Positions 1-64,000 of a stretch of 64,000 bases of DNA are shown one piece after another. Source of the stretch: an uncultured Bacteroidota bacterium (GTDB taxonomy: Bacteria; Bacteroidota; Bacteroidia; Flavobacteriales; Flavobacteriaceae); NCBI GenBank assembly GCA_902616905.1, contig CACMUP010000007.1, positions 1-64,000 on the forward strand, in the 5' to 3' direction. The notes below the pieces were generated by a model. It was not told where the DNA came from. It worked only from the letters and a program-made list of their open reading frames with translations, and did no database searches. The position numbers were made by a program, and so were the translations under genes. Every line of letters starts with the position of its first letter. Within the stretch, counting starts at the first letter, position 1.

Positions 1-1
1 T

Positions 2-1354
2 TTAGCAGGAAGTACTCTTTATACTCTAGAAAAAAAATTAAAGCCCTATGGAAGAGAGCCTCACTCCATTATAGGGTCTACATCAATTGGAGCCTCGATA
101 GTTGGTGGTATTTGCAATAATGCTGGGGGCTCATTAGTACAAAGAGGACCTTCCTACACACAAATGGCATTGTATGCTAAAATAAACAAAGCTGGTAATT
201 TAGAACTTGTAAATGACTTAGGTATAAATTTAGGTTCAACACCGGATGAAATTTTAGAAAATCTTCAAAATAAAAACTATAAGGAATCTGACATACCAGA
301 AACAGATAAACTTTGTTCTGATGATAAATACTCACAAATTGTAAGAGAGATAGAAATGAATTCTCCTTCAAGATTCAATTCTGATAATAGATTGTTATAT
401 GGAGCTTCTGGAAGTGCAGGAAAAATAGCTGTTTTTGCTGTTAGATTAGATACATATATTTCACCTAAAGAAAATAAAGTTTTCTATGTTGGAACTAATA
501 ATACAGATGTTTTTTGGAAAATTCGACGGGATATACTTTCAAAATTCAAAACACTTCCAACAATCGGTGACTATTTGCATAGAGACTGTTATGACGCAGC
601 AAAAAAATATAGTAAAGACACATTTTTAGTTATAGAGAGGTTAGGAACTACTTTTTTACCAACACTATTTGAACTCAAAAGAAGGGTTGATATTACAGCA
701 AAAAAGCTAAGATTTCTTCCGGATAATTTTTCAGATAGATTGATGCAGTTTTTAAGTAATTTTTTTCCAAATCATTTACCAAAGAGAATGGAAAAATTTA
801 GAAATTTATATGAACACCACTGGATTATAGAGATGTCTGATGAAGGAATTAATGAGGCAAGAGAATATTTTAGTGAAATTTTTCGTGATAATATTGGTGA
901 TTATTTTGAATGCAACAATTTTGAATCAAAAAAAGCATCTTTACATAGATTTGTGTCCGCTAGTGCAATAGGAAGATATCACCTTCTTCACTCCAAAAGG
1001 CATGGTGAAATGATGTCGTTAGATATTGCATTTCCTAGAAATGAAAAAAACTGGTTTGAAAAGTTACCAAAAGAGATAAACGACATGCTCGAAATGAAGC
1101 TTTACTACGGTCACTTATTTTGCCATGTTCTTCATCAAAATTATATTGTTAAAAAGGGCGTAGACTGTGAGAAATTAAAAAGTAAACTTTTGAAAATATA
1201 CGATAAAAGAGGAGCTGAATATCCTGCAGAACATAATGTTGGTCATGAATATTCAGCAAAATTGTCTTTAAAAAAGTTTTATAAGGAGCTTGACCCTACC
1301 AATACATTTAATCCTGGAATTGGAAGAACAAGTAAAAATAAAAATTGGGATTAG
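2..1354 (+). CDS. dld: D-lactate dehydrogenase, FAD-binding (Dld type), 5' truncated by window edge
   Basis: Frame stays open from base 2 (LAGSTLYTLEKKLKPYGREPHSIIGSTSIGASIVGGICNNAGGSLVQRGPSYTQMALYAK...), with a GlcD/Dld FAD-binding motif and a Dld-like C-terminus (PAEHNVGHEY...DPTNTFNPGIG). Confidence 0.85.
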   Translation, partial: LAGSTLYTLEKKLKPYGREPHSIIGSTSIGASIVGGICNNAGGSLVQRGPSYTQMALYAKINKAGNLELVNDLGINLGSTPDEILENLQNKNYKESDIPETDKLCSDDKYSQIVREIEMNSPSRFNSDNRLLYGASGSAGKIAVFAVRLDTYISPKENKVFYVGTNNTDVFWKIRRDILSKFKTLPTIGDYLHRDCYDAAKKYSKDTFLVIERLGTTFLPTLFELKRRVDITAKKLRFLPDNFSDRLMQFLSNFFPNHLPKRMEKFRNLYEHHWIIEMSDEGINEAREYFSEIFRDNIGDYFECNNFESKKASLHRFVSASAIGRYHLLHSKRHGEMMSLDIAFPRNEKNWFEKLPKEINDMLEMKLYYGHLFCHVLHQNYIVKKGVDCEKLKSKLLKIYDKRGAEYPAEHNVGHEYSAKLSLKKFYKELDPTNTFNPGIGRTSKNKNWD

Positions 1355-1463
1355 AAATAATTTTTAATTAATCTTGAAAGGATTTAACATAAAAGTTATC
1401 TAGGATACTATTTAGATATTTAGTATATCATAAAACTTTATATTTGATACTTATTTTCTAAAT

Positions 1464-2528
1464 ATGGCTGGAAATACTTTTGGATCAATATTCAAACTTA
1501 CAACTTTCGGAGAATCACATGGGCACGCCATTGGGGGAGTGATAGACGGTTGCCCGGCTGGAATTAAGATAAACCTAGATGCTATTCAAAAGGATTTAGA
1601 CAGAAGAAAACCAGGGCAATCATCAATTGTCACTCAAAGAAAAGAGCCAGATGAAGTAACTTTGTTCTCGGGAATTTTTGAAGGTAAAACAACTGGCACA
1701 CCCATTGGCTTTGCCATTCAAAATACAAATCAAAAATCTAAAGATTATTCTCACATAAAAAATACTTTTCGACCATCTCATGCTGACTTTGTTTATGAGG
1801 AAAAATATGGTATTAGAGATTACAGAGGTGGCGGAAGGAGTTCAGCACGTGAAACAGCTAGTAGAGTAGTGGCTGGCTCTATAGCGAAACAGTTTTTAGC
1901 ACCTATTACAATTAATGCTTATGTGTCAGCAGTAGGGACTCTCTCACTAGATTTACACCCATCTAAAGTTGATGTTTTAGAAGCAGAAAAAAATATTGTT
2001 AGATGTCCTGATTCGAAATTGGCGTCTGAAATGGAAAGTCTTATAAAGAAGGTAAGGAAAGAAGGTGACACTCTTGGAGGTGTAGTAACTTGTATAATTA
2101 AAAATGTACCTGTGGGACTCGGAGAGCCGACATTTGACAAACTCCATGCAGAACTTGGTAAAGGAATGCTTTCAATTAATGCAGTAAAGGGATTTGAATA
2201 TGGAAGTGGTTTTTCAGGAACAAAGATGAAAGGAAGTGAACACAATGATTTGTTTAATACTGACGGAACTACTCAAACAAATCATTCAGGAGGAATTCAA
2301 GGTGGAATTTCAAATGGTATGGATATATACTTCAATGTAGCCTTTAAACCTGTGGCAACAATAATGCAAAATCAAGAAACAATAAATTCTCAGAGAGAAA
2401 AAGTAGCTATGCAAGGTAAGGGTAGACATGACCCTTGTGTAGTTCCAAGAGCAGTTCCTATAGTTGAGTCTATGGCTTCTTTAGTTCTCGCAGATTTTCA
2501 TTTGCGTAAAAGAAATAATAGAATTTGA
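1464..2528 (+). CDS. aroC: Chorismate synthase
   Basis: [68 protein letters not shown] signatures. Confidence 0.98.
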
Positions 2529-2533
2529 ATTAA

Positions 2534-3796
2534 GTGAAAAAACTAGAACTCCACTGGAAAATTTTAATAGGTATGGCCTTTGGGGTCCTTTTTGGTTTAA
2601 TATTATCTTTTTTAGATGGTGGTGATCTTTTTATTGGCAACTATATTAAACCCTTTGGAACGATTTTCATTAATCTTCTAAAGCTTATTGCTGTTCCATT
2701 AATATTAGCCTCACTTATTAAAGGTGTTTCTGATTTAAAAGATATTTCTAAGTTATCTAAAATGGGAGGTAGGACAATATTAACTTATTTGATAACAACA
2801 CTAACAGCAGTGACTATTGGTTTAATTTTGGTTAATATTATTAAACCCGGAGAATCAATAAGTGTTGATACTCGAAATGAATTAATAGAAGCATATTCAA
2901 CTGACACAAAAACTAAACAGGAAGCAGCAGCTAAGCAAAGAGAATCAGGGCCGCTAAAAGCGCTTGTCGACATGGTTCCTTCAAATATATTTCTTGCAGC
3001 CTCTAATAATCGTAATATGCTACAAGTTATCTTTTTCGCATTATTCTTTGGAATAGGCATGATTTTGCTCCCTGGCAAAAAAGTCAAAGCGGTTAAAGAC
3101 TTTATTGATTCATTTAACGTGATTATTTTAAAATTAATTGACTTAATCATGTTATCTGCTCCTTATGGCGTATTTGCCCTTCTAGCTGCATTAGTAGTAG
3201 AAGCGCCTAGTTTTGAACTTTTTAAAGCTTTAGCATTATATACAATTACTCTTTTACTTGGATTATCAATAATGATATTCATTTATATGCTAGTTGTTCA
3301 ATTATTTACTAAAAAGAAAATATCTTTTTTTATGAGAGGAATGGCACCTGCACAACTATTGGCTTTTTCAACTAGTTCTAGTGCAGCAACACTTCCTGTA
3401 ACTATGGAATGTGTTGAAGATAAATTAGGTGTAGATAAAGAGGTTACAAGCTTTGTTCTTCCAATAGGAGCAACTATAAATATGGATGGTACATCTGTAT
3501 ATCAGGGTGTTGCAGCAGTTTTTATAGCCCAAGCATTTGGGTTGGATTTAAGTCTAACAGCACAATTAGGTATTGTTTTTACAGCAACATTAGCCTCAAT
3601 AGGAACAGCAGCTGTGCCTAGTGCTGGAATAGTAATGTTGGTAATAGTTTTAGCACAAGCAGGAATTCCTGAAGCAGGTTTAGCTTTAATTTTTGCTATT
3701 GATCGTCCTTTAGATATGTGTCGGACTATTGTAAATGTAACAGGAGATGCGGCTGTATCAATGATAGTTGGTAAATCAATTGGTAAGTTGAAGTGA
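2534..3796 (+). CDS. Dicarboxylate/amino acid:cation symporter (DAACS family, GltP/DctA-like)
   Basis: GTG start; FSTSSSAATLPVTMECVE and GATINMDGTSVYQGVAAVFIAQ motifs; multiple TM helices. Confidence 0.95.
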   Translation: MKKLELHWKILIGMAFGVLFGLILSFLDGGDLFIGNYIKPFGTIFINLLKLIAVPLILASLIKGVSDLKDISKLSKMGGRTILTYLITTLTAVTIGLILVNIIKPGESISVDTRNELIEAYSTDTKTKQEAAAKQRESGPLKALVDMVPSNIFLAASNNRNMLQVIFFALFFGIGMILLPGKKVKAVKDFIDSFNVIILKLIDLIMLSAPYGVFALLAALVVEAPSFELFKALALYTITLLLGLSIMIFIYMLVVQLFTKKKISFFMRGMAPAQLLAFSTSSSAATLPVTMECVEDKLGVDKEVTSFVLPIGATINMDGTSVYQGVAAVFIAQAFGLDLSLTAQLGIVFTATLASIGTAAVPSAGIVMLVIVLAQAGIPEAGLALIFAIDRPLDMCRTIVNVTGDAAVSMIVGKSIGKLK

Positions 3797-3927
3797 TTAT
3801 ACTTTAGTTGAAAGTAAACCGAAAAATATACCAATTATTATTTGTATTCTCAAAATGATAGTGAGAAACTCGTCAAATTTGTAAAGTGGAATTTTGAGTT
3901 ATTTTAATGTATTCAGTTTAGAATGGG

Positions 3928-4329
3928 TTATAAGAATTTATGAGAAAAACGTTTTTCAGGAACTGGACATTTATCATATTTACCAAAAAAATTATATCTA
4001 TTTTTAGCAATATATCTATATAAATATTTTTTTAATACGGAAGGAAGTATATTAAAAATTAAGAATAAACTCCAAAAACCACCTAAAAAATGTATAATTC
4101 TAAACACTGCTTTAGACTCTACATTAAAATTTTTTTCTGAATCCCAAGTTATAATGGAATCAATATCTTGTATGTTGTATCCTCTTTTTTTAAAAAAATT
4201 TTGGGCATAAGGACTCTCAAGAGAGGCAAATCTAAAACGATCATTTTTATCCCAAACGCATAATTTTTTAACCCAATAATTGCATAACACACATGGCCCA
4301 TCAAAGAAAACTATTATAGTTTCATTCAT
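3928..4329 (-). CDS. Thiol-disulfide oxidoreductase DCC family protein (DUF393)
   Basis: FFDGPCVLCNYWVKKL N-terminal DCC motif, ~133 aa. Confidence 0.85.
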   Translation of the reverse strand: MNETIIVFFDGPCVLCNYWVKKLCVWDKNDRFRFASLESPYAQNFFKKRGYNIQDIDSIITWDSEKNFNVESKAVFRIIHFLGGFWSLFLIFNILPSVLKKYLYRYIAKNRYNFFGKYDKCPVPEKRFSHKFL

Positions 4330-6501
4330 TTATTTATTTTTTTCTTTTACAAATTCTAATAAATTTAAATTTACTTTTGTTGTAAAAACGCCGTAATTCA
4401 CTATTGCTTTGTTTTTCTCAATAGAATCAATACTGCCAACTGATCTACCATCAAACATTCTTACTTGATCACCAATTTTAAAAATATGATTTGGAATTGG
4501 GGCAGTTATAGGTTCTTTAGCTTTTTGCTTTTTCTCTTTTCGTACTTTAACTAATTCTTTTTTAACTTCTTCATTTATTTTCTTTTTTTCTTGCTTGTTC
4601 TTTTTCGAAAGGATTGTAGACTTACGTTTTCGCTTTGAATTTTCACTTTCTACTAACTTAAAAAGTTCTGAAATAAGTGGTCTTTTTTTATTGTTAATAA
4701 AAAATCTTTCTGCAATTTCATTAAGCTTATTACCTAAAGTAATCATCCTTTGATTATGATCAAAAAGTTCTTGATAACTTGAAAGTTTAGATTTAAGTTT
4801 AGCGTTGATCTCTGTCATTCGACTTTCTTCTCTAGCCGCCTTAATTTCTTTTTCTTTTAAGCTTTTGCTTGTTTTTAAGAATTGAGAACGATCTTTTTGA
4901 AGTTTGGCAATAGTTTTATCAAAACGAACTTTACCACTCTCAATTTTCTTTTTTGCACGGTTAATTAAATTAAATGGTAAACCATTTTTTTGGGCTACTT
5001 CAAAAGTAAATGAACTTCCAGCTTCTCCTAGAATTAATTTAAATACTGGCTCTAATGTTTTACTATCAAACTGCATATTAGCATTACTCATAGCAGGTAA
5101 TTCTGTAGCTAAAATCTTTAGATTAGAATAATGAGTTGTTATTAATCCAAAGGCTTCCCTTTCATAAAAATCTTCAAGTATTACTTCAGCTAGGGCGCCT
5201 CCTAAATCTGGATCTGAGCCTGTTCCAAATTCATCAATTAAAAATAATGTATTTGAATTACATTTTCTTAAAAAACTTTTCATGTTTTTCAGTCTGTAGG
5301 AGTAAGTACTTAAATGATTTTCTATAGATTGATTATCTCCTATGTCAGTTAGTATTTGATCAAATAAGCATGAATAACTTTTCTCATGAACAGGAATTAA
5401 CATACTACTTTGGAGCATTAGCTGTAATAGCCCCATTGTTTTTAATGTTATACTCTTGCCACCAGCATTAGGACCAGAAATAATTATGATTCGATTCTTA
5501 GAATCTAAGCATAAATCTTGGGGATAAGTTTTTTTGCCTTCTATTCGATTTGCTTGTAATAATAGTGGGTGATATGCTTTTAAATAATTTATATCACGTT
5601 TCTTATTATCAATTGCAGGTAAAATGGCATTTATTTCTTGTGCATATTTTGCTTTTGCATATATAATGTCAATTTGTAAAAGAAAATTTTGTTGCAATTC
5701 AAAGTAGGGGAGATAGGGTCTAAAAAAATCAGTGAGACCACTTAATATTTTTTTTATTTCTTCCGATTCTTCAAAAAGTAAATTTTGTAATTCTTGATTT
5801 TGATTGTATGTTGCTTCAGGCTCAATAAAAACAATACTTCCAGTTTTAGAACTTCCCATTATAGTTCCTTTAACTTTCCTTCTATACATTGCTTTTACAG
5901 CTAAAACCCTTCTATTATCTATAATTGACTCACGAATGTCGTCTAAATATTCTGCAGATTGAAATTGACTTAAGGCTTTATTAAAACTGCTACTAATTTT
6001 ACCTCTTATTACTTGAATTTTTTTTCTGATTTTAAACAGATTATCTGATGCATTATTCCTTATTTCACCGAAACGATCTATAACTGAATCGACTTTCGTT
6101 TTTATTTCTTTTTCTTCAGATAAAACAGAACTTCTTTCATATAAGTTGGGATAATATGATTTAAACTTGAAAAAAAATTTTAATAAATTATTTGTTGTCT
6201 CTGTATTTGTAGCAAGAGTTCTAAAGGAAGATATTTCTAATACACTATTTTCTATTTTGAGTATATAAAACATATCAAGCATAGATTCAAAACCATGGTT
6301 AGGAATTCGATTTTCATTATCAAAGGAAGCTCTAAATTCTGAAACTTCACTTAATCCCTTGATTATTTCATGAGTTTGAGTTTTTGGCTGCAGATTCATA
6401 ATCTCAACTTTTCCAAGCGAAGTAATTGAGAAATCTGAGCACCTTTTTAAAACCTCTTCATACTCAAGGTCTTCAAGTGTTTTTTTAGGAATGTACCCCA
6501 T
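4330..6501 (-). CDS. mutS2: MutS2-type ATPase (endonuclease MutS2 family)
   Basis: IIISGPNAGGKSITLKTMGLLQLMLQS Walker A, LFLIDEFGTGSDPDLGGALAEVILE Walker B, THYSNLK; MutS2 domain layout. Confidence 0.92.
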   Translation of the reverse strand: MGYIPKKTLEDLEYEEVLKRCSDFSITSLGKVEIMNLQPKTQTHEIIKGLSEVSEFRASFDNENRIPNHGFESMLDMFYILKIENSVLEISSFRTLATNTETTNNLLKFFFKFKSYYPNLYERSSVLSEEKEIKTKVDSVIDRFGEIRNNASDNLFKIRKKIQVIRGKISSSFNKALSQFQSAEYLDDIRESIIDNRRVLAVKAMYRRKVKGTIMGSSKTGSIVFIEPEATYNQNQELQNLLFEESEEIKKILSGLTDFFRPYLPYFELQQNFLLQIDIIYAKAKYAQEINAILPAIDNKKRDINYLKAYHPLLLQANRIEGKKTYPQDLCLDSKNRIIIISGPNAGGKSITLKTMGLLQLMLQSSMLIPVHEKSYSCLFDQILTDIGDNQSIENHLSTYSYRLKNMKSFLRKCNSNTLFLIDEFGTGSDPDLGGALAEVILEDFYEREAFGLITTHYSNLKILATELPAMSNANMQFDSKTLEPVFKLILGEAGSSFTFEVAQKNGLPFNLINRAKKKIESGKVRFDKTIAKLQKDRSQFLKTSKSLKEKEIKAAREESRMTEINAKLKSKLSSYQELFDHNQRMITLGNKLNEIAERFFINNKKRPLISELFKLVESENSKRKRKSTILSKKNKQEKKKINEEVKKELVKVRKEKKQKAKEPITAPIPNHIFKIGDQVRMFDGRSVGSIDSIEKNKAIVNYGVFTTKVNLNLLEFVKEKNK

Positions 6502-6539
6502 GGTTTTTCTTAACTTAGCAGTGCAAAATTACATAATTC

Positions 6540-7205
6540 ATGCATGTTCAAATACATTCTTCTTGGGAAAAGCAGCTAAAAAATGTGTTTGAAGACTTAA
6601 AATTTATAAAATTAACTGAATTTGTCCGAAAAGAATACAGAACTCAGAAATGCTATCCACCAGGAAAGCTAATCTTTGAGGCATTTAATCGATGTCCTCT
6701 TGATATAGTAAAAGTAGTAATACTTGGACAAGATCCTTACCATGGAGAAAATCAAGCGCATGGACTTGCTTTCTCAGTAGAAGAGGGGGTAAAACATCCA
6801 CCATCTTTAATCAATATATTTAGGGAAATAGAAGACGACATTAGCGTTCCGTACCCCAATAATGGAAATTTAAATCGCTGGGCTGATCAAGGTGTTTTTT
6901 TATTAAATTCCACATTAAGTGTCCGCGCAAATCATGCAGGTAGTCATCAAAACAAAGGTTGGGAAGAATTTACGGATTCTATAATAAAGATTATTTCATA
7001 TCAAAAAAATGAAATTGTTTTTATGCTGTGGGGAGGTTATGCCAAAAAGAAAATTATATTAATTGATTCTTCAAAACATTTGATTTTAAGAAGTGGACAT
7101 CCATCACCATTAAGTGCAAATAAGGGTCATTGGTTTGGCAATAAACACTTTAGTCAATGCAATAATTATTTAATAAGTAAAGGGAAAACACCCATTATTT
7201 GGTAA
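6540..7205 (+). CDS. ung: Uracil-DNA glycosylase (family 1)
   Basis: VVILGQDPYHGENQAHGLAFSV, FLLNSTLSVRANHAGSH, GHPSPLSANKG motifs. Confidence 0.98.
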   Translation: MHVQIHSSWEKQLKNVFEDLKFIKLTEFVRKEYRTQKCYPPGKLIFEAFNRCPLDIVKVVILGQDPYHGENQAHGLAFSVEEGVKHPPSLINIFREIEDDISVPYPNNGNLNRWADQGVFLLNSTLSVRANHAGSHQNKGWEEFTDSIIKIISYQKNEIVFMLWGGYAKKKIILIDSSKHLILRSGHPSPLSANKGHWFGNKHFSQCNNYLISKGKTPIIW

Positions 7206-7207
7206 AT

Positions 7208-7549
7208 TTATCCACCTACACGTTTTACTTTATGTCCCATTTCTTGTAAAATATCCATTATTTTATCCCTATGATTTCCTTGAATAATAATATCACCGTC
7301 TTTTACAGTACCACCAACACTTATTCTGTTCTTTAATTTTTTTGATAATTTTTTTAAATCAGTTTTATCGCCAGTAAAACCTTTAATAATAGTAACAACT
7401 TTACCACCACGTCCCTTATTACTAAAATGGGCTTCTAGCTCTTGAGCTGTAAATTGCAATTTTTCTTTTTGAGTAATTTCTCTATCAGGTTCAAGACTTT
7501 CAAATTTGATTTTTGATAAATCTTCAAGTGAATTAAATTTTTTTTGCAT
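7208..7549 (-). CDS. SUI1/eIF1-like translation initiation factor family protein (YciH-like)
   Basis: GRGGKVVTIIKGFTGDKTDLKKLSKKLKNRISVGGTVKDGDIIIQGNHRDKI, SUI1 domain. Confidence 0.92.
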   Translation of the reverse strand: MQKKFNSLEDLSKIKFESLEPDREITQKEKLQFTAQELEAHFSNKGRGGKVVTIIKGFTGDKTDLKKLSKKLKNRISVGGTVKDGDIIIQGNHRDKIMDILQEMGHKVKRVGG

Positions 7550-7603
7550 TAAATAAATCTGAGTTACTAAAATAGTATTTTAGTAATGTAAAAAAGGATT
7601 CTA

Positions 7604-8179
7604 ATGAGATTTTTACTATTGAACTTATTTTTATTTAACATTTCAGTTATGGCGCAAGAACTACCTTTTTCATCGATACCTCAATCTCCAGAAAATTATA
7701 CAGCTATTAATAGTATAAACAGAATGTTACAAGGGCTAGGATTTAGATATTTTTGGGCTACCGAAGGACTTAGAAAAATAGATTTAGAGTATAGGCCAAC
7801 AAAAAACTCACAGAACACTTTAGAAACACTACAACATATTTTTGTTTTAAGTTCCACTATATTAAATGCCACTGCTAGTAGAGTTTCCACCCGACCTACC
7901 CCTAAAATCACCAATAATTTTAATGAGCTTAGAGCAAAAACCTTGAGGAATATTAAAGAAGCTTCAATTACACTTAATCAGTATGATGACAGAAATTTAG
8001 ATGATTTAAACATTATCTTTGAAAAAGGAGGGAAGCAATCAAAATTTCCAATTTGGAACTTAATAAATGGGCCTATTTCAGACGTAATATATCATACAGG
8101 ACAAGTTGTAAGTTTTAGAAGAACCTCTGGAAACCCAATAGCAATTGGAGTTAACGTTTTTTTAGGATTAAAAAATTAA
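7604..8179 (+). CDS. Putative secreted DinB-like protein
   Basis: Signal peptide MRFLLLNLFLFNISVMAQ; helical protein with INGPISDVIYHTGQVVSFRR resembling the DinB C-terminal HxxxH...HxGQ helix. Confidence 0.6.
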   Translation: MRFLLLNLFLFNISVMAQELPFSSIPQSPENYTAINSINRMLQGLGFRYFWATEGLRKIDLEYRPTKNSQNTLETLQHIFVLSSTILNATASRVSTRPTPKITNNFNELRAKTLRNIKEASITLNQYDDRNLDDLNIIFEKGGKQSKFPIWNLINGPISDVIYHTGQVVSFRRTSGNPIAIGVNVFLGLKN

Positions 8180-8292
8180 TATTCCCGGTCTTCAAAATTT
8201 TCATCTTTCTTTTCTTCAAAACGTTTAAATAGAAGAAAGACTAGTATTATAGCTCCTATGAATAATATAAAAAGCTTTAATTTATTTAACAA
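8176..8292 (-). CDS. Small single-pass membrane protein (38 aa, TTG start), overlapping the end of the YbjQ gene
   Basis: Hand translation: MLNKLKLFILFIGAIILVFLLFKRFEEKKDENFEDREY*. TM segment plus charged tail; TTG at 8292-8290; not in the ORF track because of its size. Confidence 0.45.
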   Translation of the reverse strand: MLNKLKLFILFIGAIILVFLLFKRFEEKKDENFEDREY

Positions 8293-8596
8293 CAACAGCA
8301 GTTCCATAAGCTAAAATTTCTGAACAGCCCTGCATAACCATTGAAGTAGTTAAACGTACATTAACAATAGCGTTAGCACCAATTCGTTCAGCATCATCTT
8401 TCATTCTTTGCAATGCTTGCTCACGAGATTGTGCTTGTAATTTTGTGTATTCTGAAATTTCGCCGCCAATTATGTTTTTCAATCCAGCGAAAATATCTTG
8501 ACCTACATTACGAGCTCTAACAGTGCTGCCCCTTGCAATACCTAATACTTCAATTATAGTTTTGTTTGGAATACTTGGTGTGTTTACAATTATCAT
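8282..8596 (-). CDS. YbjQ family (UPF0145) putative heavy-metal-binding protein
   Basis: MIIVNTPSIPNKTIIEVLGIARGSTVRARNVGQDIFAGLKNIIGGEISEYTKLQAQSREQALQRM..IGANAIVNVRL. Confidence 0.95.
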   Translation of the reverse strand: MIIVNTPSIPNKTIIEVLGIARGSTVRARNVGQDIFAGLKNIIGGEISEYTKLQAQSREQALQRMKDDAERIGANAIVNVRLTTSMVMQGCSEILAYGTAVVVK

Positions 8597-8697
8597 TTCG
8601 TTTATATTAAATTAAGTTTAATTATAATATAGGGAGGGGATATAATTAATAAAAATCCTATTTTACATAACATTAATTATCGTTTTATTTATTTAAA

Positions 8698-10584
8698 TCA
8701 ATTTTTTAACCATGAATAACGAAGCTTTAGAGAATAATCATCAGCATTAATATCTTCAATTACACCAGTGACCGTTGCTTTAGGAGATCCTGTTATGCCT
8801 GATAATGTAATAATTTCTTTATTACGTTCAATTGTTATCGAGAATTCCTTGTCATTGTCCCACATAAAACTTGGAGCAAAAACTTCGTTTATTTGACTTG
8901 CATTTTCTTGTTTTATTTCAGGTAGCATTTTACCATTTAAACCTAAAAATACATCACCAATTTTGACACCCATTTTTTCAATACTTGAATTTAAACCATC
9001 TACAATATATCTTACTATACCACTTTCATCGCGGTTTGGAATAAAAAAAGGGCTTTTATTATCCTTGAAAAGAATACTTGGTAATGACACTTCCGTATCA
9101 CCCATAGTTAAACCGACTTTTGTAAAATAGTCCATGTAATTTATTGGTGTATTACCTTCTACATGGTTTTTGAAAAAATCATGTACTTGTGGATATGTCA
9201 TTTCAACAATTTCGTTAATTAATTCATCATCCCTAAATGGTTTTTCCTTTCCATATTTTTTTGCCAGATTTTGCATTACCCAAAGTATTCCCCTTTCTCC
9301 ATTACTTTCTTCCCGAATAATTATATCCAAACACATATTAATTAATGCCCCTTTCTGATATACATTTCCATAATTTGATTGATAGGGTTCATCAACGATT
9401 CCAGCACTCATCTCGGTAAATGACATTTTATCATCATATCGTTGAGAAAAGTTTAATTTTTCAAGCATTCGATTATAGAAATTTTGCTCATCAATTAATC
9501 CTTGATTTATTTGAAAAAGATTTGCAAAATATTCAGTTGTGCCTTCGTACATCCATAAATGTTTTGACATCAATGGCGTATTGTATTCGAAATTGTGTAT
9601 TTCTTCAGAATGGATATTTAATGGTGTCAAAGTGTGAAAAAATTCATGAGATACAACATCAACTAAACTTTGAGTAAGTTCTTGCTTTTGCATTTGATCT
9701 ACAAAAACAACCGTTGTTGATGTATGGTGTTCTAAAGCTCCCATCATACCTCCAAAATATTGAAGATCATCCATTCCCATTAAATGAAGTAAAATATCAT
9801 ATGACAGAGTACTATTAGCAGCACCAAGAAATTGTTTTTGTGCTATCATCATTTCTTCAATAGCAGGTTTGTATGTTTCTGCACTGTGAGTGCCAGATGG
9901 AGAATAAATAGCTAAACCCACTTTTATATTGTCTAAATCAAAAGAAATTGCATTTGGAACACTATATAAAATGGGATTATCAATTATATGAAAGTATCTT
10001 TTCGCTGAAAAAACATCAATGCTATCACTTTTTGATATAGCAGGAAGTGATGTAAAAGGTTTTAAGTTTTTTGGTGAGGTAATACTCAAATTATAAGAAG
10101 ATTCTTTTAAACCTTCAAAATAACCAATCATGCTATGCAAATTTAAAAGAAAAGTTTCTCCTTCTTTAAAATTTGTACCTCCCATAGGATAAATATCTTT
10201 TCCGTCAGGTCCATCAAAAGTGTCGTTTGCATAATAGGTGACCCTATCTAATTTTTTTGCATCAAATATCTTCCAGGAATTTTCGTCAATTATTTCTACT
10301 TTTAACGATTTACCTTTATTGTCCAGAGCTTTTAAATTTTCAACAAAACGACCAAAATTTGAATATTCATATGTACCTGGAACAATCTGAGGTATATAAA
10401 AAATTATTTCATTTTGAGTAATTTTTGGTGGATTGATTATTATTTTAACCTTGTCATTTTCTACGTTAATTAAGTCTACACTCGCTTCGATAAAACGTTC
10501 TTTCTTGGAAGTTTCATTTTTTAAAGTCGCACATCCAAAAAATAAAACAATTGCAGTTATATAAATAAAATTTATTTTTTTCAT
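8698..10584 (-). CDS. M61 family (glycyl aminopeptidase-like) metallopeptidase, lipoprotein
   Basis: VVSHEFFHTLTPLNIHSEEI (HExxH), WMYEGTTEYFANL; lipobox LFFGCATL; C-terminal PDZ-like segment. Confidence 0.92.
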   Translation of the reverse strand: MKKINFIYITAIVLFFGCATLKNETSKKERFIEASVDLINVENDKVKIIINPPKITQNEIIFYIPQIVPGTYEYSNFGRFVENLKALDNKGKSLKVEIIDENSWKIFDAKKLDRVTYYANDTFDGPDGKDIYPMGGTNFKEGETFLLNLHSMIGYFEGLKESSYNLSITSPKNLKPFTSLPAISKSDSIDVFSAKRYFHIIDNPILYSVPNAISFDLDNIKVGLAIYSPSGTHSAETYKPAIEEMMIAQKQFLGAANSTLSYDILLHLMGMDDLQYFGGMMGALEHHTSTTVVFVDQMQKQELTQSLVDVVSHEFFHTLTPLNIHSEEIHNFEYNTPLMSKHLWMYEGTTEYFANLFQINQGLIDEQNFYNRMLEKLNFSQRYDDKMSFTEMSAGIVDEPYQSNYGNVYQKGALINMCLDIIIREESNGERGILWVMQNLAKKYGKEKPFRDDELINEIVEMTYPQVHDFFKNHVEGNTPINYMDYFTKVGLTMGDTEVSLPSILFKDNKSPFFIPNRDESGIVRYIVDGLNSSIEKMGVKIGDVFLGLNGKMLPEIKQENASQINEVFAPSFMWDNDKEFSITIERNKEIITLSGITGSPKATVTGVIEDINADDYSLKLRYSWLKN

Positions 10585-10597
10585 TCTTTTTTAATAT

Positions 10598-11269
10598 TTA
10601 TAACAACGAAACTCCATTCAAATCTGTTGTTAATATGTTTGTCATATAATCAAAAAAAGGTCTAATATCTTTGAAAGCAAAAATTACTTTTTTTTGAAAA
10701 TCAGACGAAATTACATCTTTATTGTTAAATTTTTTATTAAATAAAAATTGTTTTTTTCTAATTAAATTTATGTGAGGATGGCTTTTATCAAATCCTCTAG
10801 GAGCTGTTTTTAACTCTTCCCCAACAAGATGGCCCCAATTTTTTTTAAATTTAGAGTTATCAATTATGTCTATTAATTCTTGTGCATCAATTTCTAATTC
10901 TTTTCTAATTCTTAGCAAGTCCGATGGCGAAGGATCCCAAAAGCCAGAGGCTATAAAACTATTATTTGGTGATATGTGAATATAATATCCACCTCTTAAT
11001 TCAGGTTTTTTTCTATGAAAAGCTATACCAAAATGTGTTTTGTAAGGTGTTTTATCTTTAGAAAAACGAACATCTCGATAAATACGAAATAATTTAACTT
11101 TTTCAATGTCGTCAGCTGTGTCTAAACCTAACTTTATATTTTCTGCAAATTTTTTTACACCCAACTCAAGTTTTTTGAAACGTTCTTTCTGATGTTCAAA
11201 CCAATTACGACTATTATTTTTTGTTAATTCTTTATAAAAAGTAAAAACATCAGGATCAATTTTATTCAT
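10598..11269 (-). CDS. DUF2461 / TIGR02453 family protein
   Basis: NNSRNWFEHQKERFK, RIYRDVRFSKDKTPYKTHFGIAF, GGYYIHISPNNSFIASGFWDPSP. Confidence 0.92.
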   Translation of the reverse strand: MNKIDPDVFTFYKELTKNNSRNWFEHQKERFKKLELGVKKFAENIKLGLDTADDIEKVKLFRIYRDVRFSKDKTPYKTHFGIAFHRKKPELRGGYYIHISPNNSFIASGFWDPSPSDLLRIRKELEIDAQELIDIIDNSKFKKNWGHLVGEELKTAPRGFDKSHPHINLIRKKQFLFNKKFNNKDVISSDFQKKVIFAFKDIRPFFDYMTNILTTDLNGVSLL

Positions 11270-11337
11270 AAAAACATTAATTAAATGATGTGTATTATTT
11301 ATTAATTCTGAGAATAAACTAAATTAAACTTAATAAA

Positions 11338-12300
11338 TTAATCTAATATAAATTTAAGAGCTAGATTAAGTAATTCTTTTTTCTCATTTATATCTCGTTT
11401 CATTGGTAGCTGGGCAATACCAATTATTCTTCTTATGATTTCAGCCCCACAATACTGACTCATAAGATCTCTATTAAATGAGTTTGGATAGTATTCAGAA
11501 ATATAATCTAAGGCTGTTTTATTTCCAGTAGTTAAAACTAAATGTGCAGCCATAACTCCTAAATCAAATTCTTTTGGGCCAATAAAACTAAATTCAGGAT
11601 CAATAATAAATCTTTTTTCATTTGCATAAAGCCAACTACCTGGATAATAATCACCATGAATAAGTGTGTCTCCCTTTGACATATAATTATTCCCTAAATA
11701 TTTTAGTTTTTTTATAAGTTTTTTATTTTGCTTAAATGGTTTTGCAAGTTCTTCTAAACCATCTTGAACTTTATTTAATGAAAAACCATTATTTTCTAAA
11801 AATGGCAAAACAAAAATATGTTGATGATTCAATTTTCTTAATTGTTTGTTTTCAGGAAAACCTTCATCAAGATTTTGAATATGTATATCAGACGAAGCAA
11901 GTATAAAATCCTTAATTACATTTTTTGATATATCACGGTTGTCATAAATAAATGTCATGTCCTCCCCTTTTCCTAAATCTTCCAATATTAAAATATAATC
12001 GTCTTGAATATAACCTTTCATTTTTGGTAAAAATAAATTCTTACTTGCATGCTTATAAAAATTATACTCAACATTAATTCTTTCTATAGGTGCTTGTATA
12101 TTAGGATATTTTCTGACAAATGGACGTGACTGTTTTAATATGAAAGTATTTTTATTTGTAATTACCCTTAGCACAACATTCATATTACCTTCACCAGCAA
12201 TTTCAATGTTTTCAACGTATTCATCTTCCTCCAACAAAATATTTTTTTGTTTTAGATAACTAGTTAATTCATCATATGGAATATTTATATCAACAAGCAT
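11338..12300 (-). CDS. Phosphotransferase (APH / methylthioribose kinase-like fold)
   Basis: MNVVLRVITNKNTFILKQSRPFVRKYP, LIHGDYYPGSWLYANEKRFIIDPEFSFIGPKEFDLGVMAAHL catalytic motifs. Confidence 0.82.
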   Translation of the reverse strand: MLVDINIPYDELTSYLKQKNILLEEDEYVENIEIAGEGNMNVVLRVITNKNTFILKQSRPFVRKYPNIQAPIERINVEYNFYKHASKNLFLPKMKGYIQDDYILILEDLGKGEDMTFIYDNRDISKNVIKDFILASSDIHIQNLDEGFPENKQLRKLNHQHIFVLPFLENNGFSLNKVQDGLEELAKPFKQNKKLIKKLKYLGNNYMSKGDTLIHGDYYPGSWLYANEKRFIIDPEFSFIGPKEFDLGVMAAHLVLTTGNKTALDYISEYYPNSFNRDLMSQYCGAEIIRRIIGIAQLPMKRDINEKKELLNLALKFILD

Positions 12301-12315
12301 ATATTAAAATGGTGC

Positions 12316-13239
12316 TTAATTTAGTTTATTGTAATGTTCCCAAAAGTCTTTTTTCATCATTGATGAATCGATTGAAGTATAAACTTTAATATCACGCTGT
12401 AAATTGTCTATGGGTGTTTTGAATATTTTCTTTGTTGCCCATTCAGGGTGGATTATTGCCTCTATTATTGACAAATCCCACATTATCCATTTTTTTTGTT
12501 GAGGATCAATAGAAGTCCACCATCTTTTATAATTCTTCCAGCGATTTACAAGAAAATATCCAAGAGAATCATTTTTGAAATTTCTGAAAGCATTAGCTTT
12601 ATCAAATTGTAAATTTTGACATGTAGTTGCAGTCATTACATTAAAATTTAAATTTTTTGTATTTAAAAGAAAATTGGTTGCTAGTAGATCATTTCGAGTA
12701 TTAAATTCGTTTTTATCATATGTATTTAAATAAGGATCATGCCAAAATCCAATATAATAAACTATTAATTTAGACGCAATTTCAGGATTATATTTTAGAG
12801 CTGTAGCGACATTAGTACATGAACCCAAAATTACAACATGAAGTTTTTTTTCTTTAGGCATTGATAATGCTTGTTCAATAATGAATTTACTTGCATCAGA
12901 TAAATTTGGATTAGCTATATCTGAAATTGGTTTTGAATTACCTATAAATAAGGGAATATTATATTTTGGTAATAAATTCAAAAGTTTCTGGTTCATTAAA
13001 TGACTTTCGAGAGCTGTATTTTTTGATGCATATGGAGATGTATGGAATTGAGAAGCTGTAATTCCTCTCAAATCAAATTTAGGTTCACCTATAGCCCTGA
13101 CTAATGCAAATAAATCGTCTATTTCATTAGCAGTATCAGCATCAATTATAATTGGAATTTTATTTTCTTGATTTTGTGATATTACTTTTATAGTTGAAAA
13201 ATTTATTAAAAGAATAAATGGTATTAGTTTAAATTTCAT
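12316..13239 (-). CDS. Nucleoside hydrolase family protein (probably exported)
   Basis: KIPIIIDADTANEIDDLFALVRAI (DxDxxxDD motif); N-terminal signal-like segment. Confidence 0.9.
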   Translation of the reverse strand: MKFKLIPFILLINFSTIKVISQNQENKIPIIIDADTANEIDDLFALVRAIGEPKFDLRGITASQFHTSPYASKNTALESHLMNQKLLNLLPKYNIPLFIGNSKPISDIANPNLSDASKFIIEQALSMPKEKKLHVVILGSCTNVATALKYNPEIASKLIVYYIGFWHDPYLNTYDKNEFNTRNDLLATNFLLNTKNLNFNVMTATTCQNLQFDKANAFRNFKNDSLGYFLVNRWKNYKRWWTSIDPQQKKWIMWDLSIIEAIIHPEWATKKIFKTPIDNLQRDIKVYTSIDSSMMKKDFWEHYNKLN

Positions 13240-13299
13240 TTGTTATTTATGATTATCATGACAACATAACTAATGGATATATAACGGATGATTTTTAAG

Positions 13300-13902
13300 T
13301 TATGAAGATTTTCTTCTATTTAATAATATTCTTTCAATATCACTAATTTCAAATCCTTTTGCTTGAAGTAAAATCAATAAATGAAACAATAAGTCTGCAC
13401 TTTCATTCAAAAAACGTTCTGAGTTATTGTCTTTAGCTTCAATAATTGTTTCAACTGCTTCTTCTCCGACTTTTTGAGCCATTTTATTAATACCCTCATT
13501 AAATAGTGAAGAAATATAGCTGCTATCTAGATTTGATGTTTTACGATTGGAAATTATATTTTCTAATTCTGAAAAAAATCCAAAATGACTATTATTTAAT
13601 TCTCCCCAACAGGTATCATTCCCCGTGTGACATGCTGGACCCATTGGTTCAACTTGAATTAATAATGCATCCTTGTCACAATCTTCTTTCAGTGTAATAA
13701 GCTTTAAGTAATTTCCACTCTCCTCACCTTTTGTCCATAATCTTTTTTTTGATCTACTATAGAAGGTTACTTTTTTGGTTTTTTTTGTTATGTTGAGAGC
13801 TTCTTCGTTCATATATCCAAGCATTAAAACTTTTTTTGTTGTATTATCTTGTATAATGGCGGGTATTAAATTGTCATGTGATTTTGAAAAATTTAGTTTC
13901 AT
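13300..13902 (-). CDS. hisIE: Bifunctional phosphoribosyl-AMP cyclohydrolase / phosphoribosyl-ATP pyrophosphatase
   Basis: VLMLGYMNEEAL, TFYSRSKKRLWTKGEESGNYL, GPACHTGNDTCW, QKVGEEAVETIIEA. Confidence 0.97.
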   Translation of the reverse strand: MKLNFSKSHDNLIPAIIQDNTTKKVLMLGYMNEEALNITKKTKKVTFYSRSKKRLWTKGEESGNYLKLITLKEDCDKDALLIQVEPMGPACHTGNDTCWGELNNSHFGFFSELENIISNRKTSNLDSSYISSLFNEGINKMAQKVGEEAVETIIEAKDNNSERFLNESADLLFHLLILLQAKGFEISDIERILLNRRKSS

Positions 13903-13907
13903 ATTTG

Positions 13908-14663
13908 TTAGATTCTTACAGCAATATTCTGTCTTTTTAATTTATTTTTTAATGAAGGAATACTGATTTTACCAAAGTGAAAAACACTTGCCGCAAGAGC
14001 TGCATCAGCTTTTCCAACTGTAAATGTATCTTTAAAATGTTCCTCAGTACCAGCTCCACCAGATGCAATAATAGGAATATTAAGTTGATCTGATAATTTA
14101 GCAATAGCATCATTAGCAAATCCATTTTTAGTTCCATCATTATCCATTGAGGTAAATAGTATTTCTCCAGCTCCTCTACTTTCTACTTCTTTTGCCCATT
14201 TGAAAAGGTCAATATTTGTTGAAACCTTGCCTCCTACTAAATGCACTTTCCATTTATTATCAATTTTTTTTGCATCTATCGCTACCACTAGACACTGACT
14301 TCCATAATGAGTAGAAACTTCATTAATCAATTCAGGTCGATAAACAGCAGAGCTATTTATTGAAACTTTGTCTGCACCATTTTTTAAAAGAAGAGATACA
14401 TCTCTTATTGATCTAATTCCTCCGCCTACAGTAAATGGTATATCTAAGGAAGCAGCAACATCTAGCACGAGTTTAGACAAAGTTTTTCTTTTTTGTTCGG
14501 TTGCAGATATATCCAAAAAGACTAATTCGTCTGCTCTTTCATTTGCATATTTCTCAGCAAGTTCTACAGGATTACCTGCATCACGAAGATTTTTAAAATT
14601 TACTCCTTTAACTGTGCGACCGTCTTTTATATCTAAGCATGGAATAATTCTTTTGGTTAACAT
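13908..14663 (-). CDS. hisF: Imidazole glycerol phosphate synthase cyclase subunit
   Basis: [48 protein letters not shown]. Confidence 0.98.
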
Positions 14664-14664
14664 A

Positions 14665-15174
14665 TTAATTGTTTTTTTTATTTAGATCTTGACCTTTATA
14701 AAATTCCAAATCTGACTTAGTAAGAAATTTAACCCAAAATGCAATTTGACCTACATGATAAGAAAAATGTTCTACGGCATGTAATAATACACCTATACCA
14801 GAAAGCTTATACCCTTGTACTTCACGTAATTTTAGATAATTTGAAGACTGTGCTGAATCAATAACATTTAAAGAGCTATTAATTGTAGCATCTAACTTTT
14901 TTAATAACTCTGTTTTATTGTACTTTTTATTTATCTCAAACTCCTTATCGCGATCTCTATAATCTATATTCTCTCCTAAAGAAGATATAATATACTGGGT
15001 CATATTACCATTTATATGTAAAATTTGGTTCCCCAATGAAATACCATTTGAAATAGGTAACTTCCAAATATGTTCCTCTTTAGTCTTGTCAAATGCTAAA
15101 TGAACCATTCTTTGACCTTCTTTTAGTCGAAATACTGTATTTTTTTTGAATTCATAAATGAAATCACTCATCAC
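14665..15174 (-). CDS. DinB-like (DUF1572-like) protein embedded in the his operon
   Basis: [20 protein letters not shown] ... [20 protein letters not shown], DinB/YfiT metal-site His pattern; start overlaps the hisA 3' end by 11 bp. Confidence 0.8.
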
Positions 15175-15895
15175 TTTTGTTTAAAATAAAATTTTCTAAT
15201 TGTTTTAAACTAATTTTATTTTCATATATAGCTTTCCCTATTATAACTCCATAACAACCCATATCGTCAAGTTTTAGTATGTCATCATATTCTGAAACTC
15301 CTCCTGATGCTACAAGATTTATCTTGTAAGCATCTATTATATTACTGTATAATTTAAATGATGGTCCTTCCAACATACCATCTTTACTTATATCTGTGCA
15401 AGTTACCGTCTCTATACCTTTATTTTGATAAAAATTTATTAAACCAAAAATTGATTGATTTGAAGTATTAATCCAGCCATCAGTTGCAATATACTTACCT
15501 TTAACGTCAGCACCTAATATAATTTTTTCAGACCCATAATTTAAGATCCACTCACAAAATATCTCTGGTTGTTTTACAGCAATACTTCCACATGTTACTT
15601 GATTTGCACCACAATTAAAGGCTAAGTTTAAATCATTTTCAGTTTTGATACCACCACCGAAGTCAATTTTTAAATTCGTTTTAGAAGCTATATTCTCTAA
15701 AATACTATAGTTAATAATATGATTTGATTTAGCTCCATTTAAATCTACTAAATGTAAAAACTCAATACCATGGTCTTCAAAAGTTTTTGCAACTTCTAAT
15801 GGATTTTGATTGTATGTAATCTGTGAATTATAATTTCCTTTCGAAAGACGAACGCATTTCCCATCTATTATATCTATTGCTGGAATTATTTTCAT
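15164..15895 (-). CDS. hisA: ProFAR isomerase
   Basis: [62 protein letters not shown]. Confidence 0.98.
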
Positions 15896-16470
15896 ATTGT
15901 TAAAAAATTTTCTAAAATTTTAATTCCAGGTTTGCTGCTTTTTTCAGGATGGAATTGTACACCATAAAAGTTATTTTTTTGTATTGCCACACTGAAAAAT
16001 CCATTATAATTGCTTTCAGCAATTGTTTCAGGTATTATTGGTACGTAAAAAGAATGCACTAAATACATAAATTCATTATCAATAACATTATTAAAAAGTT
16101 GTGATTTTAAATTTGTAATATTATTCCATCCCATATGTGGTACTTTAACCTTATTTGATATTTTTTTCACATCTGTTGAAATTATGTCTAAGCAGTCTAC
16201 ATTTCCTTCTTCAGTTGATCGACAAAAAAGTTGCATTCCAAGGCAAATACCTAAAACAGGTTGTTTTAAATTTGGTATTATTTTATCTAATCCTGTTTTT
16301 TTAAGATTTTGCATAGCATTTAAGGCAGCACCTTGTCCTGGGAAAATAATTTTTTCAGCACTTTGAATCTCTTCAATATTAGATGTAAGGGAGCTATTTA
16401 CTCCAAGCCGGTCTAATGCAAATTGAAGGCTTCGAGTATTTCCAGCGTTATAATCAACGATTGCAATCAT
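15892..16470 (-). CDS. hisH: Imidazole glycerol phosphate synthase glutamine amidotransferase subunit
   Basis: [45 protein letters not shown]. Confidence 0.98.
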
Positions 16471-16475
16471 ATCAA

Positions 16476-17603
16476 TTACAAGCTTCCTTTGGTTGTTGGC
16501 AATATCATTTTGTTTGGGTCTCGCTTAATAGCAAACTTAATTGCTTTGGCAAAAGCCTTAAAAATAGCTTCAATTTTATGATGCTCATTACTCCCTTCAG
16601 CTTTAATATTTATGTTTGCTTTAGCCCCATCACTAAATGATTTAAAGAAATGCGCAAACATTTCTGTTGGCATTTTTCCAATCATTTCACGTTTGAAATC
16701 TGCTTCCCAGACTAACCAATTCCTCCCTCCAAAATCAATTGACACTTGAGCTAGACAATCATCCATTGGTAGTGAAAAACCGTATCTTTCTATTCCTATT
16801 TTTTCTCCCAATGCTGAATAGAACGCCTCACCTAGGATAATGGCTGTGTCTTCAATAGTGTGGTGCTCGTCTACCTCTAAATCTCCATGAACCGACAACT
16901 TGATATCAATATTACCATGACGAGCAATTTGATTTAACATATGATCAAAAAATATTATGCCTGTATTTATATCACTTTCACCATTACCGTCTAAATTTAG
17001 ATCTAAATTTATCTTAGTTTCATTAGTTATCCTTTTTTTTGTAACTACTCGTTGTTTTAATTTTAGAAAAGAATAAATATCATTCCATTTTGTAGTTTTT
17101 AATGATATCGAGTTATTTAAATTTTCATTTATTTCCTTTCCAACTAATTTTTCATTATTAGAAATAAAAATTCCATTGGCACCAAGGTTTAATGCAAGTT
17201 CCATGTCTGTTAATCGATCCCCAATAACATATGAGTTCTTTAAGTCATAATTTTTATTATTCATATATTTTTTCAATAGTCCTATTCCTGGTTTTCTTGT
17301 TGGAGCATTATCACTTGGAAGAGTTTTGTCAATATATACATCATCAAAAATGATTTCTTCATTCTCAAAACACTTTAGTATAAATCTATGTGTTGGCCAA
17401 AACGTGATTTCGGGAAAACTTGGAGTACCTAAGCCGTCTTGATTAGTTACCATTACCAATTCAAAATCTAATTCTTTTGATATTTTCCCTAAAAAGTTAA
17501 AAACTCCAGGATAAAAAATTAACTTGTCAAATGAATCAAGTTGATAATTTTCTGGCTCTAATACTAGAGTTCCGTCTCTATCTAAAAAAAGTATTTTTTT
17601 CAT
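16476..17603 (-). CDS. hisB: Bifunctional histidinol-phosphatase / imidazoleglycerol-phosphate dehydratase
   Basis: N-terminal HAD domain ([12 protein letters not shown]); C-terminal IGPD ([34 protein letters not shown]). Confidence 0.98.
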
Positions 17604-18649
17604 AAATTTTCCATTTTTCTCATTGCAAAAAGTAGTTTTTTATTTTCATCTTTTAGACCTACAGTTATTCTTAATGTGTTTTCACAATAAATATTTTTGG
17701 ATGAATTCCTTACAACAATACCATGATCTAGTAATTGTTTATAACGCATTAAACTATTATCAACACGAATAAGAATAAAATTTGCATCTGAAGGGAAAAC
17801 TGATTCAACGAATTTAATTTTACGAAGTGAAATTTCTAATTTTTTACGCTCTCTTAATATAATTTTAACCTGATTTTTAACTAGAACTTGTTCATTAATT
17901 CTTTTCAATGCAGCATTTATTGTTAAAGAATTCAAATTATATGGAGCTTTAAACTTATTTAAGTAATTGATAAGATCTGAATTTGCAAATGTCATACCTA
18001 ATCTTGCTCCAGCCATACCTTGTGCTTTTGAAAATGTTTGACATACAGCTAAATTGGGGTAATGTTTTAAAAGTTTTATGAATGATTCGTGATTTGAAAA
18101 TTCTATATATGCTTCATCAATCACAACTATTCCATTAAATGCCTTAATAATTTTTTTTATTTCAATTGGATCAAAATTGTTTGCTGTAGGATTATTTGGA
18201 GTTGGAATAAATATTACTTTGGTATTTGTTTTAGCTGAATCTATTATTGCTTTTGTATTTAATTTAAAACCTAGCTTCAAAGGTACTTCATTAATACCAA
18301 CACCTAATATTTGAGCTGAAACTTTGTACATACCAAATGTGGGTGGAACTATCATTATCTCATCCCTACCTGGTTCGCAGCAAGCCATAATAATTTGTGT
18401 TATAAATTCGTCACTACCGTTGCTTAAATACAATTGGTTAGGAGTAACATTTTTCCATTTAGATATTTTTTGTTTTAATTGCTCTTGTAAGGGATCAGGA
18501 TATCTGTTTGTTGAGGATTGAAAAGGATTTTCATTTGCATCAATTAAAATCATTTCACGCCCCTCTCTTAAATATTCTTCACGAGCAGATTTATATGGAA
18601 TTAATTTTAATAAACTTGCTCTAAAAAATTTAGTAATATCAGTTTTCAT
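17600..18649 (-). CDS. hisC: Histidinol-phosphate aminotransferase
   Basis: [59 protein letters not shown] site. Confidence 0.97.
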
Positions 18650-19931
18650 TTCTTAATTTTTTCAAACGGACACTTATTGCATTTTTATGTGCAATCAAAC
18701 CCTCTGCTTCAGCCATTAATTCGACACTTTCACCTATATTTTTTATTCCATTTTTGGAGATTTTTTGAAAAGTTATTGCTTTACAAAAACTATCTAAATT
18801 CACACCACTGAATTGTTTAGCAAAACCATTTGTTGGAAGGGTGTGATTTGTTCCAGACGCGTAATCTCCAGCACTTTCAGGCGTATAATTGCCTATGAAT
18901 ACTGATCCCGCATTTCTAATTCTATCAATGTAATATGATTCATTTTCTACACAAATAATATAATGTTCCGGACTGTAGTCATTAATAAAGTTTGTTGCAA
19001 ATTCATCATTTTGAAAGACAATCATTTTCGAATTTGCTAATGCTTTTTCTGCTATTTTTTTTCTTGGTAAATTTTCCAATTGTTTGACAATAGATACATT
19101 AACTTTTTCGATAATACTTTCTTTAGTGGTTACCAAAATTACCTGGCTATCTGATCCATGTTCCGCTTGAGACAAAAGATCTGATGCTATAAAATCTGGG
19201 TCTGCTGTTTCGTCAGCAGCTATTAGCAATTCGCTTGGTCCAGCTGGTAAATCTATAGCCACATTGTATTTAGTTGCTAATTGCTTTGCTGCTGTTACAT
19301 ATTGATTCCCAGGTCCGAATATTTTATAGACTTTTGGAATTTTTTTGGTTCCAAACGTCATTCCAGCGATAGCTTGTATTCCACCTACTTTAAAAATTTT
19401 GCTTATTCCACAAAGTTGTGCTGTATACAAAATTTCAGCTGGTAAACTTCCTCTTCTATTTGGGGGTGAGCATATTATAATCTCTTTACATCCAGCTATT
19501 GTAGCAGGTATAGCTAACATTAAAATAGATGAGAATAAAGGGGCTGATCCTCCCGGTATATATAACCCTACTTTATCAATTGCATATTTTTTTTGCCAAC
19601 ACTTTACACCCTTAATTGTCTCAACCTGAATAGTTTTCGTTCTCTGAGATCTATGGAAGATTTCTATATTTTTTTTAGCTTGCTCAATAGCTTTTTTTAG
19701 TTTTTTAGATATTGATTTATTAGCTAGTAATATTTCATCTTTTGTTACCTGAAAGTTTTCAATTTGAATTTGATCAAATCTTTCGGTGTAATCTAAAATC
19801 GCTTTATCACCTGCTTTTTGTATATGATCAAAAACTTCTGAAACAAGGGTTAATAATTTATCGTTGTTTACGGAAGGGCGTTTAATTATTTCATCCCAAC
19901 TTTCAGCTTTTGGATTTATAATTTTTTTCAT
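18639..19931 (-). CDS. hisD: Histidinol dehydrogenase
   Basis: VGLYIPGGSAPLFSSILMLAIPA, GPGNQYVTAAKQLA, SAGDYASGTNHTLPTNG. Confidence 0.98.
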   Translation of the reverse strand: MKKIINPKAESWDEIIKRPSVNNDKLLTLVSEVFDHIQKAGDKAILDYTERFDQIQIENFQVTKDEILLANKSISKKLKKAIEQAKKNIEIFHRSQRTKTIQVETIKGVKCWQKKYAIDKVGLYIPGGSAPLFSSILMLAIPATIAGCKEIIICSPPNRRGSLPAEILYTAQLCGISKIFKVGGIQAIAGMTFGTKKIPKVYKIFGPGNQYVTAAKQLATKYNVAIDLPAGPSELLIAADETADPDFIASDLLSQAEHGSDSQVILVTTKESIIEKVNVSIVKQLENLPRKKIAEKALANSKMIVFQNDEFATNFINDYSPEHYIICVENESYYIDRIRNAGSVFIGNYTPESAGDYASGTNHTLPTNGFAKQFSGVNLDSFCKAITFQKISKNGIKNIGESVELMAEAEGLIAHKNAISVRLKKLRNEN

Positions 19932-20783
19932 TTACAGAACTATTTTTTCTATTGGACATACTAAAATGTCTTCTGCTCCATTTTCCTTAAGTTGATCAAT
20001 TACCTCCCAAAAATCTTCTGAATTAATGACAGAGTGCATTGAACTCCATCCTTTTTTAGCTAAGGGTAATACTGTAGGGCTTTTCAATACTGGTAAAATT
20101 GAACTTATCACATTAATTTTTTTATTAGGCACATTAAGTAAAACATATCTTGATTTCTTAGCGCGAAGTACTGATTTTATTCTAAAAAGTAACTTGTTTA
20201 CTAATTCAATTTGTTCATTTGTCAATTCATTTGATTTAACCAACACAGCTTGTGAATTCGCAATTAACAAAACCTCCTTTAAATTATTCTTAAAAAGGGT
20301 ACCACCACTAGAAACAATATCACATATCGCATCCGCTAATCCAATATTTGGAGCTATTTCAACAGACCCATTAATAACATGTAATTCAGCATTAATATTA
20401 TTTTTATTTAAAAATGTTTTAACTGTATTTGGATAAGATGTTGCGATTCTTTTATCATTAAGATCACCTATATCTTTAAACTCAACTTCTTTAGGGAAAG
20501 CAATTGAAACTCTACATTTTGAAAAACCTAACTTCTCAATTATCTCTAAATCAGATCCCTTTTCTTCTATTAAATTTTCTCCAACAATAGCTAAGTCAAC
20601 CACACCATCTCGCAAATATTGAGGTATATCGCTATTCCTTAAAAAAAACACCTCGACAGGAAAGTTTGTAGCAGATGTTTTAAGCTGATCTTTTCCGTTT
20701 TCAATATTAATGCCACAATCTTTTAATAAACTTAAAGAATCACTATTAAGTCTTCCTGTTTTTTGTATAGCTAGTCTAATCAT
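19932..20783 (-). CDS. hisG: ATP phosphoribosyltransferase (long form)
   Basis: MIRLAIQKTGRLNSDSLSLLKDCGI, DLAIVGENLIEEKG, ADAICDIVSSGGTLFKNNLKE. Confidence 0.97.
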   Translation of the reverse strand: MIRLAIQKTGRLNSDSLSLLKDCGINIENGKDQLKTSATNFPVEVFFLRNSDIPQYLRDGVVDLAIVGENLIEEKGSDLEIIEKLGFSKCRVSIAFPKEVEFKDIGDLNDKRIATSYPNTVKTFLNKNNINAELHVINGSVEIAPNIGLADAICDIVSSGGTLFKNNLKEVLLIANSQAVLVKSNELTNEQIELVNKLLFRIKSVLRAKKSRYVLLNVPNKKINVISSILPVLKSPTVLPLAKKGWSSMHSVINSEDFWEVIDQLKENGAEDILVCPIEKIVL

Positions 20784-20794
20784 AGTTTCAAATT

Positions 20795-20825
20795 AAAAAA
20801 CCCGTTTGATAACTCAAACGGGTTT
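20795..20825 (-). terminator. Rho-independent terminator/attenuator hairpin upstream of hisG
   Basis: Minus strand: AAACCCGTTTGA-GTTA-TCAAACGGGTTT followed by TTTAATT. Perfect 12-bp stem, 4-nt loop and U-tract, only ~12 nt before the hisG ATG. Confidence 0.9.
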
Positions 20826-20849
20826 AGTATAAATACATAATACATCTAA

Positions 20850-20906
20850 CTAAATCACATTTGAGTAATATAAATTTTGATGATTATGATGTTTTTTTTG
20901 TTTCAT
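20850..20906 (-). CDS. hisL: his operon leader peptide, MKQKKHHNHQNLYYSNVI (18 aa)
   Basis: Hand translation of the minus strand: ATG AAA CAA AAA AAA CAT CAT AAT CAT CAA AAT TTA TAT TAC TCA AAT GTG ATT TAG. His codons at positions 6, 7 and 9, upstream of the terminator hairpin and hisG. Confidence 0.85.
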   Translation of the reverse strand: MKQKKHHNHQNLYYSNVI

Positions 20907-20912
20907 TAGGTA

Positions 20913-20942
20913 CAAATATATTTAAAATATTTAATTAACAAA
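20913..20942 (-). promoter_or_regulatory. Putative Bacteroidota-type promoter of the his operon
   Basis: Minus strand TTTG (20942-20939), 18-nt spacer, TATATTTG (20920-20913), 6 nt before the hisL ATG; matches TTG-N17-23-TAnnTTTG. Confidence 0.6.
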
Positions 20943-20943
20943 T

Positions 20944-21762
20944 TTATTGGTTCCCAAGAATAATTGGAAGTCCTCCTTCACCACTTCCTATAACAATAAC
21001 TTTTGAATTTGGAGATTCAGATAGCTTAGTAGTTGCTTCAATTCCTTTTTCTTGAAGTATTTTGTCTGTTAATGATGCACTTAAAATGCGGTTTGCAGTA
21101 GCTTTACCTTCTGCATCGATACGCTGACGTTCAGCTTCTTGTTTCGCTTTTTCCAATCTAAACTCATATTCTAGTGCCTCTTGTTCTTGACGCAGTTTAC
21201 GTTCAATAGCTTCTTTTATTGCCATTGGTAGAGTAACATCTCTTACAAGTACAGCATTTACTTGAATATGTTGGGATTCCACATTTTTTACAGTTTCCTC
21301 AAATATTTCATTTTGAATTGCATCTCGTTTTGTAGAATATAATTGTTCAGGGGTATATCTTCCAACAACTGATCTAGCAACAGCCCGAATTTGTGGTATT
21401 AAAACTATATTAACATAATTCTCTCCTTTCGTCTTGTGTAACAATCCTAATTCGTTGTATTTAGGCTGATACAAAACTGATACGTCCAATGATATTTCAA
21501 GTCCATTTGATGAGAGTACTTGCATATTTCCCTCAAAAAATTCTTGTTGTTTTACGTTATAAATAAACACCTTATTCCACGGTGCTATAATATGAAATCC
21601 TTCTCCCAATGGAGCATCATCAGTAACAACGCCCCCACCAAAAGTTTTAAATAAAACTCCTGCCTCTCCATATCCAATATTAATTGAAGATTTTGAAACG
21701 AAAATTAGTATTACAATCGATAGTAACACTACTGGTAATCCAATTTTAGGTAATTTTTGCAT
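20944..21762 (-). CDS. Prohibitin family (SPFH/band 7) membrane protein
   Basis: GYGEAGVLFKTFGGGVVTDDAPLGEGFHIIAPWNKVFIYNVKQQEF; RAVARSVVGRYTPEQLYSTKRDAIQNEI; coiled-coil EALEYEFRLEKAKQEAERQRIDAEG. Confidence 0.92.
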   Translation of the reverse strand: MQKLPKIGLPVVLLSIVILIFVSKSSINIGYGEAGVLFKTFGGGVVTDDAPLGEGFHIIAPWNKVFIYNVKQQEFFEGNMQVLSSNGLEISLDVSVLYQPKYNELGLLHKTKGENYVNIVLIPQIRAVARSVVGRYTPEQLYSTKRDAIQNEIFEETVKNVESQHIQVNAVLVRDVTLPMAIKEAIERKLRQEQEALEYEFRLEKAKQEAERQRIDAEGKATANRILSASLTDKILQEKGIEATTKLSESPNSKVIVIGSGEGGLPIILGNQ

Positions 21763-21772
21763 AATTTTTATA

Positions 21773-22516
21773 TTAAGTTAACATTCCTCCATCTACATGA
21801 AGTACTTGTCCAGTTATATATTTTGATAAATCTGATGCCAAAAATACGCAAGTATTTGCAACATCTTCAGGTAATCCACCTCTTTTTAAAGGAATACTGT
21901 CTCTCCAACCCTGAACAACATCTTCAGGCAAATTTGATGTCATTTCTGTTTCAATAAATCCAGGTGCAATTACATTAGAACGTATATTCCGAGATCCCAA
22001 CTCTAAAGCAATAGACTTAGAGAAACCAATTATAGCAGCTTTTGAAGCAGCATAATTTGCTTGTCCTGCATTTCCTTTAACACCAACTACAGAACTCATG
22101 TGAATAATAGAGCCACTCCTTTGTTTTAATAGAGTTCGTTGAACTGCCTTAGTCATGTTAAACACCGAATTGAGATTTACTTTTATGACATGGTTAAAAT
22201 CATTCTCCCCCATTCTCATAAGAAGATTATCTTTAGTTATTCCTGCATTATTTACTAAAATATCAATATTACCAAAATCTTCAATTACTTTTTCAACAAG
22301 GTTCTGCGCTGATTGAAAATCAGATGCATCACTTTGATAACATTTAATTTTGACTTCTGAACTAAATTCATTTAGTAGGTCTTCAGCTGCTTCTTTGTTA
22401 CTGATATAAGTAAACGCGATTGAGCAGCCTTGATCTATAAATGACCTAACAATACCTTTACCTATACCCCGACTAGCGCCAGTTATAATTGCTATTTTAT
22501 TATCTAATAATTTCAT
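21773..22516 (-). CDS. fabG: 3-oxoacyl-[ACP] reductase
   Basis: IITGASRGIGKGIVRSF, LVNNAGITKDNLLMRM, YAASKAAIIGFSKSIA, SDLSKYITGQVLHVDGGM. Confidence 0.96.
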   Translation of the reverse strand: MKLLDNKIAIITGASRGIGKGIVRSFIDQGCSIAFTYISNKEAAEDLLNEFSSEVKIKCYQSDASDFQSAQNLVEKVIEDFGNIDILVNNAGITKDNLLMRMGENDFNHVIKVNLNSVFNMTKAVQRTLLKQRSGSIIHMSSVVGVKGNAGQANYAASKAAIIGFSKSIALELGSRNIRSNVIAPGFIETEMTSNLPEDVVQGWRDSIPLKRGGLPEDVANTCVFLASDLSKYITGQVLHVDGGMLT

Positions 22517-22518
22517 CT

Positions 22519-23400
22519 TTATTTTTTATTGGAAAGTACTTCAGCAACTTTTTTTCCAATCTGCGCTGGTGAGTCAACAACATGAATTCCACACTCTTTC
22601 ATTATTCTTTTTTTCGCCTCAGCAGTATCATCAGTTCCTCCAACAATTGCACCAGCATGGCCCATCGTTCTTCCTTTTGGTGCTGTCTCACCAGCGATAA
22701 ATCCAACTACCGGTTTGATGTTTCCTTTTTCTCTAATCCATCTTGCAGCATCGGCTTCTAATTGCCCACCAATTTCGCCTATCATTACTATACAATCTGT
22801 TTCTCCATCATTCATAAATAACTCAACAGCATCTTTTGTAGTTGTTCCAATTATTGGGTCACCACCAATGCCTATTGCTGTTGAAATTCCTAATCCCATA
22901 GAAACTACTTGATCCGAAGCTTCATAAGTTAATGTCCCTGATTTAGATACAATTCCTACTCTACCTTTTTTAAAAACAAAACCAGGCATAATTCCAACTT
23001 TTGCCTCCTCTGGAGTAATTACACCAGGACAGTTTGGCCCTACAAGAGTCACCCCTTTTTGATTTACATATTGGTATGCTTTCGTCATATCATTTACTGG
23101 AATTCCCTCTGTTATAGCAATAATAACTTTAATACCAGCTTCTGCAGCTTCCATTATAGCATCAGCTGCAAATGCAGGTGGAACAAAAATTATAGAAGTA
23201 TCTGCACCAACATTTTTTACTGCATCTTTAACTGTATTAAATACAGGCTTATCAAGATGTGTTTGTTCTCCTTTACCTGGTGTTACACCACCGACTATAT
23301 TGGTACCATATTCAATCATTTGGGATGAATGAAAAGTGCCTTCGCCTCCAGTAAAACCTTGAACTATAATTTTTGATTCCTTATTTACAAGTACACTCAT
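22519..23400 (-). CDS. sucD: Succinyl-CoA ligase [ADP-forming] alpha subunit
   Basis: [75 protein letters not shown]. Confidence 0.97.
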
Positions 23401-23423
23401 TTTGTTTGAATTTTAATTTGGAA

Positions 23424-23990
23424 TTATTCTTTTATCCTCTCAATATAATTTCCTTTATCTGTATCAACTTTAATTTTATCTCCTTCATTGATGAATAATG
23501 GAACATTAATTTTAGCTCCAGTCACAACAGTTGCAGGTTTTGTTGCATTTGTCGCAGTATTACCCTTTATTCCGGGCTCTGTATGCGTTACTTCTAAAAT
23601 TACACTTGCAGGCATTTCAGCTGACAACGGCATACCATCCTCTGTATTTATAGATATAGAAACGAGTTCTCCTTCTTTTATTAATTCTGGAGAGTCAAGA
23701 ATAGCTTTATCAATACTTATTTGATTGTAATCATCATTATTCATGAAATGATATTGATCTCCCTCTCTATATAAGTATTGGTATTTATGTGTTTCAACTC
23801 GAATTGCATCTATTTTGTGTCCAGCAGAAAAGGTATTATCAATTACTTTACCTGTTGTCACACTTTTTAGCTTAGTCCTTACAAATGCTGGTCCTTTTCC
23901 AGGTTTCACGTGTAAAAATTCTATAATTTTAAAAATATCGCTGTTGTATTTTATACACAATCCTTTTCTTATATCTGATGTTGTTGCCAT
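23424..23990 (-). CDS. efp: Elongation factor P
   Basis: MATTSDIRKGLCIKYNSDIFKIIEFLHVKPGKGPAFVRTKLKSVTTG; start chosen at MATTS rather than the ORF-track MKL. Confidence 0.97.
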   Translation of the reverse strand: MATTSDIRKGLCIKYNSDIFKIIEFLHVKPGKGPAFVRTKLKSVTTGKVIDNTFSAGHKIDAIRVETHKYQYLYREGDQYHFMNNDDYNQISIDKAILDSPELIKEGELVSISINTEDGMPLSAEMPASVILEVTHTEPGIKGNTATNATKPATVVTGAKINVPLFINEGDKIKVDTDKGNYIERIKE

Positions 23991-24010
23991 TAATTTCAAA
24001 AATAATTTTT

Positions 24011-24793
24011 TTAATTGTATCCTTTTAGGATTCCTCGCTCAGATTTCTTTATAAATTCAATTATTTTATGTTTCTCATTATTTTTTTCAAACTTATTTTC
24101 CAAAAAATCAATTGCCTGAGTAACATTCATTTTATTTTGAAAAATAATTTTATAAATATCTTGTATATTTTTAATGATATTTTTTGAAAATCCGTTTCTC
24201 TTAAGACCTACATAATTTATACCTAAATAACATAAAGGATTAGCGCCAGCTTTAATGTATGGCGGTATATCTTTTCTTATTTGAGAACCTCCAGCAATGA
24301 ATACATGATCGCCAATAATGGAAAATTGATTAATAGCTGTAAGGCCAGAAACAACAACATTTTCGCCTATTATTACATGTCCTGCTAAGGTAGTGTTATT
24401 TGATAAGATTGTATTATTCCCAATAGAACAGTCATGTGCAACATGAGAATATGCTAAAATGTTACAATTATTGCCAATTGTTGTAACCCCAAACTCGGTA
24501 GTCGCTCGGTTAATTGTAACATACTCTCTTATTGTAGAATCATCTCCGATTATAACGTAAGATTCTTCACCTTTAAATTTTAAATCTTGAGTAATCGCAG
24601 AAATAACTGCACCTGGAAAAATTTTACAATTTTTTCCTATTCTGGCTCCTTCCATAATTGTAACATTAGAACCTATCCATGTACCATCTCCTATTTCAAC
24701 ATTTTTATGAATGGTCGTAAAAGGATCAATTTGTACATTGTCACTAATTTTTGCTTTAGGATGGATTGCAGTAAAATTTTGTATAGTTAACAT
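24011..24793 (-). CDS. lpxA: UDP-N-acetylglucosamine O-acyltransferase
   Basis: Hexapeptide repeats; AIHPKAKISDNVQIDPFTTIHKNVEIGDGTWIGSNVTIMEGARIGKNCKIFPGAVI; AYSHVAHDCSIG. Confidence 0.97.
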   Translation of the reverse strand: MLTIQNFTAIHPKAKISDNVQIDPFTTIHKNVEIGDGTWIGSNVTIMEGARIGKNCKIFPGAVISAITQDLKFKGEESYVIIGDDSTIREYVTINRATTEFGVTTIGNNCNILAYSHVAHDCSIGNNTILSNNTTLAGHVIIGENVVVSGLTAINQFSIIGDHVFIAGGSQIRKDIPPYIKAGANPLCYLGINYVGLKRNGFSKNIIKNIQDIYKIIFQNKMNVTQAIDFLENKFEKNNEKHKIIEFIKKSERGILKGYN

Positions 24794-26197
24794 CTACTTA
24801 TTTTTTTTTGAAATTTGAGCCATCAATTCTCCCTCACTTACAATATGGCCATTAACAAATCCATAACCTTTCATATTACATATCCCACGGCGTATCGAAG
24901 TCAATAACTCTAATTTAAATATTAAAGTATCACCAGGGTAAACAGGGCGCTTAAACTTCACATTATCAATTTTCATAAAAAAAGTTAGGTAGTTTTCTGG
25001 ATCTGGGACTGTACTTAAAACTAATACTCCTCCAGCTTGTGCCATAGATTCTATTTGTAACACACCTGGCATAACAGGGGTTCCAGGAAAATGTCCTTGA
25101 AAAAAGGTTTCATTCATAGTTACATTTTTTAAACCTACCACATGTTTATCAGAAAGTTCAAGTATTTTATCTACCAATAAAAATGGGGGTCTGTGGGGTA
25201 GCATAGCCATTATTTGATTAATATCCATTACAGGCGGCTTATTAAAGTCTACGGAGGGATAGTTTGATTTTTTTTCTGTTTTTATTTGGCCTAATATTTC
25301 TTTTGCAAAATCTACATTTATCTTATGTCCAGGTTTATTAGAAATTATTTTCCCCTGTATTGGCATTCCAATTAACGAAATATCACCTATAAAATCAAGT
25401 AATTTGTGCCTTGCAGCTTCATTTGGATAATTTAACTCAATATTATTAACAATTCCATTTTCTTCAATAATTAATTTATCTTCATTAAATTGATTTTTTA
25501 GTTTATTAAGGCTAGTATTGTCAATAAGCTTATCAACATATACAACAGAGTTATCTAAATTACCTCCTTTAATTAAATTTTGATTTATTAGAATTTCTAG
25601 TTCACTTAACAAACTAAAAGTTCTTGAGGAAGCTATTTCAGTTGAAAAGTCTTCAATATTATTAAGCACTGCATTTTGTGATCCTAATGCTTTAGTACCA
25701 TAATCTATTAATGTTGTAATCGACAATTTTTCATTTGGAACTAAAATAATTTCTGAACCATTCTCATCATTCTTAATGGTTATATTTTTTTCAACAACAA
25801 ATACATCTTGAAAAATATTTTGCTCTTTTAAACCTGCTTTTTTTATTTCATCAACAAATTTTTTTGATGAACCATCCATAATAGGTATTTCTTCACCATA
25901 AACTTCAATAATGCAGTTGTTAATTCCACAGCCTGTAATAGAAGCTAAAATGTGTTCTGTTGTTTTTATCAAAATATTTTCTGTTCCAAGTGTTGTTCCT
26001 CTTTCAGTATTAACAACGTAAGAAGCCAATGCGGGGATTTCAATATTTGGATTTATGTCTTTTCTTTTAAAAATAACACCTGTATTTTCCTCGGCTGGTA
26101 ATAATTTTAATTTTGTATTTAAACCAGTATGTAGTCCAATTCCTTCGAGGTTAATTTCTTTTAATAATGTTTTTTGTAGATGCTTTTTTTTAATCAT
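24794..26197 (-). CDS. lpxC-fabZ: Bifunctional LpxC-FabZ fusion
   Basis: N-terminal LpxC (GLHTGLNTKLKLLPAEENTGVIFKR; TTEHILASITGCGINNC; GMPIQGKIISNKPGHKIN); C-terminal FabZ (MLPHRPPFLLVDKI, FFQGHFPGTPVMPGVLQIESMAQ). Confidence 0.97.
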   Translation of the reverse strand: MIKKKHLQKTLLKEINLEGIGLHTGLNTKLKLLPAEENTGVIFKRKDINPNIEIPALASYVVNTERGTTLGTENILIKTTEHILASITGCGINNCIIEVYGEEIPIMDGSSKKFVDEIKKAGLKEQNIFQDVFVVEKNITIKNDENGSEIILVPNEKLSITTLIDYGTKALGSQNAVLNNIEDFSTEIASSRTFSLLSELEILINQNLIKGGNLDNSVVYVDKLIDNTSLNKLKNQFNEDKLIIEENGIVNNIELNYPNEAARHKLLDFIGDISLIGMPIQGKIISNKPGHKINVDFAKEILGQIKTEKKSNYPSVDFNKPPVMDINQIMAMLPHRPPFLLVDKILELSDKHVVGLKNVTMNETFFQGHFPGTPVMPGVLQIESMAQAGGVLVLSTVPDPENYLTFFMKIDNVKFKRPVYPGDTLIFKLELLTSIRRGICNMKGYGFVNGHIVSEGELMAQISKKNK

Positions 26198-26201
26198 AAA
26201 A

Positions 26202-27218
26202 TTATAATTTTTCTAGCTTTATAATTCTTTTATATAATTCTGGAAGTTTTTTAAACAAAGCAAAGGACCTGTAATAAGAATTGAATTCCAAGGACGGTGT
26301 ACCTTGAATAACACTTCCACTTTTAATATTTCTTGTAACCCCTGTTTGACCTTGTATTTTAATATCATCTCCTAAGATTAGATGTCCCCCAATACCTACT
26401 TGTCCTCCAATTTCACAGCGAGAACCTATCTTTGTGGAACCCGCAATACCTGTCTGAGCAGCAATCATCGTATATTCACCTATTTCTACATTGTGTGCAA
26501 TTTGAACTAAATTATCCAATTTTACTGCATATCCAATTTTTGTAGAGCCCAAAGTTGCTCTATCAATAGTTGTATTAGCACCAATTTCTACATTGTCGCT
26601 TACTATTACATTACCTAAATGTGGTATTTTATTATTTTCACCACTCTTATTTTTAGAAAAACCAAACCCATCTGAACCTAAAACTGCACCACAATTAATA
26701 ATACAATTTTTTCCTATCTCCGTTTTACTTAAAATACTAACATTTGAAAAAACATACGTACTCTCTTTTATAATTACATTTTCTCCTATTGAACAGTTAG
26801 AGCTTAAATGGACACCATTTTCAATAATTGTATTATCATCAATAATTACATTTGGCCCTAAATAAACGTTTCTTCCGATTGTAACATTATCACCTATTAC
26901 TGCTTTAGGATGAATACCACTTGCAAATATTTTTTTTTCATTAGAGATCTCAGTTAACAATTTTGTGAAATCATTGTAAGGATTTTTAACCCTGATGATA
27001 GTTGCATTTAATGTTTCATTTATCTTAAGGTCATTTGGAACTAATACAGCACTGGCGTTTGTGCTTTTTAAAAATGGAATATATTTTACATTACTCAAAA
27101 AAGAAAGAGAACCCTCAGAGGCATCATCAATTTTTGATAAATTGGTCAAAATGACATTAGAGTTCCCCTCTACACTTCCATTTAATTTACGAGCTATTTC
27201 TGATGCTGTTGATTTCAT
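26202..27218 (-). CDS. lpxD: UDP-3-O-(acyl)glucosamine N-acyltransferase
   Basis: Left-handed beta-helix hexapeptides; GSDGFGFSKNKSGENNKIPHLGNVIVSDNVEIGANTTIDRATLGSTKIG; QIAHNVEIGEYTMIAAQTGIAGSTKIG. Confidence 0.97.
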   Translation of the reverse strand: MKSTASEIARKLNGSVEGNSNVILTNLSKIDDASEGSLSFLSNVKYIPFLKSTNASAVLVPNDLKINETLNATIIRVKNPYNDFTKLLTEISNEKKIFASGIHPKAVIGDNVTIGRNVYLGPNVIIDDNTIIENGVHLSSNCSIGENVIIKESTYVFSNVSILSKTEIGKNCIINCGAVLGSDGFGFSKNKSGENNKIPHLGNVIVSDNVEIGANTTIDRATLGSTKIGYAVKLDNLVQIAHNVEIGEYTMIAAQTGIAGSTKIGSRCEIGGQVGIGGHLILGDDIKIQGQTGVTRNIKSGSVIQGTPSLEFNSYYRSFALFKKLPELYKRIIKLEKL

Positions 27219-27224
27219 ACAGTA

Positions 27225-27480
27225 AAAATAGTGATTTATAAAGAAAGGCTATTCTTTTGCATAACATGCATAGCTCCTTAAGCATGTTCAAATCTAGCAT
27301 GATGGGCTCCAGGATACAGAAGTATTGATAAAACCATTTGTTAATTACGTCTTAAACGTTGAAAATAAGGGTGGTTAATAAGTTGTTGAATCAAATCACT
27401 TTCTATTATAATAAATCCATAAATTGGATCATTAAATAAGGTGTTTTTTAAAGCACTTTTGTTAAAATTTTATCAAATAT
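27225..27480 (-). pseudogene. Decayed N-terminal remnant of an HD-superfamily phosphohydrolase (dNTPase/SAMHD1-like family)
   Basis: One minus-strand frame reads ...NKSALKNTLFNDPIYGFIIIESDLIQQLINHPYFQRLRRN*QMVLSILLYPGAHHARFEHA*GAMHVMQKNSLSL*: the family signature NDP(I/V)YGFI / HPYFQRLRRI(x)QMG / YPGAHHTRFEHALGAMH with two in-frame stops and no C-terminal portion. Confidence 0.85.
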
Positions 27481-27486
27481 AATATA

Positions 27487-29037
27487 ATGAATCGGTTCAA
27501 AATTTTATGGGTAGACGATGAAATTGATTTGCTAAAACCTCATTCCCTTTTTTTAGAGGAACGTGGATATCAAACAACCCCATGCTCAAACGGTCAAGAT
27601 GCAATAGAAATGATTAAATCCAATAATTTCGATGCAATTCTTTTAGATGAAAATATGCCAGGCCTAAGTGGATTAGAAACTTTACAGGAGATAAAAAACC
27701 ACAAACCCCTAATCCCTATAGTTATGATTACTAAAAACGAGGAAGAGCAAATTATGGAAGAAGCAATAGGATCAAAAATTACTGACTATTTAATTAAGCC
27801 AGTTAATCCTTATCAAATATTACTTTCACTGAAAAAAATCCTTAGCAACAAAGATTTAATTGCCGAAAAAACTTCTAAAGATTATCAAAAGGAATTTGGA
27901 AAATTAGCAGAAAAACTAAATAATTTAAAAACTCACCAAGATTGGATAAAATATTATGAAAAATTGATTTATTGGGAGCTTGAGTTAGAGACACTTGAGG
28001 ATTCAAGTATGTTGGAAATACTTGAATCTCAAAAACGGGAAGTGAATAATCTTTTCGCCAAATTTGTTCAAAATAATTATGAAAATTGGGTAAACAATAT
28101 TGATGAGGGACCCCTGTTATCCCATCAAATATTTCAAAGTAAGGTATTTCCACAAATTAAGCAACATCAACCCACCCTCCTCCTTATGATAGATAATTTT
28201 AGGCTTGATCAGTGGAAAATCATAAAAGAATATATCAATAGATATTATACAGTTGAATATGAATCTGTTTATTTCAGTATTTTACCGACTGCAACACAGT
28301 ACGCTAGAAATTCATTTTTTGCTGGTTTAACTCCCTTAGAAATTAAAAAGCAATTTCCAAATTGGTGGAAATTTGATCATGAAGAAGGAGGAAAGAATAT
28401 TTATGAGGAAGAGCTATTAAAAGAACAATGCAAACGATTGAGAATAATTCGTGAAATTAGTTACCACAAAATATCAAAACTTAATGAAAGTGATAATTTT
28501 ATAAAATTTCTCAATAATGAAATAAATAAAGGACTTACTGCTGTTGTTTATAATTTTATTGATATGATTTCACATGCTAAAACTGAAATGGAGATGATAA
28601 AAGAATTAGCTCCAAACAATAAAGCATACCGCTCGTTAACCCTAAGTTGGTTTAAAAACAGTTCATTAATAAAACTAATTAAAAAAGCTGCTGAAATTGG
28701 TTTTCAACTTATTTTAACTACAGATCATGGTACAATAAATGTTGACAAACCTAGTGCTGTTATAGGTGATAAAGACACCAGTTTAAATCTTAGATACAAA
28801 ACAGGGAAAAGTCTAACTTTTGAAACTAAAGACGTTGTAGATTGTCTAAAAACAGATGAATATAGTCTGCCTGCAATATCATTAAATAGTAAATATATTT
28901 TTGCAAAAAATTCAAACTATTTTGTCTACAAAAACAACTATAATTATTATGCAAATTTTTTCAAGAATACGTTTCAGCATGGTGGAGTATCACTTGAGGA
29001 AATAATAGTTCCATTTATAGTTTTAAGTCCTCGCTAA
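27487..29037 (+). CDS. porX: PorX-type response regulator with PglZ domain (T9SS regulator)
   Basis: Receiver domain (ILWVDDEIDLLKPHSLFLEERGY, DAILLDENMPGLSG) fused to a PglZ/alkaline-phosphatase-like domain (LLLMIDNFRLDQW, LTTDHGTINV). Confidence 0.95.
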   Translation: MNRFKILWVDDEIDLLKPHSLFLEERGYQTTPCSNGQDAIEMIKSNNFDAILLDENMPGLSGLETLQEIKNHKPLIPIVMITKNEEEQIMEEAIGSKITDYLIKPVNPYQILLSLKKILSNKDLIAEKTSKDYQKEFGKLAEKLNNLKTHQDWIKYYEKLIYWELELETLEDSSMLEILESQKREVNNLFAKFVQNNYENWVNNIDEGPLLSHQIFQSKVFPQIKQHQPTLLLMIDNFRLDQWKIIKEYINRYYTVEYESVYFSILPTATQYARNSFFAGLTPLEIKKQFPNWWKFDHEEGGKNIYEEELLKEQCKRLRIIREISYHKISKLNESDNFIKFLNNEINKGLTAVVYNFIDMISHAKTEMEMIKELAPNNKAYRSLTLSWFKNSSLIKLIKKAAEIGFQLILTTDHGTINVDKPSAVIGDKDTSLNLRYKTGKSLTFETKDVVDCLKTDEYSLPAISLNSKYIFAKNSNYFVYKNNYNYYANFFKNTFQHGGVSLEEIIVPFIVLSPR

Positions 29038-29048
29038 TTTTATTTTCG

Positions 29049-29453
29049 ATGGAATATTTATTTAAATTGCCAGAGATAGATTCAGTTAGTAAAAATTTGA
29101 TTGATTGTGTATCAACCAAAATCATTAGAATTGACGGGATTATGGGATCAGGAAAGACAACATTAATTTCTAGTGCATGTAAATATTTAAATATTCAAGA
29201 TAAAATTTCAAGTCCAACATATTCTATAGTAAATACATATTTCTCACCTAAAGGTCCGGTTTATCATTTTGATTTTTATCGTCTTAACAGCTCAAATGAA
29301 GTTTTTGATTTTGGTTTAGAAGAGTATTTAGAATCTGGCCATTTTTGTTTTTTAGAATGGGCTGAAAAGATAACCCCTCATCTACCAGAAAAATATGATC
29401 ATTTTAATTTAGAAGTTATTAATGATGATTTTAGAAAGTTAATTAAGAAATAA
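29049..29453 (+). CDS. tsaE: tRNA threonylcarbamoyladenosine biosynthesis ATPase
   Basis: IDGIMGSGKTTLISSACKYL, SPTYSIVNTY, VYHFDFYRL, FCFLEWAEKI. Confidence 0.95.
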   Translation: MEYLFKLPEIDSVSKNLIDCVSTKIIRIDGIMGSGKTTLISSACKYLNIQDKISSPTYSIVNTYFSPKGPVYHFDFYRLNSSNEVFDFGLEEYLESGHFCFLEWAEKITPHLPEKYDHFNLEVINDDFRKLIKK

Positions 29454-29459
29454 TTTAAG

Positions 29460-29822
29460 ATGAACTTATTTTATCGTTTAGGATATTATTTTGCAGGATT
29501 TTCAGTCGGTCTTATATTCTTGACATTTATTTTTAGTGGTAAGAAGACAAGTTGTAATTACAGCCCTTCAGCGAGAGTTAAGAGAAATCTAGAAAAAAAG
29601 GATATATTTATTTCTAAAGAAATAAGTAATAAATATCCATATTTAAATCAAAGTCTTATTAAAAATTGTATTAAAGATGGTGAAATTGATTTTTCAAAAA
29701 GTAATACGAAACTTGACTCGTGTAAAACTTATTATTTTAATCTAAATAAAAAAAATATATCAACTTTTGAAGTCGTTAATTGTTCAAAAATAATTAGGTT
29801 AAAAAATATTACAACATATTAA
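29460..29822 (+). CDS. Conserved hypothetical protein with N-terminal TM segment (possibly DUF4258)
   Basis: MNLFYRLGYYFAGFSVGLIFLTFIFSGKKTSCNYSPSARVKRNL; family assignment from memory only. Confidence 0.6.
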   Translation: MNLFYRLGYYFAGFSVGLIFLTFIFSGKKTSCNYSPSARVKRNLEKKDIFISKEISNKYPYLNQSLIKNCIKDGEIDFSKSNTKLDSCKTYYFNLNKKNISTFEVVNCSKIIRLKNITTY

Positions 29823-30978
29823 CTTTTCTTCTATTAATTTCCTTTTTAATAAGACTTAGTTCTCTTGGTGTCTGTCCGCTCACTGAGCTGTTTTCTTCTG
29901 CCCTTCTTATTAGGTAGGGAATTACTTCTTTTACGGGTCCAAAAGGCACATACTTTACTACTTGATAACCTTCATGTGCCAAATTGAATGAAATGTGATC
30001 TGCCATTCCATAGAGTTGTGAAAACCATATAAAAGGATGGTTATTTTGATAATTATTTTTTTTCATCAGTTTTGTTGCTTTGATAATACTATCTTCACTG
30101 TGTGATCCAATGAAGAGATTGCATACGTGAACCCTTTCAATAATGTACTCTAGTGCACTATCAAAATTTAAGTCTGTAGCTTTCTTATTATTACAAATAG
30201 GTGAGGATATCCCGAGATTTTTTGCCCTTATGTTTTCTTTCTCCATGTAGGCCCCCCTTACGAGTTTCACTCCAATTAAAAAATTTTTTTTCTTTGCTTT
30301 ATCTATTATTCTTTTTATATACGACAATCTGTCTTTACGATACATTTGGATTGTTGTAAAGACATACGCTTCTTTTCTATTAAATTTATTCATCATTGAT
30401 TCTGCTATATCGTCAATTGCTGACTGAATCCAAGATTCTTCAGCATCGATAAATATTTTAACCTTTAAATTTATTGCAGTTTTACAACAATCCTCAATTC
30501 TTTTAAGAACTCTATTCCAAATATTCTTTTCTTCAAAACTTAAATTAGTTCCACTACTTATCTTTTCAAATAAGTGAATAGGCCCTAAACTTGTCGCCTT
30601 AAAAACAGTGAATGGGAGTGCTGATTTTCCACTAGAAAATTTGATAGTATCTATAACGTTATACAATGATTCGTCCATACCTTGTTCAGATTTTTGACTC
30701 TCCGACGCATAATGCATATATGATTTTACGTTGTGAGAAGCTAGGCGATCAACTTCCTTTATTGAATCCTTTTTTGATATTCCAGAACAAAATTGTTTAA
30801 ATACTGTATGTTTGAAAAGGAAACTAATTGGTAATTTAAGTCTTATTGCAACTAATGCAACTTTTGTCAAAAATGAAACTAATCTATGATTGGAAATCAA
30901 TCTAAATAAATAAAAAGCTCTTAATAATTCCCATTTTGATTTAAGTTCATAGGCATGTTCAGTATTATCAAAATTCAT
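29809..30978 (-). CDS. Proline dehydrogenase family protein
   Basis: FKATSLGPIHLFEKIS, IFIDAEESWIQSAID, TIQMYRKDRLSYI, GVKLVRGAYMEKE, IGSHSEDSI, QLYGMADHISFNLA. Confidence 0.95.
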   Translation of the reverse strand: MNFDNTEHAYELKSKWELLRAFYLFRLISNHRLVSFLTKVALVAIRLKLPISFLFKHTVFKQFCSGISKKDSIKEVDRLASHNVKSYMHYASESQKSEQGMDESLYNVIDTIKFSSGKSALPFTVFKATSLGPIHLFEKISSGTNLSFEEKNIWNRVLKRIEDCCKTAINLKVKIFIDAEESWIQSAIDDIAESMMNKFNRKEAYVFTTIQMYRKDRLSYIKRIIDKAKKKNFLIGVKLVRGAYMEKENIRAKNLGISSPICNNKKATDLNFDSALEYIIERVHVCNLFIGSHSEDSIIKATKLMKKNNYQNNHPFIWFSQLYGMADHISFNLAHEGYQVVKYVPFGPVKEVIPYLIRRAEENSSVSGQTPRELSLIKKEINRRKVNML

Positions 30979-31032
30979 AAATTAAATTAAACTAAAAATT
31001 AAATAATTTTAAAATAAATGGCCAGAATAGTT

Positions 31033-31674
31033 TCAAATTTTGTTATTTATCAAGGGAACAAATTTAAATTTCCCAAAGGTTTCTTTATCAAATGTTTTTA
31101 ATGAGGTTCTAGTAAAACGAGTCATCACTTGTTCTTTTTCGCCTACAGGTATAACTAATTTGCCCCCAACTTTTAACTGTTTTAATAATTCTTTTGGTAC
31201 CTCAGGCGCTCCAGCTGTAACTAAAATTTTTTCAAATGGAGCGTTTTCAGGCAGACCATTATAGCCATCCCCAAAAATAATTTTTTTTGGTCTTAAATTT
31301 AATTTTTTTAAAAGTCTTTGTGTTTTTTTAAATAGCTTTTGTTGTCGTTCAATCGTAAAAATATTTTTACTAAATCCTAGAAGAATAGCTGTTTGGTAAC
31401 CTGAACCAGTCCCAATTTCTAATATTTTGTCATTAAAATTTATATCTAAAATTTGAGTTTGAAAAGCTACAGTGTATGGTTGAGAAATTGTCTGATTTGC
31501 ATCTATTGGATAAGCTTGGTCTTCATAGGCATAATTTAATAGTCCTGGGTCCATAAAATAATGTCTAGGTGTATTTTCAATAACATTTAAAACTTTGTTA
31601 GACGTAATTCCTTTTAACCTAAGTTTTTCAACTAATTGTCTCCTTAATCCTTTGTATTTTGGAGTATCTTTCAC
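31033..31674 (-). CDS. pcm: Protein-L-isoaspartate O-methyltransferase
   Basis: PRHYFMDPGLLNYAYEDQAYPIDANQTISQPYTVAFQTQ; ILEIGTGSGYQTAILL. Confidence 0.96.
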   Translation of the reverse strand: MKDTPKYKGLRRQLVEKLRLKGITSNKVLNVIENTPRHYFMDPGLLNYAYEDQAYPIDANQTISQPYTVAFQTQILDINFNDKILEIGTGSGYQTAILLGFSKNIFTIERQQKLFKKTQRLLKKLNLRPKKIIFGDGYNGLPENAPFEKILVTAGAPEVPKELLKQLKVGGKLVIPVGEKEQVMTRFTRTSLKTFDKETFGKFKFVPLINNKI

Positions 31675-31740
31675 TGTTACAAAAATAAGTTAGTTTAGTT
31701 ACAAATTTAAGTTTACTTTGTAATTTAATTTTTAATTTTT

Positions 31741-32700
31741 ATGCTAAAAGTTGGTGTGATTGGAGCAGGTATTATTGGTAAAAAATATTTAAAAATTGTT
31801 GAAGATTCTACTTTTTTGATCTCGTTGGATTTTATGAAAGAAATAATAAAATAAGAGAGGATTTTTTAAAAAAATCAAAATATATTTCATTTGATCATAT
31901 TAATAATCTAATAGATTCAGTTGATATTATTATTTTATGTACCCCTACCTTTTCCCATTTTGATTTAGCAAAAAAAGTAATAGAAGGGAAAAAACATGTT
32001 TTCATTGAAAAGCCGATTTGTAGTTCGGTTGAAAAGGCCTATGAATTAATTGACCTAGCAGATAAAAATAAAGTTTTTGGCCAAGTTGGTCATGTTGAAA
32101 GATATAATCCAGCCTTTGAAGTAATAAAATCCTCAATCGATTCACCTGAATTTATCGAAGCCCATAGATTTGCTGAATTTAATCCTAGAGGTACCGATGT
32201 TTCTGTGGTATTAGATTTAATGATACATGACATTGATATAGAATTAAGTTTGGTAAAATCAGAAATAAAAAAAATTGATGCATCTGGTTTTTCAGTTATT
32301 TCTGAAACGTCAGACATATGTAATGCTCGGATAATATTCAAAAAATGGTTGTGTTGCTAATTTAACTGCTAATAGGGTTTCTCTAAAAAAAATTAGAAAA
32401 TCACGATTCTTTTTAAAAAATAAATACGTTGAAATAGATTATTTAACTCAAAATTTAGAAATAGTAAAAGTTAAAGACATTCCAAAAATAAATGATGACT
32501 TATCGATATTTGTAAAAAATGCAGAGGGGAAGGAAAAAAAAATAGTTATTGAAAATCCAATAATAAAAAAACATAATTCAATACAAAAAGAGCTTGAAGA
32601 TTTTCACCATTGTATCTTGAAGAATCAAAGACCTAGAGTTTCATTACATGATGGAGCACGCGCACTTGAAGTTGCAAAAAAGATAATCGAGTGTATTTAA
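31741..32700 (+). pseudogene. Gfo/Idh/MocA family oxidoreductase, two frameshifts (pseudogene or sequencing error)
   Basis: Frame 1: MLKVGVIGAGIIGKKYLKIVEDST. The frame then shifts at T6 (31812-31817): DLVGFYERNNKIREDFLKKSKYISFDHINNLIDSVDIIILCTPTFSHFDLAKKVIEGKKHVFIEKPICSSVEKAYELIDLADKNKVFGQVGHVERYNPAFEV...VVLDLMIHDIDIEL. It is restored at A6 (32340-32345): NGCVANLTANRVSLKKIRKSRFF...GARALEVAKKIIECI*. Confidence 0.85.
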
Positions 32701-32702
32701 AA

Positions 32703-33329
32703 TTATAATGGATTCTCACCTAACCCTTTTCTAATAATTTCAAAAGGATTTTTAGTCACATCAATTACTGTTGAGGGTATGTTCCTGCCGAACCCATCAG
32801 ATAACATTAAATCTATTTCATTATCCCATTTTTCTAATAGGACATCAGGACTGGTTGTGTAATCCAGTATTTCATCTGAATCATGAATTGAAGTACTTAC
32901 TAATGGAGCGCTTAAGAGGGGAAGTAGTTTCATCAAAATTGGATGGTTAGGTATTCTAACACCAATAGATTTTCTTTTTTGAAATGGTTTTGGAAGCTTA
33001 TGGGCAGATTTCATTATTAATGCATAAGGTCCGGGTAATATACGTTTAATTAACTTAAAAATCTTTGAATTCATAGGTGAAACAAATTCTGATAAATCTT
33101 TGATATCTTTAAAAATAAAACTTAGGGGAGCGTATTCTAATTTAACTCCTTTGATTTTTGCAAGATCTTTTAGTCGCTGATATTGATTTGACAAGCATCC
33201 TATTGCATAAACAGTATCAGTTGGAAAAATAATCATACCAGCACTTTCTAACACATCAACTGCTTCATTTAGATATCTATAATTAGGTTCATTTGAATAA
33301 AATGTTCTTATCTTGTTTTTTGATTGCAT
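32703..33329 (-). CDS. L-threonylcarbamoyladenylate synthase (Sua5/YciO/YrdC family)
   Basis: AGMIIFPTDTVYAIGCLSN, GPYALIMKS, KSIGVRIPNHPI, PLVSTSIH. Confidence 0.92.
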   Translation of the reverse strand: MQSKNKIRTFYSNEPNYRYLNEAVDVLESAGMIIFPTDTVYAIGCLSNQYQRLKDLAKIKGVKLEYAPLSFIFKDIKDLSEFVSPMNSKIFKLIKRILPGPYALIMKSAHKLPKPFQKRKSIGVRIPNHPILMKLLPLLSAPLVSTSIHDSDEILDYTTSPDVLLEKWDNEIDLMLSDGFGRNIPSTVIDVTKNPFEIIRKGLGENPL

Positions 33330-35650
33330 TATAAAACTTTCAATTTAGCAAAACGTAATAATAAATTTTTTGGACCATGTACATTAAAATTAATTATTGC
33401 TTTTTTATCAATACCCTTGCCCTCTATTTTTTCTACTATACCTCTACCAAATCTTGTATGCTCAACTTCCATTCCTAATTTAAGATCTATAACTTTAATT
33501 TTATCATTCTTTGAATCATTATCTTTTAAATTTCTAAGAATATTTATTTTTTTTACGGGTGGGTTTGAAATTAAATTCTCTTTAATCTGAATTTTGTTTG
33601 GATTTAATATTTTTGGTGAATCAAAAATAGAATTGTCTAAAAGAGGTTTAAAGTTATATTCATCAGTTGGAATTATGTGATGTACATATTTGGGATCTAT
33701 TTCTTCAATGAATCTACTTGGCTCAGAGTCTATAAGTTTACCCCATCTGTATCTAGAGATTGTGTGGGATAAAAATGCTTTTTGTTTTGCCCGTGTTAAG
33801 GCAACATAAAATAATCGCCTCTCCTCTTCTAATTCACTTCGAGTATTCATACTCATTGCAGAAGGGAACAAATCTTCTTCTAATCCAACAATAAAAACAA
33901 TTGGAAATTCGAGTCCTTTCGCTAAATGGATAGTCATTAAGGAAACTCTATCAATGTTGTCATCATTCTCCTTACTATCTAAGTCAGTTGCTAATGCTAT
34001 ATCTTGTAAAAACTCGTCAAGATTTCCTGATGCGTCAACAATTTCTTTTTGTCCTTCGGTAAAGTCTCTTATACCGTTCAATAATTCCTCGACATTTTCA
34101 ATCCTTGCGACACCTTCAGGAGTTGCATCCTTTTTCAATTCTATAACAAACCCAACATTTTTTATAATTAGATCTGCAATTTCAAAAGCATTTAGTTTTT
34201 CATTTTCAATTTGAAAACGTTTAATTAATCTTGAAAATTTACTGAGCTTAATAAGTGTCCCCGAATTTATTTTTAATTCAAGTTCTTCTGCTCTTTTTAT
34301 GATCTCAAATAGAGAAACATTGTAATGCCTTGCTGCAATTACAATCTTATCTATTGTTGCCTGTCCTATTCCCCTAGATGGGTAATTTATAATCCTCTTA
34401 AGGCTTTCTTCATCTTTGTCATTTACAACTAATCTTAGATAAGCCAAAATATCTTTAATTTCTTTACGTTGATAAAATGAAAGCCCCCCAAATATTCTAT
34501 AAGGGATATCTCTCTTTCTTAAAGCATCTTCCATTGCTCTTGATTGAGCATTAGTTCTATATAGTATAGCAAAATCAGAATTCTTTTTTTGTTCAGACAT
34601 TTTAAACTCAAAAATGCTTGAGGCTACATGACGCCCTTCGTCAGAATCTGTTAGAAGCCTATTGATTTGAATCGGTGATCCTTGATCATTAGATGTCCAA
34701 ACGACTTTATCTATTTTATTTTTATTATGACTAATTATAGAGTTTGCTGCATTAACTATAGTTTTAGTTGAGCGATAGTTTTGCTCTAAGCGATAAAGTA
34801 TAACATCTGGATAGTCTTTTTGAAAGTTTAAAATATTATTAATATTTGCACCTCTAAAGGCGTATATACTTTGGGCATCATCCCCAACAACACAAATATT
34901 CTGATAACGATCTGCTAATGCCTTAACTATTAAATATTGTGAATGATTTGTGTCTTGATACTCATCAACTAGGATATAACGAAAACGTTCTTGATATTTA
35001 GCTAATACATTGGGATGTGTATTTAATAATTCGTTTGTTTTTAATAATAAATCGTCGAAATCCATTGCACCAGCCTTAAAACATCGAGAAACATATTCTT
35101 TATATATTTCACCTAGTTTAGGACGTCTAGACATGGCATCTGCTTCCTGCAATTCAGAATTTGAATAATAAGCCTTCACAGTAATTAAACTGTTTTTAAA
35201 TGCAGAAATTCGATTTCTAATTTGCTTATACTTGTAGATATCCTTGTCAAGTCCCATTTCTTTAATTACAGAAGATATTAATCTATCTGAGTCTTGGGTA
35301 TCATAAATTGTAAAATTCGATGGAAATCCCAATTTATCAGCCTCAGATCTTAATATACGAGCAAAAACAGAATGAAAAGTTCCCATCCAAAGACTTTTTG
35401 CTTCACTTTCCCCTACTAATTGACCTATGCGATACTTCATTTCCCTAGCGGCTTTATTAGTAAAAGTTAATGCTAAAATTGAAAAAGGATCAATCCCTTC
35501 AGACATTAAAAAAGCAATACGATAAGTTAATACACGTGTTTTACCAGATCCAGCACCAGCAATAACAATCAAAGGCCCTTCTTTGTGAAAAGTTGGTTCT
35601 TTTTGGGCATCATTTAATGTATTAAAACTCGATTTTAATTCTTCATTCAT
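33329..35650 (-). CDS. UvrD/PcrA-family ATP-dependent DNA helicase
   Basis: LNDAQKEPTFHKEGPLIVIAGAGSGKTRVLTYRIAFL, ILVDEYQDTNHSQY, GDDAQSIYAFRGANINNIL, TIHLAKGLEFPIVFIVGLEEDLFPS; C-terminal VEHTRFGRGIV. Confidence 0.96.
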   Translation of the reverse strand: MNEELKSSFNTLNDAQKEPTFHKEGPLIVIAGAGSGKTRVLTYRIAFLMSEGIDPFSILALTFTNKAAREMKYRIGQLVGESEAKSLWMGTFHSVFARILRSEADKLGFPSNFTIYDTQDSDRLISSVIKEMGLDKDIYKYKQIRNRISAFKNSLITVKAYYSNSELQEADAMSRRPKLGEIYKEYVSRCFKAGAMDFDDLLLKTNELLNTHPNVLAKYQERFRYILVDEYQDTNHSQYLIVKALADRYQNICVVGDDAQSIYAFRGANINNILNFQKDYPDVILYRLEQNYRSTKTIVNAANSIISHNKNKIDKVVWTSNDQGSPIQINRLLTDSDEGRHVASSIFEFKMSEQKKNSDFAILYRTNAQSRAMEDALRKRDIPYRIFGGLSFYQRKEIKDILAYLRLVVNDKDEESLKRIINYPSRGIGQATIDKIVIAARHYNVSLFEIIKRAEELELKINSGTLIKLSKFSRLIKRFQIENEKLNAFEIADLIIKNVGFVIELKKDATPEGVARIENVEELLNGIRDFTEGQKEIVDASGNLDEFLQDIALATDLDSKENDDNIDRVSLMTIHLAKGLEFPIVFIVGLEEDLFPSAMSMNTRSELEEERRLFYVALTRAKQKAFLSHTISRYRWGKLIDSEPSRFIEEIDPKYVHHIIPTDEYNFKPLLDNSIFDSPKILNPNKIQIKENLISNPPVKKINILRNLKDNDSKNDKIKVIDLKLGMEVEHTRFGRGIVEKIEGKGIDKKAIINFNVHGPKNLLLRFAKLKVL

Positions 35651-35745
35651 TTACCATCAAAATTAGGTAATTATGTAAACAAGATTAATTTTTTAATTTA
35701 TAAATATAAACATTGTATATTCACAATTATACTCAAATTTAAGTC

Positions 35746-35835
35746 ATGAAAAAACAAATTGTTTTTGCTTTATTTATATTGGTTTTTGTACCATCAAGTG
35801 CTCAAAAAATCTCAAATTCACTAAAAAATAAATAA
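35746..35835 (+). CDS. Orphan signal-peptide micro-ORF (29 aa), possible relic of a deleted secreted protein
   Basis: Hand translation: MKKQIVFALFILVFVPSSAQKISNSLKNK*, a textbook Sec signal peptide (SSA|Q) with only ~9 residues after the predicted cleavage site. Confidence 0.45.
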   Translation: MKKQIVFALFILVFVPSSAQKISNSLKNK

Positions 35836-35854
35836 ATTGCTTTGACAATTTATT

Positions 35855-37957
35855 ATGTCTAGAAAGCGAACATCAATTGAGTACTTAAAAGGAGTTGGTC
35901 CAGAAAGGGCTAGACTACTCAATGAAGAACTCAAGATTAGCACTTTTGAACAGCTTCTGCAATTTTTTCCAAACAGATATATTGACAGAACCAAATTTTA
36001 TAGGACAGATGAATTACCAAAAAATAATTCAGAAATTCAACTAAAAGGTAGAATAACTAGCATTAATACTATTCAACAAAAACGGGGTAAAAGATTAGTT
36101 GCTGAATTTTCTGATGAAAATGGATTTGTTAACCTAGTATGGTTTAGAGGTCATCAATGGATTAAAGATTCCATTAAAATTAATAAAACTTACGTGGTGT
36201 TTGGAAGATTAAATTGGTTTAAGGGTAAAGCAAGTATTCCTCACCCTGAAATTGAACTTGAATCTACTTTTAAAAATAAAATAAAAAGATCCTTCTATCC
36301 TATCTACCCTTCAACTGAAAAACTTATAAATAAGGGTATTTCTCAGAAAGTAATACAAAATTTAATGGAACATCTAATAGAGAAAGGTGGGCCATTGTTT
36401 TCCGAAACTCTACCCTCGTATATTTTAGATAAATACAAGTTAATATCAAAAATTCAAGCACTTAAAGAAGTACATTTTCCCGTATCACAAAGCAGTTTGA
36501 GTAAAGGACAAGCAAGGTTAAAATTTGAAGAACTTTTTTACATTCAGATTCAGCTAATTTTAAAAAACTTTCAAAGAAAATCTAAAATAAAAGGATATGT
36601 TTTTCCTGTTATAGGCGACGCATTTAAGTCATTTTTTGACTTACATCTTCCTTTTGAATTAACCACAGCCCAGAAAAGAGTTGTAAAGGAAATTAGAAGG
36701 GACTTAGGATCTGGAAGGCAAATGAATCGATTATTGCAAGGAGATGTTGGATCTGGAAAAACAATTGTAGCCTTATTATCAATTCTTATAGCAATTGATA
36801 ATGGATTTCAGTCATGTTTGGTTGCTCCAACCGAAATTTTAGCACAACAACACTTTGAGTCAATTCAATATTTATTGAAAAAATCTGTTGGAGTTAATAT
36901 AGAATTACTTACTGGAAGTGTTAATTTAAAAAAAAGGAAAATTATACATGAAAAGCTAAATAATGGTGAACTTCACGTACTAATTGGAACACATGCTGTA
37001 TTTGAAGATAATGTAAAATTTAAAAATTTAGGTCTTGCGATAATAGATGAGCAACATCGTTTTGGTGTTGCTCAAAGATCCAGTCTGTGGGTTAAAAACA
37101 AAATACCTCCACATATTTTAGTGATGACTGCTACTCCTATACCTAGGACACTTGCGATGAGTCTTTATGGTGATTTAGATATTTCAATAATTGATAGTCT
37201 TCCCCCTGGTAGAAAACCAATAAAAACCTTACATCGATTTGATAATAAAAGACTAAGTGTATTTGCTTTTTTAAAAGAACAAATTAAAAAAGGCAGGCAA
37301 GTTTATATAGTATATCCACTGATAAAAGAATCAGAAAAATTAGACTACAAAGATTTAATGGATGGTTATGAAAGTATTACTCGAAGCTTTCCTTTACCAG
37401 ATTATCAAATTAGTATAGTTCATGGAAAAATGAAATCAGAAGATAAATCTTACGAGATGGAACGCTTTAAAAAAGGAAAAACACAAATTATGGTAGCAAC
37501 TACTGTTATTGAAGTTGGAGTGAATATTCCAAATGCGTCCGTTATGATTATAGAAAGTGCTGAGCGCTTTGGTTTGTCACAATTACATCAATTAAGAGGA
37601 CGTGTAGGAAGGGGTAATGAGCAAAGTTTCTGCATTTTGATGAGTAGCTCAAAAATTTCAACAAATGGAAATAAAAGGCTGGAAACTATGGTTAAGACAA
37701 ATGATGGATTTAAGATAGCTGAAGCCGATTTAGAACTCAGAGGTCCTGGGAATTTAATGGGGACTCAACAAAGTGGCATTCTGAAATTAAAAATTGCAGA
37801 TCTAGTAAAAGATCATGAATTACTTAAAATTGCTAGAGATGAAGCAAAATCTGTTTTAATCAAAGATCCTGAACTTAATAATAATGAAAACCAGATCATT
37901 AAACGAACACTCTCATCAAATTATTTTGAATCAAATTTTTGGAATTTTATAAGCTAA
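35855..37957 (+). CDS. recG: ATP-dependent DNA helicase RecG
   Basis: LLQGDVGSGKTIVALLSILIAIDNGFQSCLVAPTEILAQQH, IIDEQHRFGVAQR, MTATPIPRTLAMSLYGDLDISIID, ESAERFGLSQLHQLRGRVGRG. Confidence 0.98.
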   Translation: MSRKRTSIEYLKGVGPERARLLNEELKISTFEQLLQFFPNRYIDRTKFYRTDELPKNNSEIQLKGRITSINTIQQKRGKRLVAEFSDENGFVNLVWFRGHQWIKDSIKINKTYVVFGRLNWFKGKASIPHPEIELESTFKNKIKRSFYPIYPSTEKLINKGISQKVIQNLMEHLIEKGGPLFSETLPSYILDKYKLISKIQALKEVHFPVSQSSLSKGQARLKFEELFYIQIQLILKNFQRKSKIKGYVFPVIGDAFKSFFDLHLPFELTTAQKRVVKEIRRDLGSGRQMNRLLQGDVGSGKTIVALLSILIAIDNGFQSCLVAPTEILAQQHFESIQYLLKKSVGVNIELLTGSVNLKKRKIIHEKLNNGELHVLIGTHAVFEDNVKFKNLGLAIIDEQHRFGVAQRSSLWVKNKIPPHILVMTATPIPRTLAMSLYGDLDISIIDSLPPGRKPIKTLHRFDNKRLSVFAFLKEQIKKGRQVYIVYPLIKESEKLDYKDLMDGYESITRSFPLPDYQISIVHGKMKSEDKSYEMERFKKGKTQIMVATTVIEVGVNIPNASVMIIESAERFGLSQLHQLRGRVGRGNEQSFCILMSSSKISTNGNKRLETMVKTNDGFKIAEADLELRGPGNLMGTQQSGILKLKIADLVKDHELLKIARDEAKSVLIKDPELNNNENQIIKRTLSSNYFESNFWNFIS

Positions 37958-38004
37958 AATTAGGTTTATAGATTACTATATTTGTAGCATTAAAATTTAG
38001 ATAA

Positions 38005-40410
38005 TTGAAAATCTCCAATAATTGGTTACAGCAATTTATTAAACTTGAACTTTCTACAGATGAAATTTCAATTCTTCTCACGGACTTGGGGCTAGAGGTA
38101 GAAGGAATCGAAAAATTTGAAAGTATAAAAGGTGGTTTAAATGGAGTTGTGGTAGGTAAAATATTAAATTGCATCAAACATCCGAATGCTGATAGACTCA
38201 AAATTACTGAGGTCGATGTTGGAGAAAAAGAGAATTTATCCATTATCTGTGGAGCACCAAATGTAGAGAAAGGACAGAGTGTTTTAGTAGCTACAATTGG
38301 CACAACACTTCACACTAATGATGAGAAAATATTAAAAATTAAAAAAGGTAAAATTCGTGGTCAAGTCAGCGAAGGCATGATTTGCGCTGAAGATGAACTG
38401 GGTTTAGGAAATGATCATAGCGGGATAATTGTATTAAAAAATGATTTTGAATTAGGAACACCAGCTTCAAGTATTTTTGAAGTAGAAAGTGATACTGTTT
38501 ATGAAATAGGATTAACTCCAAACAGGTCTGATGCAATGAGCCATATGGGAATTGCAAGAGATCTTAAAACAGTATGTATGTTAAAAAAAATTCCTTTCAA
38601 ATGGAATTATCCTGATATTTCATCATTTAAAGTTGAAAATGAAAAAAATACAATAAAAGTAAATGTAAATGATAAAAAACGCTGTCTTCACTATTATGGT
38701 TTATCAATATCAAGTGTTAAGGTTAGCAATTCTCCCACATGGTTGACTAATAAACTAAATTCTATTGGAATAACTCCAAAAAACAACATTGTTGATGTTA
38801 CAAATTACGTATTGCATGAGCTTGGACAACCATTACATGCATTTGATGCTGACAAATTAGTTGGAAATGTTGTAGTTAAGACATGTAAAGAAAACACAAA
38901 ATTCAAAACACTTGATGGTGTAGAAAGAATTTTACACAATGAAGATTTAATGATTTGTGATGATGAAGAAGCTCATTGTATCGCAGGTATTTTTGGTGGA
39001 GAAAAATCAGGAGTAAATAATAATACAAATAATGTATTTCTTGAAAGTGCTTATTTTGATCCCTTAAGTATAAGAAAAACATCAAAGCGGCATGGTTTAA
39101 ACACAGACGCTTCATTTAGATTTGAAAGAGGGATAGATCCTGAAATTGGGATAACTGCTCTTAAACGTGCAGCAATTCTTATATGTGAATTATCTGGTGG
39201 CATTGTTACAAGTGAAATTCAAAAATTCTCACAATCTCTAAATCAAAAATCAAAGTTTTTTCTTTCTTATGAAATAATCAAAAAAACAATTGGACATTCA
39301 ATTGATGAAAAAGACATAAATACAATTTTGAAGTCATTAGATATTAAAATTGATAACAAAACTGATAAAGGGATTGATGTTACTATACCAAGATATAGAG
39401 TTGATGTAACACGTCCAGCAGATGTTATTGAAGAAATTTTAAGAGTTTATGGATACAACAATATAAATAATAACCCATTATTATTTCAAGCTACACCACC
39501 GTATAAATGGGATGATAGTTTTAAAATTGAGGAATCAATTTCATTAAAACTTGCAGGTCTTGGGTTTTTAGAGACTGTGAACAATTCTCTTACAAGTGAT
39601 AGTGAATCATTTACTTTTTTTGATCCTATTAAAATCTTAAATCCACTTGGTAAAGAATTGTCTAAATTAAGACAATCTTTAATCCCTAATGCTTTAGAGG
39701 TTTTATCATTCAACGTAAATAGACAAAATAAGAATTTAAAATTATTCGAATTCGGAACTATTTACGGAAAAAATGAAGATAAATATGTTGAAGAAAAACG
39801 TCTTTGTATATACCATACAGGAAATTCTTTAAAGACATTTTGGGATCTTAATAAGCCTCCAAATTCATTTTTTTATTTAAAAGGAATAATTAAAGATATT
39901 TTTAAATCACTTGGGGTAAAAATCAATTTTGATGAAACCCAAAAATCTAACTTTGAATTATGTTTTGAATTAAAATATAAAAATGAAACTTATGGTTTTT
40001 TCGGAATAATCTCAAAAAATCATTCTGATAAATATAATATTGATCAGGAAATTTATATTGCAGAATTAGACTGGACCAGAATAACAAAAAAATCATTTAT
40101 CAAACAAATAATATTTAAAAACATACCAAAATTTCCCTCAATTAAAAGAGATTTTGCTTTGTTGCTTGATAAAAACTTATTATTCGAGGATATTAAAAGA
40201 GTTGCATTTAAAACTGATAATAAAATCTTGAAATCAGTTGAACTATTTGACGTTTATGAAGGGAAAAATATATCGGAAAATAAAAAATCATATGGTATAA
40301 CTTTTTTATTTCAAGATGAAAACAAAACATTAACAGATAAACGAGTTAATAAAGTTATGGAAAAATTAAAACAAAAATTTAATGAACAATTTAATGCAGA
40401 ATTACGTTAG
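38005..40410 (+). CDS. pheT: Phenylalanine--tRNA ligase beta subunit (TTG start)
   Basis: MKISNNWLQQFIKLELSTDEISILLTDLGLEVEGIE; HPNADRLKITEVDVG; NPLGKELSKLRQSLIPNALEVLSFN; FPSIKRDFALLLD. Confidence 0.98.
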   Translation: MKISNNWLQQFIKLELSTDEISILLTDLGLEVEGIEKFESIKGGLNGVVVGKILNCIKHPNADRLKITEVDVGEKENLSIICGAPNVEKGQSVLVATIGTTLHTNDEKILKIKKGKIRGQVSEGMICAEDELGLGNDHSGIIVLKNDFELGTPASSIFEVESDTVYEIGLTPNRSDAMSHMGIARDLKTVCMLKKIPFKWNYPDISSFKVENEKNTIKVNVNDKKRCLHYYGLSISSVKVSNSPTWLTNKLNSIGITPKNNIVDVTNYVLHELGQPLHAFDADKLVGNVVVKTCKENTKFKTLDGVERILHNEDLMICDDEEAHCIAGIFGGEKSGVNNNTNNVFLESAYFDPLSIRKTSKRHGLNTDASFRFERGIDPEIGITALKRAAILICELSGGIVTSEIQKFSQSLNQKSKFFLSYEIIKKTIGHSIDEKDINTILKSLDIKIDNKTDKGIDVTIPRYRVDVTRPADVIEEILRVYGYNNINNNPLLFQATPPYKWDDSFKIEESISLKLAGLGFLETVNNSLTSDSESFTFFDPIKILNPLGKELSKLRQSLIPNALEVLSFNVNRQNKNLKLFEFGTIYGKNEDKYVEEKRLCIYHTGNSLKTFWDLNKPPNSFFYLKGIIKDIFKSLGVKINFDETQKSNFELCFELKYKNETYGFFGIISKNHSDKYNIDQEIYIAELDWTRITKKSFIKQIIFKNIPKFPSIKRDFALLLDKNLLFEDIKRVAFKTDNKILKSVELFDVYEGKNISENKKSYGITFLFQDENKTLTDKRVNKVMEKLKQKFNEQFNAELR

Positions 40411-40464
40411 GAATAATGTTATTGAAGTTTTTATTTATATTTTTGTAATAAATGTATTTGAATT

Positions 40465-41145
40465 ATGAAAGTGAATTTACTACCTAGAACTAATATTGAG
40501 AAATCCCTTAACAAAAGAAAATCTAAAAATTTTGATCAACATGAAGAAGAATTAAAAGATTTGATTAACCGTCTAAATATAAATTCTTTTAATTCTTTTG
40601 ATTTTGATAAACTAGATTCTAATAAAATATATGATATCAACACAATAAAAAGCGTTTGTATTGACTACAGGTTAAGATTTTTAGATATTAAATATTTCAA
40701 AAATAAACTACCTAATGAAGTTTTTGTCAAAATAAACAGCTTAGAAAAAATTCACAATACAAATATAGGTGACTTTAAAATAATGGCACCCTCTGCCCTT
40801 TTTAGATTAGAAAAAACAGATGATCCCTTATTATTTGTACCATTAGGTAATAATTATTATTACTTGGTTCATAAGTGGGGTAATGATTTACACCCTTTTC
40901 GTAAACTAACTATGTGGCCATTTAAGAATATTTGGAATTTATTAATTACTATTTTATTATTTAGTTTTCTCGTTACTGAAATCACTCCGCTAACTCTTTT
41001 TACAAAAACACCAAACACCTCTTCTTATTGGATGCTTTTGTTCTTTATGTTTAAAGCTATTGCTTCTGTTGTTTTATATTTTGGATTTGCGTTAGGTAAA
41101 AATTTTAATCCTGCAATATGGAACAACAAGTATAACAAATCATAG
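40465..41145 (+). CDS. Hypothetical membrane protein
   Basis: 226 aa, soluble N-terminal part plus two C-terminal TM segments (NLLITILLFSFLVTEI, WMLLFFMFKAIASVVLYFGFALG); no recognised family. Confidence 0.6.
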   Translation: MKVNLLPRTNIEKSLNKRKSKNFDQHEEELKDLINRLNINSFNSFDFDKLDSNKIYDINTIKSVCIDYRLRFLDIKYFKNKLPNEVFVKINSLEKIHNTNIGDFKIMAPSALFRLEKTDDPLLFVPLGNNYYYLVHKWGNDLHPFRKLTMWPFKNIWNLLITILLFSFLVTEITPLTLFTKTPNTSSYWMLLFFMFKAIASVVLYFGFALGKNFNPAIWNNKYNKS

Positions 41146-41155
41146 GTGTAAAATA

Positions 41156-41377
41156 ATGCCAAAAAAAAAATACCACCACCTATTTACAGGATCATCTGTT
41201 GAAGTCTTATCAATAATAGATTTGTTTGATGAATTGAAAATTAAACCTGTAATTAAAGATCAAGGTGAATCAGCTCGTTTAGCAGGATTTGGAAATACAA
41301 CTCCACTAATTCAAGAAATTTATTTACATGAAGATGAAATAGATAGAGGTAAAAAAATATTGAAAGAGTTTTTTTAA
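41156..41377 (+). CDS. DUF2007 family (putative signal-transducing protein)
   Basis: VFTGSSVEVLSIIDLFDELKIKPVIKDQGESARLAGFGNTTPLIQEIYLHEDEIDRGKKIL-like pattern. Confidence 0.75.
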   Translation: MPKKKYHHLFTGSSVEVLSIIDLFDELKIKPVIKDQGESARLAGFGNTTPLIQEIYLHEDEIDRGKKILKEFF

Positions 41378-41471
41378 GATTCTATATTTTTTATTTTGCG
41401 AAAAAATCAGATTCAATGTCTTTTACATATTAAAATTCCTGGATTAATTTTAATCATTTAAACAAAAAACA

Positions 41472-43133
41472 ATGAATAGTAACTTTGCAACACTTGATTA
41501 TATTGTTTTTGGCCTTTATGCTATGATTATCTTAGGAGTTGGTTTATGGGTTTCAAGAAATAAGGATGGAGAAGAAAAAAGTTCTGAAGATTATTTTCTA
41601 GCAAGTAAATCACTTCCTTGGTGGGCTATTGGTGCATCACTTATTGCAGCTAATATTTCTGCTGAACAACTAATTGGAATGTCTGGCTCTGGTTTTGCTG
41701 GTGGACTAGCTATTGCCACTTATGAATGGATGGCTGCTTTAACTTTAATAGTGGTTGGTAAATTTTTTCTCCCCATTTTTATAAAAAATAAAATTTATAC
41801 AATTCCTGAATTTGTAGAACAAAGATATTCGAGTCAGTTAAAAACAATCTTGGCGGTTTTTTGGATTGGATTATATGTATTTGTAAATCTAGCTTCAGTT
41901 CTGTACTTAGGTGGTTTAGCTCTTGAAACGATTCTAGGAATAAAAATGCTCACAGCAGTTGTTGGATTGGCTTCTTTTGCAGCAGCTTATTCTCTTTATG
42001 GAGGACTTTCTGCCGTAGCGTGGACAGATATAATACAAGTGATAGTACTAGTTCTAGGGGGACTAATAACCACATATTTAGCACTAGATACTGTATCAGG
42101 CGGTGATGGGTTTATTAGTGGTTTAGTAGATATCTACAAAGCTGTTCCAGAACGATTTGATATGATTTTAGAAAAAAGTAACCCTGAGTATATGAATTTA
42201 CCTGGAATTGGTGTTTTGATTGGTGGAATGTGGATAGCAAATATTTACTATTGGGGATTCAATCAATATATTATCCAGAGAACCCTCGCTGCCAAGTCTC
42301 TTGAGGAATCTCAAAAGGGAATATTATTTGCAGCAGGCTTAAAAATGATAATACCCTTAATCGTTGTGATTCCTGGAATAGCTGCTTATGTAATTATAAA
42401 TGATCCAAATCTTATTGGATCACTAGGTGACGCAGGTTTGGCAAATTTACCTACTATAACTCAGGCTGATAAAGCTTATCCTTGGTTAATGCAATTTTTA
42501 CCTTCAGGATTGAAAGGTATTGCTGTAGCGGCATTAGCAGCTGCTATAGTGTCTTCTTTAGCATCAATGCTTAATTCAACAGCAACAATTTTTACTATGG
42601 ATATTTATAAACAGCTTATAAACAAAAATGCAAGTGAATCTAAAACTATAAATGTAGGGCGCCTTTCCGCATTTATATCTTTAATCATCGCAACAATAAT
42701 GGCTCCACTATTAGGTGGAATTGATCAAGCTTTTCAATTTATTCAAGAATATACAGGAGTTGTTAGTCCAGGTATATTGTCAGTATTTGTTTTAGGTTTG
42801 TTTTGGAAAAAAGCTTCAAACAAAGGCGCAATATACGGGGCAATTACATCTATACCAATTGCTTTATTTTTCAAAGTTGGACCTAAAGGATGGCTTTCAG
42901 GATCATCTATAGAACATTTTTTTCCAACACTCCCTTTTCTCGACCAAATGGGAATTACAGCAATACTTTCAATGATAGTTATTGCAATTGTAAGTATGAA
43001 TGATAATAAAAATAAAGATGATAGTAAAGGAATTAAATTAGATGATGATATTTTTAAAACCTCATCATTGTTCAATATTGGATCCTTCGTTCTAATGATA
43101 ATATTGGCATTTATATACGCATTTTTCTGGTAG
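41472..43133 (+). CDS. Sodium:solute symporter (SSS family, SGLT-like)
   Basis: SSEDYFLASKSLPWWAIGASLIAANISAEQLIGMSGSGFAGGLAIATYEWMA; QYIIQRTLAAKSLEESQKGILFA. Confidence 0.95.
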   Translation: MNSNFATLDYIVFGLYAMIILGVGLWVSRNKDGEEKSSEDYFLASKSLPWWAIGASLIAANISAEQLIGMSGSGFAGGLAIATYEWMAALTLIVVGKFFLPIFIKNKIYTIPEFVEQRYSSQLKTILAVFWIGLYVFVNLASVLYLGGLALETILGIKMLTAVVGLASFAAAYSLYGGLSAVAWTDIIQVIVLVLGGLITTYLALDTVSGGDGFISGLVDIYKAVPERFDMILEKSNPEYMNLPGIGVLIGGMWIANIYYWGFNQYIIQRTLAAKSLEESQKGILFAAGLKMIIPLIVVIPGIAAYVIINDPNLIGSLGDAGLANLPTITQADKAYPWLMQFLPSGLKGIAVAALAAAIVSSLASMLNSTATIFTMDIYKQLINKNASESKTINVGRLSAFISLIIATIMAPLLGGIDQAFQFIQEYTGVVSPGILSVFVLGLFWKKASNKGAIYGAITSIPIALFFKVGPKGWLSGSSIEHFFPTLPFLDQMGITAILSMIVIAIVSMNDNKNKDDSKGIKLDDDIFKTSSLFNIGSFVLMIILAFIYAFFW

Positions 43134-43161
43134 GATTTGACATTTTGTTAAAATCAACTTT

Positions 43162-44787
43162 TTAATTTAAATGCATTTTAGATCTTAACTCTTTTATTTT
43201 TGGATTGGTCATATATTCATCAAATGTCATGTGTCTATCAATTACACCCGTAGGTGTCAATTCTACAATTCTTGTTCCTAATGATTGAGAAAAAGTATGG
43301 TCACTAGTGCTACAAAGAAGAGTTCCTTTAAAGTTCTTTAGTGAATTATTAAAAGCTGTTATTGATTCTAAGTCAAGATGGTTTGTTGGTTCGTTCAATA
43401 ATAAAATATTAGCTCGTTCCATCATCATTTTTGATAACATACAACGTACTTTTTCTCCTCCCGATAATACGTTCGATTTCTTTAAAGCTTCATCTCCACT
43501 AAAAAGCATTTTACCAAGAAAACCTCTGAGAAAAACTTCTTCACGTTCTTCTTCAGTTTTAGAATATTGTCTTAACCAGTCAATTAGGGATATTGATGTA
43601 TTAAAATAATTATCGTGATCAACAGGGAGATATGCTTGGTTTGTAGTAATACCCCATGAAAAACTTCCTTTTTTTTGCTTCACTGTCCCCATTAGTATAT
43701 CATAGAAAATTGCAATAGCCCTTGAATCCTTGGCATGTATAATTACCTTATCTCCCTTAGCTAAGTTCAAATGTATTTTATCAAATAATAGTTCACCATT
43801 TAAGGATGCTGAAAGATTTTCAATATTTAAGATCTGATCGCCTGCTTCTCTCTCTTGTTCAAAAATAATTGCAGGATATCTTCTGCTTGAAGGTTTTATT
43901 TCTTCGAGATCTAATTTATCAATCATTTTTTTTCTAGAAGTAGCTTGTTTTGATTTTGCAACATTTGCTGAAAAACGAGCAATGAATTCTTCAAGTTCTT
44001 TTTTCTTTTCTTCTGATTTTTTATTTTGTTGAGCCCTTTGTCTAGTTGCTAACTGACTAGATTCATACCAAAATGAATAATTCCCTTTGTAATGATTTAT
44101 TTTTCCAAAATCTATATCAGAAATATGAGTGCATACTGAATCAAGAAAATGACGATCGTGGGATACAACTATTACGGTATTTTCGTAATTCGCAAGAAAT
44201 TGTTCCAGCCACATAATTGTATCATAATCCAAATCATTTGTAGGTTCATCCATGATTAAAACATCTGGATTTCCGAATAAAGCTTGAGCTAACAAAACTC
44301 TTACTTTTTGTTTGCCATCAATCTCTGACATTTTAGTTTGATGATGTGTTTCCGAAATTTCAAGATTTGATAATAATGATGCTGCTTCATTGTCTGCATT
44401 CCATCCATCCATTTCTTCAAATTTCACCTGTAATAATCCTACTCGATCACCATCTTTTTCTGAAAAGTCTTCTTTTGCATACAGTGAATCCATTTCTGAC
44501 TTAATATCATAGAAGACTTTGTTTCCCCTAAGAACTGTATCTAAAACAGAATATTGATCATAAGCGTTGTGATTTTGTTCAAGTACTGAAAGTCTTTTCC
44601 CCGGTTCTAGATAAATATTTCCTGAATTTGCTTCTTGCTTTCCTGAAATTATTTTTAAAAAAGTCGATTTGCCAGCACCATTTGCTCCTATTATACCGTA
44701 ACAATTTCCAGGTGTAAAACTTATATTCACCTGATCAAATAATACTCTTTTTCCGAATTGCACCGATAAATTTGAAACAGACAACAT
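43162..44787 (-). CDS. ABC-F family ATP-binding cassette protein
   Basis: Two ABC domains: GIIGANGAGKSTFLKIISG, DVLIMDEPTNDLDYDTI, LSGGEKVRCMLSKMMMERANILLLNEPTNHLDLESI. Confidence 0.95.
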   Translation of the reverse strand: MLSVSNLSVQFGKRVLFDQVNISFTPGNCYGIIGANGAGKSTFLKIISGKQEANSGNIYLEPGKRLSVLEQNHNAYDQYSVLDTVLRGNKVFYDIKSEMDSLYAKEDFSEKDGDRVGLLQVKFEEMDGWNADNEAASLLSNLEISETHHQTKMSEIDGKQKVRVLLAQALFGNPDVLIMDEPTNDLDYDTIMWLEQFLANYENTVIVVSHDRHFLDSVCTHISDIDFGKINHYKGNYSFWYESSQLATRQRAQQNKKSEEKKKELEEFIARFSANVAKSKQATSRKKMIDKLDLEEIKPSSRRYPAIIFEQEREAGDQILNIENLSASLNGELLFDKIHLNLAKGDKVIIHAKDSRAIAIFYDILMGTVKQKKGSFSWGITTNQAYLPVDHDNYFNTSISLIDWLRQYSKTEEEREEVFLRGFLGKMLFSGDEALKKSNVLSGGEKVRCMLSKMMMERANILLLNEPTNHLDLESITAFNNSLKNFKGTLLCSTSDHTFSQSLGTRIVELTPTGVIDRHMTFDEYMTNPKIKELRSKMHLN

Positions 44788-44882
44788 AATCTTAATTTTG
44801 CTGCAAAACTATAAAAATACTTACATTGAATTTTAATGAAAACAAAGTTTTTGATTTTTAAAAGTGGTATTTTTATTATACC

Positions 44883-46268
44883 ATGAAAAAAGATTACTAC
44901 ATAATTTTTATTTTTAGCTTAACGTTATTAAGTTGCTCCACAAAGAAAAATGAGTTTTCTGGAATTTTTTTGGGAGGCCAAATAGTAAACCCCACATCTC
45001 GTAATGTAACCATTTATAAAGGTACTCGTCCATTAGAAATGTTTGAGCTTGATGAAAAGCTACGTTTTCAGAAAAAATATGATTCCCTTGCAAGTGGAAT
45101 TTACAAACTTGAACATCTTCCTGAATATCAGACATTACTTTTGGAAGAAAAAGATAGCCTTTGGGTTAGAATTAATGCCACAACCTTTGATGAATCAATC
45201 GTATTTTCCGGAAGAGGTGCCATGAAAAATAACTTTTTAATTAATCTCTTTTTAAAACATGAAAATGAAAATAATTTTTTAGCAACAAAGTATTCCAGCA
45301 ATAAAACAGAATTTAAAGAAATAATTGATTCTCTAGTTATTGAAAAAAAACAATTGTGGATACAAATGGATTCATTAAACGAATTAAGCCCAATTGCACA
45401 AAAAGTTACCCAAGCAGCATACATATATCATTATGCTAATATCCGAGAAAGATACGCTCTTTTAAGGGGTACTAAATGGACAGCTAAAGAGGATAGTTTA
45501 TTTTTCAACTTTAGAAAGTTTTTAAACTACAGAGACAATGATCTTTCCTTTTTTGATCCCTATGTAAATTATATTTTAAATTTTATTAGCAAAAAATCTC
45601 TAAAACCTAATGAGTCATATTTTAAAGCAAAAGAGACCACCAATTTTAACGTAAGACGATTAAAAACTTTGGATAAAGAAATTAATGGGAAATTACTCAG
45701 AAATAATTTAGCTCGTGCAATTGCTTTTGAAGAGTTATTAAAATTTGAAAATCATAACGAACACGAAACTTTTTTACAATATTATGCTACAGTTAATAAT
45801 TCACCAAATTATTTAGTTGAGGTATTGGATTTGCATAACGATATAAATAAAATGAGTTCAGGAAAACCTCTTCCTAAGGTTAAATTACAAAATTCAAAAA
45901 GGGATATTATAAGTAGTGCCTCATTAGAGTTTGGAAAGAAAACAGTCTTGTATTTTTGGTCGCAGACTCAAATGAATCAATACAGAAATACCTTAGATCG
46001 TATTTCAGGATTACAGAAAAAATATCCCAAAGTTAAATTTATAGGTATATGTATCCAGCCATTTAATGCACTCGTAGACCAAGTTCAAAAAATGATGGAA
46101 CTCGACATAAATGAGCAGTATGCTTTAGTTGATTTCGAAAAAGCAAGTAAATCATGGGTTCTTACTTTGCTTAACAAGAGTATAATTCTTGATAGAAATG
46201 GATATATATTAGAAGGTTTTGGAAATTTTTATGATATGGAATTTGAAAAATTTTTACAAAAGACTTAA
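44883..46268 (+). CDS. Lipoprotein with a C-terminal thioredoxin-like (TlpA-like) domain lacking CxxC
   Basis: Lipobox LTLLSCSTKK; C-terminal GKKTVLYFWSQTQMNQYRNTLDRISGLQKKYPKVKFIGICIQ...LDRNGYILEGFG layout of TlpA/AhpC proteins. Confidence 0.7.
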   Translation: MKKDYYIIFIFSLTLLSCSTKKNEFSGIFLGGQIVNPTSRNVTIYKGTRPLEMFELDEKLRFQKKYDSLASGIYKLEHLPEYQTLLLEEKDSLWVRINATTFDESIVFSGRGAMKNNFLINLFLKHENENNFLATKYSSNKTEFKEIIDSLVIEKKQLWIQMDSLNELSPIAQKVTQAAYIYHYANIRERYALLRGTKWTAKEDSLFFNFRKFLNYRDNDLSFFDPYVNYILNFISKKSLKPNESYFKAKETTNFNVRRLKTLDKEINGKLLRNNLARAIAFEELLKFENHNEHETFLQYYATVNNSPNYLVEVLDLHNDINKMSSGKPLPKVKLQNSKRDIISSASLEFGKKTVLYFWSQTQMNQYRNTLDRISGLQKKYPKVKFIGICIQPFNALVDQVQKMMELDINEQYALVDFEKASKSWVLTLLNKSIILDRNGYILEGFGNFYDMEFEKFLQKT

Positions 46269-46918
46269 TTACCTTTTCTGTAGTCTGATAAAAACTTTTC
46301 TAATCCAATATCTGTTAAAGGGTGATTAAGTAAGCCTTTAATAGCTGAAAGCGGACCTGTCATTACATCAGCACCAATCTTTGCACAGTTTACAATATGC
46401 ATAGTGTGACGAACAGAAGCAGCCAATATTTGAGTGCCGTATGAATAATTATCATATACTAAACGAATATCTTCAATTAATTCTAAGCCATCAGTTGAAT
46501 TGTCATCAAGGCGACCTATAAAAGGTGACACGAAGGTTGCACCTGCCTTTGCCGCAAGCAGAGCCTGACCAGTAGAAAAAACAAGAGTGCAGTTAGTTTT
46601 AATTCCTGCATCAGAAAAATATTTTAAAGCTTTTACCCCCTCTTCAATCATTGGAATCTTGACTACAATTTGTGAGTGTAATGATGCAAGGTGTTCACCC
46701 TCTTTAACCATCCCCTCAAAATCAACTGATATAACTTCGGCAGATACATCACCATCAACTAATTCGCATATTTTAACATAATGTTCAATTATTTTTTTTT
46801 CTCCAGTGATTCCCTCTTTAGCCATTAGTGATGGGTTTGTTGTAACACCATCTAACACTCCTAAGGATTGAGCTTCACGAATTTGGTCCAAGTTTGCTGT
46901 ATCTATAAAAAATTTCAT
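46265..46918 (-). CDS. Transaldolase / fructose-6-phosphate aldolase family
   Basis: MKFFIDTANLDQIREAQSLGVLDGVTTNPSLMAKEG; VKIPMIEEGVKALKYFSDAGIKTNCTLVFS; FVSPFIGRLDD. Confidence 0.95.
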   Translation of the reverse strand: MKFFIDTANLDQIREAQSLGVLDGVTTNPSLMAKEGITGEKKIIEHYVKICELVDGDVSAEVISVDFEGMVKEGEHLASLHSQIVVKIPMIEEGVKALKYFSDAGIKTNCTLVFSTGQALLAAKAGATFVSPFIGRLDDNSTDGLELIEDIRLVYDNYSYGTQILAASVRHTMHIVNCAKIGADVMTGPLSAIKGLLNHPLTDIGLEKFLSDYRKGN

Positions 46919-46923
46919 GTCAA

Positions 46924-47727
46924 TTACAATTTATAATGGTTCATTATTAGTTTTTCAAATATACGACTAGGTAGGATCTTTTTTAATGTTTTTGTAAGCT
47001 TCTGAATGAAAGGCCCTACTTGATAATGTACACTTGTCTTTCTTTTGTATATGATTCTTTCAATCAGCTTTGCAACTTTTTTCGGAGGACTTCCTTTATC
47101 TACATGAGAATTCATTGTATTTAAATTATCTGAATACTTTTCGTATGGAGAATTTTTTATAATTGGTGAGTGATAGCGTCTAGAAGCAATATCAGTTGCA
47201 AAATCTCCAGGAGCAACACTACAAACATCAATACCAAATTTTTTAACTTCCATTCTAAGGCTTTCGGTAATTAAAGAAAGAGCACTTTTTGAAGCTGAAT
47301 AAATCCCTCTAAAAGGTAAACCGGTATGACCTGCTATGGATGTTATGTTTATTATCAATCCGGAGTATTGACTTCTCATATGAGGTAAAACAGCTTGACA
47401 CATGTTTATTGGTCCAAAACAGTTTGTGTTAAAATTATCGATAATAGCTTCATTATTTATTTCCTCAATAGGACCAGTTATTCCTCTTCCTGCATTATTT
47501 ATCAAAATGTCAATTTTGTTTGAACGTTTTATAACCTCATTAACGCATTTATTTATCGATTCTCTATTTGTAATTTCTAATTGTAGTAAATCAAATGGTA
47601 ATTTATCTTTGTTTTTATTTGGATTTCTGCTAGTTCCAAAAACATTAAAACCTTTTTCAGAAAGATATAATGCAGTAGCAAGGCCTAAACCAGAAGAAGC
47701 ACCAGTGATTAAAACTACTTTTTGCAT
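46924..47727 (-). CDS. SDR family oxidoreductase
   Basis: VLITGASSGLGLATALYLSEKG, ILINNAGRGITGPIEEI, YSASKSALSLITESLRMEV. Confidence 0.93.
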   Translation of the reverse strand: MQKVVLITGASSGLGLATALYLSEKGFNVFGTSRNPNKNKDKLPFDLLQLEITNRESINKCVNEVIKRSNKIDILINNAGRGITGPIEEINNEAIIDNFNTNCFGPINMCQAVLPHMRSQYSGLIINITSIAGHTGLPFRGIYSASKSALSLITESLRMEVKKFGIDVCSVAPGDFATDIASRRYHSPIIKNSPYEKYSDNLNTMNSHVDKGSPPKKVAKLIERIIYKRKTSVHYQVGPFIQKLTKTLKKILPSRIFEKLIMNHYKL

Positions 47728-47742
47728 TTAAAAATTATAAAA

Positions 47743-47838
47743 GGGCAAGCTGTCTACATCACACCGCTACGACTGCCTACCCTTGCTGTGTTCCCACCCT
47801 GGGGGATTCAACAGGAGCTGGTTGTGTAGGACTTGCCC
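47743..47838 (-). ncRNA. ffs: Signal recognition particle RNA (bacterial small SRP, 4.5S-type)
   Basis: Minus strand GGGCAAGTCCTACACAACCAGCTCCTGTTGAATCCCCCAGGGTGGGAACACAGCAAGGGTAGGCAGTCGTAGCGGTGTGATGTAGACAGCTTGCCC: complementary ends GGGCAAG/CTTGCCC and a conserved SRP core (CAGG...GGGAACACAGCAAGGGUA). Confidence 0.9.
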
Positions 47839-47843
47839 TATGA

Positions 47844-47871
47844 CAAATATAATCTGTTAAGTTGATTTCAA
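47844..47871 (-). promoter_or_regulatory. Putative Bacteroidota housekeeping promoter of the SRP RNA
   Basis: Minus strand TTG (47871-47869), 17-nt spacer, TATATTTG (47851-47844), 5 nt before the RNA 5' GGGCAAG. Confidence 0.65.
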
Positions 47872-47923
47872 CAATGAATTTAAATTCTTAATTTGCCAAA
47901 CTATTAAACATCGTATAAGTATT

Positions 47924-48949
47924 ATGAAAATTTTATTTTCTTTGTTTAGTGCAATTTTAGTTCTAACTTGTGATGGGACAAAATCACCTAAAATAAGTAT
48001 TAAAACTGGGCACAAAGGAAACATTGCCAAATTAGGCGATACACTAAAACTAAACGTAGTTACTTCCCTTGAAAAAGATTATCAAGTATTATATTTCTTA
48101 AATGATAAACCTATAAGAAAAGATTATAAATTCTCTATTTCTGATCAATTAGGTGATTATAAAATCAAAGCATTGATTAAAAAAGGGAATGAAACTTTTC
48201 AAAATACAATTAAGTTTACATTGCTGGCCTCAAAATCACCACGCCTTTATACTTACCAAATTATAAATACTTATCCGCACGATATTGAAGCATATACACA
48301 AGGCTTAGAATTTGATGATGAAATCCTTTATGAAAGCACTGGTCTTAATGGGAAATCATCTTTGAGAAAAATTGACTACTTAAAAGGTAATGTGCTGAAT
48401 TCTATTAATTTAAATGAATCATTTTTTGGTGAAGGTTTGACTTTATTTGATAACAAAATCATTCAACTAACTTGGAAATCCAAAAAAGGATTTATTTATA
48501 ATAAAAATGATATGAAAATTGAAAAATCTTTTCCTTATAAAGAAAGTAAAGAAGGCTGGGGACTGTGTAACGACAACAAAAATTTATATAAATCTGATGG
48601 AACTAATTTTATATGGGTTTTAGATCCGGAAAATTACAATGAAGTCGATAAAATTCAAGTAATGACAAACAAAACTTCTTTAAAAAATCTTAATGAATTA
48701 GAATGGGTTGAAGGAAAAATTTATGCAAACACTTATCAATTTAATAAAGATGTCGTAGTGATTATTAATCCATTAAATGGCGAAGTTGAAGGTGTCATTG
48801 ATTTTTCTGGACTAAAAGAAAAAGTTAAACAACATAAAAAATTAAATGTTTTAAATGGAATAGCCTATCATAAAAAACGTAAAACATTATTTGTAACTGG
48901 AAAAAACTGGAATAAATTATTCGAAGTTAAAATCACTCCCAAAATTTGA
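47924..48949 (+). CDS. Glutaminyl-peptide cyclotransferase (glutamine cyclotransferase)
   Basis: YTYQIINTYPHDIEAYTQGLEFDDEILYESTGLNGKSSLRKI; VLNGIAYHKKRKTLFVTGKNWNKLFEVKI. Confidence 0.93.
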   Translation: MKILFSLFSAILVLTCDGTKSPKISIKTGHKGNIAKLGDTLKLNVVTSLEKDYQVLYFLNDKPIRKDYKFSISDQLGDYKIKALIKKGNETFQNTIKFTLLASKSPRLYTYQIINTYPHDIEAYTQGLEFDDEILYESTGLNGKSSLRKIDYLKGNVLNSINLNESFFGEGLTLFDNKIIQLTWKSKKGFIYNKNDMKIEKSFPYKESKEGWGLCNDNKNLYKSDGTNFIWVLDPENYNEVDKIQVMTNKTSLKNLNELEWVEGKIYANTYQFNKDVVVIINPLNGEVEGVIDFSGLKEKVKQHKKLNVLNGIAYHKKRKTLFVTGKNWNKLFEVKITPKI

Positions 48950-49353
48950 ATAGATTCACTCAAGAAAAAGAGGTTCTTTCAGAACACCTCGACGAATTTA
49001 ACCACGTCAACAATATTCGGTACTTAGAGTGGGTTCAAGAAATATCTAAAAAACATTGGAATATTTTAACCGGAAATAAAAAATATGAATTTCAAATATG
49101 GATTGTAAGGAGTCATAACATTGTCTATAAAAAACAAGCAAAATTAGGTAATGAGCTATTGTTGGAAACTTACGTGAAAGAATGCAAGAATTATACATCA
49201 GAAAGAATTGTAAATGTACTACAAAAGAAAAATCTTGAAGTTATCGCCCAATGTAAAACAACATGGTGTTACGTAAACAAAATTTCATATAATTTAGAGA
49301 GAATACCAAAAGAGGTTAAAGAATTATTAACGTTTAAGGATATTAAATATTAA
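48946..49353 (+). CDS. Acyl-CoA thioesterase (4HBT hot-dog fold), TTG start
   Basis: [28 protein letters not shown] hot-dog signature; overlaps the previous stop by 4 nt. Confidence 0.88.
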
Positions 49354-50617
49354 AAAGCAATCTACCTTCCATTATTTGATTAACTTCTTCGGCTACATTA
49401 TTAATTATTGATTCATTATTATAATTTGAAATTACTTTATCAATTAATCTAACGATAGTTTTCATGTCATTTTCTTTTAGACCTCGAGTTGTTATAGCTG
49501 CTGTTCCAACACGAATGCCTGAAGTCACAAATGGCGACTTATCATCAAAAGGAACCATATTTTTATTTGCGGTAATTTCTGCCTTAACTAAAGCTGTTTC
49601 TGCATCTTTACCTGTAATGTTTTTATTTCTAAGATCAATTAACATCATATGATTATCTGTACCCCCTGATATTAGATTATAATCAAGGTCAATAAATGCC
49701 CTAGCCATTGCCTGAGCGTTAGTCTTAACTTTTATCATGTAATTTTTAAATTCAGGTTCCTGAGCTTCCTTAAAAGCGATTGCCTTAGCGGCTATTACAT
49801 GCATTAATGGACCTCCCTGATTGCCAGGGAAAACAGCCATATTGATCAAATGTGACATTTTTTGCGTTTTACCGTTTTTTAGAAGTAAACCAAAAGGATT
49901 TTCAAAATCATTCCCCATAAGAATTAAACCTCCTCTTGGTCCTCTTAATGTTTTATGAGTTGTTGTTGTAACAACATGACAATATGGAATAGGGTCACTT
50001 AAAAGACCTGTAGCTATCATGCCTGATGGGTGTGAAATATCTGCCAATAGAAAAGCGTTCACGGTATCAGCTATTTCTCTAAATTTTTTATAATCTATAT
50101 CCCTTGAGTAAGCTGAAGCTCCAGCTATAATCATTTGTGGTTTTACTTTTTTAGCAATAGATAGTATATTACTATAGTTTAGTTTTCCTGATTCTTTCTC
50201 AACACCATAAAAATGTGCTTTATATAGTCGGCCGGAAAAATTCACTGGAGAGCCATGGGTTAGATGACCACCATGAGACAAATCAAAACCTAAAATTTTA
50301 TTTCCAGGTTTTAAAAATGCATGAAATACAGCAGTATTAGCCTGAGATCCAGAGTGAGGTTGAACGTTTGCATATGATGCTCCAAATAGTGATTTAGCTC
50401 GCTCGATGGCGATGTTTTCTACTTCATCAACTACATCACATCCTCCATAATATCTTTTACCAGGATAGCCCTCTGCATATTTATTAGTAAGTACTGATCC
50501 ACATGCCTCCATCACAGCTGGACTAGTAAAATTTTCAGAGGCAATTAGTTCAATCCCATTTGATTGTCTTGATCTCTCTTTTTTTAAAAGATTAAAAATA
50601 GTCTCGTCTCGCTTCAT
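49343..50617 (-). CDS. glyA: Serine hydroxymethyltransferase
   Basis: [83 protein letters not shown]. Start at MKRDE preferred over the ORF-track extension. Confidence 0.98.
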
Positions 50618-50847
50618 AAACAATAATATATATATCAAAAATAATAATCTTGTTTCTTCTATTCTACTACTTAATATTTGAATTTATTTTAATTATTCAA
50701 TAATAATTAACAAGTTAATATTTATTCATTTTAATAAACATAGTTTATTTATCAGTCATTATGTCTTTATCAAATGTACTTTTCGTGCCATTTAGTCACC
50801 TTTAGGTGATTGGAATAAGTTTTGAAATGTTTCTAATAAATATTGTT

Positions 50848-53433
50848 ATGAATTTAAATAATCTTACATTAAAAACTCAAGAGGCAATTCAAACAGCTCA
50901 ACAGTATGCATTTGTAAAAAAACATCCACAAATTGAAGATGAACATCTTTTTTATGGACTACTCGAAGTAGACCGTAACGTAGTTCCTTTTTTATTTGAT
51001 AAACTTAATGTGGATATAGAAATCCTCAGAGGATTAAACAATAAATCACTTGATAAATTTTCAAAAGTCCAGGGTTCCACACAAATTATTTCGCAAAAAG
51101 CATCTAAAACACTTATGAATGCTGCATCAATAGCCAAAGAACAAAAGGATGATTTCGTAGCTGCTGAACATTTGCTTGTTTCACTTTTAGATTCATCTAG
51201 CTCAGTTTCCAAAATGATGCTAGATAATGGTATTACCAAGAAAAATCTTAAAAATGCGATAAATGAACTTCGTAAAGGAGAAAAGATAACATCAGTAAAT
51301 GCTGAGGGAAATTATAATGCTCTTGAGAGGTATGCGAAAAATTTAAATGATTTAGCCACAAATGGAAAATTAGATCCAGTAATTGGAAGAGATGAAGAAA
51401 TAAGAAGGCTGCTTCAAATATTGAGTAGAAGAACAAAAAATAATCCAATATTGGTTGGTGAACCGGGAACCGGAAAAACAGCAATTGCTGAAGGATTAGC
51501 TCATAGAATTATAGAAGGAGATATTCCTGAAAATTTAAAAGATAAATTAATCTTTACTCTAGATATGGGTGCATTAATTGCTGGTGCAAAATATAAAGGT
51601 GAGTTTGAAGAGCGTCTTAAAAGTGTAATTAAAGATGTTTCCAAAAGCGAAGGTAATCTTATTCTCTTTATTGATGAAATTCACACATTAGTTGGAGCCG
51701 GCGGAGGTCAGGGATCAATTGATGCTGCTAATATCTTAAAACCAGCTCTAGCGCGTGGTGATTTAAGAGCTATTGGTGCGACTACACTAGATGAATATCA
51801 AAAATATTTTGAAAAAGACAAAGCTTTAGAGAGAAGATTTCAAAAGGTTTATGTTGCTGAACCTGACGAAGAAAGTGCTATTTCAATCCTAAGAGGTATT
51901 AAAGAAAAATATGAAAACCATCATAAGGTAATTATCAAAGATGATGCTCTAATTGGAGCCGTAAAATTATCAAATAGATATATAACTAATCGGTTTTTGC
52001 CAGACAAAGCTATTGACTTAATTGACGAAGCTTCCTCTAAATTGAGGATGGAAATAAATTCAAAACCTGAAGAGTTAGATAAATTAGATAGAAAAGTAAG
52101 ACAATTAGAAATTGAATTAGTAGCAATTAAACGTGAAAAGGATAAAAATAAGGTTAGCTCAATAAGTCATGAGCTTAGAGATTTTAAAGAAAAAAGAGAT
52201 TCTTTGTATGCTCAATGGAGAAAAGAAAAAGATGTTGTTGACTCAGTACAACAATCAAAATTAGAAATAGAAGAATTGAAAAATCAAGCTGATCGATCCG
52301 AAAGAGAAGGGGATTATGCTACTGTGGCTGAGATTAGATATGGGAAACTTCAACAGGCAGAAGAAAAAATGTCAAAACTTCAATTGAAGCTTGTTAATTC
52401 TCAATCATCAAACACATTAATTAAAGAAGAGGTTACTTATGATGATATAAGTGAAGTGATATCTAAATGGACTGGTATCCCAGTATCTAAAATGCTTGAG
52501 TCAGATAAAGAGAAACTATTAAACTTAGAATCAATACTTCATAATAGGATTGTCGGGCAAGAAAAAGCTGTTTCTGCAATTAGTGACTCGATACGAAGAA
52601 GTAGATCAGGTCTTCAAGATCAAAATAGACCAATAGGTAGTTTCTTATTTCTAGGAACCACTGGGGTTGGAAAAACCGAATTAGCTAAAGCACTTGCTGA
52701 TGTTTTATTCAACGATGAAAAGAATATAACACGTATTGATATGAGTGAATATCAAGAGCAAAATTCAATCAGTAGACTAATTGGTGCACCTCCAGGGTAT
52801 ATTGGTTATGAAGAAGGCGGACAACTAACTGAGGCCGTAAGAAGAAAACCATATTCGGTTATTTTATTGGATGAAATAGAAAAAGCACATCCAGATGCTT
52901 TTAATATTCTTCTTCAAGTATTAGATGAGGGAAGATTAACTGATAATAAAGGAAGAGTTGCAGACTTTAAAAACAGTATTATAATTATGACCTCCAATAT
53001 TGGGAGTCAAGAAATAAAAAATGCTTTTGAAACAAATCAATCCTTTAAAAAAGCTGAGCAACTAGCAAAAGATAATGTTATGAATATTTTAAAATTACAA
53101 GTGAGACCTGAATTTTTGAATAGAATTGATGAAATTGTACTCTTCTCCCCTTTAACTAGAAATGAAATAAAAAAAATTGTTTGTTTGCAAGTCAAGTATA
53201 TTCAAGAGAGAGTTAGAAACCAACAAATAGAATTAATTATTTCAGATGAAGCAGTTTCACAAATAACAAAACTAAGTTTTAACCCAGAGTATGGTGGAAG
53301 ACCTGTAAGAAGAATTTTACAATCACATATTTTAAATCCATTAAGTAAAGAGTTACTCTTATCGAATTTGGATCTAAAAAAACAAATTTTATTTGATGTA
53401 GTAAATGAACATTTTATTTTTAGAAATACATAA
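50848..53433 (+). CDS. clpB: Chaperone ClpB (AAA+ disaggregase)
   Basis: [66 protein letters not shown]; start at MNLNN preferred. Confidence 0.97.
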
Positions 53434-53468
53434 AAGAGAAAAGCTTACATTAATATTATCTTTGTTAT

Positions 53469-53933
53469 GTGCAAAAAAAAATTAACATTCAAAATAGGCG
53501 CGCCAGGTTTGAATATGAGTTCATAGAAGAGTATACTGCTGGCATTGTATTGACTGGAACAGAAATAAAATCACTTCGAAATAGTAAAGCTTCAATTACT
53601 GAAAGTTTTTGTGAATTTAATCAGAGTGGTGAATTATTCACTGTTAATATGCAAATCGAAGAATATTCCTATGGAACGCGATTTAATCATCGTCCAAAAG
53701 CACAAAGAAAGTTACTTTTAAACAGAAAGGAACTCAAAAAATTGCACAAGGAAGTTAAAATTAATGGACTTACAATTATTCCTATTAATTTATATATTAA
53801 TGAAAAAGGACTAGCAAAATTAAGAATTGTGTTGGCAAAAGGAAAAAAACTTTATGATAAAAGAGAGGTTATTAAGGACCGCGACAATAAAAGAAATTTG
53901 GATCGAATTAAGAAAAAATTTAATAAGGGTTAG
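53469..53933 (+). CDS. smpB: SsrA-binding protein (GTG start)
   Basis: INIQNRRARFEYEFIEEYTAGIVLTGTEIKSLRNSKASITESFCEF; KLYDKREVIKDRDNKR. Confidence 0.97.
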   Translation: MQKKINIQNRRARFEYEFIEEYTAGIVLTGTEIKSLRNSKASITESFCEFNQSGELFTVNMQIEEYSYGTRFNHRPKAQRKLLLNRKELKKLHKEVKINGLTIIPINLYINEKGLAKLRIVLAKGKKLYDKREVIKDRDNKRNLDRIKKKFNKG

Positions 53934-53996
53934 ATTTCAAATTAAATGATACTACAAGAGAAATAACATATTCATTTTTAAAGAATCCAATTTTAT

Positions 53997-55052
53997 ATGC
54001 AAAATAAAATTAACATCACCTTCGGTAAATCAGAATTTCACAAGTTACCAAAGCATTTTTATAAAAAAAAATATAGTCGGGTTTTCATACTAGTTGATAA
54101 CAATACCAATAAATACTGCTTAAATGATTTTATTTCTATGACGAGTTTTAACAAAGCAGAGATACTAATTATGGATGCTGGTGAAGAAAATAAACATTTA
54201 CAAACTTGTGAAAATTTGTGGAAAGATTTATCTAATAAAGGCGCTGATCGTAATTCAGTATTAATAAATCTTGGTGGTGGTGTAGTTACTGACTTAGGTG
54301 GATTTGTTGCATCTACATTCAAGAGAGGAATTGACTTTTATAATATACCTACTACTCTACTGGCTATGGTTGATGCTTCAGTTGGTGGCAAAACAGGGAT
54401 TAATTTGGGTTCATTAAAAAATCAAATAGGCGTTATTAAGGAACCTGCACAAGTAATTATAGATCCTATATGGCTAAAAACCTTACCAAAAAACGAAATA
54501 CGTAGTGGGTTTGCAGAGATGCTAAAACACGGAATTATATCCAGTAAAAAATATTGGCAAACACTTAAAGAATTGAGTGATCTTAGAATCTCAACACTAA
54601 AAAAATTCATAAAGCCATCCGTCATAATAAAAAAGGAGGTAATTCTAAAAGACCCAAGAGAAAAAAATCTAAGAAAAATTTTAAATTTCGGCCATACTCT
54701 AGGCCATGCAATTGAGTCCTACTTTTTAATAAATCCCGACAAAAACAAATTATTGCATGGAGAAGCTATAGCAATTGGAATGATACTTGAAAGTTACCTC
54801 TCAATTCATTGTTCTGGATTAAATATTGAAATTGCTACTGATATTAAAAGTACATTTTTTAAAAATTTTAAAAAAATTGAATTAAGCACCTATGATGTGA
54901 AAGAAATTGTAAATCTTCTTAAACATGATAAAAAAAATATAGGAGATAAAGTTAACTTTGTACTTATAAGTTCAATTGGTAAGCCTAAAATTGATGTTCA
55001 AGTTCCTGAAGATTTATTTGAAGATGCATTCAATTTTTATTTATCTACTTAA
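53997..55052 (+). CDS. aroB: 3-dehydroquinate synthase
   Basis: NLGGGVVTDLGGFVASTFKRGIDFYNIPTTLLAMVDASVGGKTGINL; NFGHTLGHAIES; LHGEAIAIGM. Confidence 0.98.
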   Translation: MQNKINITFGKSEFHKLPKHFYKKKYSRVFILVDNNTNKYCLNDFISMTSFNKAEILIMDAGEENKHLQTCENLWKDLSNKGADRNSVLINLGGGVVTDLGGFVASTFKRGIDFYNIPTTLLAMVDASVGGKTGINLGSLKNQIGVIKEPAQVIIDPIWLKTLPKNEIRSGFAEMLKHGIISSKKYWQTLKELSDLRISTLKKFIKPSVIIKKEVILKDPREKNLRKILNFGHTLGHAIESYFLINPDKNKLLHGEAIAIGMILESYLSIHCSGLNIEIATDIKSTFFKNFKKIELSTYDVKEIVNLLKHDKKNIGDKVNFVLISSIGKPKIDVQVPEDLFEDAFNFYLST

Positions 55053-57637
55053 GCAGAATTCCTACTTGCATTTATATTTCCAAAAAGAGATCGCGTTACC
55101 ATGGCTTCTAATGTTATTATTTTTTTGGAATTGCCTTTATTATTAATTTTTACTTTTTGTAATTGCATTAAGGCATATTGTTGAATAGTAAGTAGTGGTT
55201 GTACAATTTCTTCTCTTGCAATAATTGATGACCTACCAGCAAGTTCATTTTCCATTAATGATTCAAATTCACTAATTTTCAATAAAACCGTTTTTGTTAG
55301 TTCATATTCACTAAAAATTAATTTCCAAAATGAACCAAATTCCAAATCATTCTGCATATATGAAGTCAACTGAAAAAAAGATTTTGATAGGCTCATCATA
55401 CTATTAAAAATTAATGTTCTAAAAAATCTTGAATTCTTAAAAAGTGATTTCAAATCATCAGTTCTACCCTGCTCAATGATTGTGTTCAGTGCTGTACCGA
55501 ATCCAAAGAATCCAGGAACATTTTGTTTTAACTGACTCCAACTTCCAACAAAAGGAATCGCTCTGAGGTCTTCAAATTTTAAAGTTGAAGATTTTCCACG
55601 TTTTGATGGACGACTACCGATATTAGTTTTAGAGTAAAATGGTAAGGTTGACATTTTTTCTAAATATGGTATAAAATTTGGATGTTCTTTGAAATCTTGA
55701 TATGCTTTATAACTAATTTTTGCTATCTGTTCCATTAATTTTCTGTCATCTTTTGAAAAATTATTTTTACCCGGACTAAATATTTGATTTTCAATTCCAG
55801 AGCTTAATAATTGTTCTAGATTATATTGAGAAGAATCTAATGTTCCAAAATTTGAGCTTATAGTTTGACCCTGAATTGTAAGTTGTATATCATCACTTTG
55901 AATTGTATCTCCCATAGACGCATAAAACTCATGAGTGTTTCCACCTCCTCTAGCTGGTGGTCCCCCTCTACCGTCAAAAAATGCAACTTGAATACCAAAT
56001 TCATTCCCTAATTCACTTAGTGACTCCTTTGCGACATAAATACTCCAATTTGCCATAAAATAACCTCCGTCCTTTGTTCCGTCAGAAAAACCAAGCATAA
56101 TTGTCTGCTTCATACCTCTTCTTTCTAAATGATTTATATATTCACTGTCACTGAAAAGAGCTCTCATTACATTTCCTGCTTGTTTTAAATCTGGAATGGT
56201 TTCGAATAAAGGAATAAAATCTATATTTGGCTTCTCCCAATCACTTAAACGACACATCGCAAAAAGTTCAAGAATATTTTCTAATGACTGACAATTACTT
56301 ATAATATAACGGTTACAACCCCTTTCACCATTATTTTTTTGAATCTTTTTAATGGCTCTAATACTTTTTAGTGTATGATTTGTCATTTCATTTTTGAATA
56401 TCTTTGGTGGTAAATTACCTTTTAAATCAATAAGAATTTTACATCTTTCATCAGCATTTAGTTTTAAGTAATTTTTTGGTAAACCTTCCAAATAGTCATT
56501 AATTTTTGAATGAGAGATTATATCAATAAAAACACTGTGATGAATTCTTGAATCCTGACGTATGTCTAAACTAGCAAAGTGAAGACCAAATAATCTTAGT
56601 TTATGAATTAAGTCTAAAACCTCATTTTTATAAAGATTGTCATGATCTTTAATTAGCCTGTCTAAAACAAATTCTAATTCTGATGCCATCAGATTTATTG
56701 AAAAAAGTTTATTTAGTTTTGGATAAAAAAGCTCATTAAATACCAATTCCTCAAGAGCCACAATTCTTTCTTCCAGTCCAGGAAATGTAATTTTTCTCTT
56801 AAGTTTTCGCAAGTCTCTGTAATAATTTCTGAGAATTGAAAACTTTAGTCGTTTTGCTGTTTTTAATGTAATTTCTGGAGTTACAAAAGGATTGCCATCA
56901 CGATCGCCTCCTGGCCAAAATCCAAAATCAAAAATAGTATTTTTAAGATCGCCAGAATCGATAATATGTTCAGATACATAATTGTATATTGTACTAGCTG
57001 AGTGATAAAAAATATTTTCAAGAAACCAAATAAGGCTTACCGCTTCGTCATATGGAGTTGGCTTCTTTTTCTTATAAAAAGGGGTTTTACCTAATTGAAC
57101 TAAAAGCTTTTTTATATTATCAAGATTATCTTCTGAAATAGCCTTAGATAACTCATTGATAATAACCAATACATTATCTGGATAAAACTGTGTTGGGTGG
57201 GCTGTGAGTACGATTCTTACTTTAAATCGATTAACATATTCAGTAAGAGCCTTTTTTAATTGTTTATTTTCTGCCTCTTCTTTCATATTTCTAAGTGTTC
57301 CTCTACCATGCATATTATTTACATATGAAAATCCTGCATCTTCAATTGCATCAAATAGAACAACTTGGCGTTCAATATATTGGATAAAACCAAAAATTAA
57401 ATCGTGTTTTTGGGTAGCATCTAATTCTGGGGCATATTTATTAAAAAAAGAAATGACAATTTCATTTGGATTGACATTCTTTTCGTATTGCTTTCTACAA
57501 TGATCAGCAAATAAAGGCATTAATATTGAAGTTTGCTTTATTTTTTTAAAAGGAAGGGTTAAAAATAAGCTATTATAAATTTGATATCGAGAAAGAATTT
57601 TTTCGTTAAACCTTTCAATTTTGGGTTTTCGAGCCAT
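55049..57637 (-). CDS. ppc: Phosphoenolpyruvate carboxylase
   Basis: LTAHPTQFYPDNVL, FWPGGDRDGNPFVTPE, MLGFSDGTKDGGYFMANWSIY, FFDGRGGPPARGGGNT. Confidence 0.97.
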   Translation of the reverse strand: MARKPKIERFNEKILSRYQIYNSLFLTLPFKKIKQTSILMPLFADHCRKQYEKNVNPNEIVISFFNKYAPELDATQKHDLIFGFIQYIERQVVLFDAIEDAGFSYVNNMHGRGTLRNMKEEAENKQLKKALTEYVNRFKVRIVLTAHPTQFYPDNVLVIINELSKAISEDNLDNIKKLLVQLGKTPFYKKKKPTPYDEAVSLIWFLENIFYHSASTIYNYVSEHIIDSGDLKNTIFDFGFWPGGDRDGNPFVTPEITLKTAKRLKFSILRNYYRDLRKLKRKITFPGLEERIVALEELVFNELFYPKLNKLFSINLMASELEFVLDRLIKDHDNLYKNEVLDLIHKLRLFGLHFASLDIRQDSRIHHSVFIDIISHSKINDYLEGLPKNYLKLNADERCKILIDLKGNLPPKIFKNEMTNHTLKSIRAIKKIQKNNGERGCNRYIISNCQSLENILELFAMCRLSDWEKPNIDFIPLFETIPDLKQAGNVMRALFSDSEYINHLERRGMKQTIMLGFSDGTKDGGYFMANWSIYVAKESLSELGNEFGIQVAFFDGRGGPPARGGGNTHEFYASMGDTIQSDDIQLTIQGQTISSNFGTLDSSQYNLEQLLSSGIENQIFSPGKNNFSKDDRKLMEQIAKISYKAYQDFKEHPNFIPYLEKMSTLPFYSKTNIGSRPSKRGKSSTLKFEDLRAIPFVGSWSQLKQNVPGFFGFGTALNTIIEQGRTDDLKSLFKNSRFFRTLIFNSMMSLSKSFFQLTSYMQNDLEFGSFWKLIFSEYELTKTVLLKISEFESLMENELAGRSSIIAREEIVQPLLTIQQYALMQLQKVKINNKGNSKKIITLEAMVTRSLFGNINASRNSA

Positions 57638-57640
57638 TAT

Positions 57641-58123
57641 TTAGTTCAATTCATTAAAAATATGATGCATAAGACGTTTTTTATCATTAATACTTTCTTC
57701 AAGAGAAATCATCGTTTCAGTTCTAGATACGCCTGCAACATCATCAACCATAAAAATTATATCCTTGGCATGATGTGTATCTCTAGCTCGAACTTTACAA
57801 AACACATTAAACTTACCTGTTGTAATATGCGCAACTGTTATAAATGGAATGGCTTTTAAAGATTCAAGAACTTGCTCTGTAGCACTTGTTTTTTCCAAAA
57901 AAATTCCAACATATGCGATGAATGAGTAACCAAGTTTTACATAATCTAAATTTAAGGAGGATCCTTTTATAATTCCTGCCTCTTCCATTTTTTTTACTCT
58001 TACATGCACTGTTCCAGCTGAAATTAATAATCGCTTAGAGATGTCTGTAAATGGGACTCTGGTGTTATCAATTAGAATATCTAGTATCTGATGATCGATT
58101 TCATCTAAATTAACTTTATTCAT
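57641..58123 (-). CDS. Lrp/AsnC family transcriptional regulator
   Basis: LDEIDHQILDILIDNTRVPFTDISKRLLISAGTVHVRVKKMEEAGIIKGSSLNLD. Confidence 0.95.
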   Translation of the reverse strand: MNKVNLDEIDHQILDILIDNTRVPFTDISKRLLISAGTVHVRVKKMEEAGIIKGSSLNLDYVKLGYSFIAYVGIFLEKTSATEQVLESLKAIPFITVAHITTGKFNVFCKVRARDTHHAKDIIFMVDDVAGVSRTETMISLEESINDKKRLMHHIFNELN

Positions 58124-58191
58124 TTGTTTGTAAATTTTTGATTAAAATGCAAAATTAATTTAAAAAAATTAATTTTATTGAGGATAATTTT

Positions 58192-59283
58192 TTAATTATT
58201 CGTTTTTAATGAAAATAATTTATTATGCTCTGGGTCTTTTACTTCTTCATTGTATTTAAAAAATAATTTTATTCCTTTACCTTTTAGGTCAATATATCGA
58301 TGTCCTACATACGGTAACCTATTGTCAAATTTTTTAAATATTGGTACAAAATTTATCTTATTTTTATTAAGCTTTTCAAGATACTGTACTGCTATTTGTT
58401 GTTTTTTAAAAACTTTATCATCATAAATGACATCAACATTTGAAATTAATAAATCAGTGAAATTTTCAACATTTTCGGGTATTTTAAAATAATCATCAAT
58501 AGAATTATTGTTTGATTTTTTAACAAGTGATTTAAATAACAACTTAAAAGCTTTGAAAATATAATTTGTAACTATAGTTCTGTCATAATCGTCTGGGTAG
58601 TGGCCTGCCTCAAAGAGAATGGTTGGTATTCCAGAAGATGTGAATGAATCTCCAACACAATTAGGGTTATAAACATCATTGTATCTAGAAATACCATCAG
58701 GAAGTTCATTGCTTAAACCATTTTTTATATCTATGATTATCTTCATTGCTTTTTCCCGAGCTGGTGTTATTGATCTATTTTCGTCAGCCGATGGAGCAAG
58801 GAAAGAGATGGTAGCAGGTTTTCCAGTATTGCCAGCACCATATATGGTTCTTTGGCCATGAAGATTCAAAGCAAGATCTGGCGATATGCGGTTAATTGCT
58901 TTATTTAAAATTAAACTCTCAGGTTCACTTAGAGTAATTGCATCCCTATTTAGATCAATATTATTAGCATTATGTCTGGTATATAGCTTAGCACCATCAG
59001 GATTAAGTTGAGGTATTATATATAAACTAAAAGTTTTTAAATATTCTGATTGTGATGTATGTAATAACCAAGGGAGTAATTTTAAAATAGATCTTGTTGT
59101 ACTTGTTTCATTACCATGCATTTGCGACCACATTAAAATGTTTTTTTTCCCATATCCAACTTTTAATTCAATTATAGGTAACCCTTTAACCGAACGACCT
59201 ATTTCATATTTTTCAATTGAGTTATCAAGTTTTGCCAGCATTTTTTCAAGCAATTCAGGGGAAAAATATCTTTTATTGGACAT
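58192..59283 (-). CDS. M14 family zinc carboxypeptidase
   Basis: NILMWSQMHGNETSTTRSIL (HxxE), LYIIPQLNPDGAKLYTRHNANNIDLNRDA, LNLHGQRTIYGAG. Confidence 0.92.
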   Translation of the reverse strand: MSNKRYFSPELLEKMLAKLDNSIEKYEIGRSVKGLPIIELKVGYGKKNILMWSQMHGNETSTTRSILKLLPWLLHTSQSEYLKTFSLYIIPQLNPDGAKLYTRHNANNIDLNRDAITLSEPESLILNKAINRISPDLALNLHGQRTIYGAGNTGKPATISFLAPSADENRSITPAREKAMKIIIDIKNGLSNELPDGISRYNDVYNPNCVGDSFTSSGIPTILFEAGHYPDDYDRTIVTNYIFKAFKLLFKSLVKKSNNNSIDDYFKIPENVENFTDLLISNVDVIYDDKVFKKQQIAVQYLEKLNKNKINFVPIFKKFDNRLPYVGHRYIDLKGKGIKLFFKYNEEVKDPEHNKLFSLKTNN

Positions 59284-59295
59284 ATTTAATTAAAA

Positions 59296-59543
59296 TACAA
59301 ATGTAAACAACATATTGTATACAATTGTAATATACAAAAGTAAACAAAAAGTTTGTTTTATAACATTCTATTATCATTTGAGATATACATTTGTAAACGA
59401 ATTCAGTAATAATAATTTTATGTAATTGTAATTGAGTATATTATATAAAATATTTCATTAATAACTTTAATTTTTGAGAATGTTTTTTAATATAATTTAC
59501 ATTTGTATATTTGTAAATAATCAATAATAGTTTACAATGTTAA
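59296..59543. promoter_or_regulatory. Cluster of TTTACAnTTGTA / GTTTACATTTGTA operator-like repeats between divergent M14 peptidase and XRE regulator
   Basis: TACAAATGTAAAC 59296-59308; TACAATTGTAA 59320-59330; TACAAAAGTAAAC 59333-59345; TACATTTGTAAAC 59386-59398; TTTACATTTGTATATTTGTAAA 59496-59517; TTTACAATGTTAAAC spanning the XRE start codon. Confidence 0.7.
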
Positions 59544-59932
59544 ACAATGATAATTTTATTTCTAGGCTAGAAATTATAATGAAAAAAAATCAATTAAGTG
59601 CTGCAGCTTTTGCCGAAAGAATAGGCGTTCAACGGTCATCAGTTTCTCACATTTTGTCAAAACGAAATAAGCCAAGCCTAGACTTTATTTTAAAAATAAA
59701 TAATTCTTTTAATGAAGTAACCTTAGATTGGTTACTGTTAGAAGAAACTTCCAAAGCGATAAAGCCGCTAGCCTATTTGGATGAAAAAAATGAAAATACA
59801 TTGATTGATCCAAAAGATGAGTCATTAATTTCACAGAATAATGATGAAAATTTTGTTAGTTCAAATGAGGTTACCGAGGTTATAAAATTTTATAAAGATG
59901 GTAGTTTTCAAACTTTTTTACCTAGAACTTAG
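59537..59932 (+). CDS. XRE-family helix-turn-helix regulator
   Basis: FISRLEIIMKKNQLSAAAFAERIGVQRSSVSHILSKRNKPSLDFILKINNSF, Cro/CI-type HTH. Confidence 0.93.
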   Translation: MLNNDNFISRLEIIMKKNQLSAAAFAERIGVQRSSVSHILSKRNKPSLDFILKINNSFNEVTLDWLLLEETSKAIKPLAYLDEKNENTLIDPKDESLISQNNDENFVSSNEVTEVIKFYKDGSFQTFLPRT

Positions 59933-59943
59933 TAAATTAGTTT

Positions 59944-60315
59944 ATGCGTGAATTTTTATTTTTACTATTATTCTTTCAATACTCTTGCTATGAATTGAAG
60001 AAAGATTGCAAATCTTTTCATTTAGGTGAATTTAAATTCTCTCAAATTATAAACGGCGAGATGAAAACATCATATTTCAAAAGAGATAGTTTATTCGAAA
60101 TAGAAATTTTTGAAAATAATACTGATACCGCTAGAATTAATTGGGTTAGTGATTGTGAATGTATTCTTACTAAATTAAATCCTAAAACTTATCAAGAAAA
60201 AAGACCTATACAAATCAAAATTATAAGCACTGATGAAAACTCATATGAATTTGAATATTCTCTTGTAGGCGATATAAAGAATAAAAGAAGAGGTAAGATT
60301 GAAAAATTGAAATAA
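59944..60315 (+). CDS. Conserved hypothetical small lipoprotein, convergent with parC
   Basis: Short signal (FLFLLLFFQYSC); CKSFHLGEFKF, CECILTKLNP. Confidence 0.65.
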   Translation: MREFLFLLLFFQYSCYELKKDCKSFHLGEFKFSQIINGEMKTSYFKRDSLFEIEIFENNTDTARINWVSDCECILTKLNPKTYQEKRPIQIKIISTDENSYEFEYSLVGDIKNKRRGKIEKLK

Positions 60316-60318
60316 TGA

Positions 60319-62901
60319 TTAAAAGTTAATTTTTATTTGATTCTGATCATCAATACCACTTACAATCTCGTCTTGTTTTACTTCTATCTCTAATGGATTT
60401 TCAATTTCATCCTCTTTATATTCTAAGACCTCCTTTAGCTCAACTTTTTTTATTTTATATGACGTGATTTGATTTCCAAAAGCTTTAAAACCCTTTACTG
60501 ATATAAATTCTTCAGCATTAATTTCTAATGGTTTTAAGTGGTCTTTTCCTCTTGGTTTTTCGAATATGATTTTAAAAACAGGTCTCCATTCAGTTATAAA
60601 ATATACCAACTTTCCATTTTCTTTTATAAAACTATCTTCTTTGTCTGAATTCTCAATTACAAATCGTTTGATAAAATATCGTTGCTTATCTGGGTCAAAA
60701 TAAATCGCTGTTAAAGGCTTTTTTGGATTCCACTTTTCTATATGATAGATATTATCATCAAAATGGAGACTTAACTCTGGAGTAACAGCTTTTATCGTCC
60801 CTTTAAAAGTGCAAATTAATAATTTATCATCTCCTTTGAATGCTCCAAGTAGCTTACCCCTCTCTTCTAAATTCAACCTTCTGATTGTTTCATCAAACCA
60901 AATTTTTCTTGGTTTTAGAGTTGATACACCCTTCTCTTTTAATTCAACTCTTCTAATTGAATATTTTGTCACAGTGTTTCCTCTGACCCCTCTACTTTTA
61001 ATTTGAAGGTCAGCAAAATCCAAGTCCCATTTAAGTTTTTTAATATTGCCACTATTTCTTAAAAGAATGGTGACTATTTGAGCTTCCCCGTTAAGATTCG
61101 CAGAAAAATATAAAACACTAGATTGCGGATTACCTTGAGTTAAATCATAAACTTTTTCTCGTGTTACTCCAGTAACAGCAAAACGCTTGATATAAGAAGT
61201 CCCTCCTTTACCATCTCTATAAATCATGTTGTAAATAGTTCTTTGGTCTTTCTTTTTAAAAACTGCAGCATGAATTATATTTTTTCCTACAAAAACTTTG
61301 CTATCAACCTTAACTACCAACATTTTACCATCTTCTGTAAAAACAATAATATCGTCAATATCGGAACATTCACATATCATTTCGTCCTTTCTAAGGGATG
61401 TACCAATAAATCCTTCCGCTCTATTTACATAAAGTTTTTGATTTCTTACAACTACTTTTTTTGCATCAACATCATCAAAAACTCGAATTTCTGATTTACG
61501 CTCTTTTTCACTGCCATAGGTTTTCTTTAAATGTGTGAAATATCGAATTGCAAAATCAATAAGGTGTTTCAAGTTATTTTTAACCTCTGATATGTCAGCT
61601 TCAAGTGCTTCTATTTTTTGTTGAGCTTTATCTAAATCGAACTTAGAAATTCTTTTTATTTTAATTTCAGTAAGCTTTATAACATCATCATTATTAATTA
61701 CACGTTTTAGATTACTAATATGAGGCTTTAATCCTTTGGAAATAAAAGAGATGACTTCTTCCCATGTTTCAGCTAATTCAATATCACGATAAATTTTATT
61801 TTCTATGAATATTCTCTCAAGTGAGGAATTATGCCATTGGTTTTCCAAATCTTTGAGTTGAACTTCAAGTTCTCTTTTTAACAGTTGTACCGTATGATCA
61901 GTCGAAATTTTTAAAATTTCAGTTACTCCCATGAAATTTGGCTTATTGTCAATAATTAGGCAGCCTAATGGGGATATTGAAGTTTCACAACCAGTGAAGG
62001 CATAAAGTGCGTCAATGGTTTTATCAGGGGAAATGTCATTTGGTAGATGTATTAAAATTTCAACATGGGAAGAAGTATTATCTTCTATGCGCTTAATTTT
62101 AATTTTACCTTGATCATTTGCTTTTAAAATACTATCGATTAATGAGGATGTATTTGTCCCAAAAGGGATTTCATTAATAACTAAAGTCTTTTTATCTAAT
62201 TGATTTATTCTTGCTCTTGCTCGAATTTTTCCCCCTCTTTGCCCATCATTATAATTTAGAACATCAATGATTCCGCCTGTTTGAAAGTCTGGATAAATCG
62301 AAAATTTTTTTCCCTTTAAATACTTAATACTACAACTTAAAAGCTCATTAAAATTGTGAGGCAAGATTTTTGTTGATAACCCTACAGCAATACCCTCTGC
62401 TCCCTGAGCGAGTAATAACGGAAATTTAATGGGTAAATGAACTGGCTCTTTTTTTCTTCCATCATATGATAATTGCCAATCTGTTACTTTAGGACTAAAT
62501 ACTACTTCTAAGGCAAATTTAGAGAGTCGAGCTTCTATATATCTGGAGGCTGCAGCACTATCTCCTGTAAATATATTCCCCCAGTTTCCTTGCATATCAA
62601 TCAGCAATTCTTTTTGACCAATTTGAACCATAGCATCTCCTATGCTTGCGTCACCATGAGGGTGATATTGCATTGTGTGACCTACAATATTTGCAACTTT
62701 ATTATAACGTCCATCGTCTAGATCTTTCATTGAATGGAGGATCCGACGTTGGACAGGCTTTAGTCCATCTTCAATTGCTGGAACTGCTCTTTCAAGAATT
62801 ACATATGACGCATAATCCAGGAACCAGTCTTTATACATACCTGTTACCCGCTTTAATGAATCATTCGTTTGTAAATCAATAAGTTCTTCTTTTTCGTTCA
62901 T
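60319..62901 (-). CDS. parC: DNA topoisomerase IV subunit A
   Basis: YKDWFLDYASYVILERAVPAIEDGLKPVQRRILHSM; NIVGHTMQYHPHGDASIGDAMVQIGQ; GDSAAASRYIEARLSK (catalytic Tyr). Confidence 0.97.
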   Translation of the reverse strand: MNEKEELIDLQTNDSLKRVTGMYKDWFLDYASYVILERAVPAIEDGLKPVQRRILHSMKDLDDGRYNKVANIVGHTMQYHPHGDASIGDAMVQIGQKELLIDMQGNWGNIFTGDSAAASRYIEARLSKFALEVVFSPKVTDWQLSYDGRKKEPVHLPIKFPLLLAQGAEGIAVGLSTKILPHNFNELLSCSIKYLKGKKFSIYPDFQTGGIIDVLNYNDGQRGGKIRARARINQLDKKTLVINEIPFGTNTSSLIDSILKANDQGKIKIKRIEDNTSSHVEILIHLPNDISPDKTIDALYAFTGCETSISPLGCLIIDNKPNFMGVTEILKISTDHTVQLLKRELEVQLKDLENQWHNSSLERIFIENKIYRDIELAETWEEVISFISKGLKPHISNLKRVINNDDVIKLTEIKIKRISKFDLDKAQQKIEALEADISEVKNNLKHLIDFAIRYFTHLKKTYGSEKERKSEIRVFDDVDAKKVVVRNQKLYVNRAEGFIGTSLRKDEMICECSDIDDIIVFTEDGKMLVVKVDSKVFVGKNIIHAAVFKKKDQRTIYNMIYRDGKGGTSYIKRFAVTGVTREKVYDLTQGNPQSSVLYFSANLNGEAQIVTILLRNSGNIKKLKWDLDFADLQIKSRGVRGNTVTKYSIRRVELKEKGVSTLKPRKIWFDETIRRLNLEERGKLLGAFKGDDKLLICTFKGTIKAVTPELSLHFDDNIYHIEKWNPKKPLTAIYFDPDKQRYFIKRFVIENSDKEDSFIKENGKLVYFITEWRPVFKIIFEKPRGKDHLKPLEINAEEFISVKGFKAFGNQITSYKIKKVELKEVLEYKEDEIENPLEIEVKQDEIVSGIDDQNQIKINF

Positions 62902-62904
62902 TTA

Positions 62905-63999
62905 CTAGGATAATGACATTTCATTCTCAATGAAATCAAGTTCTACTTTAAGGTTATTTATAATGAATTTTTGTCTTTCTGGAGTATTTTTACCCATATA
63001 GAATAATAATAATTCTTCAATAGTTGTATTCTTGTCCAACATTACAGGATCTAGTCGAATATCATCTCCAATAAAATATTTAAATTCATTAGGTGAAATT
63101 TCACCTAACCCTTTAAATCTTGTTATTTCTGGCTTTCCTTTAAGCTTTTCCAAAGCATCTTTCCTGTCTATTTCACTGTAACAGTAGATTGTTTCTTTTT
63201 TATCCCTTACTCTAAATAATGGGGTTTGAAGTATATAGAGATGACCTTCTTTTATCAGTTCTGGGAAAAATTGTAGAAAGAAAGTTATAAGAAGTAAACG
63301 TATATGCATACCATCAACATCTGCATCTGTTGCTATAACAATATTATTATAACGTAAATCTTCTAAACTTTCTTCGATGTTTAAAGCAGCTTGGAGTAGA
63401 TTAAACTCTTCATTTTCATACACGATTTTTTTACTCATACCAAAGCTGTTTAATGGTTTCCCTCGTAAACTGAATACAGCTTGTGTATTCACATCTCTTG
63501 ACTTGGTAATTGAACCACTGGCTGAGTCACCTTCCGTAATAAATAAAGTAGAGTCTAAACGTCGGTCCTTTTTTAAGTCATGCAAATGAACTCTACAATC
63601 TCGAAGTTTCTTATTATGTAAACTTGCTTTTTTTGCTCTTTCTTTTGCCAATTTTCGAATACCGGATAATTCTTTTCGCTCTTTTTCTGCCTGTATAATT
63701 TTACTTTGAATTAATTCAGATACTATCGTGTTTTTATGTAAAAAATTATCCAATTGTGTGCCTAGAAAGTCTATTATATAAGACCTTACTGTGGGCATTC
63801 CTCCACCCATGTCAGTTGATCCTAATTTTGTTTTAGTTTGTGATTCAAAAACAGGCTCCATCACTTTAATACTTATTGCAGATATTATGGATTTTCTTAT
63901 GTCTGAAGCCTCATAATTTTTTCCAAAATGTTCTCTTATTGTTTTTACTAATGCTTCTCTGAATGCTGTCTGGTGAGTTCCTCCTTGTGTAGTATGTTG
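62905..63999 (-). CDS. parE: DNA topoisomerase IV subunit B, 5' end beyond the window
   Basis: Frame stays open to the window edge ([38 protein letters not shown]...); [37 protein letters not shown]. Confidence 0.96.
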
Positions 64000-64000
64000 A

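Follow-up and report, generated by a model that had tools for sequence, protein, structure and literature searches.

The his operon in the analyzed DNA, which belongs to the genome of a marine member of Flavobacteriaceae, is very likely controlled by a ribosome-mediated (leader-peptide) transcription attenuator that senses charged tRNA-His. Leader-peptide attenuation is a textbook mechanism, best known from Proteobacteria. Ahead of hisG, we found a short open reading frame (ORF) with cognate codons and, between this ORF and the first gene of the operon, an intrinsic terminator; sequence, covariation, geometry, and constrained folding point to a mutually exclusive antiterminator strand that a stalled ribosome would leave free and a ribosome at the stop codon would cover. 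An attenuator of this kind had been proposed in a preliminary description of the sequence, and the conservation of the elements, their covariation, and their fitting geometry support that proposal. In what follows, “the window” refers to the whole 64,000-nt stretch of DNA that was analyzed; all of its features described here lie on the minus strand.

Organization of the leader and of the his operon

The first gene of the operon, hisG, occupies positions 19932..20783 (NCBIfam TIGR00070) and is followed by hisD, hisC, hisB, hisH, hisA, a DUF1572 gene, hisF, and hisIE at 13300..19931. Judged by NCBIfam and Pfam, the operon downstream of the leader is complete, with the order hisG-D-C-B-H-A-(DUF1572)-F-IE. 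The DUF1572/DinB-like gene (14665-15174) is located inside the operon, with hisA and hisF as its neighbors.

The leader ORF, MKQKKHHNHQNLYYSNVI, comprises 18 codons from ATG to TAG (20906-20850; stop codon at 20852-20850) and contains the run CAT CAT AAT CAT, with His at codons 6, 7, and 9. It is preceded by a −7 promoter box, TATATTTG (20913..20920), which ends 6 nt before the leader ATG and corresponds to the Bacteroidota consensus TAnnTTTG, as given in PMC9723704 and PMC7366714. A possible −33 element, TTTG (20939..20942), is located 18 nt upstream of the −7 box; this is a weak match of only four bases. Since the leader ORF begins 6 nt after the −7 box, the leader mRNA is probably nearly leaderless, its start site being placed from the position of the box. 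Among 25 loci of the window’s clade, 23 carry a perfect TAnnTTTG box 4 to 10 nt upstream of the leader start, compared to 0.9% in shuffles; in the xIQLHHH group, this distance is mostly 17 to 19 nt. Only a minority of mRNAs in Flavobacteriaceae are leaderless, amounting to 5.5% in F. psychrophilum (PMC9723704).

Strand 1, CAUAAUCAUC (20888-20879), covers His codons 7 to 9 and the bases that follow. Its protector partner, strand 1′ or GAUGUAUUAUG (20846-20836), is located shortly after the stop codon, and the pairing of the two contains one bulge. The antiterminator strand, ACUCAAAUG (20866-20858), lies at the end of the leader ORF. Its alternative partner, CGUUUGAGU (20820-20812), consists of a part of the terminator 5′ arm and two loop bases, yielding an antiterminator of 9 bp that includes one U-G pair. 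The terminator is built from the 5′ arm AAACCCGTTTGA (20825-20814) and the 3′ arm TCAAACGGGTTT (20809-20798), which form 12 perfect pairs around the loop GTTA, followed by a T-run that reaches 20795. The U-tract, the predicted termination site, spans 20795..20800 and overlaps the end of the stem. When the sequence was checked base by base, the ORF, the terminator, the antiterminator, and the protector pairing were all present at the positions given in the preliminary description.

Comparison with shuffled sequences showed that the region folds with a z score of −4.0, none of 200 shuffles being equally stable. The antiterminator duplex (−10.3 kcal/mol) was equaled by none of 1000 dinucleotide shuffles, and a His-rich short ORF (at least three His in six codons) appeared in 24 of 5000 shuffles of the window’s upstream region. 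Taken alone, the protector pairing of the window is unexceptional: its energy is −8.8 kcal/mol, and 79 of 1000 shuffles were as good. The support for this pairing comes from relatives.

Conservation and covariation in Flavobacteriaceae

Leader ORFs were surveyed at 181 loci of the family, drawn from two collections that share some genomes, with one locus cut by a contig end. At least three His in six codons were present at 167 loci and two at another 13, and a terminator hairpin with a U-run was found at all 186 loci examined. Both the His-codon ORF and the terminator, whose presence in relatives the preliminary description had treated as a check of its proposal, are kept. After thinning of near-identical loci, a His-rich ORF was detected in 146 of 156 real upstream regions compared to 9 of 1560 dinucleotide shuffles. 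Named carriers include Kordia, Maribacter, Arenibacter, Tenacibaculum, Winogradskyella, Lutibacter, Dokdonia, and Mesonia.

The hisG gene is present in 102 of the 121 Flavobacteriaceae genomes sampled. A covariance model recovered the element from each of the 102 genomes with hisG and gave a strong match in 1 of the 19 genomes without hisG, a co-occurrence that is partly by construction since some of the 51 sequences from which the model was made come from the genomes later searched. Because the model search is partly circular, the ORF survey provides the independent evidence for conservation. The single strong match in the window’s own genome is the window element. Weaker matches elsewhere, where inspected (L292-L296), were ordinary terminators lacking His leaders and were discarded. 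The one strong match in a genome without hisG (L291; G027 contig 11, 14402-14521) comprises a leader and a terminator that are both intact and stand ahead of a 41-codon hisG remnant; this genome gave no HisG match, and the leader seems to be left over from a his operon that was lost.

In relatives, compensatory changes preserve both alternative pairings, as would be expected from the preliminary description. Column-based covariation was unusable for the protector because its pairing register shifts between species. We therefore used an alignment-free swap test, in which the duplex energy of a strand with its own partner is compared to that obtained with the partners of other species. For the protector, own 1:1′ pairs gave −11.5 kcal/mol versus −9.9 kcal/mol with partners from the five nearest relatives (p = 1e-16), the own partner being better in 128 of 156 loci. 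The own partner was also better for the antiterminator (p = 0.008), while control strand combinations gave null results. With so little variation in the strands of the window’s clade (24 loci), swap tests confined to it did not reach significance (p = 0.09 and 0.48). In the 51-sequence alignment, 90.8% of the antiterminator cells are paired, with a covariation score above that of 497 of 500 shuffles, and the base adjoining the antiterminator motif pairs with the second loop base above chance (permutation p = 0.001). The terminator, assessed in the same alignment, scored above 500 of 500 shuffles on every measure.

The strongest single sign of RNA-level selection at the leader end is the motif UCAARCG, which is kept in two reading frames, read as QAR-stop in 113 loci and as SNE-stop in 27. 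Since the motif is kept across two frames, it is the RNA pairing, and not the peptide, that is selected at this position. Other families of the phylum (f14, f4, f5, and part of f8) have a terminator of altogether different sequence, and there the leader end is still complementary to the 5′ arm.

Geometry, folding, and alternative explanations

In the window, the last His codon starts 16 nt before the antiterminator strand, and the stop codon is located 14 nt after the start of this strand. Across loci, the distance from the first His codon to the antiterminator strand is 22 to 28 nt (central 90%), and the median distance from the start of the strand to the stop codon is 11 nt. By this geometry, the antiterminator strand would stay accessible while a ribosome is at the His codons and would be covered once it is at the stop codon.

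Constrained folding gave a matching picture. With the footprint of a stalled ribosome blocked in the growing RNA, 155 of 156 loci pair the terminator arm with the leader; with the stop-codon footprint blocked in the full RNA, the terminator forms in 156 of 156. The full-length RNA folds to the terminator even with a stalled ribosome, the terminator always being the thermodynamic minimum, and therefore antitermination would have to be kinetic, i.e., co-transcriptional. The E. coli his leader subjected to the same folding test likewise prefers the terminator with a stalled ribosome. In untranslated RNA ending before the 3′ arm, the protector and the antiterminator are each favored in about half of the loci.

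We propose that transcription begins just before the leader ORF and that a ribosome loads on the almost 5′-terminal AUG. When histidine is low, the ribosome would stall at His codons 6 to 9 and cover strand 1; the antiterminator strand, left free, would pair with the terminator 5′ arm as it emerges, ahead of synthesis of the 3′ arm, allowing read-through into hisG. When histidine is ample, the ribosome would proceed to the stop codon and cover the antiterminator strand, so that the terminator would form and the transcript would end near 20795. In an untranslated leader, 1:1′ pairing would lock the antiterminator strand in a loop, again letting the terminator form.

Control could instead be exerted at the translation of hisG, with alternative structures hiding or exposing its start. 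What makes this scenario worth weighing is an extra strand located after the terminator in L141, L179, L130, L173, and about 30 other relatives, mostly 14 to 47 nt upstream of hisG. Its complementarity to the terminator 5′ arm and loop is exact over up to 15 nt; it covaries with them (p = 4e-7) and may serve a later post-transcriptional step. Being made only after read-through, it cannot decide termination in the ordinary way. The window lacks such a strand, whose carriers lie outside the window’s clade; the stem of the window stops short of the hisG start (20783), and a perfect stem that is conserved and followed by a U-run typifies an intrinsic terminator. For the window, we thus regard translational control as very unlikely compared to transcription attenuation.

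The hairpin might also be merely the terminator of the upstream Band_7 gene (20944-21762), in which case the His-rich ORF would be a coincidence. The Band_7 gene indeed runs in the same direction as the leader, with 38 nt between its end and the leader ORF, and a co-directional long frame is found upstream in 69 of 86 loci. However, 17 of the 86 loci keep the element even though their next upstream long frame has the opposite orientation. Moreover, the His ORF, the antiterminator, and the protector pairing are all conserved and covarying, and the element tracks hisG (102 of 102 versus 1 of 19 genomes). These observations make a mere Band_7 terminator extremely improbable; the attenuator hairpin may additionally terminate the Band_7 transcript.

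There is next to no likelihood that the element is a different RNA switch, such as a T-box, by which his genes are controlled in other phyla (PMC9413887), or a metabolite-binding riboswitch: the conserved part is an ORF with in-frame His codons, and no Rfam family, the T-box models included, matched at gathering score either at the site or in 20 related loci, which led us to reject a T-box, a riboswitch, and any known Rfam element. The window’s sole Rfam match at gathering score is a Small SRP RNA (RF04183; 47739-47845; 107.8 bits).

Known attenuators and divergent relatives

The attenuator of the E. coli/Salmonella his operon (hisL; RF00514) resembles the window element in having a His-codon leader ORF, a U-tailed terminator just before hisG, an antiterminator that shares the terminator 5′ arm, and a putative protector pairing over the leader ORF, as well as in the predicted logic. 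The preliminary description had invoked this logic, and the geometry agrees with it for the stalled and stop-codon cases and, less clearly, for the untranslated case; the architecture, however, is simpler. Compared to the E. coli his leader, the window element has fewer strands and three to four interrupted His codons instead of seven consecutive ones, its antiterminator strand is inside the ORF end, and its promoter box nearly touches the leader start, without Shine-Dalgarno context. The sequences also differ, as had been anticipated: the RF00514 His_leader model (gathering cutoff, 49 bits) matched neither the window nor any of 20 related loci, while an E. coli control scored 131.6 bits.

Some attenuators of Bacteroidetes/Chlorobi may, reportedly, have been predicted already by Vitreschak et al. 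(2004, FEMS Microbiol Lett). Whether the leader of this clade is catalogued, a question left open in the preliminary description, has a divided answer. The element is absent from Rfam, but a conserved structured 5′ element upstream of hisG was reported in 2021 in a transcriptome paper on F. psychrophilum, as conserved in other Flavobacteriaceae and lacking an Rfam match (PMC9723704). The main text of that paper separately notes strong clues of leader-peptide attenuation upstream of amino acid operons; for hisG, it presents neither a sequence nor a leader peptide or pairing (PMC9723704). Given the same family and the same gene, the reported element is very probably the same as the one in the window. 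In the passages found, a 2021 survey of his genes in the superphylum discusses leader-peptide attenuation for enterobacteria only (PMC8305728).

Beyond Proteobacteria, His leader peptides are described in Firmicutes, at hisS/hisZ in bacilli (PMC2965389) and at his operons (PMC9413887). By description, they are alike in having a short ORF with a run of His codons and a terminator/antiterminator upstream of the genes, but they belong to a phylum other than that of the window element. Bacteroid-trp RNA (RF01692) is, like the window element, a leader element of Bacteroidetes and has been described as resembling the E. coli trp leader transcript; unlike the window element, it is related to Trp and not to His. 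The RF01692 model (gathering cutoff, 49 bits) gave no match at the window site.

Overall, Flavobacteriaceae and several other families seem to control histidine synthesis as a rule by leader-peptide attenuation. The element is ready to be used as an RNA family for annotation and accounts for short His-rich ORFs upstream of hisG. It also lends itself to testing, in a natural setting, how transcription and translation are coupled in bacteria whose initiation is near-leaderless.

Some relatives depart further from the window. At all 15 loci of family f21 (L184-L186, L190, L198-L200, L205, L209, L210, L247-L249, L269, and L270) and all 4 of family f3 (L206, L214, L215, and L222), the leader ahead of hisG is His-rich, and no intrinsic terminator was detected. 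The f21 leader mostly opens with GTG or ATG 4 to 5 nt after a TAnnTTTG-like box and, by this spacing, is apparently leaderless; the spacer between it and hisG is C/T-rich and G-poor. A Rho-type mechanism for these terminator-less leaders is our guess. More tentatively than for the window itself, and with doubt outweighing confidence, one can imagine that his operons across the phylum are under lineage-specific leader-peptide attenuators suited to ribosomes that do not rely on Shine-Dalgarno sequences, with the leader ORF at or near the 5′ end of the mRNA. Many Flavobacteriaceae would add to this the strand made after read-through, and f21 would use a different, perhaps Rho-type, termination.

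The window’s own genome also contains a trp leader (L280; G000 contig 6, 498-607), which scores 33.1 bits with the Bacteroid-trp model, below the cutoff of 49. It consists of the leader ORF MKNYNVKSWWHNNDS, ending in a stop codon, and a terminator-like hairpin, and the gene that follows resembles trpE.
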